This document shows positions 1 to 49,281 of a stretch of 49,281 nt of DNA, piece after piece; within the stretch, counting starts at the first letter, position 1; each line of letters opens with the position of its first letter. Source of the DNA: Gammaproteobacteria bacterium (lineage in GTDB: Bacteria; Pseudomonadota; Gammaproteobacteria; Pseudomonadales; Azotimanducaceae); the NCBI GenBank assembly GCA_018647445.1, contig JABGTE010000022.1, positions 1-49,281 on the forward strand. Reading direction: 5' to 3'. The position numbers and the translations under genes were made by a program. The notes beneath the pieces were generated by a model. It was not told the DNA's origin, ran no database searches, and was given only the letters and a program-made list of their open reading frames with translations.

Positions 1-336
1 CGTCGCCGGGATCCTGCCCTGATCATAGCCAAGCCAGGTGTAACCAGCTTCTAACTTCCCCGCCTTCACGCTCTCGGTAATACTAAAGGCTGGGACCAGC
101 ATGCCCGGCTCATAGACATCCAGCAGCACCCGCCCGCCTGAGGCACGACTCAGTTGCTCTGAAACATATAAAATATTGTCGCCCAATGCCGGCAAGTGTG
201 TGCCAAACGCCACAGGGGTTCGCCACTTAATCTGTGGTGCCTCAACAGCGGTAATCTTGTTCTGAATCGGCGTCGTCGACCGAAGACTGAGGGCGCCGAC
301 AAGACCCAACAGAAATGCCATACTGATCGCAATCAT
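1..336 (-). CDS. TRAP transporter substrate-binding protein (DctP type), N-terminal part
   Basis: Absent from the ORF track because the frame runs off the window edge. The minus frame is open from the ATG at 336 to base 1 (112 codons). It begins with a hydrophobic signal-like segment (MIAISMAFLLGLVGA). The mature part follows with IKWRTPVAFGTHLPALGDN and LSRASGGRVLLDVYEPGMLVP, a pattern typical of periplasmic DctP receptors of TRAP transporters. Such receptors capture carboxylates, amino acids or osmolytes and pass them to the DctQM membrane subunits. Those genes would lie outside the window. There is no other start upstream before an in-frame stop. The substrate cannot be told. The family call is fairly firm from the N-terminal pattern only. 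Confidence 0.72.
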   Translation of the reverse strand, partial: MIAISMAFLLGLVGALSLRSTTPIQNKITAVEAPQIKWRTPVAFGTHLPALGDNILYVSEQLSRASGGRVLLDVYEPGMLVPAFSITESVKAGKLEAGYTWLGYDQGRIPAT

Positions 337-430
337 TGCAGTTTGATTAGTCCAAGGATTCTTGATCGCTTTGCCCCTTTTTGCCCGCTCGAATGCTCTA
401 TACTAACGCAACGCGATAACGCTGCCATCT

Positions 431-1357
431 ATGACGCCAGAACAATTTACACAGGCACTCAGCCACACGCCCGAATCTTTTTCGGTGATGGTCAAAGACG
501 TTCCGATACAGTATCGGCGCTGGCCAAAGCCCAATGCGCCTGGGGTCTTACTGGTTCATGGTCACGCCGCGCACGCTCGGTGGTGGGACCACATTGGTCC
601 AGCATTGCATCATCGATTCGATGTCTCCGCGATTGACCTGTCTGGCGCTGGCGATAGCCCGCACAGAGCAACCTACTCATCCCGCTTATTCGCCGAAGAA
701 ATGAAGGCGGTCACACACCATGCAGGTTATGCGTCGCCGATCATCATTGCGCACAGTTTTGGCGGCACCCTTGCTCGGGTTGCTTGTTTTCTAAACCCTC
801 ATTGGGCACAACAGCTGATCTTGATAGATTCGGTCATACCGTCTAGCTCGCCAATCAGGCTGGACAGCTCGAAAGACGTCAAGACACCGTCAAAACCGGA
901 ACGGCAGAGCAGCCGTCCAGCCCGGGTGTATGCGACACGGCCGATTGCGATGAAACGCTTTCGACTAACTCCGCGACAGCCTTTAAGGCACCCTCATATT
1001 ATCGCGCACATCGCCCACCATTCTTTCCGTGAATCAGAGGCAGGTTTTGTATTCAAGTTTGATCGCGCAGTCTTTAACAAGATAACACCGGCGCCGGACT
1101 TACCCACCGGATCCCAGATGATGGCTCGCCTTCAAACTAAGACCAGCTTAGTGATTGGCCGCAAGAGTGTGTTTTTTGACTCGGCAAGCCCGCTTGGTGA
1201 GAAAAATTTATCAACCGCGACCAAACATCTTGCAAACCATCAGATAAAAATGATCGACGACGCCGGGCATCATTTGATGGTTGATCAGCCTCTGTCCACA
1301 ATCGAGACCCTTTTAGCGCTTACCACTGACTCGGCCGAAGGCCCTGATCGACGGTAA
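431..1357 (+). CDS. alpha/beta hydrolase
   Basis: A 308-residue alpha/beta-hydrolase-fold protein. The oxyanion-hole strand is LLVHGHAAHARWW (about residues 40-52). The nucleophile elbow is AHSFGG with Ser109, the first Gly of GxSxG being Ala, a common variant. The catalytic His lies in DDAGHHLMVDQP near residue 281. An acidic third member is not assigned. No signal peptide is seen, so it should be cytoplasmic. Substrate is unknown: esters, lactones or C-C bonds are all possible for this fold. A TATACT box at 399-404 could be its -10 element. Its 3' end overlaps the convergent dioxygenase gene by 38 bp. Confidence 0.85.
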   Translation: MTPEQFTQALSHTPESFSVMVKDVPIQYRRWPKPNAPGVLLVHGHAAHARWWDHIGPALHHRFDVSAIDLSGAGDSPHRATYSSRLFAEEMKAVTHHAGYASPIIIAHSFGGTLARVACFLNPHWAQQLILIDSVIPSSSPIRLDSSKDVKTPSKPERQSSRPARVYATRPIAMKRFRLTPRQPLRHPHIIAHIAHHSFRESEAGFVFKFDRAVFNKITPAPDLPTGSQMMARLQTKTSLVIGRKSVFFDSASPLGEKNLSTATKHLANHQIKMIDDAGHHLMVDQPLSTIETLLALTTDSAEGPDRR

Positions 1358-2150
1358 TGCGCTGCATTTTTCGTGACTGTGGCCAATAATCATTAACAGG
1401 TTTGTGTTGGGTGATTCGATTGTCCCAAAAAGCAATCGAGTCTTTTTCCCAAGTAAATCGACAGGTGTGCTCCGGCAGAATCATATGCGCAAACAAAAAA
1501 TTAAGTAACGCATCGCTTTCAGTTTGTTGGAGCCCTTTGATCCGAGCGGTAAAAAGCGGATTAACATATAAACCGCGCACGCCACTTTCAGGGTGGGTAA
1601 TCACCACGGGGTGCTCAACCGACGGATTATCGATCACCATCTGTGCTAATCGATCCTGCCCACCGGGCTCTGCCAAAGACTCTTTAAACCCGAAACTGAA
1701 ATCATGAATCGCAACCAAATCCTCGAGCAGATCTTTCATGATCTGAGACAAACTCTCATAAGCCGCCGATAGGCTCGCGAAAAGGGTGTCGCCACCCCGC
1801 TCGGGAATAGACTGGCCGTGTAGGATAGAACCCAACGGCGGGCAAGCCCGAAACGTCATATCGGTATGCCACACTTCAATTTTTGAAGGATTTTCTCGAT
1901 CATTCTCAAGGATTGTGATCGCAGGGAACCCCGCGGCATGCGGATAAGCCTCATGATACTGCGGCTCGCCGAAAGCAGTGGCCAGCGCCATATGCTGCTC
2001 AGGCGACAATGCTTGGTTTCGGAAAAATAGAACTTGGTGCTCTAAAAGCGCTTGTTTGAGATCGCTCAACACCGCAGCCGATAGAGGCGCCGTGAGATCA
2101 ACCCCTGTAATCAGCCCGCCCAGGGCACCAGACACGCGTTTGCATTCCAT
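1320..2150 (-). CDS. TauD/TfdA-family Fe(II)/2-oxoglutarate-dependent dioxygenase
   Basis: A 276-residue dioxygenase of the TauD/TfdA family. It would use Fe(II), O2 and 2-oxoglutarate to hydroxylate a small substrate. The iron-binding HxD is in VWHTDMTF (His95, Asp97). The distal His is in TQHKPVND (about 249), and Arg264 in KMQRITV would bind the 2-oxoglutarate carboxylate. I start at the ATG at 2150 rather than the track start at 2195, which is a TTG with no ribosome site. The 2150 ATG is preceded by AAAGGAAAT at good spacing and begins the conserved strand (CKRVSGALGGLITGVDL). The family includes taurine, alkylsulfate and herbicide dioxygenases, and the true substrate is not readable. Its 3' end overlaps the alpha/beta hydrolase gene tail to tail. 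Confidence 0.9.
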   Translation of the reverse strand: MECKRVSGALGGLITGVDLTAPLSAAVLSDLKQALLEHQVLFFRNQALSPEQHMALATAFGEPQYHEAYPHAAGFPAITILENDRENPSKIEVWHTDMTFRACPPLGSILHGQSIPERGGDTLFASLSAAYESLSQIMKDLLEDLVAIHDFSFGFKESLAEPGGQDRLAQMVIDNPSVEHPVVITHPESGVRGLYVNPLFTARIKGLQQTESDALLNFLFAHMILPEHTCRFTWEKDSIAFWDNRITQHKPVNDYWPQSRKMQRITVDQGLRPSQW

Positions 2151-2254
2151 GATGACTGATTTCCTTTCGGCTTTAACTTTGCGGTCCTTAGTCAATCCAG
2201 GTGCGTCAATTTAATACCCAGATCACCTGCGTTGCACGCTCTAAACGCCGGAGA

Positions 2255-2425
2255 CTAGCTCTCTGACGCCAATTGCTCGACGAGCGCCTCAGCTTTCGCC
2301 TCGAGTTCAGCCAACAATTCTTTGCTCTTATGGGTCGACAAAGCAACCACTCGATTGGGTCCTAACTTCCGCAAACCGGCTAAGATTTCAGAAGCATTTG
2401 CTTTCGCTTGCCCAATTTGACTCAT
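2255..2425 (-). CDS. small helical hypothetical protein (56 aa)
   Basis: Too short for the ORF track. The ATG at 2425 is preceded by AGGGTGAG at about 6 bases. The frame ends at TAG (2255-2257) and gives 56 residues starting MSQIGQAKANASEIL. The second half, KSKELLAELEAKAEALVEQLA, is a strongly predicted amphipathic helix. The protein is soluble, with no Cys and no known motif. It lies 100 bp upstream of the dioxygenase start on the same strand and may be co-transcribed. I do not recognise the family. The good ribosome site and the coding-like composition are the only support. Confidence 0.5.
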   Translation of the reverse strand: MSQIGQAKANASEILAGLRKLGPNRVVALSTHKSKELLAELEAKAEALVEQLASES

Positions 2426-2522
2426 CCTGCTCACCCTGTATATTCATGCACTTGGCGCGCATGATAACGGATTTGCGCGTTGCAATCATCAAGACAAATA
2501 GCAATTCAATGGAGAAAAGCGC

Positions 2523-2801
2523 TTGGCACCAACAACCCTGCAGAGCGAGCATCGCGGCGCAAAACTAGCCCTCACCTATCGAACTGATGGCCATGCCCAG
2601 CTGATCGTCAATGGTTTGGTTCGAGACGAAGGCAAAAGCTTGACCCGACTCAAACTACAGAGCGTCGTTCAGACAGATTATGAATGGCATGAGCAAATCA
2701 GCGGAACCTTTGATCGCAAGGACCAATCGGTTCGACTAACCTTATTGATGAGCGACGTAGAAATCGCAACCGGCGATTTTGATTTGGGGCTAGATAGCTG
2801 A
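2523..2801 (+). CDS. hypothetical protein, translationally coupled to the PdxH-like gene
   Basis: A 92-residue protein with a probable TTG start at 2523, preceded by GGAG at 8 bases. The sequence reads as a small beta-rich domain: alternating hydrophobic strands such as AKLALTYRTDGHAQLIVNG and SVRLTLLMSDVEIATGDFDL, with no signal peptide or membrane segment. I do not recognise a family. Its TGA shares bases with the ATG of the next gene (TGATG at 2799-2803), so the two are almost certainly one translationally coupled operon. It may partner the flavoprotein, which is inference from position only. Confidence 0.7.
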   Translation: MAPTTLQSEHRGAKLALTYRTDGHAQLIVNGLVRDEGKSLTRLKLQSVVQTDYEWHEQISGTFDRKDQSVRLTLLMSDVEIATGDFDLGLDS

Positions 2802-3388
2802 TGCACATTATCGAGCAGCTGCAAGCTGACCAGACTGCCGCCAATGCCCAACAGGATCCAAACGCCAACATCTGTTTTTTTGCGACGGTGGATGCCGCCG
2901 GCTCACCTCAGGTCCGCACGCTGGTTTTGCGTCATATTGCTGACGCAGGCATCACGTTATTTGTCAATACCAGCAGCCCTAAATGGCAACAGCTATTGAA
3001 ACAACCGCGCTGTCAGGCACTTCTTTGGTACCCCAGTCTCCAAATCCAATATCGCCTGAGCGGAATCGCGGAAGGCCTCGCTAGCGAGACGATTCAAGAC
3101 AATTGGCATAAGCGCCCCCTGCGCGCCAAGCTTTTGGACTATTTCTACGACAGGACCTCGCCGCAAAGCAGTCGAATGACCTCTCGAGCCGATTTCCTCG
3201 AGCAATTTGAGGCTTTGTCACAACGCGTTGCGCCAGCGGACCTAAAACCGAGCGATGCCGCCATTGGGCTATTAGTTCAGCTGGATCAAATTGAACGCCT
3301 GGATCTGTCTCAGAACGATTTACCCCACGAGCGCACTGTGTTTGAGCACACCGAAAACGACTGGATCGCCCACGCGCTTGTCCCATAA
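2801..3388 (+). CDS. PdxH-like FMN-binding split-barrel protein
   Basis: A 195-residue member of the pyridoxamine-5'-phosphate oxidase-like flavin split-barrel superfamily. The core strand is ICFFATVDAAGSPQVRTLVLRHI (about residues 24-46), corresponding to the FMN-contacting part of PdxH. The protein ends with a PdxH-like tail (HERTVFEHTENDWIAHALVP). It is shorter than classical PdxH (about 215 residues) and lacks several of its substrate-binding signatures, so it may belong to a PdxH-like side family rather than make pyridoxal phosphate. It is coupled to the small gene before it. A strong promoter and a candidate small RNA begin just after its stop codon. Confidence 0.75.
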   Translation: MHIIEQLQADQTAANAQQDPNANICFFATVDAAGSPQVRTLVLRHIADAGITLFVNTSSPKWQQLLKQPRCQALLWYPSLQIQYRLSGIAEGLASETIQDNWHKRPLRAKLLDYFYDRTSPQSSRMTSRADFLEQFEALSQRVAPADLKPSDAAIGLLVQLDQIERLDLSQNDLPHERTVFEHTENDWIAHALVP

Positions 3389-3410
3389 GACGCAAAAATG
3401 ACAAAACCCT

Positions 3411-3439
3411 TTGACTCCGGGCTTGATTGGAATTACATT
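3411..3439 (+). promoter_or_regulatory. strong sigma-70 promoter for an orphan transcript
   Basis: TTGACT (3411-3416), exactly 17 bases, then TACATT (3434-3439). It lies just downstream of the PdxH-like gene and points into a stretch with no recognisable coding sequence. Transcription would start near 3446. Confidence 0.6.
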
Positions 3440-3445
3440 TTTACT

Positions 3446-3633
3446 CGAACTTTGAAGCGCAGACGTTCTAACCAGGGGGAACCTCCAGCGCGCCTTTTAA
3501 TCCCCTGACCGCAAAGGAGGTGATCCCATCAATAGTCAGTCTATGAGGGGCGCCTCCGAGTTAAATTAACTCGGAGTCCGCTCCCACACGTTAAGACAGA
3601 GCCCCGAAGTGCCTTGGCATTTTGGGGCTTTTT
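3446..3633 (+). ncRNA. candidate small non-coding RNA with anti-SD-complementary segment
   Basis: About 188 bases lie between a good promoter (3411-3439) and a strong intrinsic terminator (3600-3633). No ORF of useful length is present. The only reading after an ATG is the octapeptide frame at 3542. The segment AAGGAGGTGATCC (near 3515-3527) is a perfect complement of the 3' end of 16S rRNA but has no start codon at usable spacing. Two mutually exclusive pairings are possible: AGGGG with CCCCT, or GGGGGAACCTCC with GGAGGTGATCCC. A palindromic hairpin, CTCCGAGTTAA/TTAACTCGGAG, follows. I do not recognise the RNA. Function is open. Confidence 0.45.
3600..3633 (+). terminator. intrinsic terminator
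   Basis: AGCCCCGAAGTGCC / GGCATTTTGGGGCT forms a stem of about 13 pairs (two G-T) with a small loop, followed by TTTTT. It ends the candidate small RNA and would also stop read-through from the PdxH-like gene. Confidence 0.8.
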
Positions 3634-3754
3634 AATGCCCGCCACAGACCTGCAAAACTCTGATAGGGCATTACACCAACGAGGTCCGTGTAATGTTGGC
3701 AACCGCACTGCTTTGCGATTCATTAAATTAGGATAAGTCGCAGGGCTCAGAGCC

Positions 3755-4678
3755 TTAGGGGCCCTCAATTCTTTTGATGCCAGCCAGATGATTAAAACAG
3801 GTTGATATCGCTGTGCTCAAGAACTCTTGCATAAACGGATCCTCGAGTTGCTCGCGACGGACGGCGGCATAAAGTCGTCCCCAAAGGCCGTTTTCCGACA
3901 GTCGCTTCGCGGTTAGTAACTCGTTTGCCAAATACTCTGTCAAAGCCCAATTTGGAAGACACGTGACGCCCCGACCGCTTGCGACCAATTGCACTATCAT
4001 TGGCGTCAGTTCGGCATTTCGAATCTCAGCCGGGTCGACCCCGGCCGGGTCGAGAAACTGGGTAAAAATATCCAATCGGTCTCGATCAACGGGATAGGTG
4101 ATGAGGGTTTGATCCGCCAAATCCAGTGGGTTGATAACGGTCTTCTGGCTCAACGCGTGCCGATTCGACACAGCCAACATCGCTTCGTATTCGAACAAGG
4201 GCTCGTAGTGAATATCGGGTAGGTCAATCGGATCCGAGGTAATCACGAGGTCAAGATCCCCTCGCGCTAAAGCCGGCAACGGCGTAAAACTAAATCCGCC
4301 GATCAAATCCAATTCCACTTCAGGCCAATTCAAACGGTAGGCTTCGATACAGGGCACCAGCCACTGAAAACAAGAATGGCACTCAATGCAAATGTGCAGC
4401 CGACCGGCCTCACCCTGCGTTAATCTCGCGATATCTCGCTCAGCAGCTTTAAATTCGGGCGCTACCAGGTCTGCAAGCGCCAGTAACCGGCGACCGGCGC
4501 TCGTGAACCTAGGCGGCTTAGTCTTCCGAATAAAGAGCGTACAGTTTAGCCGATCCTCAAGATCTTTAATTTGATGTGATAAGGCGGATTGCGTTAAGTG
4601 CAGCACCTCTGCAGCTTCAACCAAACTACCCATTTCTCGAAGCGCCTTTAACGTTTTTAAATGCCTCAGCTCAAGCAT
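3755..4678 (-). CDS. metR: MetR, LysR-type regulator of methionine biosynthesis
   Basis: A LysR-family regulator that matches E. coli MetR closely from memory. The N-terminus MLELRHLKTLKALREMGS corresponds to MIEVKHLKTLQALRNCGS, and TQSALSHQIKDLE is the winged-helix recognition region. IECHSCFQWL and the LITYPVDRDRLDIF stretch lie in the homocysteine-sensing domain. I start at the ATG at 4678, which fits MetR; the track start at 4702 adds eight residues without a ribosome site. The usual divergent partner metE is absent; the divergent neighbour is a glycosyltransferase operon. A MetR-like site lies upstream. The SAM-II-controlled sulfhydrylase at 14.8-16.0 kb could be one of its pathway partners, which is inference. 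Confidence 0.92.
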   Translation of the reverse strand: MLELRHLKTLKALREMGSLVEAAEVLHLTQSALSHQIKDLEDRLNCTLFIRKTKPPRFTSAGRRLLALADLVAPEFKAAERDIARLTQGEAGRLHICIECHSCFQWLVPCIEAYRLNWPEVELDLIGGFSFTPLPALARGDLDLVITSDPIDLPDIHYEPLFEYEAMLAVSNRHALSQKTVINPLDLADQTLITYPVDRDRLDIFTQFLDPAGVDPAEIRNAELTPMIVQLVASGRGVTCLPNWALTEYLANELLTAKRLSENGLWGRLYAAVRREQLEDPFMQEFLSTAISTCFNHLAGIKRIEGP

Positions 4679-4720
4679 GCTTACCAAATGATTAAAATTC
4701 ATGGTTATAGTACTAAATCA

Positions 4721-4733
4721 CGAAAAAAATTCA
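4721..4733. promoter_or_regulatory. possible MetR binding site
   Basis: CGAAAAAAATTCA matches the MetR consensus TGAANNNNNTTCA at all but one position. It lies 43 bases upstream of the metR start, where autoregulation would be expected. The run of A makes chance matches easier. Confidence 0.35.
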
Positions 4734-4857
4734 ATTACCTCCCCATATTTTCGAAATAAAACCGCTCCACTTAGCCTGCTGGTCGCATTTTAGGCTCAAA
4801 ATTTATACTATTGCGCGGAATTTCTTAACGCTGTGTGAGCTGTTATTGCCCCCAAAA

Positions 4858-4870
4858 GTCTACGGTAGAC
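4858..4870. promoter_or_regulatory. perfect 13-bp palindrome upstream of the GT4 operon
   Basis: GTCTACGGTAGAC is a perfect dyad (6-bp arms, 1-bp centre) about 45 bases before the glycosyltransferase ATG. A TATACT box at 4804-4809 could be the -10 element of the same unit. This may be an operator. No known regulator is recognised. Confidence 0.3.
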
Positions 4871-4914
4871 TCAGATAACGGCATGCACCGCGTCCAAGCG
4901 GGATTGCGCGAAAT

Positions 4915-6150
4915 ATGAAAATTTGTCTGCTGGGTTATCGCAGCAATCCTTACAGCGGCGGTCAGGGCATTTATCTTCGTCACCTAGGCCTAGCACTCAT
5001 CGCCGCCGGTCACCAAGTCGATGTCATTTCGGGCCCGCCCTATCCTGATCTGGACCCTCGAATTAAACTGATCAAGCTTCCGAGCCTTGACCTCTATGCC
5101 ACCCCCGATCATATCCGGGCTTTTAAGTGGGGTTACTTACGATCGGTAACCGATTTGATCGAGTATGTTGATACCGTGTTTGGAGGCTTCCCAGAGCCTT
5201 ATACCTTCGGCCGCAGACTCATTCGCTATTTTGATCAACATCAACCTCAATACGACATCGTTCACGACAATCAGAGCTTGTGTTACGGCGTTCTTGCACT
5301 CCAAGAAAAAGGCTACCCCGTGATCACAACGGTTCATCACCCTATCACCCGAGATTTAGAGATTGCACTCTCCGAAACCACCGATTGGGGCATGCGATTA
5401 TTAATCAAACGCTGGCACTCGTTCCTTTCAATGCAAACCAAAGTGATTCGCAAGCTGACGCATCTCGTTAGCGTGTCGGACGCGGCTAGAAAAGATATTG
5501 CCGATGCGTTTGATGTGGATGCCCAACGCATCCATGTCGTGCACAACGGCATCGACCTAAACCGATTCAAGCCCATGCCGGAGATCACTCGGGCACCACA
5601 TCGACTGATGACAACCGCCAGTGCGGATGCACCGCTCAAAGGCGTTCAGTACCTGCTCAAGGCACTCGCTGAAGTCGCAAAGGTTGTTCCCGACGTCACC
5701 CTATGTTTACTCGGAAAACTGAAGCCAGGCGGAGAAACCGAAGCCCTCATCGATGCCTTGAATCTTCGAGATCGGATCGAATTCCACGTCGACATTTCCG
5801 ATGAAGCAATGGTCGCGCTTTATGCGCGCGCAACGATCGCTATTGTTCCGTCGGTTTATGAGGGATTTGGCTTCCCCGCAGGCGAAGCCATGGCCTGCGG
5901 CGTACCCGTTATTTCAACCCGAGGTGGTGCGCTCCCCGAAGTTGTTGGCAATTGCGGGGTTTTAGTTGAACCTAAGGATAGTCAGGGCCTTGCTACGGCA
6001 ATCCTTGATCTTTTAAACCGCCCCGATGAACTTGAACGACTCGCGAGCATCGGCCGCAGGCGGATTGAGCAGCAGTTTCAATGGTCGCGAGCTGCCGCAG
6101 AATTTCTAGCACTGTATCAAACCGTCAACGGATCGCCTCATGTCTCTTGA
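4915..6150 (+). CDS. GT4-family glycosyltransferase
   Basis: A 411-residue retaining glycosyltransferase of the GT-B fold, family 4. The N-terminal acceptor domain opens with MKICLLGYRSNPYSGGQGIYLRHL, containing the glycine-rich acceptor loop. The C-terminal donor domain has HNGIDLNRF and the EX7E motif in SVYEGFGFPAGEAMACGVPVI (Glu316 and Glu324), which binds the nucleotide-sugar. No membrane segment is seen. It is the first gene of a tight three-gene operon, overlapping the following methyltransferase by 11 bp. The neighbours suggest it glycosylates a molecule that is also methylated. The acceptor is unknown; lipid, polyketide-like or carbohydrate acceptors are all possible. Confidence 0.88.
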   Translation: MKICLLGYRSNPYSGGQGIYLRHLGLALIAAGHQVDVISGPPYPDLDPRIKLIKLPSLDLYATPDHIRAFKWGYLRSVTDLIEYVDTVFGGFPEPYTFGRRLIRYFDQHQPQYDIVHDNQSLCYGVLALQEKGYPVITTVHHPITRDLEIALSETTDWGMRLLIKRWHSFLSMQTKVIRKLTHLVSVSDAARKDIADAFDVDAQRIHVVHNGIDLNRFKPMPEITRAPHRLMTTASADAPLKGVQYLLKALAEVAKVVPDVTLCLLGKLKPGGETEALIDALNLRDRIEFHVDISDEAMVALYARATIAIVPSVYEGFGFPAGEAMACGVPVISTRGGALPEVVGNCGVLVEPKDSQGLATAILDLLNRPDELERLASIGRRRIEQQFQWSRAAAEFLALYQTVNGSPHVS

Positions 6151-6883
6151 AACCATTAACGCCAACTTCCTCGATCTAAACCCAGAGGATCTTTTGCTGG
6201 ACTTAGGCAGTGGCGAGGGTCGCCACACGATTTCCTTTGGTCTCAGTCAGAAGATTACCGCCGTGGGTCTCGATTTATCGCATACAGACTTAAAGACCGC
6301 GACTGAAAGACTGTCGGACTTTGAAGATCTGAGCACCACTGAATCACCTAGAGTTTGTTTCACGCAAGGCTCTGGCAATCAACTGCCGTTCAAAGACCAG
6401 CAATTTGATAAGGTCGTCTGCTCTGAAGTGCTTGAACACATTCATGACTACCAAGCGTTCTTGCAGGAAATCAAGCGAGTGATCCGGCCCGGAGGCGTGT
6501 TTGCAGTGAGCGTGCCCGCCGCCTTCCCCGAGTGGGTTTGCTGGAAGCTGAGCGATGCCTACCACGCGATGGAAGGCGGGCACATTAGAATTTTTTCAGC
6601 AAGCACCTTGCATCGAAACATCGAGCAATTAGGTTTCAAACGCTATCGATCTCATAAAGCGCATGCCTTACATGTTCCTTATTGGTGGCTTAAATGCTTG
6701 TTGTGGCGCGCCGACCCACAACACCCGGTGGTCACAACCTATCATCGATTTTTAGTTTGGGATCTTATGAAAAAGCCTTGGATCTCGCGTACCCTGGATC
6801 GCATCTTGAACCCTATCCTGGGAAAATCTATTGTCATGTACTACGTTGCGACAGCGTTAAACCGCCCGAGCCAGAGCGATTAA
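6140..6883 (+). CDS. class I SAM-dependent methyltransferase
   Basis: A 247-residue Rossmann-fold methyltransferase of the UbiE/Methyltransf_11 type. Motif I is LLLDLGSGEGRHT (about residues 18-30), the acidic loop at the end of strand 2 is in GLDLSH, and the later motif is VCSEVLEHIHDYQAFL followed by RVIRPGG. The rest is a family-variable cap (WVCWKLSDAYHAMEGGHIRIFS). The substrate is not readable. It overlaps the glycosyltransferase by 11 bp, and the toroid gene starts two bases after its stop. The three genes are surely co-expressed and probably act on one product. Internal ORFs on both strands are shadows. Confidence 0.88.
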   Translation: MSLETINANFLDLNPEDLLLDLGSGEGRHTISFGLSQKITAVGLDLSHTDLKTATERLSDFEDLSTTESPRVCFTQGSGNQLPFKDQQFDKVVCSEVLEHIHDYQAFLQEIKRVIRPGGVFAVSVPAAFPEWVCWKLSDAYHAMEGGHIRIFSASTLHRNIEQLGFKRYRSHKAHALHVPYWWLKCLLWRADPQHPVVTTYHRFLVWDLMKKPWISRTLDRILNPILGKSIVMYYVATALNRPSQSD

Positions 6884-6884
6884 G

Positions 6885-7931
6885 ATGAACCACGCGCCCT
6901 TACAAAAAGACCCGACGCTTGCGAAAATGCTCGATGAAACCGCAGCCTACATTGCCTCAGTTCAAAGCCTAGATGGCTGCATCGCCTGGTTTGTTGGCGG
7001 CAGCGCAGACCCTTGGGACCACATCGAAGCTGCAATGGGTTTGGCAACCAGCGGTCGAATTGATGCGGCAAAAAGCGCCTACAATTTCCTTGCCGAGCAG
7101 CAGCTTGCTAATGGCGGTTGGTTTGTCACTTATGAACAGGGTAAGCCCAAAGACACCAGTCGAGTCGAATCAAATTTCGTGGCCTACATCGCAACCGGCA
7201 TCTGGCACCTTTATCTGGTGACAGATGACAAAACCGTCCTCACCACCTACTGGCCCATGGTGGCAAGGGCAATGCAATTGGTGGTTAGCTTGCAAGGCAC
7301 CTATGGCGAGATCTATTGGGCCATTGATTCCGAAACCGGTGTTCAAGAAGATGCTCTCGTTACGGGATGTAGCTCCATTTTCCATAGTCTTGGATGCGCC
7401 ATTGCAATTGCGGATACCCTCCACGCGCCGAGCGCGATGCTCAAACAAACGAGACAAAACCTTAAAACCGCGCTGACTGTTCACCCTGAAGCGTTTGACC
7501 GAACCTGGGAAAGCAAAGCACGGTACTCCATGGATTGGTTTTACCCCGTCCTGACCGGCGTCCTGACTGGATCCGCGGCGCTCGCACATATTGATCAGCG
7601 CTGGGATGAATTTGTCGTCGATCAACTGGGGTGCCGTTGTGTCAACGACCAACCTTGGGTGACGGTGGCCGAGACTTGCGAGCTGGTCATGGCATTAGCC
7701 GTTGCCGGCGATACCGCTCGAGCCAGCACTGTGTTTAGCTGGATTCATCAGTTCCGAGATGACGTCGGTGCCTACTGGACGGGATATGTGTTCCCGGACC
7801 AAGCCATTTGGCCAGAAGAGCGGACCACTTGGACAGCCGGAGCGGTGTTGCTCGCAGCCGATGTTTTGTCAAAACGCACCGCCGGCCATCGGCTATTTTT
7901 ACAGTCTTTAAACCAGACTGCCAACACTTAA
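6885..7931 (+). CDS. alpha/alpha-toroid protein, prenyltransferase/terpene-cyclase-like
   Basis: A 348-residue protein built from repeated helix-pair units such as WDHIEAAMGLATSGR, YNFLAEQQLANGGWFVTY and TWTAGAVLLAADVLS. These are typical of the six-barrel alpha/alpha toroid seen in protein prenyltransferase beta chains, squalene/oxidosqualene cyclases and six-hairpin glycosidases. QxxxGGW-like motifs are present, but I see no DxDD or DDTAE acid motif of true cyclases. Activity as a cyclase is therefore doubtful, and a glycan- or lipid-binding or hydrolysing role is possible. It starts two bases after the methyltransferase stop and ends the operon before a hairpin at 7941-7972. No signal peptide. 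Function unknown. Confidence 0.75.
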   Translation: MNHAPLQKDPTLAKMLDETAAYIASVQSLDGCIAWFVGGSADPWDHIEAAMGLATSGRIDAAKSAYNFLAEQQLANGGWFVTYEQGKPKDTSRVESNFVAYIATGIWHLYLVTDDKTVLTTYWPMVARAMQLVVSLQGTYGEIYWAIDSETGVQEDALVTGCSSIFHSLGCAIAIADTLHAPSAMLKQTRQNLKTALTVHPEAFDRTWESKARYSMDWFYPVLTGVLTGSAALAHIDQRWDEFVVDQLGCRCVNDQPWVTVAETCELVMALAVAGDTARASTVFSWIHQFRDDVGAYWTGYVFPDQAIWPEERTTWTAGAVLLAADVLSKRTAGHRLFLQSLNQTANT

Positions 7932-7940
7932 ACCCGTAGA

Positions 7941-7972
7941 AGAGAGCCTTAAAACGCGGCAGGCTCTTATTT
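7941..7972 (+). terminator. probable weak terminator after the GT4 operon
   Basis: AGAGCCT (7943-7949) pairs with AGGCTCT (7961-7967) across an 11-base loop and is followed by TATTTG, a poor U-tract. It lies 10 bases after the toroid gene stop, so operon termination is the natural reading. Confidence 0.4.
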
Positions 7973-8079
7973 GAGTCAGGATGTTGCACTACCGAGATGG
8001 TGCTGATTTTTACGGGCAAAGTCTTCTAACACTGCCAAAATATCCGCCCATCACAAGATCAGGGACGCCGATTTGACGG

Positions 8080-8700
8080 CTACTGCTTGACCTTTCGCCT
8101 CAGAATTCCAAGCGTCTTCACCATTCTTAACAGCTCAAATTTTCCCGAAGCCAAGGCCGCTTGATAGATTTCAAATGGCGGCCTGCCGCCGTCTTTGGGA
8201 TCTGGAAAGATATCATGAATCACCAAAAGCCCGCCCGGAACAACCCAAGGCGACCAAACCTCATAGTCGATTGTGGCGGCCTGGCTACTATGACCGCCAT
8301 CGATGAACACCAGGCCCAAGGGCATCTTCCAATCCCGACCCACAACTTTTGAGGCCGCAACGATAGGAATCACCGTATCCTCAAGCTGAGCTGCCAATAT
8401 ATTCGAACGAAACACCGCAAAAGAATCAAACAACCCGGCTTCCGCGTCGTAGAGTTCGGCGTCATGGTAAGCCTCACCCACCTGATGCTCTTCGGAGCCG
8501 CGATGGTGATCAATGGCGAACAGACTGTTCTGACTCTCCTGACACCCAGCGCCCAAATAGACAGTCGATTTGCCACAATAACTGCCGATTTCTAGGCACG
8601 GTCCCAATGCCGCAACCGAGCGCGCCGATTCATACAGGGCAAGCCCTTCATCGGCATCCATAAAGCCTTTGATCGCATCAATATCGACTGAAAGTTTCAT
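8080..8700 (-). CDS. class I SAM methyltransferase (Methyltransf_24 type)
   Basis: A 206-residue methyltransferase with a catechol-O-methyltransferase-like core. Motif I is CLEIGSYCGKSTVYLG (about residues 35-50), then FAIDHHRG. GLVFIDGGHSSQAATIDYEVW carries the DGGH motif typical of the Methyltransf_24/MacOCIN group, and GGLLVIHDIF follows. The DGGH and HD pairs could bind a metal. It converges on the GT4/methyltransferase/toroid operon, 148 bp away, and may act in the same pathway. Yet on its own strand it follows a small membrane protein by 4 bases and lies downstream of moeA. Substrate unknown. Confidence 0.85.
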   Translation of the reverse strand: MKLSVDIDAIKGFMDADEGLALYESARSVAALGPCLEIGSYCGKSTVYLGAGCQESQNSLFAIDHHRGSEEHQVGEAYHDAELYDAEAGLFDSFAVFRSNILAAQLEDTVIPIVAASKVVGRDWKMPLGLVFIDGGHSSQAATIDYEVWSPWVVPGGLLVIHDIFPDPKDGGRPPFEIYQAALASGKFELLRMVKTLGILRRKVKQ

Positions 8701-8704
8701 ACCA

Positions 8705-8884
8705 TCAAACCCAAAAGAAGATGCCGGTGTAGATGACGAACATCGAAGCCCCAGCGTAGATCAGCAGGTTCATCGCAGTAGACCACTTGTCTGGCCTTCG
8801 AATTGGAAGCCGGTCACCAACGCCCAACCAAATCAAACATCCCAGCAGACCGCCAAACACAATACTGATGATTAATAATCCCAT
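8705..8884 (-). CDS. small two-helix membrane protein (59 aa)
   Basis: Missed by the ORF track because it is 59 residues. The ATG at 8884 is preceded by GGAG at 7 bases and lies 13 bases after the moeA stop. The TGA at 8705-8707 lies 4 bases before the next gene's ATG. Two clear membrane helices are visible, residues 3-22 (LLIISIVFGGLLGCLIWLGV) and about 38-58. They are joined by a basic loop (DRLPIRRPDKW), a hairpin topology with positive loop. No family is recognised. Its tight placement between moeA and the methyltransferase implies co-expression. It may anchor or assist the methyltransferase, which is inference. Confidence 0.6.
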   Translation of the reverse strand: MGLLIISIVFGGLLGCLIWLGVGDRLPIRRPDKWSTAMNLLIYAGASMFVIYTGIFFWV

Positions 8885-8897
8885 GACACCGCTCCGG

Positions 8898-10094
8898 TTA
8901 TAGTCCGTTCATCAAAAGATAAGGCAAAGTGTCCCCCACCCGGACCCATTGATTTGGCGCCACAACCGCCAAGGCATTGGCCCAAGAAAGGCTCGACATC
9001 ACCCCAGAGCCCTGCGCTTTAAACGCAATTAACTGCACCGATGACCCATTCGGCACCGCGCGCACGCGAAGATACTCCTGACGTGCGCCGGCCTTGAACT
9101 CAAACGCCGCTTGGCCAGGCCAGGCAACCGACTCTGTCTCAAGCTGACCTTGCAGCCGCACAAGGTAGGGCCGCGCGAGCACCTCGAAGGTTACAAAAGT
9201 TGAAACCGGATTGCCGGGCAGTCCGAAAAAGGGTTTGTTCTGCACATGACCATAAGCCATTGGTTTACCTGGTTTTATCGCTAATTTCCAGACATCTAGG
9301 GCACCCAATTGGGTTACGGCTTCTTTAACAAAGTCTCGATCACCGACCGAGACGCCGCCCGAGCAGATGATGACATCCGCTTGCTCCGCGGCGCGCGCCA
9401 GCGCAACAAGCGTTGCATCCAGGTCATCGGAAACAATGCCCATATCCACTACGGCAATCCCCATCTGCGTCAACAGTGCAGCGAGCGCGTAGCGATTAGA
9501 GTTGTAGATCTGACCGGGTTTCAGAGCTTCCGGCGGCTGAACCAGTTCATCACCGGTGGATAAAATAGCAACTGTAAGCTTTCGATAGACCAGTGCGTTG
9601 TCCTTTCCAAGACTGGCCAAAAGACTTAGATCAGCTGGTCCCAATCGTTGCCCGCAAGCCAGCACTTGGGCGCCTTCCTGAATATCCTGCCCTTTTGGAC
9701 GAACATTCTCACCAGTTTTAACCGTCGCCTTTGGCACGAGATGCACTTCATCGAATTCAGCATCCTCTTGGATTAGGACCGCATCCGCCCCAATGGGCAT
9801 TTCGCCACCGGTAAAGATTCTCGCAGCGCTGCCGCCATTGAGTGGCTCTCCAGGACTTCCCGCTGGGATGATTTGATGAATCGATAACGGCTGCCCAACC
9901 ACGACATCGGTCGAGCGAACCGCGAAACCATCCATTGCGCTATTGTTCGCCGGCGGTACAGCCCGCGTTGCAATGATATCGTCCCCTAAGATTCTGCCAA
10001 GCGCTTGATCCAATGCAATGGTTTCACATGCGGTGACAGGCACTGCCTGCGACAACAACCGCTGGAGCGCGTTTTCTACTGACATTAACGTCAT
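8898..10094 (-). CDS. moeA: MoeA, molybdopterin molybdenumtransferase
   Basis: A 398-residue cytoplasmic enzyme that inserts molybdate into adenylylated molybdopterin at the last step of molybdenum-cofactor synthesis. Visible signatures are NSAMDGFAVR in domain I, ARIFTGGEMPIGADAVLIQED, the MoCF-binding motif ICSGGVSVGDRDFVKEAV, KPGKPMAYG and FFGLPGNPVSTFVTFEV. Length and domain order are normal. It starts 17 bases after the moaB stop; a second ATG three codons in (MSVENALQ) is an alternative start. Operon moaB-moeA-small membrane protein-methyltransferase. Confidence 0.97.
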   Translation of the reverse strand: MTLMSVENALQRLLSQAVPVTACETIALDQALGRILGDDIIATRAVPPANNSAMDGFAVRSTDVVVGQPLSIHQIIPAGSPGEPLNGGSAARIFTGGEMPIGADAVLIQEDAEFDEVHLVPKATVKTGENVRPKGQDIQEGAQVLACGQRLGPADLSLLASLGKDNALVYRKLTVAILSTGDELVQPPEALKPGQIYNSNRYALAALLTQMGIAVVDMGIVSDDLDATLVALARAAEQADVIICSGGVSVGDRDFVKEAVTQLGALDVWKLAIKPGKPMAYGHVQNKPFFGLPGNPVSTFVTFEVLARPYLVRLQGQLETESVAWPGQAAFEFKAGARQEYLRVRAVPNGSSVQLIAFKAQGSGVMSSLSWANALAVVAPNQWVRVGDTLPYLLMNGL

Positions 10095-10111
10095 GCCAAC
10101 TTGCCTCTGTG

Positions 10112-10615
10112 TCAGTGATGGCCTCTAAGGATCAACTCTGCAAAATTGCAAGGTCGATGCGTGCTGTCTAACTGGGAAACCAAAATGCCGTCCCAAGCGG
10201 TTCTACACGCACCGGTTGAACCCGGCACGCAAAAGATCAAAGTATTGTTTGCAAGTCCGCCCAGGGCCCGAGACTGAACCGTTGAGGTGCCTATCTCGGC
10301 AAAAGACAACTGCCGAAACAGCTCACCAAAGCCATCAATCCGCGTATCGAGCAGGGGGCCGATGGCTTCAGGCGTCGAATCCCGACCCGTAAAACCGGTC
10401 CCGCCGGTCATAAGCACAACCTGAACCAATGGGTCTGCGATATGACTCGAAACTTTTGCGCGCAATAGATAACAATCATCAATCACAATGGCGCGATCAA
10501 CCAGCTCATGCCCCACGCTGCTCAACGCATCAGCAAGATAATCGCCGGAGGTATCGTTTTCTGCTGTGCGAGTATCTGACACTGTTACCAGCGCGATCTT
10601 TAACGCGTCACTCAT
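10112..10615 (-). CDS. moaB: MoaB, molybdenum cofactor biosynthesis protein B
   Basis: A 167-residue protein of the MoaB/Mog family that adenylylates molybdopterin. Motifs are [38 protein letters not shown] and the C-terminal [15 protein letters not shown] with RPCNFAEL, all close to E. coli MoaB. I use the ATG at 10615, which has AGGAG at 8 bases; the track start (10639) adds eight residues without a ribosome site. It heads the operon with moeA. The upstream region carries the fragment of a NhaD-like gene, so the operon promoter must lie in or beyond that remnant. Confidence 0.95.
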
Positions 10616-10661
10616 TACAGGACTCCTGTTAAACCCCATTCACTAAAAAAGTATTAATCGA

Positions 10662-10793
10662 CTAGATCAAATCCGCCGCTAAAATCACCGACTTCGACTT
10701 CCGCAAATGGATCGAAAACGCACCAGTGACGGTGAGATACGCAACAACAAAGATAATCAGTGCAGTTATGCCTAAGGTGGCATTCACCACCAC
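10662..10793 (-). pseudogene. remnant of a NhaD-type Na+/H+ antiporter N-terminus
   Basis: A 43-codon minus-strand frame with possible GTG starts at 10785-10793, ending in TAG at 10662-10664. It reads ATLGITALIIFVVAYLTV then HLRKSKSVILAADLI. This matches the first helix and the HLRKSKPV-AAGIIW signature I remember for NhaD sodium/proton antiporters, where several hundred residues should follow. Here a stop follows at once and the next 45 bases lead into moaB. The simplest reading is a decayed nhaD left as a fragment. A real small membrane protein is possible but less likely. No other part of NhaD is visible in the window. Confidence 0.5.
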
Positions 10794-10928
10794 AATACGC
10801 CCCTATTTGATGCAGTGGCAAACACATCATTCATTTAAGCCATCAGACATATGCCGTCAGACATAAGCCAAGTCCGAGGGCACACCATTTTTTCATTGTC
10901 GACATATCTCTTGTTGCGATTGCTGTTG

Positions 10929-11702
10929 CTACCGACCTTTCCAATTGGGGGCGCGTTTTTCCGAAAAGGCTCTAGGGCCTTCAATAAAATCCTCGCTTGC
11001 GTAAAGCGCAGCGATCTGATCATACCGACCTTTGATCGCGGCCTCGAGCGATTCCGCCGCCATGCCTTGCATCGCGGCTTCCTTACTGGCGCGAACCGAA
11101 ATCGGCGCGCATTCCAAAATTTGCGCGGCCCATTGCTTAGCAGCCGTTAGTGCTTGCCCTTGCGGCACCACCTCATTCACAAATCCCAGCTGCTGGCCTT
11201 CCACGGCAGGTACCCGGCGACCGGTTAAAAGCATACTCATCGCTTGTTTCATACCTATTTCACGCGGCAGTCGATGGATTCCCCCGGCTAATGCGGCCAA
11301 ACCTACTCTGGGCTCTGGTAAGGCGAAGATCGCGTTTTCGGCGGCAATAATCAAATCACAAGCCAATGCAATTTCAAATCCCCCACCCATGGCTAACCCA
11401 TTAACGGCAGCAATCACCGGTTTCGAATTATCAAACCGTGCGGTTAAACCCGCGAACCCAGATTTTGGCCCGCCCATTTTGCCGCCCGAGGCCTGATACT
11501 TTAAATCGTTACCGGCACTGAAGGCCCGATCACCCGCGCCGGTAATGATCGCAACCCATTGCTCTGGGTCCGACGCAAAATCATCAAAGGCTCCCGCGAG
11601 TTCGAAATTGCCCGGCGGATGCAGGGCATTCATGACATCGGGACGCTCGATCGTCACGATCGTTAATCGACCTTCTTTTTCAACCCGACAAAATTCTCCC
11701 AT
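10929..11702 (-). CDS. enoyl-CoA hydratase/isomerase family (crotonase)
   Basis: A 257-residue crotonase-fold protein acting on acyl-CoA thioesters. The oxyanion-hole parts are DRAFSAGNDLKYQ and AAVNGLAMGGGFEIALACDLIIA. ALPEPRVGL carries the first catalytic Glu. The second catalytic Glu of classical hydratases appears to be replaced: the aligned stretch is EIGMKQAMSMLLTG with Ser where the rat enzyme has Glu164. True enoyl-CoA hydration is therefore uncertain. An isomerase or CaiD-like dehydratase role is possible. GGAG lies 7 bases before the start. No other fatty-acid genes are adjacent. Confidence 0.88.
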   Translation of the reverse strand: MGEFCRVEKEGRLTIVTIERPDVMNALHPPGNFELAGAFDDFASDPEQWVAIITGAGDRAFSAGNDLKYQASGGKMGGPKSGFAGLTARFDNSKPVIAAVNGLAMGGGFEIALACDLIIAAENAIFALPEPRVGLAALAGGIHRLPREIGMKQAMSMLLTGRRVPAVEGQQLGFVNEVVPQGQALTAAKQWAAQILECAPISVRASKEAAMQGMAAESLEAAIKGRYDQIAALYASEDFIEGPRAFSEKRAPNWKGR

Positions 11703-11789
11703 AACCCGTCTCCAAACTGTTCCAGTTTTAATGAAGTAGATTCAGGCGTGCCGACTTAGCTCTCCCACGCCCACTCGTTTCAAATCACC

Positions 11790-11815
11790 CTCGAATGATT
11801 ACTATCGCATTCGAG
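11790..11815. repeat. stem-loop overlapping the 3' end of the MalY/PatB gene
   Basis: CTCGAATG (11790-11797) and CATTCGAG (11808-11815) are a perfect 8-bp inverted repeat with a 10-base loop, spanning the stop codon. There is no U-tract on either side, so this is not a canonical terminator. It could protect the mRNA end. Confidence 0.35.
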
Positions 11816-12950
11816 TATCGCAAGCCTTTCGCATTCGATCTAGCCCTGCTTCCAGTACGCGACGCGGGCAACCGAAGTTCAACCGAATATAGCCATCTCC
11901 CTTAAATTGCGAGCCAGCCGACAAACCTACCCCAGCTGACTCAAAAAAGCCTTGCGGATCGGTCAAGCCAAGCTCGGTCACGTTCAACCAGGCGAGGAAA
12001 GTCGCCTCGGTCAACCCCACGCTGACACCCGGCATTTCGGCGACATGCTGAACCAATAGATCGCGGTTAGCGGCTAGGTAAAGCAGCAGCGATTCATGCC
12101 AGGCATCGCACTCGGACCACGCCGCTTCTGTTGCGACATAACCCAATGTATTGACGTGCGCCATAATCCCAGCGCCGCCCGCCTTAAACTGCGCCATCAG
12201 CTCAGGATTTTGCGCGATCACCACTGCACAGCCAAGACCCGCTAAGTTAAACGTTTTCGAGGCGGCCTGCAGGGTAATCGTTTGATCTGCGGCAAGCTCA
12301 CTTATGGCGGCCATTGGGGTATGAACCCGTCCATCCAACAACAACTCACAATGAATTTCATCCGAACAGATCACAATATTGTGCGCCAAACAAATCTCTA
12401 GGATCTCCCTTAAAATCGCAGCCGGCATTACCCGCCCAACAGGATTCATGGGATGGCACAACAACAACAATTCAATCTCGGGCCGCGCGGCGGCCAAGGC
12501 TCGAAATTCAGCAACCGGAAAGTCCCAATGCGTCGCCTCAGTCATTTCAAGGGTGAACAATTGCCGCCCCATATATTCGGGGGCCTCTAAAAAAGGTTGA
12601 TATACAGGAACCGCGGTCACGACTGCCCCACCTGGACTGACCACGCCGCGGATAACCTGATTAATAGCTGGGACAACACCTGGCACAAGCTCAAGTGCGC
12701 TGGGTTCAACAGACCAACCATAGCGGTTGCATAGGCGGGCCTGAATGACCCCAATTAAGGAGTCAGGCAAAACGGTATATCCATAGATTGGGTGCTCGAG
12801 CCGCGCACGAAGCGCTTGCGTCACTTCATCCGGGGCCGCAAAATCCATATCGGCCACCCACATCGGGAGCACGTCTTGCTCTCGATATTTATCCCATTTG
12901 GAACTCCAAGTCCCTTGGCGATTAATGATCGTATCAAAATCAGGATTCAC
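11802..12950 (-). CDS. MalY/PatB-family PLP enzyme (cystathionine beta-lyase / C-S lyase)
   Basis: A 382-residue fold-type I PLP enzyme. The N-terminal WVADMDFAAP, then HPMNPVGRV, CSDEIHCELLL and the PLP-Lys motif AASKTFNLAGLGCAVVI are the signature of the MalY/PatB group. These enzymes cleave C-S bonds such as cystathionine to homocysteine or cysteine conjugates. The C-terminal INLNFGCPR-type segment, seen as YIRLNFGCPR, holds the substrate-carboxylate Arg. The start is GTG at 12950 with AGAGG at 9 bases. It fits the methionine/sulfur theme (metR, sulfhydrylase, msrA nearby), though an aminotransferase side activity cannot be excluded. Confidence 0.9.
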   Translation of the reverse strand: MNPDFDTIINRQGTWSSKWDKYREQDVLPMWVADMDFAAPDEVTQALRARLEHPIYGYTVLPDSLIGVIQARLCNRYGWSVEPSALELVPGVVPAINQVIRGVVSPGGAVVTAVPVYQPFLEAPEYMGRQLFTLEMTEATHWDFPVAEFRALAAARPEIELLLLCHPMNPVGRVMPAAILREILEICLAHNIVICSDEIHCELLLDGRVHTPMAAISELAADQTITLQAASKTFNLAGLGCAVVIAQNPELMAQFKAGGAGIMAHVNTLGYVATEAAWSECDAWHESLLLYLAANRDLLVQHVAEMPGVSVGLTEATFLAWLNVTELGLTDPQGFFESAGVGLSAGSQFKGDGYIRLNFGCPRRVLEAGLDRMRKACDTRMR

Positions 12951-13099
12951 GGTTTGGACCTCTTCTTAGCCACACCCTTGGACCCCAAAGTCTACAACAA
13001 ATCGGGAGTTAAGCGGGTCCCGACACGCTGTCGACATCATTCGAAACCGCTTATACTTAGGGCTTCGGTGCCAAAAAATGTTATCAGGAGCACAACATC

Positions 13100-13729
13100 A
13101 TGGGATTATTCTCAAAGGCCATTTCTCTACCCAGCGCCGCGACGGCCTTACCCGGACGCCGTGACCCCATGCCCGTGCAAAGCCAGCACTTTGTCAACGG
13201 CAATCCTCTCAGCGGCCCCTTTCCCGATGACTACAACCAGCTTTTGTTAGGCATGGGCTGTTTTTGGGGCGCTGAGCGAAAATTTTGGCAGCTGGACGGC
13301 GTTTACACCACAGCCGCGGGTTACGCCGGCGGGCACACCCCAAATCCAACCTACGAGGAAGTCTGCTCAGGCGGCACTGGCCATACCGAGGTGGTTTTAG
13401 TCGTTTGGGATCCGAGTCAACTGTCTTTAGAGTCGCTGCTCGCCACCTTTTGGGAGAGTCATGATCCAACCCAAGGCATGCGGCAAGGAAACGATCTTGG
13501 CACCCAATACCGATCCTGTCTCTACCTGCAAAGCCAAGCAGACCTTGATCAAGCGCAGCGAACCGCGACCGCCTTTCAGGCTAAGCTGAGCGCTGCGAAC
13601 TATCCAGAGATCACAACCGAACTTGCTTTTGGTCAACACTTTTATTACGCCGAACATTACCATCAGCAATATCTAGCGAAGGTGCCGAACGGCTATTGCG
13701 GCATCGGTGGAACGGGCGTGTGCTATTGA
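13100..13729 (+). CDS. msrA: MsrA, peptide-methionine (S)-S-oxide reductase
   Basis: A 209-residue MsrA that repairs methionine-S-sulfoxide in proteins. The catalytic Cys is in [14 protein letters not shown] (about residue 53), followed by [24 protein letters not shown] and HYHQQYLAK. The C-terminal GIGGTGVCY supplies the resolving Cys. The extended N-terminus (about 45 residues before the catalytic motif) matches the long E. coli form. AGGAG precedes the ATG by 9 bases. A tandem 14-bp repeat lies between it and purC, which converges on it. Confidence 0.96.
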
Positions 13730-13767
13730 GGCAGGCGTGTTTCGGACTGCAAAAACGTTCTTTCAGC

Positions 13768-13808
13768 AGCTGCTGATTAAAAGCTGCTGATTAAAAGCTC
13801 CTGATTAC
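13768..13808. repeat. three tandem copies of a 14-bp unit
   Basis: AGCTGCTGATTAAA repeats twice perfectly (13768-13781, 13782-13795), then once as AGCTCCTGATTA. The first copy sits in the palindrome CAGCAGCTGCTG. The repeat lies between the convergent msrA and purC genes. It looks like replication slippage and has no U-tract to call it a terminator. Confidence 0.7.
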
Positions 13809-13843
13809 AGCAGAAACTTTTAACCAGGCATGACTGATTGCCC

Positions 13844-14749
13844 TTATGACAGAAGTTTTTGGTAGGCCTGGTCATATCGCGCCAGCGTCTGCTCGATCAC
13901 CTCATTTGGCAGCGCCGGACCAGGGGCTTCTTTATCCCACAACCCTTGGGCAACCAAACCTTCCGTATAGTTCCTGACGAATTGCTTGTCATAACTATTT
14001 TGCTCTTCTCCCGGAAGCCAAGCATCGGCTGGCCAAAACCGTGAACTATCCGGAGTCAGTACCTCATCGATCAGCACCGGATCAGACGACCCAGGCTCGA
14101 GCCCGAATTCAAATTTAGTATCGGCGATCAAGATCCCACGCTCACCGGCATAGGCTCGACCCTCGTTATAGATAGCAATCGAGGTATCTCGAATCGACAT
14201 CATGAGGTCCTTCCCGGCTATATCACAACTCTCTTCAAAACTGATGTTTTCGTCATGTCCTGATTCCGCCTTGGTACTCGGCGTAAACACTGGCGCCTCG
14301 ATCCGATCGCTGTTGACCATCCCGGCCGGTAGCGCGATACCACAAACCTGCCCAGATCTAAGGTAATCTTTGTAACCACTGCCCGTTAGATACCCTCGAA
14401 CAATACACTCAACCGGCACCACCTGATTCTTACGGCAGATCATAATTCGGCCGTCCAATACCTGGTAGTCCTGCTCAGACAACCCACTAACATCCCGAAT
14501 ATTGGTGCTCACCAAATGGTGACGGTAGCGCCCAGAGAAATAGTCAAACCAAAACTTTGAAATCTTAGTCAGCATCGCGCCCTTTCCGGGGATTCCGTTT
14601 TCGAGGACCACGTCGAAAACACTCACTCGATCCGAAGCGATAATCAAAAGCCCTGCATCGCCATTCGGCAACGTGACGTCATAGAGGTCCCGAACCTTAC
14701 CGGTTCGCTTGTTGGGAAGGGGGAGGTTGGTTTCTAATAATGCCTGCAC
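13844..14749 (-). CDS. purC: PurC, phosphoribosylaminoimidazole-succinocarboxamide synthase
   Basis: A 301-residue SAICAR synthase: ATP-dependent joining of aspartate to CAIR in purine synthesis. Motifs are GKVRDLYDV, LLIIASDRVSVFDVVL, VECIVRGYLTGSGYKDY (the SAICAR signature region), IADTKFEFG and IDEVLTPDSSRFWPAD. At about 300 residues it belongs to the longer type (like yeast Ade1), not the 237-residue E. coli type. GTG start at 14749 with AAGGTGA just upstream. It lies 36 bases downstream of the SAM-II-controlled sulfhydrylase on the same strand, so it could be partly co-transcribed. That would link purine supply to SAM status, which is inference. Confidence 0.96.
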   Translation of the reverse strand: MQALLETNLPLPNKRTGKVRDLYDVTLPNGDAGLLIIASDRVSVFDVVLENGIPGKGAMLTKISKFWFDYFSGRYRHHLVSTNIRDVSGLSEQDYQVLDGRIMICRKNQVVPVECIVRGYLTGSGYKDYLRSGQVCGIALPAGMVNSDRIEAPVFTPSTKAESGHDENISFEESCDIAGKDLMMSIRDTSIAIYNEGRAYAGERGILIADTKFEFGLEPGSSDPVLIDEVLTPDSSRFWPADAWLPGEEQNSYDKQFVRNYTEGLVAQGLWDKEAPGPALPNEVIEQTLARYDQAYQKLLS

Positions 14750-14784
14750 AATTTCACCTTTTCGCTCAAGTTAATAATCTTTGT

Positions 14785-16014
14785 TTAGCTTTGTGACGAC
14801 AGCGCTTGATCGAAGTCTTCAAGCAAGTCTTCAATCTCTTCAATGCCCACAGAAAATCGGATCAGATTGTCCTTGATGTCCATTTCCGCGCGGCGATCGG
14901 GCCCAATTTCATAAAATATTGAATGGGCAACCGGTATTGCAAGGGTTCTGACATCACCCAAATGAGTGGCCTTGATCACTGTCTGCAACTGATTCAAGAA
15001 CCTAAAACAATCAATTTCTGGTTGCAACTCAATACTCAAAATAGCACCCGGTCGACCGAACAGATCAAGCGCTCGTTGGTGCTGCGGATGATCCGGCAAC
15101 CCTGGGTAATAAACCGCGTCGATTAAATCATGGCCTTGAAAAAACTTTGCGAGGGCGTAGGCATTATCGCAGGCTCGCGCCATACGAAGCGCGAGCGTGT
15201 CGGCCCCGGTCGACAATCGATGCGCCGAGTCTGCGGCAAGACTTGCGCCAAAGTCGCGCAGCCCTTTTTTCTTGATTTGGTTCAAGCCCCACATTGACGG
15301 CGTGCCAACTCGATAGTTTTCATGGATATTGGCAAACGTTGTCCAATCGAACTGACCCATTTCCGTCACACTGCCGCCAAGCGCATTGCCATGCCCACCT
15401 ATGTACTTGGTGAGCGAATTGATGACAAAGCAGGCGCCCACCGACTTCGGCTGGAATAGATAGGGCGTCGTGAGGGTATTATCAACAACGTAGATTAAGC
15501 CTTGCGCTTTGCAGACAGCGCCAATCCCTACCAGGTCTGAAACTTGCGTTCTTGGATTGGCAATGGTTTCAACAAAAACCAATTTGGTATTGGGCTGAAC
15601 CGCCGCGGAAACCGCATCAGCGCCCGTTGCGTCAACAAAGGTTATCTCGATGCCATGGGCGCCAAACGACTCGAATAAACTCGCGGTATTGCCAAACAGG
15701 AATTTTGAGGCGATAACATGATCACCCGCCCGTAAAAGTGCAAACAGGGTCGTGCCGATCGCCGCCATACCTGTGCCAAAGGCAATCGTCGCCAAGCCAT
15801 TCTCCATTTGGGTCACTTTTTGTTCAAGCGCTTCGACCGTCGGATTAATCTGCCGACCGTAGGTATAACCCTTTTGCTTACCCTGAAAAACGCGCGCCAA
15901 ATCATGCGCGTCTTCGTATCCGTAGGTTACACCGGGGTGAATCGGCTTCAGCAAGTTACCGTGTTCGACGCCATTACGGCGATCCGAATGCAAAAGCTGT
16001 GTGGTAAATCCCAT
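14785..16014 (-). CDS. Cys/Met-metabolism PLP enzyme, likely O-acyl-homoserine sulfhydrylase
   Basis: A 409-residue fold-type I PLP enzyme of the transsulfuration family. Visible parts are YTYGRQINPTVEALEQKV, FGTGMAAIGTT, VVDNTLTTPYLFQP and the PLP-lysine motif INSLTKYIGGHGNALGG. The family includes cystathionine gamma-synthase/lyase and O-acetyl- or O-succinylhomoserine sulfhydrylases. A SAM-II riboswitch directly upstream points to methionine synthesis, so a sulfhydrylase (MetY/MetZ) or gamma-synthase is most likely. I start at the ATG at 16014 (GGAGA at 8 bases, MGFTTQLLHSD). The track start at 16044 lies inside the riboswitch terminator. Exact acyl donor is unknown. Confidence 0.9.
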   Translation of the reverse strand: MGFTTQLLHSDRRNGVEHGNLLKPIHPGVTYGYEDAHDLARVFQGKQKGYTYGRQINPTVEALEQKVTQMENGLATIAFGTGMAAIGTTLFALLRAGDHVIASKFLFGNTASLFESFGAHGIEITFVDATGADAVSAAVQPNTKLVFVETIANPRTQVSDLVGIGAVCKAQGLIYVVDNTLTTPYLFQPKSVGACFVINSLTKYIGGHGNALGGSVTEMGQFDWTTFANIHENYRVGTPSMWGLNQIKKKGLRDFGASLAADSAHRLSTGADTLALRMARACDNAYALAKFFQGHDLIDAVYYPGLPDHPQHQRALDLFGRPGAILSIELQPEIDCFRFLNQLQTVIKATHLGDVRTLAIPVAHSIFYEIGPDRRAEMDIKDNLIRFSVGIEEIEDLLEDFDQALSSQS

Positions 16015-16031
16015 AATGGGTCTCCAAAAAT

Positions 16032-16055
16032 AAAAAACCCGCAAGGTTCAGCGGG
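16032..16055 (-). terminator. intrinsic terminator of the SAM-II riboswitch
   Basis: On the minus strand CCCGC, an 8-base loop and GCGGG are followed by TTTTTT, ending just before the sulfhydrylase ribosome site. GGGC at the 3' flank of the aptamer could pair with GCCC of the terminator's 5' arm and act as antiterminator. Confidence 0.8.
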
Positions 16056-16059
16056 CCGT

Positions 16060-16113
16060 GCCCCTTAGCGGTACTTGTTACGCGCCCGCAAGTTGGTTAC
16101 AAATCGGCGCCCC
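16060..16113 (-). promoter_or_regulatory. SAM-II riboswitch (metA/SAM-alpha type)
   Basis: The minus strand carries the SAM-II aptamer pattern: GGCGCC-GATTTG at P1 and loop 1, ACC, AACTTGC, then GGGCGCGTAACAAGT and CGCTAAGGGG. P1 forms as GCGCC/GGCGC. ACTTG can pair with CAAGT to give the pseudoknot-type second stem. The order and the conserved GATTT, CTTGC, GTAA and GCTAA blocks agree with the SAM-II elements I remember from alphaproteobacterial metA/metX leaders. An intrinsic terminator follows, so SAM binding should stop transcription of the sulfhydrylase gene. Confidence 0.9.
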
Positions 16114-16116
16114 TTA

Positions 16117-16145
16117 ATTTTATTACGCACTTCACGACTATTCAA
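16117..16145 (-). promoter_or_regulatory. sigma-70 promoter of the riboswitch transcript
   Basis: On the minus strand TTGAAT (16140-16145), 17 bases and TAAAAT (16117-16122). Transcription would start near 16110, at the first base of aptamer stem P1, which supports both calls. Confidence 0.7.
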
Positions 16146-16168
16146 TGTCGCAAGACACCCACGCTGAC

Positions 16169-16198
16169 TTCAGCTACTTGAGTGGGGCCTGCTACAAT
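16169..16198 (+). promoter_or_regulatory. promoter for apeB
   Basis: TTCAGC (16169-16174), 18 bases, TACAAT (16193-16198). It would start transcription near 16205, which rules out the track's GTG start at 16182 and favours an apeB start at 16218 or 16227. Confidence 0.4.
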
Positions 16199-16226
16199 AA
16201 CCTTAACTCAACCGCACATGCCGCTC

Positions 16227-17525
16227 ATGACTGAATCTTTAAATCCGCGTTTACTTCAATTTATTCAGAATTCCCCAACACCGTACCATGCAACCCAGCA
16301 GGTTATTGCACAACTTAACGTCGCGGGATTTCAGGCGCTTTCTGAAACTGATGCCTGGACCCTTCAAGCAGGCCAGTACTATGTTGTTCGTAACGATTCT
16401 TCGATCATAGCCTTCCGCTGGGACCCAAGCACCCTAACGGAGTCTGGACTCAAGATGGTCGGCGCCCATACCGATAGCCCCTGCCTTAAAGTGAAACCCA
16501 ACCCAGTAACGCTTGAACAAGACTATCAGCAGCTCGGCGTGGAGGTGTACGGCGGCGTTCTGATGAACCCTTGGTTCGACCGAGACCTTAGCCTCGCCGG
16601 CAAGGTCACTTACCGCTTAAAAAATGGCCAACTGCGAAATGGCTTGATCAATTTTGAGCAGGCTATTGCCGTGATTCCAAGCCTCGCCATTCATCTTGAT
16701 CGAGAAGCCAACTCACAGCGCAGTATCAACGCGCAAACAGATTTACCCCCGATCATTTCTCAAACGACTGAGCCATTCGATATCCTGTTAAAAAACGAAG
16801 TACTCAGAACCTATCCAGAAAGCCAAATTGACGAAATCCTCGCGTGGGATATGTGTTTTTATGACGTCAACCCGCCCGCTTTGATTGGCCTTGACGACGC
16901 GTTTATTGCAAGCGCCCGTTTAGACAACCTATTGTCGTGCTTTATCGCCATAGAGGCCTTGATTCAAAACGATGCAGCAACGAACACCTTAGTTGTACTC
17001 AACGATCATGAGGAGGTCGGCAGCAGCTCAATTGCGGGCGCTGATGGCTCCTTTTTAGTCGACGTACTAAGCCGTTTGACAGCAAATCCCGAGGAAAAGA
17101 CCCGCATAATGGCCAGGTCCTTGTTAATTTCGACAGATAATGCCCATGGCGTGCATCCTAATTTTTCGGGCAAACATGATCCACGCCACAGCCCGAAGCT
17201 AAACAAAGGGCCCGTGGTCAAGGTAAACGCCAATCAGCGCTACGCGACCAATAGCGACACCCACGGTTATTTTAGGGCTCTGTGCGAAGCGAAGGACATC
17301 CCACATCAGGTTTTCGTCACACGATCCGATATGGGGTGCGGCAGCACCATCGGACCGATCACCGCGAGCAAGCTCGGGGTAAAAACCCTCGATATTGGCG
17401 TGCCGACTTTTGGGATGCACTCCATTCGAGAATTAGCTGGAGCAAAAGATCCTGAGTATCTGCTGCAGGCGCTTACCGCTTTTTTCAACCAAGCACAGTG
17501 CGTGCAAATCACCCCTGAGCATTAA
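16227..17525 (+). CDS. apeB: M18-family aminopeptidase (ApeB/aspartyl aminopeptidase-like)
   Basis: A di-zinc M18 aminopeptidase, 432 residues from my start. Metal and catalytic motifs are GAHTDSPCLKVKPNP, ASARLDNLLSCFIA, VLNDHEEVGSSSIAGADG, STDNAHGVHPNF and VTRSDMGCGSTIGPI with GMHSIREL. It trims acidic and other N-terminal residues from peptides in the cytoplasm. I choose ATG 16227 (MTESLNPRLLQFIQNSPTPYHA), which fits the family N-terminus; 16218 is the alternative. The GTG at 16182 lies inside the promoter. It overlaps the convergent sbcB gene by 4 bases. Confidence 0.93.
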   Translation: MTESLNPRLLQFIQNSPTPYHATQQVIAQLNVAGFQALSETDAWTLQAGQYYVVRNDSSIIAFRWDPSTLTESGLKMVGAHTDSPCLKVKPNPVTLEQDYQQLGVEVYGGVLMNPWFDRDLSLAGKVTYRLKNGQLRNGLINFEQAIAVIPSLAIHLDREANSQRSINAQTDLPPIISQTTEPFDILLKNEVLRTYPESQIDEILAWDMCFYDVNPPALIGLDDAFIASARLDNLLSCFIAIEALIQNDAATNTLVVLNDHEEVGSSSIAGADGSFLVDVLSRLTANPEEKTRIMARSLLISTDNAHGVHPNFSGKHDPRHSPKLNKGPVVKVNANQRYATNSDTHGYFRALCEAKDIPHQVFVTRSDMGCGSTIGPITASKLGVKTLDIGVPTFGMHSIRELAGAKDPEYLLQALTAFFNQAQCVQITPEH

Positions 17526-18940
17526 TCAAGAGTGAGCGATATGAGACTCGCTTGCTCCTGCAGGCGACGCAACAGCTTAGGCAACAAGACAGAATCGGGT
17601 TGCGCGGCAAACCGAGCTTTGGTGGTCTGGTAGAGGGTACTGAGCCGCGCGTCCCGCTGCCACCGAGCCGACAAGAAAGCGCGCCATCGCTGGACCTGCG
17701 CTGCATCTAAGCTATCAGGGTAATGCCTTGCTTTAAACGTGAACAACAATTCGTTGAGACGTGCCGTTTCGAATACCTCGGTTTGCCCCGGCGCACTCGC
17801 TGTCTCATGAACCCATGCGAAGCGACTGCGATCAACTTCTGAGACAAACCCGCCGCCATAAAGCTGAAACTCTGCATCCTTCTCGGACACCTCAGGCACC
17901 TGCCGCAATGTCTCAATGAGCGCACCTTGAACGCCAGGATGACTTTGGATCTTTTTTACAAACCCAGCAAGCGCGTCATGAGACCAGCTCAAATCCACCG
18001 CTAATGCCGATGGCAACGTATTCATCGGCGCGATCGGCGGACAACGATTGATTTGGATCCGCTGGACCACTGAGGGCTTCGACCCTTCACCTTTAACCCG
18101 TTTTGGCAACAAAAAGTCCGTTAGCGCGTCCCCTTTTAGCGAACAATAGGCTTCCGGGTCTTGGCGGAGGTCTAAGCAGATAACAGAATTTTGATTTGAA
18201 GGATGCGCAAGCAGGGGCAGGATCGGCGCAAGATATCGATCATTCGGATCAAAAAACGGTTGAACCAACAGCACGGGCGCTTTACCCAATGGGTAGAGCA
18301 GGTCTAAAACGGGCTGCTTCTTACGCATCTTAAAATGATACTCAAATAATTTTGGTTGCACATTCTTAACGAGTTTGGCCAAAGAAATTGTCGCTTCAAT
18401 GTCTGACAACGCATCGTGGGCATTTTCATGACTGAGCCCATTCTCCTCGGCCATCTTCACGAGCGTAAAAGATGGTTTACCATCTTCTCGTTTCGGCCAG
18501 TTGATGCCCGCCGGACGAAGCGCGTAAGTCATCCGAAGTAGATTGATCAGGTCCCAGCGTGAATTGCCGTTCTGCCACTCGCGCGCATAAGGATCGAAGA
18601 AATTGCGATACGAAGATTGCCGAACAAACTCATCATCGAAATTTAAATTGTTATACCCAACCACACAGGTATTTGGCTCTGTAAAACACGCTAGAATTTT
18701 TCGAAGCCCTTCTAATTCACTCAAGCCTTCAGCATCAATTTGATCCGGGTCAATTCCGGTGATCAATGTGGCATCTGGATGAAACAGCGTGTCGACACTG
18801 GGTTTAATATAGAAGTTGACGGGCGGGCCGATGGGTCGAAGGTCCGAATCGGTTCGCTGGCCTGCGAACTGGACGATTCGATCCAAAATCGGGTCCGTAC
18901 CCGTAGTCTCAAGGTCATACCAAAAAAAGGTGCTTTGCAT
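17522..18940 (-). CDS. sbcB: SbcB, exodeoxyribonuclease I
   Basis: A 472-residue single-strand-specific 3'-5' exonuclease of the DEDDh superfamily, used in mismatch repair and recombination. Exo I motif is FFWYDLETTGTDP (Asp and Glu), Exo II is VVGYNNLNFDDEFVRQ, and Exo III is HENAHDALSDIEATISL (His and Asp). The C-terminal two-thirds matches the SH3-like and helical domains unique to ExoI by length. Alone on its strand, convergent with apeB and divergent from the SLC13 transporter. Confidence 0.96.
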   Translation of the reverse strand: MQSTFFWYDLETTGTDPILDRIVQFAGQRTDSDLRPIGPPVNFYIKPSVDTLFHPDATLITGIDPDQIDAEGLSELEGLRKILACFTEPNTCVVGYNNLNFDDEFVRQSSYRNFFDPYAREWQNGNSRWDLINLLRMTYALRPAGINWPKREDGKPSFTLVKMAEENGLSHENAHDALSDIEATISLAKLVKNVQPKLFEYHFKMRKKQPVLDLLYPLGKAPVLLVQPFFDPNDRYLAPILPLLAHPSNQNSVICLDLRQDPEAYCSLKGDALTDFLLPKRVKGEGSKPSVVQRIQINRCPPIAPMNTLPSALAVDLSWSHDALAGFVKKIQSHPGVQGALIETLRQVPEVSEKDAEFQLYGGGFVSEVDRSRFAWVHETASAPGQTEVFETARLNELLFTFKARHYPDSLDAAQVQRWRAFLSARWQRDARLSTLYQTTKARFAAQPDSVLLPKLLRRLQEQASLISLTLD

Positions 18941-18951
18941 ATGATTGCATC

Positions 18952-18981
18952 TTCGAATCCTGCCCTACTGTACCCTATAAT
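18952..18981 (+). promoter_or_regulatory. promoter for the SLC13 transporter gene
   Basis: A perfect TATAAT (18976-18981) with TTCGAA (18952-18957) 18 bases upstream. It lies in the 67-bp divergent gap with sbcB, 26 bases before the transporter ATG. Confidence 0.5.
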
Positions 18982-19007
18982 CAAGCGAACTGGTCTCGAG
19001 TAGTACA

Positions 19008-20381
19008 ATGGTGCATTCAAAAATTCTGTTTACCGCTTTGGGCCCAGTTGCTGGCTCCGTGCTCTTTTGGATGCTGACTGCGCAGGATCAACCCACAGCC
19101 ATCGCCATTACCGCGGCAATCACTCTCTGGACCGGCCTCTGGTGGGTCTTTGAGCCCATTCCCATTCCTGCAACTTCATTGTTGCCGCTAGCATTGTTCC
19201 CGGCATTTGGCATTTTAACGCCGTCACAAGTTGGCGCCGCCTACGGAAGTCCGCTTGTATTATTACTGATGGGCGGCTTCATTTTATCAACGGCAATGGA
19301 ACGCAGCGGCGCTCATCGGCGCGTTGCGCTCACCATGGTCAACCTTTTTGGAGGCAGTAGTAGCCGACGTTTGGTGTTTGGCTTCATGGCCGCCTCAGCA
19401 CTTCTATCCATGTGGATTTCAAACACCGCTACGACCCTGATGCTGCTGCCGGTTGCGCTCGCTGTGCTCGAAAAAGCCCCCGACAAGCGATTGGCTGTGC
19501 CTTTATTATTGGGTATTGCTTACGCCTCCAGTATCGGCGGTATCGGCACCCCTATCGGTACGCCACCGAATCTGGTTTTTAGAGAAGTTTATGCAACGAC
19601 CACTGGCCAAGAAATTGGCTTTCTGACCTGGATGAGCTGGGGCGTGCCGGTTGTGCTCTTGTTTGTGCCCTTGACCGCCTTGTGGCTCACTCGAAATCTG
19701 AATTATCAAGGCACATTCGAATTACCGCCGGTTGGCACTTGGGAAACCGCAGAGCGGCGAGTGCTGATCGTGTTTTCTTTAACCGCACTCGCCTGGGTGA
19801 CCCGCAGCCAACCCTATGGTGGTTGGAGCCAATTACTGGACGTACCGGGTATTAATGATGCAAGCATTGCAATGCTTGCCGTCGTTGTCATGTTTTTAGT
19901 GCCTAATGGCAAGGGTGAGCGTTTACTGACCTGGGACTCCGCGGAAAAAATTCCTTGGGGGATGCTTATTCTCTTTGGGGGCGGCATCGCCATAGCCAAA
20001 GCCTTTGTTACTTCCGGACTATCCCAAGAGCTTGGCGGCATGCTCACCCAACTGGCAGGGATGGATCTGTTCTTTTTAGTCTTGGTCATTTGCCTGGTGA
20101 TCACTTTTATGACCGAAATCACCAGCAATACGGCGACCACTACTTTGATGTTGCCGATCCTTGCCGCCGCCGCAGTTGCCTTTGACATCCCACCGGAGCG
20201 ATTGATGGTCCCAGCTGCCATGAGCGCAAGCTGCGCGTTTATGCTACCGGTCGCCACCGCGCCTAATACCATTATGTTTAGCACGGGCGCCTTTCCGATT
20301 AGAACCATGGTACGAGAGGGTTTGGCGCTCAATTTTATCGGCGCCTTTTTGATTAGCGCGCTGAGCGTTTGGCTGATCTAA
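19008..20381 (+). CDS. SLC13/DASS-family anion:sodium symporter
   Basis: A 457-residue inner-membrane transporter of the divalent anion:sodium symporter family. The two inverted-repeat SNT motifs that bind Na+ and the carboxylate are present: WISNTATTLMLLPVA (about 130-144) and EITSNTATTTLMLPI (about 369-383). Each lies in a re-entrant hairpin. GIGTPIGTPPNLVF is also typical. Multiple hydrophobic segments cover the whole length. Substrates in the family are dicarboxylates, citrate and sulfate; this one is undetermined. Single-gene unit with its own promoter. Confidence 0.93.
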   Translation: MVHSKILFTALGPVAGSVLFWMLTAQDQPTAIAITAAITLWTGLWWVFEPIPIPATSLLPLALFPAFGILTPSQVGAAYGSPLVLLLMGGFILSTAMERSGAHRRVALTMVNLFGGSSSRRLVFGFMAASALLSMWISNTATTLMLLPVALAVLEKAPDKRLAVPLLLGIAYASSIGGIGTPIGTPPNLVFREVYATTTGQEIGFLTWMSWGVPVVLLFVPLTALWLTRNLNYQGTFELPPVGTWETAERRVLIVFSLTALAWVTRSQPYGGWSQLLDVPGINDASIAMLAVVVMFLVPNGKGERLLTWDSAEKIPWGMLILFGGGIAIAKAFVTSGLSQELGGMLTQLAGMDLFFLVLVICLVITFMTEITSNTATTTLMLPILAAAAVAFDIPPERLMVPAAMSASCAFMLPVATAPNTIMFSTGAFPIRTMVREGLALNFIGAFLISALSVWLI

Positions 20382-20491
20382 CGATTCAGGTCTGGAGTCG
20401 GGGCGGCAAAGATCATGATACTGAAAGGGGTGACGAGACGACCTCACAGGACTATTCTTAACACTGACAACTCGATCATTTAAGGTAAACC

Positions 20492-21370
20492 ATGCGATTC
20501 ACTCGGGGCAGTGTCACGCTGTTACTCATGTTCTTTAACACTTTGATCCTTGCGATACCGTTATGTATTGCGGCGCTACTGCGCGGGCTTATCCCTTCCC
20601 GCTATCAAGCGCTGTGCACGCAGATGTCAATGCGTTGTGCTGAGGGCTGGATTGCGAACAACAACCGCATCATCGATACCTTTCAAACTCTAGACATAAG
20701 CGTTGCGCACTATCCTGAATTAAGCCCTGACGAGTGGTACCTGGTCATCTGCAACCATCAAAGCTGGACAGATATTGTGATTCTGCAGCGGATCCTGAAC
20801 AAAAGGGTCCCGATGTTGAAATTTTTTATTAAGCAAACGCTGCTATTTGTTCCGATCCTAGGCATTTGCTTTGTAGCACTCGATTTCCCCATTATGAAGC
20901 GTTACGACAAGCGCACCCTTGCCAAGAGACCGCATCTGAGAGGCCGGGACCTTGAGACCACCTTAAAATCCTGTGAGCGGTTCAAACTCACGCCAGTTTC
21001 GGTCCTAAATTTTGTGGAGGGCACTCGTTTCTCTCCCGAGAAACAAAGGCAAACAAAGAGTCCATACCAATACTTACTCAAGCCCAAAGGTGGTGGTGTC
21101 GCCATGGTCGTCGATTCCATGCAGGATGATCTCAGTGCAATCTTGGATGTGACAATGGTCTATCACGATCAAACCCCATCATTTTGGTCTTTTATATGCG
21201 GTCATCCAACGCCAATTAGAATCCAAATTGACCGACTTGGGATTCCTAAACGAACTGATTTTGCAGAATCCGGTGCCGTGAAATCGATGGGTAAACAGGT
21301 TAAGCAACTTTTACTCGATCGCTGGGACAAGAAAGACGGCGTTTTGCAGCAACAGCTAGAGCCTAACTAA
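20492..21370 (+). CDS. PlsC-like acyltransferase (YihG type)
   Basis: A 292-residue membrane-associated glycerolipid acyltransferase. An N-terminal hydrophobic helix (LLMFFNTLILAIPLCIAALL) precedes the catalytic HX4D motif NHQSWTDIV (about residues 89-97). Then come the Gly-containing FVEGTRFSPEK block and a conserved GGGVAMVVDSM. This resembles the YihG/YihG-like subset of 1-acylglycerol-3-phosphate acyltransferases rather than core PlsC, so it may be a specialised or secondary acyltransferase. AAGGT precedes the ATG. The exeA gene follows after 35 bases. Confidence 0.9.
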   Translation: MRFTRGSVTLLLMFFNTLILAIPLCIAALLRGLIPSRYQALCTQMSMRCAEGWIANNNRIIDTFQTLDISVAHYPELSPDEWYLVICNHQSWTDIVILQRILNKRVPMLKFFIKQTLLFVPILGICFVALDFPIMKRYDKRTLAKRPHLRGRDLETTLKSCERFKLTPVSVLNFVEGTRFSPEKQRQTKSPYQYLLKPKGGGVAMVVDSMQDDLSAILDVTMVYHDQTPSFWSFICGHPTPIRIQIDRLGIPKRTDFAESGAVKSMGKQVKQLLLDRWDKKDGVLQQQLEPN

Positions 21371-21405
21371 CTCTCCTGCTATGCTTACTGATTGGAGGAC
21401 CCGCT

Positions 21406-23154
21406 TTGACTTCAATCTACAATGACTACTTTGGGCTGAAAGAATCCCCCTTCTCGATTGCACCGAATCCTCAATATCTTTACATGAGTGATCGGCATCG
21501 CGAGGCGCTCGCGCATTTGATGTACGGCATCCAAGGTGATGGCGCCTTCATCCTATTGTCTGGTGAAGTCGGAACCGGAAAAACCACGATTTGTCGATGC
21601 CTGCTAGAGCAAATCCCGACCCAAGTTGATACCGCCTTCATTCTTAATCCGAAATTAACGGCTGCTGAACTGCTTGCGGCGGCCTGCGACGACTTAAAAA
21701 TCAGCTATCCGCAAGGCTCGACCATTAAGGTCCTTACCGACTGCATTAATGCATATCTTCTTGATGCCCATGCCAATGACCGACGCACCGTCCTCATTAT
21801 TGATGAAGCCCAAAACTTATCCATCGAGGTGTTAGAACAACTGCGCTTACTAACCAATCTTGAAACAAACCAGCGCAAACTCCTCCAGATTATTTTGCTT
21901 GGCCAGCCCGAACTTTTAGGACTTCTCGCGAAACCTGAACTCCGACAATTATCGCAAAGGATTACGGCACGGTTTCACCTTAATGCCTTAAATCGTGATG
22001 AAATTTCAGCCTACATTAAACATCGCTTGGTTGTGGCGGGGGCAAAGGGTACTTTTTTCACAAAACCCGCGATCGATCGAATTTATAAAATCAGCCAAGG
22101 TATTCCGCGTGTTATCAACTTGGTTTGTGATCGCTCTCTGCTCGGCACCTATTCTGAGGGAGAACTTCAAGTCACACCAAAAATCGTGGCAAAAGCAGCC
22201 TTGGAAATCCTAGGTCCCGAGGCCCAAGCGATTCCTAATTGGCGACTGATCGCAATCGCCAGCATCGGTAGCTTACTGGTACTGACGGCGCTGTTAATCC
22301 TAACGCTCACGGGTGAATCAGAGCCATCCATTGCGCAAGGACAACCTGCTGTGCAGCAAAACACTGCCGCGACAATCGCCGAATCAGTCGAAAATCGTGA
22401 TAATCAAACTGTCGATTCGTCTGCTTATGTGGTGCCGGAGGCCCAACAGAGCCCTGAAATAGCTGAACCCATGCGCGTGCAACCTTTTGAAGAAACCCTG
22501 TCCGCACCCACCGCCACAATCTCAAAGCCCTACACGAATCAGGCAAGCGAAAGCCTTACCTCGTTAAGTTTGATTCGCGGCCATGACATCGCAGGGGCGG
22601 CTTTAAATGATCTGCTCCAATTGTGGGGCGTCGACTTCACCGATCCAGACTCCGCCTCTTGTGAGCTTGCAGAAACCATCGGCTTATTTTGCTTTTCGAG
22701 TATCGCTGGTCTCAATGAAATGAATGATTTCGACCGTCCTGTGGTGATTAACCTTAACAATCAGTGGTTCACGCTGATCGAACTCGATCGTGGTAGCGCA
22801 TCGCTGAAAGTGGGTGGCACGACCCACCGCGTCCGGGTAGCAGAACTACTCGATGCCTGGAGCGGTAATTTCACGCTTCTGTGGCGAGCACCCCCGGGGT
22901 ACAAGGCGCCCATCTCGATGGGTGATCGGGGCCCTGCAGTGGACTGGTTGGTTAACCGGTTACAAGTCATCAATGACCGAACGGGTCCGACAACGCCGGG
23001 TTATGTGTTCGACGGCGAGTTAGAAGTTCAAGTAAAGCAATTTCAGCTCACGACGGGCTTGACCCCGGACGGGATTGCGGGCGTTAAGACCTGGATTAAA
23101 ATTAATGATGCGGACGATATCGACACGCCACGTTTAGACGGGGAAAGCTTGTAA
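21406..23154 (+). CDS. exeA: ExeA/GspA-like ATPase with peptidoglycan-binding domain
   Basis: A 582-residue inner-membrane AAA ATPase that helps the type II secretion secretin cross the wall. The N-terminus YFGLKESPFSIAPNPQYLY is the ExeA signature. Walker A is LSGEVGTGKTTICR (about 50-63), and Walker B is VLIIDEAQNL. A single membrane helix is near 286-308 (LIAIASIGSLLVLTALLILTL). The periplasmic C-terminus ends in a peptidoglycan_binding_1 domain (AVDWLVNRLQVIND...GVKTW). TTG start with GGAGG at 8 bases. It is coupled to gspB by TAATG. No other gsp genes are in the window. Confidence 0.93.
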   Translation: MTSIYNDYFGLKESPFSIAPNPQYLYMSDRHREALAHLMYGIQGDGAFILLSGEVGTGKTTICRCLLEQIPTQVDTAFILNPKLTAAELLAAACDDLKISYPQGSTIKVLTDCINAYLLDAHANDRRTVLIIDEAQNLSIEVLEQLRLLTNLETNQRKLLQIILLGQPELLGLLAKPELRQLSQRITARFHLNALNRDEISAYIKHRLVVAGAKGTFFTKPAIDRIYKISQGIPRVINLVCDRSLLGTYSEGELQVTPKIVAKAALEILGPEAQAIPNWRLIAIASIGSLLVLTALLILTLTGESEPSIAQGQPAVQQNTAATIAESVENRDNQTVDSSAYVVPEAQQSPEIAEPMRVQPFEETLSAPTATISKPYTNQASESLTSLSLIRGHDIAGAALNDLLQLWGVDFTDPDSASCELAETIGLFCFSSIAGLNEMNDFDRPVVINLNNQWFTLIELDRGSASLKVGGTTHRVRVAELLDAWSGNFTLLWRAPPGYKAPISMGDRGPAVDWLVNRLQVINDRTGPTTPGYVFDGELEVQVKQFQLTTGLTPDGIAGVKTWIKINDADDIDTPRLDGESL

Positions 23155-23771
23155 TGTCTTATATCCTTGATGCGCTGAATAAATCTGAAGAAGAAAAGAA
23201 ACAGCACCGTACGCCTGGCCTGAATACGATCCACCAAAAGCCGACCAGTCGCTCTCAGGGTAAAAGCCTCTGGACGATCGTCGCTGGTAGTGTCGTGATC
23301 CTAAATCTGCTTGGTTTGATCGTTTGGTTCGTGTTTTTAGCTGAACCCACAAAAACAAACGATCCAGAAGCCAGTTTAACGCCGAAAACGCAGACCCTCA
23401 TCCGCGAGACTCAGCCTAATAATAATCGTGCTTTTAACCGTGAGACGCGCCCCCCCCGTCCTGAACCGACATTAACAAGATCAAGCCCTTCAGGGCCAAC
23501 TCGCGAACGCTCGTCAGCGCAAGCTGATCAACTCCAAGACACCTTAGGTCGCCAAATCAAACAGGAAATCTCAGCCATTCGTTTTTCGAGTCATATTTTT
23601 GCGAACGACGCCAGTCTTCGAATGGTGGTTATCAATGGTCAATCCCTCCGAGAAGGGAATCGGTTCGGCTCTGGCCTCTTACTCAAGAACATTACCGAGG
23701 AGGGGGTTGTCGTCGCGTACCAAAATCATGAAGTCCCGATTAGCGTTCTCAGCCAGTGGGCTGACGACTAA
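23154..23771 (+). CDS. gspB: GspB, general secretion pathway protein B
   Basis: A 205-residue bitopic inner-membrane partner of ExeA. It begins with the conserved MSYILDALNKSEEEKK. A membrane helix follows near residues 41-63 (WTIVAGSVVILNLLGLIVWFVFLA). A proline- and polar-rich linker leads to a C-terminal periplasmic domain with FSSHIFANDASLRMVVINGQSLREG and the ending VPISVLSQW. ExeA and GspB together place the secretin through peptidoglycan. The start shares bases with the exeA stop (TAATG at 23152-23156). Ends convergent to the coiled-coil gene. Confidence 0.93.
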   Translation: MSYILDALNKSEEEKKQHRTPGLNTIHQKPTSRSQGKSLWTIVAGSVVILNLLGLIVWFVFLAEPTKTNDPEASLTPKTQTLIRETQPNNNRAFNRETRPPRPEPTLTRSSPSGPTRERSSAQADQLQDTLGRQIKQEISAIRFSSHIFANDASLRMVVINGQSLREGNRFGSGLLLKNITEEGVVVAYQNHEVPISVLSQWADD

Positions 23772-23816
23772 TACCTCTCTGCATTATCTGCCTGGCTCTC
23801 CACAACACTCGCTCCA

Positions 23817-24590
23817 TCATTGAACCACTAGGGGTGTCGGCGCAACAATAGCGTCATCCAACCGCTGGATCTGCCTTTTCATTTCAATGACTTCGGTGTT
23901 GTGCTGCTGCCGATACTTTAGGTTCGAGCCAATGTCCTCTTTTGCTTCACTGATCTGTTTCGACATCACCGTACCGGCTCGCCGCAAGGTTTCAAGCGCA
24001 TCGGCTTGGTCCTGGTTTTGTTGTCGGATCAAGGCAAGCTCCGTTGAGAGGTCTTCACCATCCATCGCCCGTTGCTGCTTCAAACTGATCAAGTCTTTAT
24101 TTAAAGCATCGATCTTCGCACCAACACCTGAGACGGCGCCGGCGATCGGGTCAAGCTCAGCTTTGAAGCCGGTAATCGCTGTCTCTAGATCTTCAGCGAC
24201 TTTTTCAATTTTTGGTCTATTCTGCCGATAAGCGACCGCCCACAGCTTGTCAATTTCACTCATATTGGTATTCGATTGTTCCTGCATTGTCTCAAACGTT
24301 TTTGAGACATCCGAACCGGTTGCCGCAAGCCTGCTTTCAAGCTCTCCAATGCTGGCCTGACTTTTTTCTAAAAGCCCATTGGCTTCATCAAGTTTGGTTT
24401 GAACTTGAAACAGCACATATCCACCAAAACCCATCACTAAAAGCATCAAGACGACGATGAACATCAAGATCCCATTAAAGTTACTCTGCTTCGGTGCCTC
24501 AGAGCGACCCCCGCGGCGATAGGAAGAAACGTCCGCAGCGTCCGGCGTAATCGACGGCAGCTCGTCTAAATTTTTTATATCATCGTTCAT
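23817..24590 (-). CDS. single-pass membrane protein with coiled coil
   Basis: 257 residues. A cytoplasmic acidic N-terminus (MNDDIKNLDELPSITPDA) is followed by a membrane helix at about 41-61 (ILMFIVVLMLLVMGFGGYVLF). A long heptad-rich region covers most of the rest (KLDEANGLLEKSQASIGELESRL, IDALNKDLISLKQQ, VIEMKRQIQRLDDAI). I recognise no family function; such proteins are often annotated hypothetical or ATPase-like in gammaproteobacteria. I start at ATG 24590 (GGAAAGAG 6 bases upstream); the track's 24605 is a TTG. Unusually, a strong terminator ends only 13 bases before this start. Confidence 0.8.
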   Translation of the reverse strand: MNDDIKNLDELPSITPDAADVSSYRRGGRSEAPKQSNFNGILMFIVVLMLLVMGFGGYVLFQVQTKLDEANGLLEKSQASIGELESRLAATGSDVSKTFETMQEQSNTNMSEIDKLWAVAYRQNRPKIEKVAEDLETAITGFKAELDPIAGAVSGVGAKIDALNKDLISLKQQRAMDGEDLSTELALIRQQNQDQADALETLRRAGTVMSKQISEAKEDIGSNLKYRQQHNTEVIEMKRQIQRLDDAIVAPTPLVVQ

Positions 24591-24603
24591 GAAGGCTCTT
24601 TCC

Positions 24604-24630
24604 AAAAAAAACGGGACCTTAAAGGCCCCG
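24604..24630 (-). terminator. intrinsic terminator between PuuD-like and coiled-coil genes
   Basis: On the minus strand CGGGGCC, a 5-base loop and GGTCCCG are followed by TTTTTTTT (24611-24604). It would stop transcription from the PuuD-like gene directly before the coiled-coil gene's ribosome site. Confidence 0.85.
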
Positions 24631-24656
24631 CATTTTAAGCTATTTTACAGTTTAGG

Positions 24657-25334
24657 CTACAGTAAGTGCATGCATCCATACAGCACAGCCGTGAGCCCCA
24701 ATCCGCAGTGAATCACGCCTACAACCGACGTCATAGGCCCTTGTTTGCCGCGAAGGGCATTGACCTGCAGCAGCAAAATGATTGCAAAGACCGCTACCAA
24801 ACTCACCGTCGACGCGGCCATCTCATCAGTTACCATACCGCTTGGCAAATGCGCCGAGGACCCCATAAAAAACAGCATTGGGATGGAAAACAAAGTATTG
24901 GTCCGAGATGCGAGGCCCGCTTTGGGCGCGGCAGCAGCGGCTTCCGGTAGCGCTTCACCACCACCCGCAACTTGCGTTGCTGACGCGATCACTATTTTTT
25001 GATTTGGCCAGATTATGAACCATACATTAAAGGCCATGAGCGTGCCCAACGTTGCGCCAACGGTAATATCATAGGTCATAGCGCCGTGGAGACGGTACAG
25101 AAGATAAAGGCCGGTTAGGAAGGTAAACGCGGCACCCCAACGAAACCACCACAGTGCGCGCGGCACAAGCTTTTGAATCGCACCGGACCGGTGATCCGCT
25201 TCGGCTTCTTTGAAATACTCGGTTTGAACAAAGTTGAAGTAATACAACAACCCAATCCAAACGATGCCGAACAGAAGATGGCCCCATCTAACGAGGTAGT
25301 TCACGCCGTATTCTGAAAATAATGGAATATCCAT
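24657..25334 (-). CDS. PuuD-like membrane protein (urate hydroxylase family, DUF989), no cytochrome domain
   Basis: A 225-residue multi-helix inner-membrane protein. It begins YLVRWGHLLFGIVWIGLLYYFNFVQTEYF and has WFRWGAAFTFLTGLYLL, TLMAFNVWFIIWPNQKIV, LFSIPMLFFMGSSAH and a last helix pair. This is the N-terminal membrane domain of the PuuD family, named after a urate hydroxylase that carries a cytochrome c domain at its C-terminus. That domain, with CXXCH, is missing here. Conserved His residues (WGH and GSSAH) could be redox ligands. No purine catabolism gene is adjacent, so urate oxidation is doubtful. A good ribosome site (AGGGGAAGGG) precedes the ATG. Confidence 0.82.
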   Translation of the reverse strand: MDIPLFSEYGVNYLVRWGHLLFGIVWIGLLYYFNFVQTEYFKEAEADHRSGAIQKLVPRALWWFRWGAAFTFLTGLYLLYRLHGAMTYDITVGATLGTLMAFNVWFIIWPNQKIVIASATQVAGGGEALPEAAAAAPKAGLASRTNTLFSIPMLFFMGSSAHLPSGMVTDEMAASTVSLVAVFAIILLLQVNALRGKQGPMTSVVGVIHCGLGLTAVLYGCMHLL

Positions 25335-25453
25335 ACCCTTCCCCTAATATTGTTTAACGAAACCTAATGCTGTTTTGAACGCGTTCTCGGAACGAATTCA
25401 ACCGCAGTACTATAACAAACTTTTCCCAAAACATAAGCTTTTCCAGGCTGAAC

Positions 25454-25678
25454 TCAGAACTGCTTTAAACACACCAGGCCTTGGAGCTTACCTGCGTCAT
25501 CATACTCAATCTCGAACCAGCCTTGGACACCATCTTGAGTCACGAATCGGCGCAGTAATTCAGCTGAGAATTGCAACCGCTGGCCATTTTCCGCGGTCAC
25601 AACAACGCTCCTGGCCTGACCGGAATAATAGCGCTGCATTTCTAACGCTGAAATTCTGAGAGAAAATTGATTCTTCAT
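25454..25678 (-). CDS. DUF2835 family protein
   Basis: A 74-residue cytoplasmic protein fitting the DUF2835 pattern I remember: an opening strand pair MKNQFSLRISALEMQRYYSGQARSVVVTAENGQRLQFSAELLRRFVTQDGVQGWFEI in two halves, with a conserved YYxG near residue 17 and FxxxLxxF in the middle. It is found in many Pseudomonas-like genomes and has no assigned role. It lies between groEL's terminator and the PuuD-like gene, on the same strand as both but with its own short unit. Confidence 0.82.
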   Translation of the reverse strand: MKNQFSLRISALEMQRYYSGQARSVVVTAENGQRLQFSAELLRRFVTQDGVQGWFEIEYDDAGKLQGLVCLKQF

Positions 25679-25730
25679 AGAGCGAGAAAATTAAAGCGTT
25701 TAAACGATCAACGCAACCTTACGGACTGAC

Positions 25731-25761
25731 AAAAAAAACCCCGCATTTAGCGGGGCTTTTT
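25731..25761 (-). terminator. intrinsic terminator of groES-groEL
   Basis: GCCCCGC, a 5-base loop and GCGGGG lead into TTTTTTTT on the minus strand, 15 bases after the groEL stop. The plus strand also ends in TTTTT, so it could work in both directions. Confidence 0.9.
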
Positions 25762-25775
25762 CATCAGGGGTTGGA

Positions 25776-27467
<1,692 letters not shown>

Positions 27468-27487
27468 TCAAACCGATAAGAAAGCGC

Positions 27488-27775
27488 TTACTCAACAACG
27501 CCAAAAACTTCGCTTTCACTCATAACAAGCAATTCTTCGCCGTCAACTTTAACGGTACTGCCGGCATATTGGCCAAAGAGCACTTTGTCACCAACTTTCA
27601 AATCAACCGCTTGAACGGATCCGTTTTCAAGCTTCTTGCCCGTACCTACAGCCAAGACTTCGCCTTGAGAGGGCTTTTCAGCCGCTGAACCAGGAATAAC
27701 AATCCCACCAGCTGACTTGGTTTCCTCTTCCAGACGTCGTACGACCACTCGATCTTGTAATGGACGAATATTCAT
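27488..27775 (-). CDS. groS: GroES, 10-kDa co-chaperonin
   Basis: A 95-residue co-chaperonin that caps GroEL. It has [18 protein letters not shown], the mobile loop [22 protein letters not shown], and [24 protein letters not shown]. Full length. GGGAG lies just upstream of the ATG. Its leader carries CIRCE and overlapping sigma-70/sigma-32-like promoter elements, so it should be heat-inducible and HrcA-repressed. Confidence 0.99.
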
Positions 27776-27866
27776 TCTGATCTCCCAAATTAACGTTAAA
27801 CTGACCCGATGATCAGTTCGTTTTTATCTGAATTGAACCAGTTCCGCCTTCCTGCCGACAGGTTTT

Positions 27867-27893
27867 CTGGCACTCTCCCCTAAGGAGTGCTAA
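27867..27893. promoter_or_regulatory. CIRCE operator (HrcA site)
   Basis: CTGGCACTC-N9-GAGTGCTAA. The right arm is a perfect half of the CIRCE consensus TTAGCACTC-N9-GAGTGCTAA, the left arm matches 7 of 9, and the spacing is exactly 9. It overlaps the -10 box and start site of the groES promoter, which fits HrcA repression. hrcA is not in the window. Confidence 0.85.
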
Positions 27894-27920
27894 TAATAGG
27901 GTCACTTTTTCGAGAGTCAA
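27893..27920 (-). promoter_or_regulatory. groES promoter, sigma-70 with overlapping sigma-32-like boxes
   Basis: On the minus strand TTGACT (27915-27920), 16 bases, TATTAT (27893-27898). The same stretch also reads CTTGACT-N13-CCCTATTA, a partial match to the sigma-32 consensus CTTGAAA/CCCCATNT. Heat control may therefore be double: CIRCE/HrcA plus sigma-32. Confidence 0.7.
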
Positions 27921-28002
27921 GGGTCGGGCCTTAAAATCAATTGAATTTGATCACAGGGCCAGGCTGATAAAGCCCTCTTTAAATTAAAAAGGAACTGAGG
28001 CG

Positions 28003-28305
28003 ATGGCCCTATCCTTGGACTTAAAAGAATCCATCTGGCAGGTTGTGGCCTCAATCCCTGTAGGCCGCGTTGCGACCTACGGCCAGGTTGCGAGCATGGC
28101 CGGCCAGCCTGGCCGAGCCCGGTGGGTCGGCCGCTTGCTGTCGGAACTGCCAGCAGCAACGACCCTGCCCTGGCACCGGGTGGTAAACGCCAGCGGTCAG
28201 ATCACCAATCCTCATGCAATGACTCAAATTCAACGCCTTGCCCTAGAAGGTATAAAAATCAATAACTTAAGACTCCGCCTAAAACAGCATCAATGGCACC
28301 CATAG
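28003..28305 (+). CDS. atl: alkyltransferase-like DNA-repair protein (ATL)
   Basis: A 100-residue protein with the C-terminal MGMT/Ogt fold. The helix-turn-helix reads VATYGQVASMAGQPGRARWVGRLL with the Arg finger. The active-site block is PWHRVV, where true O6-alkylguanine transferases have PCHRVV. The Cys-to-Trp change defines the ATL family (as in E. coli YbaZ). ATLs cannot remove alkyl groups but bind bulky O6-alkylguanine and flag it for nucleotide excision repair. A strong ribosome site (AAGGAACTGAGG) precedes the ATG. Convergent with the AmpG-like gene. Confidence 0.93.
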   Translation: MALSLDLKESIWQVVASIPVGRVATYGQVASMAGQPGRARWVGRLLSELPAATTLPWHRVVNASGQITNPHAMTQIQRLALEGIKINNLRLRLKQHQWHP

Positions 28306-28336
28306 CCCCATTTAGCCTTGGGCCAAAATAAAGACG

Positions 28337-29653
28337 TCATCGATGGTCTGCCGGCAGCGCTCGCTCTCGATAAACCAGATAAAGCACCATCAAAATTGCA
28401 GGAACCCCCAAAACCCCAGTTCCGATAAAAAACAACGGGTAGCCGAAGGCATCGACCGCGATGCCCGAAAAACCACTCGTGAACTTACCTGGCAAGGTCA
28501 TTAATGAGCTAAACAGCGCATATTGTGTTGCGGTATACGCCGTGTGCGTTAGGCTCGACAGATAAGCGATAAAGCTGGTTGCCGCAATCCCGCCGCTTAG
28601 GTTGTCTGCCCCGATGATCAGGGCCAGCCAAACCAGATTAGGCTCGGTCAAAGCCAGCAGCGCGAAGAGCAGATTAGTCAAAGCCACTGAAACCCCACCG
28701 ATCAGCAGGGTGATCAAAACACCCCAGCGAACCACCAAAACGCCACCCAGAAATGATCCCAGTATCGACAAGGCAAATCCTAACCCTTTCGCAATGTTGG
28801 CAATCTCAAGCTTGGTGTAGCCTAAATCCAAATAAAACGGGTTGGCCATAATGCCCATCGTGATGTCGCTCAGCCGGTACAGTGCAATAAAACTGAGTAA
28901 GAACACGGCAAAGCGACCATTTCGCCTAAAAAAATCGATAATCGGTGCGAGAAACAAAGCGTGCAGCCCCGGCCACTTTGAAGCTGCCTCTTCAACTTCC
29001 GGCGAATATTCGTCATTTGCTAACGCAGGCCTTGGAATGAGCAAAGTGGTGACCAGTCCCACACCGCCACAGAGCGCCATCAATTGATAGGCCTGTACCC
29101 AACCCAAATATTCTGCGGCGTAGAGTGCGCCGGCACCCGAAACTAAAAGCGCCGTTCGATAGCCAAGAATATAGGCGGCGGATAATGCCGCTTGATCCTG
29201 AGCCGGCGCGGCCTCAATGCGATAGGCATCAATGGCAATATCTTGAGTTGCTGATGAGAAGGCCACAACCAACGCAAGCACTGCAAGCAACGTTAGCTGC
29301 GTCGGGCCGACCCAACTCATCCCTAGGAGCGCCGCCATAATGCCAAGCTGCGCGACTAACATCCAACTTCGGCGCCGCCCTAACGCAAGATTGAGCCAAG
29401 GCAGCTGCAAGCGGTCCACAAACGGCGCCCAAATCACCTTGATGGAATACATCATCCCGACCCAGGCAAAAAACCCAATCGCCGAACGACTTATACCCTC
29501 GTCTCGCAGCCAGGCCGTTAGGGTTGAAAATACCAAAAGATAGGGCAGCCCTGCCGAAAACCCGAGAAACGCCAAGGAAACCACGACCGGTTTGCGATAA
29601 ACCAAAAAGGATTCCAGCCAAGTTGGCTGCCTCCCCGCACGCATAGGCGGCAT
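28337..29653 (-). CDS. AmpG-like MFS permease (muropeptide transporter family)
   Basis: A 438-residue 12-helix MFS protein. The AmpG pattern is seen in GFSAGLPYLLVFSTLTAWLRDEG, GMMYSIKVIWAPFVDRLQLP, ALGRRRSWMLVAQLG and the acidic block SSATQDIAIDAYRIE. AmpG proteins import 1,6-anhydro-muropeptides released by wall turnover. ampD, which processes them, and ampE lie about 7.5 kb away. The ATG overlaps the yajQ stop by one base (TGATG), so the two are co-translated. Confidence 0.88.
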   Translation of the reverse strand: MPPMRAGRQPTWLESFLVYRKPVVVSLAFLGFSAGLPYLLVFSTLTAWLRDEGISRSAIGFFAWVGMMYSIKVIWAPFVDRLQLPWLNLALGRRRSWMLVAQLGIMAALLGMSWVGPTQLTLLAVLALVVAFSSATQDIAIDAYRIEAAPAQDQAALSAAYILGYRTALLVSGAGALYAAEYLGWVQAYQLMALCGGVGLVTTLLIPRPALANDEYSPEVEEAASKWPGLHALFLAPIIDFFRRNGRFAVFLLSFIALYRLSDITMGIMANPFYLDLGYTKLEIANIAKGLGFALSILGSFLGGVLVVRWGVLITLLIGGVSVALTNLLFALLALTEPNLVWLALIIGADNLSGGIAATSFIAYLSSLTHTAYTATQYALFSSLMTLPGKFTSGFSGIAVDAFGYPLFFIGTGVLGVPAILMVLYLVYRERALPADHR

Positions 29654-30135
29654 CAGTCTCTGAAGTTCTGGTACTGCAGCGGGACTTCATATCCGGCGGC
29701 TTTAATTTCAGCCATCACGCCCTGGAGGTCATCGCGTTTTTTACCGGTCACCCGGACCTGATCGCCCTGGATTGCAGCCTGCACCTTTAGCTTCTTATCC
29801 TTTATAAGTTTGACGATCTTTTTTGCAAGCAGTGTCTCAATGCCTTGCTTCATAGCAACCGTCTGGTGCAGTAATTTACCGCTCGGCATTATCGCGCCGG
29901 GATCCATCACCATAGGGTCAACCGAGCGCTTGATTAATTTTTCTCGGAGAATATCCATCATCTGATCAAGCTGGATATCAGCCTGAGCTGTAAGCTTAAT
30001 ATCGCTCCCCAAACGCTCATAAGAGGCCGTAATACCTCTAAAATCATATCGCGTCGACAACTCTCGGTTCGCCTGGTCGACCGCATTGTGCACCTCTTGT
30101 AAGTCGACTTCCGACACCACATCGAATGAAGGCAT
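29653..30135 (-). CDS. yajQ: YajQ-family nucleotide-binding protein
   Basis: A 160-residue protein matching E. coli YajQ: MPSFDVVSEVDLQEVHNAVDQANRELSTRYDFRG and KKIVKLIKDKKLKVQAAIQGDQVRVTGKKRDDLQ in pieces, ending PLQYQNFRD. The family binds nucleotides and, in Xanthomonas and Pseudomonas members, cyclic di-GMP to alter virulence-gene control. Which applies here is unknown. GGAG precedes the ATG. It is the first gene of the yajQ-AmpG-like pair and is divergent from the adenosyltransferase. Confidence 0.96.
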   Translation of the reverse strand: MPSFDVVSEVDLQEVHNAVDQANRELSTRYDFRGITASYERLGSDIKLTAQADIQLDQMMDILREKLIKRSVDPMVMDPGAIMPSGKLLHQTVAMKQGIETLLAKKIVKLIKDKKLKVQAAIQGDQVRVTGKKRDDLQGVMAEIKAAGYEVPLQYQNFRD

Positions 30136-30268
30136 GTTCAGCTCCGCTGTTAAAGGATCGTTGCAGCATATCAGAATCGGATCATTTTAATGAACCAAAC
30201 CCCCGTGCAGACTGAGACTATTGGCAATGATTACCGTACACTGAACGAACCTCCACTCGAGAATAACC

Positions 30269-30850
30269 ATGGGCAAGCGACTGTCAAAAATCTATACCCG
30301 CACCGGTGATCAAGGCGAGACCGGACTCGGAGATGGCAGCAGAATTCTTAAGAATCAACCCAGAGTGGTCGCCATGGGCGATATCGATGAACTCAATGCC
30401 CATTTAGGCCTCTTGATCGAGCAGTTGAACCAATCGTCCATTACCGAGTGTACTGAGTGGGTGCCTTTCCTGCGCTATTGCCAGCATCGGATATTTGATT
30501 TGGGCGGTGAAATTTCAATTCCAGGCTTTGAACTCATTCACAGTGAACATGTTGCGCTCATCGAGACGGAACTGGATAAATTAAATGAACCCTTAGCGCC
30601 CTTGGAAAATTTTATTCTGCCTGGCGGCTCCCTATTGATTGCGCAGTGTCATGTTGCTCGGTGCACATGCCGGCGGGCCGAACGTGCGGTCATTACGCTC
30701 TCTGAAACAGACACAATCAATGCCGAGGGTCTCAAGTTCTTGAACCGCTTTTCAGATTTTCTCTTTGTATTGTGCCGTTCGATCGCCGTTGCCACCAAGA
30801 CACCGGAAGTCCTATGGCAAAAAGATCATTTGAGTTATAGCGCCGAATGA
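30269..30850 (+). CDS. PduO-type cob(I)alamin adenosyltransferase
   Basis: A 193-residue ATP:cob(I)alamin adenosyltransferase. The N-terminal ATP loop is KIYTRTGDQGETGLGDGSR, followed by GDIDELNAHLGLL, and the C-terminal ARCTCRRAERAV with LNRFSDFLFVLCR. These are the PduO-family motifs for making adenosylcobalamin, either from salvage or de novo. It stands alone as a single gene; BtuF, a periplasmic B12 binding protein, is about 4.5 kb away. Ends exactly adjacent to the aceF 3' end. No cobalamin riboswitch is seen in its 133-bp leader. Confidence 0.93.
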   Translation: MGKRLSKIYTRTGDQGETGLGDGSRILKNQPRVVAMGDIDELNAHLGLLIEQLNQSSITECTEWVPFLRYCQHRIFDLGGEISIPGFELIHSEHVALIETELDKLNEPLAPLENFILPGGSLLIAQCHVARCTCRRAERAVITLSETDTINAEGLKFLNRFSDFLFVLCRSIAVATKTPEVLWQKDHLSYSAE

Positions 30851-32617
30851 TTAAACGGCGAGATGCCGAATATCACTGAGTTGCCGACTAAGTTCGACCA
30901 TGAACCGAGCAGCCTCCGCACCATCGATTGCGCGATGATCGTAACTCAAAGCCAGCGGCAAGATTTTTCTGGGTTCGAGCGCGCCCGCGACGTACCTAGG
31001 TAGCAGCTGCGTTCGCGCAACCCCCAAAATCGCAACCTCAGGACTGTTCACAATCGGTGTAAATCCCGTCCCGCCAATGCCCCCCAGGCTCGATATCGTA
31101 AACGTTGTGCCCTGCATTTGGGCCGGCAACAGTTGTTTGTTCCTGGCAAGTTCAGCAAGTTCTGCCGCGCTACGCGCGAGCGTGGCGACTGACTGCAGGT
31201 CAGCACTTTTGACATTCGGCACGACCAAACCATTGGGGGTCTCAACCGCAATACCAATATTAAAAAATCGTTTCACAACCCAATGTTCATACCCGGGATC
31301 AATCGACGCATTGAACCTCGGGTATTTCTTAAGCGCTTGGATAACGGCCTTGATCACGAAGGCAAGGGGCGAGATTTTAACGTCGCCCGGCACTAGCGCG
31401 CCATTCAAACCAGCCCGAAACGTTTCGAGATCGGTAATGTCCGCCTCATCAAAGTGCGTAACCTGAGGAATCGATTGCCAACTGTATTCCAGATTTTTTG
31501 CTGACACCCGCCGGATCCGACTAAGCTTCTCAAAAACCACTTCGCCAAACTGACTGAAGTCCGGTAAGGCTTTTTGCTGAAGACCGACGCTCGCTACTTG
31601 CTTCGGTTGACGTAGCTGCCCTTTGACAAACTGCTGCACATCTTCTTTTAAAATACGGTGACTGGGCCCCGATCCTTGGACCATCGATAGGGCAACCCCT
31701 AACTCACGGGCCAATTTTCGCACCGCCGGACCTGCATGTACTGACTCGCCCGATTCTCGGTCGGGAACCCCCGCACTTGGGCTCCTCTCCTGAGGGCGCG
31801 TATCCGGCATCTCGCCAAGACGGGCGCCTTCTCCTGCGTTCGCCAGCGCCGCCTCATCTGACGGTCCACTGGCTGCCGGTGTCGATGGTTTCGGCGGTGT
31901 TTTTGGCAGCGCGGGTATTGCCTCACTAGCCGTTGCTGTATCCCCGCTTGCTACCGTCAATTCAATAGCAACTTCGCCGCCTTTCACCTGATCGCCAACA
32001 GTGAGATCAATCGAGGCCACGAGCCCCGTCGACTCCGCCACAATCTCCATGCTGGCTTTGTCCGACTCGAGGAGCATCAAAACTTGGTTTAAGGCAACTT
32101 CATCCCCAACCTGGCAATGAACCTCTATCACTTCAGCGTCATCAATCTGGCCAAGGTCTGGAATAAAGATCGCAACCGTCTGAGAATTGGCCACTGCTAA
32201 AACAGCTGCCGGCGCGTCATCCGGCGGCTTTGACGCGCTGGAATCTTGATCCCAGACTTCCGCCGACCCAGTACCAGCATAGGCCTCAGATCCTGGCGAT
32301 TCGACAACGTCCTCGTCAGGCCCATCCACGCCAGTGGCGCGTTCAGACTCTGACTCAGCCTCAGTCAGCGCGGTGCTTACGCTGGTTTCAATGGTCAGCA
32401 GCACATCCCCTTCTTTCACCGTCATACCCGGCGTTATCAGAACTGCGACCACGACGCCATCAAATGCCGCCGGCAATTCAACACTTGCCTTATCGGACTC
32501 GAGCACCACCAAGGACTGATTCTGCTTCACTACATCACCAGCAGCCACTAGGACCTCGACCAACTCGATGCTTTCGGCTTCGCCCACGTCTGGGACGCTA
32601 ATCTGCTTAAGCGCCAT
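30851..32617 (-). CDS. aceF: AceF, pyruvate dehydrogenase E2 (dihydrolipoyllysine acetyltransferase)
   Basis: 588 residues from ATG 32617. Two lipoyl domains are present with the lysine motif ESDKASVELP (Lys43) and ESDKASMEIV (around residue 165). An acidic and Ala/Pro-rich linker leads to the E3-binding domain (AGPAVRKLARELGV...ILKEDVQQFV). The catalytic domain ends with the LSYDHRAIDGAEAARFM active site (HxxxDG). It transfers acetyl groups from E1 to CoA. Two lipoyl domains is one fewer than E. coli. The start overlaps the aceE stop (TAATG), so the 32659 track start is an artefact. lpd is not in the window. Confidence 0.97.
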   Translation of the reverse strand: MALKQISVPDVGEAESIELVEVLVAAGDVVKQNQSLVVLESDKASVELPAAFDGVVVAVLITPGMTVKEGDVLLTIETSVSTALTEAESESERATGVDGPDEDVVESPGSEAYAGTGSAEVWDQDSSASKPPDDAPAAVLAVANSQTVAIFIPDLGQIDDAEVIEVHCQVGDEVALNQVLMLLESDKASMEIVAESTGLVASIDLTVGDQVKGGEVAIELTVASGDTATASEAIPALPKTPPKPSTPAASGPSDEAALANAGEGARLGEMPDTRPQERSPSAGVPDRESGESVHAGPAVRKLARELGVALSMVQGSGPSHRILKEDVQQFVKGQLRQPKQVASVGLQQKALPDFSQFGEVVFEKLSRIRRVSAKNLEYSWQSIPQVTHFDEADITDLETFRAGLNGALVPGDVKISPLAFVIKAVIQALKKYPRFNASIDPGYEHWVVKRFFNIGIAVETPNGLVVPNVKSADLQSVATLARSAAELAELARNKQLLPAQMQGTTFTISSLGGIGGTGFTPIVNSPEVAILGVARTQLLPRYVAGALEPRKILPLALSYDHRAIDGAEAARFMVELSRQLSDIRHLAV

Positions 32618-35289
32618 TACAGGATCACTGGCTCTGGGCTCGCTGGATCGATGCCCCACCGCTCGCGGGCCTGCAAGACAACCTCAAGCGCAATGATATT
32701 GGATGCCGCCAACGCCTGGAGCGCGGTATACGCGATTGAATACCGATCAACTTCGAAGTGCCGGCGCAGCTTCTCGCGAGTATCACTTCGACCAAAGCCA
32801 TCGGTTCCCAAAACATGATAGTCACCCTGAATTTGAGCCCGGATTTGATCGGCATAAAGCTTGATGTAGTCCGTTGCGGCAATGACGGGTCGGCCGCTAT
32901 CCCCGAGACAAGCCTGGACATGACTCTGCCGGGCCGGCTGATCCGGGTTCAATCGGTTCCAGCGCAAAACAGAATCCCCATCTCGTTTGAGTTCGTTAAA
33001 ACTCGTCACGCTGAAGATGTCAGAGAAGACCTCGAACTCGGCTTGCAAGATGTCTGACGCTGCCAACACTTCTCGTAAAATCGCGCCCGAGCCTAATAGT
33101 TGAACCCGCTTCTTAGACCGCTTTGCTTTACTTGAAGCCGCTTTCAGTAAATACAGGCCACGCTTGATACCCACTTCACAACCCTCGGGCATAGCAGGCT
33201 GCTGATAGTTTTCGTTGGTGACGGTGATATAAAAATACTTAGCCTGCTTTTCAACAAACATCACCTGCAGGCCATGCTGAATAATCACGGCGAGCTCGTA
33301 GGCATAAGTCGGATCATAGGACACGCAATTGGGTACCGTGCCGGAAAGGATATGACTGTGCCCGTCTTGATGCTGCAAGCCTTCCCCGTTGAGCGTCGTT
33401 CGACCCGAAGTGCCGCCCAACAAAAATCCGCGGGCACTAAGGTCTCCCGCCGCCCAACACAGATCCCCGATTCGTTGAAAGCCAAACATAGAATAATAGA
33501 TGTAAAACGGCACCAATGTTTGCGCGTGATTGGAATAAGAGGTTGCCGCAGCCAGCCAGGCAGCAAACGCGCCGCCTTCGTTAATCCCCTCTTCCATAAC
33601 CTGCCCGTGTTGGTCTTCACGGTAAGACATGATCTGACCCGTATCAACAGGCTCGTAGAGCTGACCCACGCTCGAATAAATACCCAACTGCCGGAACATA
33701 CCCTCCATCCCAAAGGTTCGCGCTTCATCCGGCACTATAGGAACAATCCGTTCACCGAGATGGGGGTCTTTTACTAAAATCGAGAGTAACCGAACAAATG
33801 CCATCGTGGTCGAGATTTCACGATCGCCAGACCCTTGGGTAACCGATGCAAAGGCCTCTAAATCAGGAATGGTTAAGGCCTCGAAATAGTTGAGCCTCGA
33901 GGGAATCGCGCCGCCGAGCTTTTCGCGGCACGTTTTTAAATACCGCAGCTCGATTGAATCTTCGGGCGGCCGATAATAAGGAATTGCTTCCAAGTCCTCA
34001 TCATTAATGGGAATGTCAAACCGATCTCTGAACTCGCGCAATGCTTTGGTATCGAGTTTCTTCACGGAATGCGTGAAGTTTTGGGCTTCTCCTGCCAAAC
34101 CAAGCCCGTAACCTTTAACAGTTTTGGCTAGAATGACGGTGGGCTGACCCTTATGGGCGACCGCTGCGGCATAGGCCGCATAGACTTTATATGGATCATG
34201 GCCTCCACGATTGAGCCTCGAGATTTGTTCATCCGTGAGGTCAGAGACCATTTCGGAAAGCTCTGGATACGCGCCAAAAAAATGTTCGCGAACATAGCCA
34301 CCATCATGGCTTTTGTAGTTCTGGTAATCGCCATCAACCGCGTCGTCCATCCGCTGCTGTAGCAGCCCCCGCGTATCCTTCTCGAATAAAGCATCCCACT
34401 GACGCCCCCAAACCACTTTAATGACATTCCAGCCAGCACCTCGAAAGGCGCCTTCGAGCTCTTGAATAATTTTACCGTTACCTCGAACCGGGCCATCCAA
34501 TCGCTGCAAATTGCAATTGACCACAAAAATCAGATTATCAAGACCTTCTCGCCCGGCCAGAGAGATCGCGCCAAGTGATTCAGGCTCATCCATTTCGCCG
34601 TCGCCAATGAAGCACCAAACTTTGCGATCACTTTCGGGCGCAAGGCCTCTATTCACAAGATACTTCATAATGTGGGCTTGGTAGATCGCCTGCAACGGCC
34701 CGAGGCCCATCGAAACTGTCGGGAATTGCCAGTATTCGGGCATCAACCAAGGATGTGGGTAGGAGGACAAACCATCACCATCGACTTCCTGCCGAAATCG
34801 ATCGAGCTGATCTTCGGACAGGTCGCCTTCTAAGAAAGACCTTGCATAAATCCCAGGGGCACTATGGCCTTGAATGTAGAGCAAGTCCCCTGGCAGCCCC
34901 GGCTGATTGGCACGAAAAAAATAATTGAACCCAACATCATACAAGGTCGCCGACGACTGGAACGTCGAAATGTGACCACCCAGAGTGGCATCTTTGATAT
35001 TGGCGCGCATCACCATCGCCATGGCATTCCAGCGAATAAGGCTGCGGATATTTCGTTCAACGAAAAGATCGCCGGGCATCCGAGCTTCTTTGTGTACTGG
35101 AATCGTATTTCGGTACGGGGTTGTGATGGCGTAAGGTAATTGCGAGCCTTGCTCTGTCAATTTGACCGACAATTTTTGCAGTAAATATTGAACTCGTTCG
35201 GCACCTTGGGTCTTCAAGACCGACGACAGCGCATCCAGCCATTCCTGCGTTTCTTCAGGATCTGAATCCATTGATTCGATTTCATTCAT
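32617..35289 (-). CDS. aceE: AceE, pyruvate dehydrogenase E1 (homodimeric)
   Basis: An 890-residue thiamine-diphosphate enzyme that decarboxylates pyruvate and passes the acetyl group to lipoyl-E2. This is the large single-chain E1 of gammaproteobacteria. The thiamine-diphosphate/Mg motif is CFIGDGEMDEPESLGAISLAGREG with NCNLQRLDGPVRGNGKI. HISTFQSSATLYDVGFNYFF and FGMEGMFRQLGIYSSVGQLYEPVD are further conserved blocks. Full length, no interruptions. Operon aceE-aceF, coupled by TAATG. Confidence 0.98.
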   Translation of the reverse strand: MNEIESMDSDPEETQEWLDALSSVLKTQGAERVQYLLQKLSVKLTEQGSQLPYAITTPYRNTIPVHKEARMPGDLFVERNIRSLIRWNAMAMVMRANIKDATLGGHISTFQSSATLYDVGFNYFFRANQPGLPGDLLYIQGHSAPGIYARSFLEGDLSEDQLDRFRQEVDGDGLSSYPHPWLMPEYWQFPTVSMGLGPLQAIYQAHIMKYLVNRGLAPESDRKVWCFIGDGEMDEPESLGAISLAGREGLDNLIFVVNCNLQRLDGPVRGNGKIIQELEGAFRGAGWNVIKVVWGRQWDALFEKDTRGLLQQRMDDAVDGDYQNYKSHDGGYVREHFFGAYPELSEMVSDLTDEQISRLNRGGHDPYKVYAAYAAAVAHKGQPTVILAKTVKGYGLGLAGEAQNFTHSVKKLDTKALREFRDRFDIPINDEDLEAIPYYRPPEDSIELRYLKTCREKLGGAIPSRLNYFEALTIPDLEAFASVTQGSGDREISTTMAFVRLLSILVKDPHLGERIVPIVPDEARTFGMEGMFRQLGIYSSVGQLYEPVDTGQIMSYREDQHGQVMEEGINEGGAFAAWLAAATSYSNHAQTLVPFYIYYSMFGFQRIGDLCWAAGDLSARGFLLGGTSGRTTLNGEGLQHQDGHSHILSGTVPNCVSYDPTYAYELAVIIQHGLQVMFVEKQAKYFYITVTNENYQQPAMPEGCEVGIKRGLYLLKAASSKAKRSKKRVQLLGSGAILREVLAASDILQAEFEVFSDIFSVTSFNELKRDGDSVLRWNRLNPDQPARQSHVQACLGDSGRPVIAATDYIKLYADQIRAQIQGDYHVLGTDGFGRSDTREKLRRHFEVDRYSIAYTALQALAASNIIALEVVLQARERWGIDPASPEPVIL

Positions 35290-35351
35290 AAGGACTGACC
35301 GATAGACTCAATTGACGAAAACCATTACGCGTCATTCACTTTGAGTATAAC

Positions 35352-36206
35352 TTACCCAGATTCGGCCTCCAAATGGATGGCTCGACAGAGCGCCGTAATA
35401 CCCGACAGAATGCGACGAGAGGGACGACTGAGCAAGTCTGCCTCGACACGTTGAATCGCCACGTCGGGCAGAAAAGCCTGCCATTTAGCCTGCCAGGGAA
35501 GCGGCCCTTTTCGATTGGTCACGAAAACAATGACCTCAGGCTGTCCGGACAGCACGCTCTCCAATGTGACCACGGGCACCTCGGAGGCCGCATCAAAAAA
35601 CAAATTGTCCCCACCACAAACGGATATCGCTTCCCCCATGTAGTGCTGGGCACTGACGGTAAACAATTGATTCTCGGCGATTTGAAGGAAAACGCGCGGG
35701 GTTGACTCACCGGCATAGCGCGCCCGCAACTGATTCAGCGATGCAGCAAATTCTGCTTCGATCAGCGCCCCTCGCGGGCCCTGACCCAAGGCGTCACCCA
35801 ATTCGCGATAGCCTTTACCGATACTGCTCAGCCCCTTGATTTCTTGACGCTGCACCAAGTATCCCAGGCGTTGTAGTTTATTCAGCGTCTTCGGCGCACC
35901 CCCCTGCCACGCTAGAATGCGATCAGGCGCGAGATTAATAATGAGTTCAACATTTAGCTGGAGTGCATCACCGACCCGCGGGAGGCGCGCCGCGGCAGCC
36001 GGAAAATCAGAGTAACGCGAAACCCCAACCAACTGCGCTCCTATCCCAAGATCATAAACCATCTCGGTCAAGTGCGGCGCCAAGGAAATCAGCCGCTCGG
36101 TCGAGGATGCTTGGGCGGACCAAAGTGTGATGAAAACCCCAACCGCGAGCGGCCATAATTGCTTCGGCCTCGATGATTGCTTCAAAAAAACGTCGCGCTT
36201 AACCAC
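35352..36206 (-). CDS. btuF: BtuF-like periplasmic B12-binding protein
   Basis: A 284-residue periplasmic binding protein of the helical-backbone type. A basic start and hydrophobic stretch (LWPLAVGVFITLWSAQAS) give a signal peptide of about 34 residues. The mature part opens ERLISLAPHLTEMVYDLGIGAQLVGVSRYSDFPAAAARLPRVGD, the BtuF N-lobe pattern; ILAWQGGAPKTLNKLQRLGY and the C-terminal SRPSRRIL follow. Cobalamin is the likely ligand, though a ferric siderophore cannot be excluded. No BtuCD genes are in the window. GTG start abuts the ampE stop codon, so it is in the ampD-ampE-btuF unit. Confidence 0.85.
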   Translation of the reverse strand: MVKRDVFLKQSSRPKQLWPLAVGVFITLWSAQASSTERLISLAPHLTEMVYDLGIGAQLVGVSRYSDFPAAAARLPRVGDALQLNVELIINLAPDRILAWQGGAPKTLNKLQRLGYLVQRQEIKGLSSIGKGYRELGDALGQGPRGALIEAEFAASLNQLRARYAGESTPRVFLQIAENQLFTVSAQHYMGEAISVCGGDNLFFDAASEVPVVTLESVLSGQPEVIVFVTNRKGPLPWQAKWQAFLPDVAIQRVEADLLSRPSRRILSGITALCRAIHLEAESG

Positions 36207-37031
36207 TTACGACAGCAGGGTCAGCAGCGCCGCCAAACCAATCCAGCCGAAAAACAGGCGACTAAGCAGTCCCTCATAATCTTGAAGCCAGTCCACGTAG
36301 GCCGCTGAATCTAGCTCGGTTTCAGACTCAACCTCGGGCGCAAGCCCAAGACAGACCCCGGCGTACAGAAGATCCCCTTCATCGATTGACCAGTCCTTCA
36401 GACTGGCAACAAAGAACGGCCAACCATCTCGAAAACGCCCGACCAATGCCAACAACAATAGTGAAACACGGACACTCAACCCTACCAACCAGCGCGAGAC
36501 AGCCTGCGCGCCCAGGTTGACTGTCGCATCCAGCGAATTGAAGTCTGATCCATCGTTGCCTTCTTCGCGCTCATAATGACGCTGAAGAAAACAAAATAGG
36601 GCGCCACCCGGCCCCAGAAGCAAGTACCAAATAATATAGACAAAAAAACCTTGATGGAGCCTGCTTAACAAACTGCGCAGTGTTTGATCCTGTGTATCAG
36701 CAAGCAACCCATCGTGGGTTTTGGATTGGCGGGCTTGAAGCTGCAGTGCATCAAAGGTCATTTCCGGCGAGGGTGCATGTAAAACGAAAAACAAGACACC
36801 CAGATGAAGCATCAAAGCTGGCAGCCCAAACAAAATCCCCTCAAACCCATTCGAAACCCAGGCCAGCAGCAGGGCTGGCAAAACAACACCCGCGAGGTAG
36901 GCTGGTGAACCGGACAGCAAGCTATTAATCCAGCTGAACCAATGCGACGGATAGTTGCCCGCAATGCTCGGAAGCTCGCCCCACCAATACCGCACAGCGA
37001 GTAAAAAGAGTAAGACCACGATGAACGTCAT
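36207..37031 (-). CDS. ampE: AmpE-like inner-membrane protein
   Basis: A 274-residue protein with four or so membrane segments. They are visible at the N-terminus (FIVVLLFLLAVRYWW), residues 45-95 (two helices), WYLLLGPGGALFCFLQR and the last helix (FFGWIGLAALLTLL). The middle holds AVSRWLVGLSVRVSLLLLALVGRF, matching AmpE's WVPVRLAGVVYALIGHG. AmpE is linked to beta-lactamase induction with AmpD. It sits directly downstream of ampD as expected. Sequence similarity is low but position and topology agree. Confidence 0.85.
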   Translation of the reverse strand: MTFIVVLLFLLAVRYWWGELPSIAGNYPSHWFSWINSLLSGSPAYLAGVVLPALLLAWVSNGFEGILFGLPALMLHLGVLFFVLHAPSPEMTFDALQLQARQSKTHDGLLADTQDQTLRSLLSRLHQGFFVYIIWYLLLGPGGALFCFLQRHYEREEGNDGSDFNSLDATVNLGAQAVSRWLVGLSVRVSLLLLALVGRFRDGWPFFVASLKDWSIDEGDLLYAGVCLGLAPEVESETELDSAAYVDWLQDYEGLLSRLFFGWIGLAALLTLLS

Positions 37032-37062
37032 CGAACCATCCTTTTATTAATCATTGAAAACC

Positions 37063-37110
37063 CGCTTAATTTACACCAGAACCTCCCCAGGATCTGATGT
37101 AAATTAAGCG
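37063..37110. repeat. long stem-loop between ampD and ampE
   Basis: CGCTTAATTTACA (37063-37075) and TGTAAATTAAGCG (37098-37110) are a perfect 13-bp inverted repeat. The interior pairs further (CCAGAACC/GGATCTGA with one mismatch), giving a stem of about 21 pairs. The ampD stop codon is inside it, and the loop on the minus strand reads GGGGAG. It could set ampE expression or mRNA stability. Confidence 0.6.
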
Positions 37111-37649
37111 CGACACCAAAATTTTTCCCAATCAAAAGATGGTCCAGGGTCCGTTTTTCTCCCTGGCGCAATATCCGAGTGCCCAACCACTGCGCTCGTT
37201 GGCATCTGGTAATGCGCTTGCAGGGCCGTAACTACAGACCCCAGAACTTCGTATTGAATCTCGCTATAAGGGACCGTATCGGTGCCTTCGAGCTCGATTC
37301 CGACACTAAAATCATTACATCCTTGCTGACCTTGATAGCTTGATACCCCTGCATGCCAAGCACACTGATCGAAGGTAACAAACTGCAAGACCGCGCCGCA
37401 TCGACGAATGAACAGATGCGCCGAGACGCGAGCCGCCGATAAGTCGGAGAAGTCCTGATGCGCATGCCCCGATAGGGTGCCCATAAAGAGTTCTTCAACA
37501 TATCGGCCGCCAAAATGACCAGCTGGCAAGCTGATACAATGTAAAACGATGAGGCTTATCTCGACTTCAGTCCTTGGACTGGCATGCGGCGACGGACATT
37601 GACGCGCAGTCTCGATACGGTGGTTTACAATCTGAATTCTGGCGCTCAC
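37104..37649 (-). CDS. ampD: AmpD, 1,6-anhydro-N-acetylmuramyl-L-alanine amidase
   Basis: A 181-residue zinc amidase that removes the stem peptide from anhydro-muropeptides in the cytoplasm during wall recycling. Zinc ligands are His37 (LIVLHCISLP), His157 (VVGHSDIAPGRKTDPGPSF) and Asp167. CAWHAGVSSYQGQQGCNDFSVGIELEG is the characteristic middle block. No signal peptide, as expected for cytoplasmic AmpD. GTG start with GAGGGT at 9 bases. It is the first gene of ampD-ampE-btuF and is divergent from the protease gene. Confidence 0.97.
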   Translation of the reverse strand: MSARIQIVNHRIETARQCPSPHASPRTEVEISLIVLHCISLPAGHFGGRYVEELFMGTLSGHAHQDFSDLSAARVSAHLFIRRCGAVLQFVTFDQCAWHAGVSSYQGQQGCNDFSVGIELEGTDTVPYSEIQYEVLGSVVTALQAHYQMPTSAVVGHSDIAPGRKTDPGPSFDWEKFWCRA

Positions 37650-37689
37650 GTCGGCTGACCCTCAGCATTAACAGGAGAGATAGCAAAGC

Positions 37690-38199
37690 ATGGCTGGGAT
37701 TACACAACTAGGCAAGGGCATGATGGCTGTGGGCTGGCTCTTATTCATCGGCCTGATGAGCTTTTGGTTTAATAGCATAGAAGAAGACCGCTCATATCCC
37801 AATCGAACGCCATCCAGCCATACTGAGAATGGCGTTATCTCGGTTACGCTCAAACAAGATCGCCAAGGCCACTATATCGTTAGCGGCCTGATCAACAGCG
37901 AGCCCTTAAACTTTTTAGTTGATACGGGTGCAACCGAGGTCGTGATTCCTGCAGGATTGGCAAAACGCCTCAACCTGCAACCCGGACGCGCCAAGCGCGC
38001 AAGCACCGCCAATGGCCCCGTGACGGTTTACCAAACCAATCTGGCAAGGCTATCAATCGCTGACTTGCACTTCGACAATGTCTCAGGTGTGATCAATCCA
38101 GGCATGACCGGCACCTCAGCCCTACTTGGGATGAGCGTTTTGAAAAATCTGGAATTAACGCAAACTGGCAACGTCTTGATACTGAGGAGGAAGCAATAA
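37690..38199 (+). CDS. retropepsin-like aspartic protease, membrane-anchored
   Basis: A 169-residue clan AA protease of the TIGR02281 type. One N-terminal membrane helix (MMAVGWLLFIGLMSFWF, about residues 11-27) is followed by a linker. The single-lobe aspartyl-protease domain has the active-site motif FLVDTGATEVVIP (Asp at about 79), then VINPGM and GTSALLGMSVL. One lobe per chain implies dimerisation. AGGAGAG precedes the ATG. It is coupled to nadC by TAATG. The substrate in bacteria is unknown; in Pseudomonas the same gene sits next to nadC as far as I recall. Confidence 0.9.
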   Translation: MAGITQLGKGMMAVGWLLFIGLMSFWFNSIEEDRSYPNRTPSSHTENGVISVTLKQDRQGHYIVSGLINSEPLNFLVDTGATEVVIPAGLAKRLNLQPGRAKRASTANGPVTVYQTNLARLSIADLHFDNVSGVINPGMTGTSALLGMSVLKNLELTQTGNVLILRRKQ

Positions 38200-39044
38200 T
38201 GGATCACGAAACTCAAGCAAGCCTAACGTCCGTGGTTGATGCCGCGATCGCTGAAGACCTTGGCAGCGGCGACCTCACCGCCCAACTCATCCCCGAGCTG
38301 GCCCAGGCAACGGCAACTCTAATCTGTCGAGATGCAGCGGTTATTGCAGGTATCCCTTGGGCAGAACGGGTGTTCAAAACGATTGACCCGAACCTTCGCC
38401 TTGAGTGGTTGATCGATGAAGGCGCTAGAGTCAAAGCCGGCGCGAGGATCATGACCTGCTCGGGGAATGCGCGATCAATTCTAACCGCAGAGCGCACGGC
38501 GCTAAATTTTCTACAAACCTTATCTGCAACGGCAACCGCCACCCGAGCGCTGGTAAATACCATCAGCCACACCAAAGCTCAGCTTCTAGACACTCGAAAA
38601 ACCCTGCCGGGTCTTAGGTTGGCGCAGAAGTACGCGGTACTTCAAGGCGGTGGACGAAACCACCGCATTGGCTTGTATGACGCCTTTTTAATCAAGGAAA
38701 ATCATATCCTCGCAGCTGGCGGTATCGGCGCGGCCATCACTCGGGCGCGCGGACTAGCCCCGGCAACCCGACTTGAAATCGAGGTCGAATCGCTTGCTGA
38801 ATTAAAAGTGGCGATCGCCGGCGAACCCGATTGGATTATGCTCGACAATTTTCCCCTAGAGGAACTAATTAAGGCGGTTAAGTTGACACCCGATACCATC
38901 AAACTTGAAGCCTCAGGCGGTATCGAGAAACCAGAGGACCTAATAAGGATCGCCGAAACTGGCGTTGACTTTATTTCAGTTGGCGCCCTCACCAAGCATT
39001 GTCATGCCGTGGATTTATCGCTTCGCCTCGAGGCCGAAGATTGA
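38199..39044 (+). CDS. nadC: NadC, nicotinate-nucleotide pyrophosphorylase (QPRTase)
   Basis: A 281-residue enzyme converting quinolinate and PRPP to nicotinate mononucleotide in NAD synthesis. AIAEDLGSGDLTAQL, the substrate-binding block RKTLPGLRLAQKYAVLQGGGRNHRIGLYDAFLIKENH in pieces, and IMLDNFPLEEL with SGGIEKPEDL are diagnostic. Full length. The ATG overlaps the protease gene's TAA (TAATG). It is followed by a gap holding the heptamer tandem repeat. Confidence 0.97.
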   Translation: MDHETQASLTSVVDAAIAEDLGSGDLTAQLIPELAQATATLICRDAAVIAGIPWAERVFKTIDPNLRLEWLIDEGARVKAGARIMTCSGNARSILTAERTALNFLQTLSATATATRALVNTISHTKAQLLDTRKTLPGLRLAQKYAVLQGGGRNHRIGLYDAFLIKENHILAAGGIGAAITRARGLAPATRLEIEVESLAELKVAIAGEPDWIMLDNFPLEELIKAVKLTPDTIKLEASGGIEKPEDLIRIAETGVDFISVGALTKHCHAVDLSLRLEAED

Positions 39045-39133
39045 AGCAACCTGTTTGCCTAATAACGTTGACGTGATCGAAAGCAAGTCGAGGAACCCGT
39101 ATTCGTAACAACCGCACCGATTCGGACCTAAAA

Positions 39134-39192
39134 CCGTTGACCGTTGACCGTTGACCGTTGACCGTTGACCGTTGACCGTTGACCGTTGACCG
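39134..39192. repeat. 8.4 tandem copies of the heptamer CCGTTGA
   Basis: CCGTTGA repeats eight times without mismatch (39134-39189) and ends with CCG. Each unit also spells TTGACC, a -35-like hexamer every 7 bases. It lies in the 279-bp gap between nadC and the P450 gene. A perfect array like this suggests recent slippage expansion. Confidence 0.95.
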
Positions 39193-39323
39193 AAATCACA
39201 TTCTAGTTTTAGGCTTAATTTGATAACCTTTTCACTTTAATCCACGTTAATTTCGTACGCCCTGAACGGGAAATTGAACGCAGCTAACGATCTCAAGCAA
39301 ATTTCAACCTCGGACACACTCGA

Positions 39324-40466
39324 ATGAATGACGTCAGCCCACCCATTGATCCCTACCAAAGCTACCGAGCCCTCAGGGACGATGCACCCATCTGTCAGCT
39401 GGAAGCGGGTGGGCCTTGGCAGATTAGCCGTCATACTGATGTGCATCAGGTATTAAAAGATAACGAAACCTTTTCATCGGAAGTTTCCCTGCGCCCGCCC
39501 GAAGCGCGCGGTCAGCCATCCATGCTTTTCAGTGACCCACCCCTGCACCATCGCCTGCGAAAGCTTGTGAGCAGCGCCTTCAAGCCTTCACACATTGAGC
39601 GCCAGGCGGACCGAATCACTGCGCGAGCAGAACTGTTGATAAAGGAGCTGCCGCGGGGCGAAAGTGTCGACTTAGTCACCACCTTGGCAGCACCCTTACC
39701 TGTTATGGTCATCGCAGAGATGCTAGGCGTTGAAGACGGCAACCTCCTCACCTTCAAAAATTGGTCTGATGCCATTTTTAGTAATATTGGCGATATTCTG
39801 TTTGGCACGCCCAGCGCGGAAGCCGAGCAGGCCGCGCTTGAAATGGATGGCTATTTCCTCGAACAAATCGAAGCGATTCGCCAGCGCCCTCAACCGCACC
39901 TGCTAGGACGGCTGGTCGCTACGAAAACCGACGAGGGACACTTAAACAACGAGGAACTTTTAAGTTTCTGTCGATTGCTACTGATCGCCGGCAATGAGAC
40001 CACAACGGGGTTGATCACCGCCTCCGCTCGCATCTTTCACGAGATCCCAGAAACCTTGCCCGCCATCCGAAACAATCCGGAACTCATTCCAACATTTATT
40101 GAAGAGGCGCTACGATACTACTCGCCCTTTTCCGCCACGGTGCGTCGAACAACTCGAGCCGTCACCCTCGGTGGCGTCGAGATTCCCAAAGGAGAGCTCC
40201 TAATACCACTAATTGCGTCGGCCAATCGCGACGAGCGCGTTTTTGATCAGGCCGAGACCTTTCAGATTGATCGTAATCCCAACCCACATCTCGCGCTTGG
40301 GTTTGGCATTCATTTTTGTCTGGGCGCGCACCTTGCGCGCTTAGAAGGCAAGATTGCAGTGCAATGCCTGGCAGATCAGTTTCAGTCAATTCGACTCGCT
40401 GACCCGTCGCAAACGGAAGTAGGCGGTCTGGGCGGACCGAAATTGATGAATGTTATTTTGACTTAG
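39324..40466 (+). CDS. cytochrome P450
   Basis: A 380-residue soluble bacterial P450 monooxygenase. The I-helix O2-activation motif is LLLIAGNETTTGL (about residue 224), ExxR is EEALRYYSPF, and the heme-binding loop is LALGFGIHFCLGAHLARLE (Cys332). It begins directly with DPYQSYRALRDDAP, with no membrane anchor, as in class I P450s that use ferredoxin and reductase. No redox partner genes are nearby. The substrate is not readable. It is the only gene here that breaks the nadC-tRNA-Thr-pilA neighbourhood I recall from Pseudomonas, so it may be an insertion. Confidence 0.97.
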   Translation: MNDVSPPIDPYQSYRALRDDAPICQLEAGGPWQISRHTDVHQVLKDNETFSSEVSLRPPEARGQPSMLFSDPPLHHRLRKLVSSAFKPSHIERQADRITARAELLIKELPRGESVDLVTTLAAPLPVMVIAEMLGVEDGNLLTFKNWSDAIFSNIGDILFGTPSAEAEQAALEMDGYFLEQIEAIRQRPQPHLLGRLVATKTDEGHLNNEELLSFCRLLLIAGNETTTGLITASARIFHEIPETLPAIRNNPELIPTFIEEALRYYSPFSATVRRTTRAVTLGGVEIPKGELLIPLIASANRDERVFDQAETFQIDRNPNPHLALGFGIHFCLGAHLARLEGKIAVQCLADQFQSIRLADPSQTEVGGLGGPKLMNVILT

Positions 40467-40555
40467 ACGGGGCCTTGGATTTCCATTTAAAATAGAATTT
40501 CCAGATGAACGTTAAAATCTCTTGATTGTATTTTCTTCTGCCATGGCAATGTAAT

Positions 40556-40631
40556 TGGTGCCGGAAAGAGGACTTGAACCTCCGACCAATTGCTTACGAA
40601 GCAACTGCTCTACCAACTGAGCTATTCCGGC
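40556..40631 (-). tRNA. tRNA-Thr (anticodon CGT)
   Basis: A 76-nt tRNA on the minus strand, GCCGGAATAGCTCAGT... to ...TCCGGCACCA, with CCA encoded. The acceptor stem is GCCGGAA/TTCCGGC, the D-loop GTTGGTA, and the anticodon loop TTCGTAA (anticodon CGT, reading ACG). The T-arm GGAGGTTCAAGTCCTC is complete. The 67-residue plus-strand ORF across it is a shadow. Confidence 0.97.
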
Positions 40632-40956
40632 AGATCACAAAAAGCCTAAGTTTAGTGATTTTACCCGAATATCCCAGCGAAATATCTGATAAATACCACC
40701 CGATCAAAACCGATCAGACTTACGCCTGACTCGCCTTACAAGGCTCAGCATTTGCGCCAAGCTCTATCCAACCTCTCCGGAAATACTCCGCTTGCTGTCT
40801 TAAACAATACGCTGAGTGGTTCATCCCCTTCATTCATAGAACAGAAATTAGCATCCCTTGCGACAGATCGAATTTATTGCCTATTGCTGCTCTTTGCGAG
40901 GTGTTTAGGGTGGATTTCAAAATTTTTGATTTCCGGTCAATTTCTCTAGATTCAGC
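40632..40956. other. gene-poor stretch after tRNA-Thr
   Basis: About 325 bases with no gene I can support. The 65-codon plus frame at 40752-40949 has no ribosome site and no recognisable domain. Composition is more AT-rich than the core genes around it. Confidence 0.5.
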
Positions 40957-41073
40957 CTAAAGTGATCTGCCGCTACCATCCTTCTTATCTTTTTTATCCT
41001 TTCGCTTTTCTAACAGCGTTTTCAAGGGCTTCTTCTTTTCGCTGCTCTTTTGCTTATCTTTTCCTTTGGCCAC
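40957..41073 (-). CDS. small lysine-rich protein (38 aa)
   Basis: The track shows a 62-residue frame, but the real start is probably GTG 41073 with AAGGAG at 7 bases. That gives a 38-residue, strongly basic protein (MAKGKDKQKSSEKKKPLKTLLEKRK, then DKKDKKDGSGRSL). More than a third of its residues are Lys. Tiny basic proteins of the MAKG...KKKPxKTxxEKRxxK form recur in gammaproteobacteria and have no assigned role that I know of. Nucleic-acid or ribosome binding is plausible from charge alone. Confidence 0.55.
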   Translation of the reverse strand: MAKGKDKQKSSEKKKPLKTLLEKRKDKKDKKDGSGRSL

Positions 41074-41086
41074 GACGTGACTCCTT

Positions 41087-41473
41087 TTAAAGGTCCAAAG
41101 TAGACCGACCTCACTTACAATGCGGCAAATACAACTTGATAGCAAAATAAAACAAATTGGCTCTTGAAATCTTTAGCTTTAAATTGTCGAAAATACCAAT
41201 AAACTGTTTAAAAACAGTATTTTATAGGTATTCAGGCTTTTCTGTAACGCAGAACCTTTTGTGAAAGGGGTCAGGACACCATCGCCCCAACCACCATTGA
41301 TAACGCCCAATTCTTCGGCGCGACTGCAACATCAGCGCACAACTGTTGCAGAAAAAATTTATCTTTGAATCATGCGCCCCGATCAGTCGCGGCATTTAGA
41401 AAACTTTCGGCTTACAACGCCTCCAAAGTTATCAAACCCAATAGAACTTTTATAACCAATAAATGGTCCTTAC
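41087..41473. other. AT-rich gap between the Lys-rich gene and the pilA terminator
   Basis: No coding sequence is supported. Two perfect inverted repeats stand out: ACTGTTT-AA-AAACAGT at 41203-41218, and CTGCAACA (41324-41331) with TGTTGCAG (41344-41351). GAAAGGGGTCAGGACACC near 41262 resembles short motifs often left near REP/transposase sequences, but no transposase is present. In Pseudomonas this pilA-tRNA-Thr interval is a known variable site. Confidence 0.4.
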
Positions 41474-41505
41474 AAAAAAAAGCCCAGCGCAAAGGCCGGG
41501 CTCTT
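41474..41505 (-). terminator. intrinsic terminator of pilA
   Basis: On the minus strand AGCCCGGCC, a short loop and GCTGGGCT (one mismatch) are followed by TTTTTTT, about 80 bases after the pilA stop. Confidence 0.8.
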
Positions 41506-41586
41506 TATATGACTGCTCAAAATTTCACGATCTTGTTCTACTACCGACCCTTTATTTTTTGCGCCGATCTACAGATTACTATATTT

Positions 41587-42057
41587 TTATGATGGACAAG
41601 CCTCAGTGCCCAAAGTAACCGTGCCATCAGTTTCAATATTGGTTGTTTCTGCAGGCGTGAAAGAGCCGTAACAAGGCCTAGTAATCGTTACGTCGCCATC
41701 ACCATCAACTTCAATGGTTACTTGCCCGTTAGTCGAATGTACCAAGATAAAATCAGCAGCAACATAAGCTGCATCACCACTAGGTGCAGAGCCGCCAGCT
41801 TTCGTTAGCTCTGTAACCCAGCCAGCTGCGTCGGCTGGGGTGCCAGCAGATAATCCCAACGCAAGGTTTGTAGCGCCTTTTGCAATCGTACCTTTAACCA
41901 AATTTACTGCGGAACCATATTGGCTACTCACTTTCGCCATGTTTGCATTCTCGATGTACCCTTGGTATGCGGGGATAGCAACTGCGGCCAAAATACCAAT
42001 AATCGCTACCACGATCATTAATTCAATTAATGTAAAACCTTTTTGCATTGTTTTCAT
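41587..42057 (-). CDS. pilA: PilA, type IV pilin major subunit
   Basis: A 156-residue type IVa prepilin. The leader MKTMQKG is cut by PilD before the N-methylated Phe of [28 protein letters not shown], with Glu5 of the mature chain present. The C-terminal disulfide loop is formed by Cys in RPCYGSF and EACPS, a loop of about 24 residues. The globular domain is Ala/Gly/Thr-rich and strain-variable, as usual. AAGGA precedes the ATG. It is divergent from pilBCD, as in Pseudomonas, and ends at a strong terminator next to the variable gap. Confidence 0.96.
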
Positions 42058-42112
42058 AAATTTTCCTTCGTTCCGAATTGCGCGGCGCAGGAATTACTGC
42101 CGCAATGCTTAA

Positions 42113-42141
42113 ACTATGACACCGAAAGATATATTTTCCAA
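42113..42141 (-). promoter_or_regulatory. candidate pilA promoter
   Basis: On the minus strand TTGGAA, 17 bases, CATAGT (4 of 6 matches in each box) about 55 bases before the pilA ATG. A perfect sigma-54 box, as used by pilA in Pseudomonas, was not found. Confidence 0.35.
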
Positions 42142-42297
42142 CTCCTAATATGTGCTTTTGGAACTTTGAATTGGTGAAAGCCTTACCCAAGATTCATCGC
42201 CGCCCCATCGAGATAACCTATAGGCAAAGCGATTTTCAGATGTTGCATCACAGGCTTGAGGGTTTACACTGTCTTTTCAAACCTTGAACCATTGATC

Positions 42298-44004
42298 ATG
42301 TCAGCAAAGCTAAAACCTATCAGCGGCCTCACTCGCCGCCTAATTCAAGACGGCTTTATCGAATTAGAGGATGCTGAAAAGTATAGCGTTGAAGCCAACA
42401 AAGCTCGGCAACCGCTCGTAGCCTATCTGGTTAAAGAGAAAATTATTTCCGCTGAGGCCATTGCAGCGGCCGCGGCCAGTGAATTCGGCACCGCCATAAT
42501 TGATTTAGATGCACTAGACCCCAGCATGGTCCCTGAGGGCTTGGTGAGTGAAAAACTCATACGAGACCATCATGCCTTCCCGCTGTTTCAACGCGGAAAG
42601 CGGCTGTTTGTGGCCGTATCAGATCCCACCAATCGCGCCGCACTGACCGATATTCAGTTTCAAACCGGAATTACCACGGAAGAGGTCTTGGTGCGCGAGG
42701 ACCAGCTCACCGCTTACATCGATCATCATTTAGGTGAACCTGAAGAAGAGGGTTTGACAGACTTCGGCGATGATGTTGATCTCGACCTTGAAACCATTGA
42801 CCCCGATCAGGAAGAGGAGGATACCAGTGCTCCGACCGACGATACGCCAGTGGTCCGATTTATTAACCAAATGCTGCTGAACGCCATTCGGCTCGGTTCG
42901 TCTGATCTACATTTTGAACCTTTTGAGAAATCCTACAAAGTACGCTTCCGAACGGACGGTATCTTGCATGAAGTCGCAAGCCCGCCCGTTACATTATCGC
43001 CGCGGATCGCGGCGCGCCTGAAGGTCATGAGCCAAATGGACATCTCGGAACGCCGAGTGCCCCAGGATGGCCGTATCAAGCTGAAGGTCTCCAAGACCAA
43101 ATCAATCGACTTTCGAGTGAACACCCTCCCGGTCCTGTTTGGTGAAAAAATTGTTCTGCGAATCTTGGATGCCAGCGCGGCCCAAATGGGGATTGATGCC
43201 TTGGGGTATGATGATGACCAAAAGGCCTTATACCTTGAAGCTTTAAACAAACCGCAAGGTATGTTTTTAGTCACCGGCCCAACCGGGTCGGGTAAAACCG
43301 TGTCACTTTATACTGGCCTTAATATCTTGAACACGCCGGAGCTGAATATTTCAACAGCTGAAGATCCCGTTGAAATCAACCTAGAAGGCATTAACCAATG
43401 CCCTGTGAACGCTAAGGTTGGACTTGATTTCTCGGCCGCACTCCGGTCGTTCCTGCGTCAAGACCCGGATATCGTGATGGTCGGCGAGATCCGAGATATC
43501 GAGACAGCCGAAATTGCAATTAAAGCCGCTCAAACCGGGCACATGGTCTTGTCCACATTGCACACCAATTCCGCGCCCGAAACCATCACGCGCCTGCGTA
43601 ACATGGGGGTGCCGGCATTTAACTTAGCAACCTCTATTAACCTCATTGTTGCCCAGCGATTGGCCCGCAGACTTTGCAGCTGTAAAGAAAAAATTGATGT
43701 GCCCGAAACCGCCCTGCTCGAGAAAGGATTTACCCAGGCAGACTTGGACGCAGGGCTTGATATTTACGGCCCCAAGGGCTGTGACAAATGTAACGGCGGG
43801 TACAAAGGTCGGGTAGGCGTTTATGAGGTGGTCAAGATCACGCCAGAAATCTCCAAAGTAATCATGGAAGATGGCAATTCGCTCGAAATTTCCCGCATTT
43901 GCCAAGAACAGGGCTTTCGGAACATCTATCAATCGGCGCTACTTAAGGTAAAACAGGGCCTCACGAGTCTGAATGAAGTCGATCGCGTCACGAGTGGTCA
44001 CTAG
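42298..44004 (+). CDS. pilB: PilB, type IV pilus assembly ATPase
   Basis: 568 residues from ATG 42298. The N-terminal MshEN-like domain (GLTRRLIQDGFIELEDAEKYSVEANKARQPL region) is followed by the hexameric motor. Walker A is TGPTGSGKTVSLY, the Asp box is TAEDPVEINLEGI, Walker B DPDIVMVGEIRDIETAE, and the His box TGHMVLSTLHTNSA. A tetracysteine zinc site follows (CSCKE...CDKCNGGYKGR). It powers pilus extension. The track start at 42256 adds 14 residues that do not fit the family. First gene of pilB-pilC-pilD-coaE-yacG. Confidence 0.97.
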   Translation: MSAKLKPISGLTRRLIQDGFIELEDAEKYSVEANKARQPLVAYLVKEKIISAEAIAAAAASEFGTAIIDLDALDPSMVPEGLVSEKLIRDHHAFPLFQRGKRLFVAVSDPTNRAALTDIQFQTGITTEEVLVREDQLTAYIDHHLGEPEEEGLTDFGDDVDLDLETIDPDQEEEDTSAPTDDTPVVRFINQMLLNAIRLGSSDLHFEPFEKSYKVRFRTDGILHEVASPPVTLSPRIAARLKVMSQMDISERRVPQDGRIKLKVSKTKSIDFRVNTLPVLFGEKIVLRILDASAAQMGIDALGYDDDQKALYLEALNKPQGMFLVTGPTGSGKTVSLYTGLNILNTPELNISTAEDPVEINLEGINQCPVNAKVGLDFSAALRSFLRQDPDIVMVGEIRDIETAEIAIKAAQTGHMVLSTLHTNSAPETITRLRNMGVPAFNLATSINLIVAQRLARRLCSCKEKIDVPETALLEKGFTQADLDAGLDIYGPKGCDKCNGGYKGRVGVYEVVKITPEISKVIMEDGNSLEISRICQEQGFRNIYQSALLKVKQGLTSLNEVDRVTSGH

Positions 44005-44015
44005 GAACAATCCCC

Positions 44016-45230
44016 ATGGCTGAAGATCTGATTTTTGACTGGAAAGGTACCGATAGAGCGGGCAAAAAAGTCTCAGGTGAGATCAAGGGTATTAACGTTA
44101 ACTTGGTTAAGGCCCAGCTGAGAAAGCAAGGCATCAATGCGGGTAGCGTTAAAAAACGAGCGAAGCCGATGTTTTCATTTGGCGGTAAAAAAATAGGGCC
44201 CGCAGATATAGCATTGTTTACTCGTCAACTGGCTACCATGATGAAGGCTGGGGTCCCATTGGTGCAGTCTTTTGATATTGTTGCGGGCGGTGTCGACAAC
44301 CCAGCAATGAAAGCGTTGATTAAAAATATTGCCAACGAAGTCTCTGGGGGCAATAGCTTTGCAGCGGCCGTAAGTGCTCAGCCGAAGGAATATTTTGATG
44401 AACTGTTTTGCAATCTAATCTCGGCAGGCGAACAATCAGGCTCACTCGAAACCATGCTGGATCGCCTTGCAACCTATAAAGAAAAATCTGAAGCACTAAA
44501 AGCAAAGATCAAGAGCGCCATGAATTACCCTATCTCGGTGCTGGTCATCGCAGGGATCGTGACGGTCATCCTATTAATCAAAGTCATTCCCCAATTTGAA
44601 AGCATGTTCAGCAGCTTTGGCGGAGAGCTACCGGCATTTACCCAAATGGTTGTTCGCGCCTCAGAATTCATGCAGGCCTGGTGGCTCGTAATCATGATTG
44701 GCATTGGCGTCACTTATGCTGGCTATAAGCAAATTCACAAAACGTCCCAAGCCTTCCGAGACGGCCAAGAGCGTTTGACACTCAAAATGCCAGTTATTGG
44801 TGACATCATCGACAAATCCTGTGTTGCACGTTTTGCCCGAACCTTGTCCACGACCTTCGCGGCCGGCGTGCCGCTGGTTGACGCACTGGACTCAGCATCC
44901 GGCGCCGCCGGCAATGTCGTTTATAAGGACGCGATTCTTAAAATCAAAAGCGAAGTCTCTGGCGGGACCCAGCTCAACCATGCCATGCGTCAGGCCAATG
45001 TTTTCCCGAGCATGGTCGTTCAAATGGTATCGATCGGCGAAGAATCTGGCGCACTCGACGCCATGCTCGATAAATCCGCAACCTACTATGAAGAGATGGT
45101 TGATAATGCCGTTGATGGCCTGACCAGTATGATCGAGCCCATCATCATGGCCTTCCTAGGGGTTGTTGTCGGCGGCATGATGATTGCCATGTACCTTCCC
45201 ATCTTCCAAATGGGCGGCGCGATGAGCTAA
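44016..45230 (+). CDS. pilC: PilC, type IV pilus inner-membrane platform protein
   Basis: A 404-residue T2SSF-family protein. Two homologous cytoplasmic helical bundles (IALFTRQLATMMKAGVPLVQSF and CVARFARTLSTTFAAGVPLVDALD) are each followed by membrane helices (YPISVLVIAGIVTVILLIKVIPQF and EPIIMAFLGVVVGGMMIAMYLPIFQM). It links PilB to the assembling pilus. AGGA precedes the ATG by 10 bases; 11 bases separate it from pilB. Coupled to pilD by TAATG. Confidence 0.97.
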   Translation: MAEDLIFDWKGTDRAGKKVSGEIKGINVNLVKAQLRKQGINAGSVKKRAKPMFSFGGKKIGPADIALFTRQLATMMKAGVPLVQSFDIVAGGVDNPAMKALIKNIANEVSGGNSFAAAVSAQPKEYFDELFCNLISAGEQSGSLETMLDRLATYKEKSEALKAKIKSAMNYPISVLVIAGIVTVILLIKVIPQFESMFSSFGGELPAFTQMVVRASEFMQAWWLVIMIGIGVTYAGYKQIHKTSQAFRDGQERLTLKMPVIGDIIDKSCVARFARTLSTTFAAGVPLVDALDSASGAAGNVVYKDAILKIKSEVSGGTQLNHAMRQANVFPSMVVQMVSIGEESGALDAMLDKSATYYEEMVDNAVDGLTSMIEPIIMAFLGVVVGGMMIAMYLPIFQMGGAMS

Positions 45231-46108
45231 TGCTGGACCAGCTTTACCTTCTACACGAACTCTATCCAGTCCTCGCGGCGACAATCGACCTTGTCTTCGG
45301 TTTATTGATTGGCAGCTTCCTGAACGTCGTCATTACAAGGCTACCACTCATACTTGAACAGCAGTGGCAGCAAGAAGCCCACTTTGTGCTTGAGCTGGAA
45401 TCCGCTGAGCCAGCGTCGACACCGTTAAGCCTGGCTCGCCCTAGGTCTCGGTGCCCGAACTGTCTCACGCAGATTAGCGCCCAGCACAACATCCCGGTTC
45501 TCAGTTATTTATTCTTGCGCGGCCGCTGTCACCATTGTGCCAAGAGCATCTCGCCTGAGTACCCGCTAGTTGAGCTAGCGGCCGGTGCAGCTACCGTATT
45601 TCTAATCCAGCACTTTGGCTTTACCGCCAATGCGGGCCTTGCCTGTCTTTTCACCTATGCCCTCATCACCCTGGCGATGATCGATTTTAAAACCACCCTG
45701 CTACCCGACTCGATCACCCTGAGCTTTCTGTGGCTCGGTATTCTTGCGAACTTAAATGATGGGTTTACCGACCTGCCCAGCTCGGTTATTGGCGCCATGG
45801 CGGGCTATCTGTCGCTCTGGCTTGTTTACTGGGGCTTTAAACTCGCGACTGGAAAAGACGGCATGGGCTTCGGCGATTTCAAGCTACTCGCCATGCTTGG
45901 GGCTTGGGTGGGCTGGCAGCTCCTCCCAATCGTTATCTTATTATCCTCCTTTACCGGCGCCCTGATCGGCCTCACCTTAATCGCGCTGGGCCGGGACAAG
46001 AGCCATCCCATTCCCTTTGGCCCCTATTTAGCGATCGCCGGCTGGCTGGCTTTAATCTGGGGCGATGACATCACGCAGCAATACTTTCAGCTCATAAACC
46101 TGGCATGA
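45230..46108 (+). CDS. pilD: PilD, prepilin peptidase and N-methyltransferase
   Basis: A 292-residue eight-helix membrane enzyme that trims prepilin leaders and methylates the new N-terminus. GSFLNVVITRLP is the N-terminal signature. Two CxxC pairs (CPNCLTQIS and CHHCAKS) make the zinc-binding methyltransferase domain. The catalytic aspartates lie in IDFKTTLLPDSITL and in the GFGDFKLLAMLGAWVGW motif. It also processes type II secretion pseudopilins, relevant to exeA-gspB. Start shares bases with pilC's stop. Confidence 0.97.
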   Translation: MLDQLYLLHELYPVLAATIDLVFGLLIGSFLNVVITRLPLILEQQWQQEAHFVLELESAEPASTPLSLARPRSRCPNCLTQISAQHNIPVLSYLFLRGRCHHCAKSISPEYPLVELAAGAATVFLIQHFGFTANAGLACLFTYALITLAMIDFKTTLLPDSITLSFLWLGILANLNDGFTDLPSSVIGAMAGYLSLWLVYWGFKLATGKDGMGFGDFKLLAMLGAWVGWQLLPIVILLSSFTGALIGLTLIALGRDKSHPIPFGPYLAIAGWLALIWGDDITQQYFQLINLA

Positions 46109-46704
46109 ATCAACTGATTATTGGGATAACGGGAGGCATTGGATCGGGGAAGACCGCTGTTTCTAACCGTTTCCAAGCCCTCGGCATTACCATCGCCGAT
46201 GCGGATCTTGCAGCCCGCGCAGTCGTGCAACCCGGATCTAAGCTACTCAGCGACATCGCTGCAAAATTCGGCCAAAACATCCTAACCGACACGGGCGAAT
46301 TAAATCGACCAAAACTCCGGGGTATCATCTTTGCAGATAATGATGCCCGCCGGTTTTTAGAGCGCGCAACCCATGGACCAATTATGGACCAGCTTCGCTC
46401 AGAACTGGCGACTGCGACCAGCCCTTATGCCATGTTGGTGTTATCAGCAGGCACCGGGCGAAACCCGCTCATCAACCGAATGCTGGTTGTTGACGCACCG
46501 ATAGAATTGCAACAGTCCCGCGTTTTGGCCCGGGACGGCAGTACTCTTGAGACGATCAATCAAATTATCGACGCCCAACCCGCAAGACACGAGAGGCTGG
46601 CGCTCGCAGACGATATCATTGAGAATATCGGGTCAGAGCAGGCATTAGACGACAAAGTTGCCGCGCTGCATCAATTTTATCTGGACCTAAATCATCATGA
46701 CTGA
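46105..46704 (+). CDS. coaE: CoaE, dephospho-CoA kinase
   Basis: A 199-residue kinase for the final step of CoA synthesis. P-loop is ITGGIGSGKTAVSNRF (residues 8-23), then the conserved DADLAARAVVQPGS. The NRMLVVDAPIELQQSRVLARDGST lid region and later IIDAQPARHERLALADDII complete the family pattern. It overlaps pilD by four bases (ATGA) and yacG by eight, the usual pilD-coaE-yacG arrangement. Confidence 0.96.
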   Translation: MNQLIIGITGGIGSGKTAVSNRFQALGITIADADLAARAVVQPGSKLLSDIAAKFGQNILTDTGELNRPKLRGIIFADNDARRFLERATHGPIMDQLRSELATATSPYAMLVLSAGTGRNPLINRMLVVDAPIELQQSRVLARDGSTLETINQIIDAQPARHERLALADDIIENIGSEQALDDKVAALHQFYLDLNHHD

Positions 46705-46888
46705 CGCCATCGTGCAATGCCCTATCTGTCGCAAAGCCGTGGCTTGGATTGCAGCCAACCGCTACAAACCCTTTTGCTCTGAACGCTGCCAACTCATCGA
46801 CTTAGGAGAATGGGCCAGTGGTAACCGCAGCATTCCAACAGATGCAGATCACGACGAGGTCACTGCGAGCGATCTTGATCAAGACTAG
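46697..46888 (+). CDS. yacG: YacG, DNA gyrase inhibitor / zinc-binding protein
   Basis: A 63-residue zinc protein. Four Cys ligands are in CPICRKAV (pair) and YKPFCSERCQLIDLGEWASG, the family signature. YacG binds GyrB and blocks DNA binding in E. coli. The acidic C-terminal tail (DADHDEVTASDLDQD) is variable. It ends the pil/coaE operon and converges on argJ with three bases between. Confidence 0.96.
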   Translation: MTDAIVQCPICRKAVAWIAANRYKPFCSERCQLIDLGEWASGNRSIPTDADHDEVTASDLDQD

Positions 46889-46891
46889 GGA

Positions 46892-48100
46892 TTACGTGCG
46901 GTATTCCGCATTGATCTTAATGTAGTCATGGGATAAATCACTCGTCCAAACAGTCTCCGAGCAGTCACCCGCATTAAGATTAACGTGCAGCAGGATCTCT
47001 GCCGCCGCCATTGCCCTGGCGCCATCGGCCTCTTCATACTGCTTATTTTTAATCCCGCCGCGCATTAAACACACATCGCCAATACAAAGGTCTACCAAGC
47101 TCGCATCAAAAGGCGTTGCCACCTTGCCCATCGCCATCGCAAGACGCCCCCAATTGGCATCACTGGCAAAGAGCGCCGTTTTCACAAGCGGCGAGTTGGC
47201 AATTGAAAAAGCCATCTCCAAAGCCTGTGCCTCTGTTTCTGCGCCAGCCACCTGAACTGTTACAAATTTGGTTGCACCCTCGCCGTCCCGCACAAGGCCA
47301 TGCGCCAGTTCCAACATCAAATCTGTGAGCGCGTCCTGAAATTCAGCTTGGGCTTCAAGGTCTTCGTCAAGATCGATCCCAGATCGACCGCTGGCCATCA
47401 GCACCACCGCATCATTGGTCGAAGTATCACTGTCAACGGTAATTCGGTTCAAAGACAAGTCGGCTGCCGCCCGCAACATGTCTTGCAAGGTCTCTTGCCG
47501 CACCTTGGCGTCGCACCCAATAAAACACAACATTGTCGCCATATTGGGTTGGATCATGCCAGCCCCTTTAGCAATCCCCGTCAACCTGATCACGTGGCTA
47601 CCGAAATGCACCTCCCGGCAGGCAATTTTTTGCCGCGTATCCGTGGTCATGATCGCGCTTACGGCATCCAACCAGGTTTTAGTTCCCAACCCTGCTACTA
47701 AAGATTCGGCCGATGCTTCAAAGCGCTCAATCGGTAAGCGCTCGCCTATGACGCCCGTCGAAAAAGGCAGCACCGCTGATGCGTCCATCCCTTCTAAGGT
47801 TGCGACGGCCTGACAACAGCGCAATGCGTCCTCAAGCCCGGCGTCACCGGTTGCTGCGTTGGCGTTACCACTATTAATCAACAAATACCGGGCGCTGCCT
47901 TTTGCTTGATGGGCTTTTGCCAAAATAACCGGTGCAGCCGGAAAATGGTTTCGAGTCCAGAGGCTCGCGATCGACGTCCCTTGTGCACACCGGATGAGTA
48001 ATAAATCGTCTCGATTTTGGTACCGAATGCCCGCAGCAAGCGTGTTCAGTTCAATGCCATCGATGGGAAACCAATCAAGACGGTTACCGCCAACAGCCAT
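46892..48100 (-). CDS. argJ: ArgJ, bifunctional ornithine acetyltransferase / N-acetylglutamate synthase
   Basis: 402 residues from ATG 48100. It recycles the acetyl group between acetylornithine and glutamate in arginine synthesis. The proenzyme cleaves itself at the Ala-Thr bond in NMATMLCFIGCDA, exposing the nucleophilic Thr. NSGNANAATGDAGLEDA, STGVIGERLPI and TVDSDTSTNDAVVLMASG are other signatures. The start is set by TAATG overlap with the secA stop; the track's 48121 start reads into secA. It is the last gene downstream of secA. Confidence 0.95.
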   Translation of the reverse strand: MAVGGNRLDWFPIDGIELNTLAAGIRYQNRDDLLLIRCAQGTSIASLWTRNHFPAAPVILAKAHQAKGSARYLLINSGNANAATGDAGLEDALRCCQAVATLEGMDASAVLPFSTGVIGERLPIERFEASAESLVAGLGTKTWLDAVSAIMTTDTRQKIACREVHFGSHVIRLTGIAKGAGMIQPNMATMLCFIGCDAKVRQETLQDMLRAAADLSLNRITVDSDTSTNDAVVLMASGRSGIDLDEDLEAQAEFQDALTDLMLELAHGLVRDGEGATKFVTVQVAGAETEAQALEMAFSIANSPLVKTALFASDANWGRLAMAMGKVATPFDASLVDLCIGDVCLMRGGIKNKQYEEADGARAMAAAEILLHVNLNAGDCSETVWTSDLSHDYIKINAEYRT

Positions 48101-49281
48101 TAGCCCAATCGCCCATGGCACGCTTTATATTTTTTGCCGGACCCGCAAGGACAGACCTCATTACGGCCAACTTTTTTCTCGGGCCGCACGAACGGCGCCG
48201 CCTGTTCTGGCTCTGGGATTTCAGATTCTGGTGCATCCGGCGACTGGGATTTCTGAAAAATCATTTTGCTTTTTGCAGCTTCGGCTCGACGACGGTCTTC
48301 TAAGGCCTGAGCATTTTCGTCCGCTTGAAACTGAACTCGCGACAAAAATCGAATGACTTCTACTTTCACGTTATACAGCAACCCTTCGAACAACTCGAAG
48401 GCCTCTCGTTTATATTCCTGCTTTGGTTGCTTTTGAGCATAAGCCCTAAGATGGATCCCTTGCCTGAGATAGTCCATCCCGGCCAAGTGCTCCTTCCATA
48501 GATTGTCTAAAATATCGAGCATAATGCGCTTTTCAAACAGCCGGAGTTCTTGCCCAAGCAGCGCTTCTTTTTCGGCATAGCGCGCTTGGGCTTGCTCGAC
48601 AATGATACGGCGAAGATCTTCTTCGATTAAAGACTCATCTGCATCGAGCATCGATTGAACCGGCACATCAAGGCCAAAATCAGTCGACAGCGCCTGCGTC
48701 AAGCCTGGCACGTCCCACTGCTCAATCAGACTTTGTGGCGGTATATAGCCACTAACCGTGTCGTTTAAAACATCCTCCCACAGTGCACTAATGGTCTCTG
48801 AGACATCCGAGGTTTCCATCAACTCATTCCGCTGCCGATAGATCATTTGCCGCTGATCGTTAGCGACATCATCGTATTCCAACAACTGCTTTCGAATATC
48901 AAAGTTTCTAGCTTCGACCTTCTTTTGGGCGCGTTCGATTGAATTGGTAACGATGCGCGCCTCGATGGGTACACCGGGCTCACTAACGCCTTGCATCAAA
49001 CCTCGCATCCTGTCCGAGGCAAAAATTCGCATTAAATTGTCTTCTAATGACAAATAAAACCGGGAATATCCTGGATCACCTTGCCGACCCGCCCGACCTC
49101 GAAGCTGGTTGTCGATCCGACGACTTTCATGTCGCTCGGTGCCGATCACGTGTAGCCCCCCGGCTTGCAAAACCTGCTCATGGCGGGTTTGCCAGGCGGT
49201 TTTTAACGCTGCAACTTCCGCGTCACTCGGAGCCTCCAGGGCTGCGGCTTCCGCCTCCCAGTTACCCCCAAGAATAATATC
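48100..49281 (-). CDS. secA: SecA, preprotein translocase ATPase, C-terminal part
   Basis: The minus frame is open from base 49281 to TAA at 48100-48102 (393 codons), so this is the C-terminal 43% or so of a protein of about 900 residues. It includes LHVIGTERHESRRIDNQLRGRAGRQGDPGYSRFYLSLEDNLMRIF in pieces, the helical scaffold and wing domains (WKEHLAGMDYLRQGIHLRAY), and the linker. The C-terminal zinc motif CPCGSGKKYKACHG binds SecB and lipids. SecA drives protein export through SecYEG. The track start at 49170 is an internal Met. Coupled to argJ. Confidence 0.98.
   Translation of the reverse strand, partial: DIILGGNWEAEAAALEAPSDAEVAALKTAWQTRHEQVLQAGGLHVIGTERHESRRIDNQLRGRAGRQGDPGYSRFYLSLEDNLMRIFASDRMRGLMQGVSEPGVPIEARIVTNSIERAQKKVEARNFDIRKQLLEYDDVANDQRQMIYRQRNELMETSDVSETISALWEDVLNDTVSGYIPPQSLIEQWDVPGLTQALSTDFGLDVPVQSMLDADESLIEEDLRRIIVEQAQARYAEKEALLGQELRLFEKRIMLDILDNLWKEHLAGMDYLRQGIHLRAYAQKQPKQEYKREAFELFEGLLYNVKVEVIRFLSRVQFQADENAQALEDRRRAEAAKSKMIFQKSQSPDAPESEIPEPEQAAPFVRPEKKVGRNEVCPCGSGKKYKACHGRLG

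Follow-up and report, generated by a model that had tools for sequence, protein, structure and literature searches.

What might a glycosyltransferase, two methyltransferases of different classes and a protein with an alpha-alpha toroid fold be doing together in a marine gammaproteobacterium? We addressed this question for a locus in the window, that is the whole 49,281-nucleotide stretch of DNA analyzed here, which belongs to a genome assembly of 3.0 Mb that is 91% complete. The locus consists of manT (4915 to 6150, plus strand, 411 aa), meT3 (6140 to 6883, plus strand, 247 aa), mmpH (6885 to 7931, plus strand, 348 aa), and meT1 (8080 to 8700, minus strand, 206 aa, convergent with mmpH), named after the counterparts described below, and all four ORFs have an ATG start and a proper stop. 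This layout is the one originally predicted, including the 11-bp overlap between manT and meT3 and the 148 bp separating the mmpH stop from the end of the opposite-strand meT1, except that the meT3/mmpH junction measures 1 bp rather than 2 bp. The predicted protein classes were also recovered in Pfam, with PF13439/PF00534 for the GT4 glycosyltransferase and Methyltransf_11 and Methyltransf_24 for the middle and opposite-strand methyltransferases, respectively. When compared to three congeners, the four genes display dN/dS values of 0.05 to 0.17, which indicates purifying selection. A promoter and terminator scan of the locus gave scores at or below those of shuffled sequences. A defense system was considered and rejected, PADLOC returning only one weak match to a methyltransferase domain. 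Finally, meT1 and a MoeA-like gene are separated by a short ORF of ~58 codons (8708 to 8884, minus strand), whose product resembles a membrane protein.

When the toroid protein was searched against all solved structures, the sole convincing match was MmpH of Mycobacterium hassiacum (7qsj, E = 4.6e-95). An AlphaFold2 model built on 35 relatives (mean pLDDT 93) superposes on 7qsj with an rmsd of 1.0 Å, a TM score of 0.91, and 46% identity by Foldseek, and the other solved folds among the Foldseek matches listed show an rmsd above 4 Å and at most 16% identity. After MmpH, the sequence and fold most resemble glycosidases and sugar epimerases. The protein has no match in Pfam and a weak one in NCBIfam, to the glucoamylase-like oligosaccharide amylase TIGR01577. 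That the toroid might instead be a relative of prenyltransferases or terpene cyclases that binds an isoprenoid is a reading to which we give practically no credence, since what speaks for it is a general alpha-alpha toroid shape, whereas the DxDD and DDTAE motifs are absent, as originally noted and confirmed by a sequence check, there is no Pfam prenyltransferase match, and both sequence and fold lead to MmpH first. The earlier suggestion of a hydrolytic partner therefore stands, while its prenyltransferase/cyclase-like label gives way to a glycosidase-type (α/α)6 barrel, predicted to be an MMP α-(1→4)-endomannosidase, MMP being the 3-O-methylmannose polysaccharide. The job of the matched enzyme is thus a related one, not one foreign to the proposed pathway.

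Conservation extends to the active site. The three MmpH residues tested by mutagenesis, D47, D50, and E262, changes in which strongly reduce or abolish activity (PMC9883506), are all present in the window protein as D42, D45, and E263, and of the residues that this study assigns to catalysis or to the pocket, 11/11 are identical. Across 148 MmpH homologs, E263 and E266 are invariant, and the D42 position is acidic throughout (147 Asp and 1 Glu). At the D45 position (MmpH D50), 17 of the 148 have Asn instead, namely all seven alphaproteobacterial proteins and 10 others. The structure paper left open the choice of catalytic acid between MmpH residues (PMC9883506). Since D50 is replaced by Asn in these homologs and D47 is always acidic, this pattern points to D47 rather than D50 as the probable catalytic acid, and it illustrates how natural residue variation among homologs is useful for MmpH enzymology.

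The remaining three proteins lead to the same pathway. The GT4 protein, a predicted α-(1→4)-mannosyltransferase with GDP-mannose as donor, best matches ManT (7qsg, E = 2e-106, the second-best match being at 1.7e-25), and its H142, K242, E316, and E324, which correspond to ManT H142, K240, E313, and E321, are invariant in 93 homologs. Changes in the last three ManT residues strongly reduce or abolish activity (PMC9883506). The opposite-strand methyltransferase matches the 1-O-methyltransferase MeT1 (6g7d/6g80/6h40, E = 1.4e-60) over nearly its full length. For three window proteins, the best PDB match is thus one of the three MMP enzymes with a solved structure. The middle methyltransferase lacks a close relative among solved structures, and it is ~40% identical to the product of the gene occupying the same slot in Mycobacterium (L080, for example), the putative 3-O-methyltransferase pMeT3. 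Judging from position and sequence, it is the pMeT3 ortholog, O-3 methylation by pMeT3/MeT3 being itself putative even in mycobacteria.

We then asked how well this gene set is conserved by examining 148 loci found through MmpH, which therefore do not sample genomes at random and for which counts are lower bounds because contig ends cut some loci. The order manT > meT3 > mmpH on one strand recurs in 138 of the 148, which rules out chance as an explanation for the three-gene grouping. This order was seen in 80/84 loci in Gammaproteobacteria, 6/7 in Alphaproteobacteria, 18/18 in haloarchaea, 31/31 in Actinobacteria, and 2/7 in Deltaproteobacteria, as well as in one SAR324-labeled locus. A convergent meT1 within 0.8 kb accompanies 68/84 gammaproteobacterial, 6/7 alphaproteobacterial, 18/31 actinobacterial, 0/7 deltaproteobacterial, and 0/18 haloarchaeal loci. 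Whole-genome searches detected MeT1 in 22/22 non-archaeal genomes, mostly ones in which meT1 does not adjoin mmpH, and in none of the 18 haloarchaeal genomes. In Desulfobacterota (L081, L085, L087, L090, and L093), mmpH is separated from manT and meT3 within the stretch retrieved, and three deltaproteobacteria with a solitary mmpH encode manT and meT1 elsewhere in the genome. As for the flanks, which were compared by targeted queries and whose gene names are read from sequence rather than curated, the window's kin have metR and a moeA-like gene, many Halieaceae and SAR86 have waaA, hldE, tolC, or dTDP-sugar genes, and different genes are found elsewhere. A genome-neighborhood search with the toroid as query thus bears out the proposed association: the genes inside the module stay together across distant groups while their flanks differ.

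The gene upstream, divergent from manT (3755 to 4914), encodes a LysR regulator resembling MetR, whose match to NF011950 (E = 1e-87) does not reach the curated cut-off, and a near-consensus MetR palindrome, CGAAAAAAATTCA, is found at 4721 to 4733. Eight related loci also have metR upstream of the module, and exact TGAA-N5-TTCA sites occur in some of them. Through MetR the module might be linked to the supply of methionine/SAM, or these sites could reflect plain metR autoregulation.

Orthology and fold, the catalytic residues, the order and co-occurrence of the genes, and the presence in the window genome of a GMP/PMI gene for GDP-mannose synthesis all converge, and we propose, with a probability of roughly 0.88, that together the four genes make up a complete module for MMP-type biogenesis. 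The original prediction of one functional module, opposite-strand methyltransferase included, agrees with this enzyme set and its conserved co-occurrence, and glycosylation and methylation of a shared molecule is what orthologs of the MMP set would be expected to perform. What does not hold is that the system has no named pathway and is undescribed, because the MMP biogenesis cluster is known from mycobacteria (PMC9883506). By analogy with the steps established with the mycobacterial enzymes (PMC9883506), MmpH would cut a mature α-(1→4)-linked 3-O-methylmannan at an internal bond, ManT would add mannose from GDP-mannose onto the released methylated oligomannosides, MeT3 would probably methylate the newly added residues at O-3, and MeT1 would methylate the freed reducing-end O-1, so that each parent chain would prime daughter chains. 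It is from this analogy that we infer what the enzymes do in the window organism, which polymer they make, and that it is cytoplasmic.

Could the product be something else? ManT and MmpH share ~42 to 50% identity with their characterized mycobacterial counterparts, which leaves room for a different linkage or methylation, and the haloarchaeal copies, which lack MeT1 and have altered pocket residues, indicate that the family diversifies. An MMP-like set acting on a polymer with another linkage, sugar, or methylation pattern is nevertheless unlikely in the window organism, where the eleven named MmpH residues are unchanged and MeT1 is present. Still less likely is that the enzymes build a methylated mannan for export or for attachment to LPS or another surface glycan, its chain length being determined by MmpH. 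This possibility is raised by 45 long gammaproteobacterial loci that do not belong to the window's close kin, in 20 of which the module is near LPS-core or nucleotide-sugar genes (such as waaA, hldE, and dTDP-sugar genes), but the module itself encodes neither a transporter nor a polymerase, ligase, or lipid-carrier transferase, its flanks are different in the window (metR and moeA-like), Cellvibrionaceae, actinobacteria, and haloarchaea, and the mycobacterial counterparts act on a cytoplasmic polymer (PMC9883506). In L033, L069, and other Halieaceae/SAR86 loci, the module is inside or beside LPS-core loci (waaA, hldE, ilvE, and tolC), an arrangement shared by many marine gammaproteobacteria.

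With an MMP-type module as the preferred reading, we wondered how widespread it might be. MmpH was detected in 39 of 58 relatives, whereas a sample of 274 genomes from across the class yielded only 7 carriers, one of them the window genome itself. Named carriers include Microbulbifer, Simiduia, Spongiibacter, Zhongshania, Endozoicomonas, Aestuariicella, SAR86, Parvibaculum, and Desulfatitalea, as well as the haloarchaeon Natrinema gari. There are strong matches in 85 of 198 genomes of the class of Mycobacterium (E below 1e-80) and in 18 of 244 of the haloarchaeal class (E below 1e-160), several of the latter on megabase-size contigs, which makes contamination unlikely. Haloarchaeal loci (L078, L115-L125, and L152-L157) keep manT-meT3-mmpH with meT1 absent genome-wide, and their MmpH proteins show the pocket changes N97H, F98R, and T160A/S; this form may be a true variant. 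In an MmpH tree, haloarchaeal, actinobacterial, and deltaproteobacterial copies each form one clade (supports of 100, 94, and 99, respectively), and the window copy is placed among those of its own genus. The haloarchaeal and actinobacterial clades are recovered in the ManT and MeT3 trees as well. The trees were made with FastTree and contain some long branches, and their deep branching order is not to be trusted. Recent transfer from mycobacteria can be discarded because the actinobacterial copies are one clade and the window copy falls within its own genus, and old presence with inheritance inside groups would fit these phylogenies better. In the literature that we searched, MMP genes were described only in Actinobacteria, although a wider range may be reported beyond that search, no paper joined polymethylated polysaccharides with Proteobacteria, and the polymer had been isolated from no gammaproteobacterium. 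The module already has a name; what is new relative to that literature is its host range, including an unexpected Gram-negative marine lineage.

This host range bears on the physiological role of MMP, which has been poorly defined so far and discussed in terms of the FAS-I and mycolic acids of mycobacteria. In vitro, the mycobacterial polymer binds acyl chains, and it has been proposed to regulate FAS-I (PMC2674218); mycobacteria that have lost mmpH make no MMP and grow more slowly at 15 °C (PMC9883506). The FAS-I marker PF08354 was found in Mycobacterium and Dietzia but neither in the window genome and its 18 relatives examined nor in any proteobacterial or haloarchaeal carrier tested. The window genome encodes the condensing enzyme FabF, and in 4/5 haloarchaeal carriers only short thiolase-like stretches match FabF. 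On the basis of gene content, FAS-I regulation cannot be the general role of MMP, since the window's genus has no FAS-I and the MeT1-less haloarchaea mostly have no FabF either. The most likely job is holding or solubilizing long acyl chains, or aiding growth in the cold, rather than FAS-I regulation; acyl-chain carriage could apply to FAS-II bacteria, and cold adaptation or another cytosolic role is possible. More broadly, we lean slightly toward a picture in which MMP is a polymer widespread in marine Gammaproteobacteria, Alphaproteobacteria, Desulfobacterota, Actinobacteria, and haloarchaea, with a role independent of FAS-I and, in haloarchaea, which would make a distinct variant polymer, probably of fatty acid synthesis altogether. 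FAS-I-free Gram-negative marine carriers and the reduced haloarchaeal module offer simple hosts in which this role could be addressed by gene deletion.

How does the module compare to known systems? At the level of fold, GH15 and GH125 glycosidases share the (α/α)6 barrel and the position of the catalytic base (PMC9883506), but identity is ~8 to 15%, they are exo-acting, and their −1 subsite is different. The mycobacterial 6-O-methylglucose lipopolysaccharide (MGLP) is likewise a cytoplasmic polymethylated polysaccharide made with a GT4 enzyme and methyltransferases (PMC2674218 and PMC4555173), but it is glucose-based, primed by glucosylglycerate, and octanoylated, and its enzymes are not the best matches to the window proteins. 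The acetylated MMP of Streptomyces griseus (AMMP) belongs to the same polymer family in a nonmycobacterial host (PMC9883506); that host is an actinobacterium, however, and the window module contains no recognized acetyltransferase. The relevant comparison is with the MMP cluster of nontuberculous mycobacteria, which encodes MeT1, MmpH, pMeT3, and ManT (MSMEG_6481-6484 and MHAS_04402-04405) (PMC9883506). The window module differs from it in its Gram-negative host without FAS-I and in sequence, with identities of ~40 to 53%, but it shares the four enzymes, the manT-meT3-mmpH order, the convergent meT1, the fold, and the tested catalytic residues, and its arrangement is that of Mycobacterium loci L080, L088, and L092.
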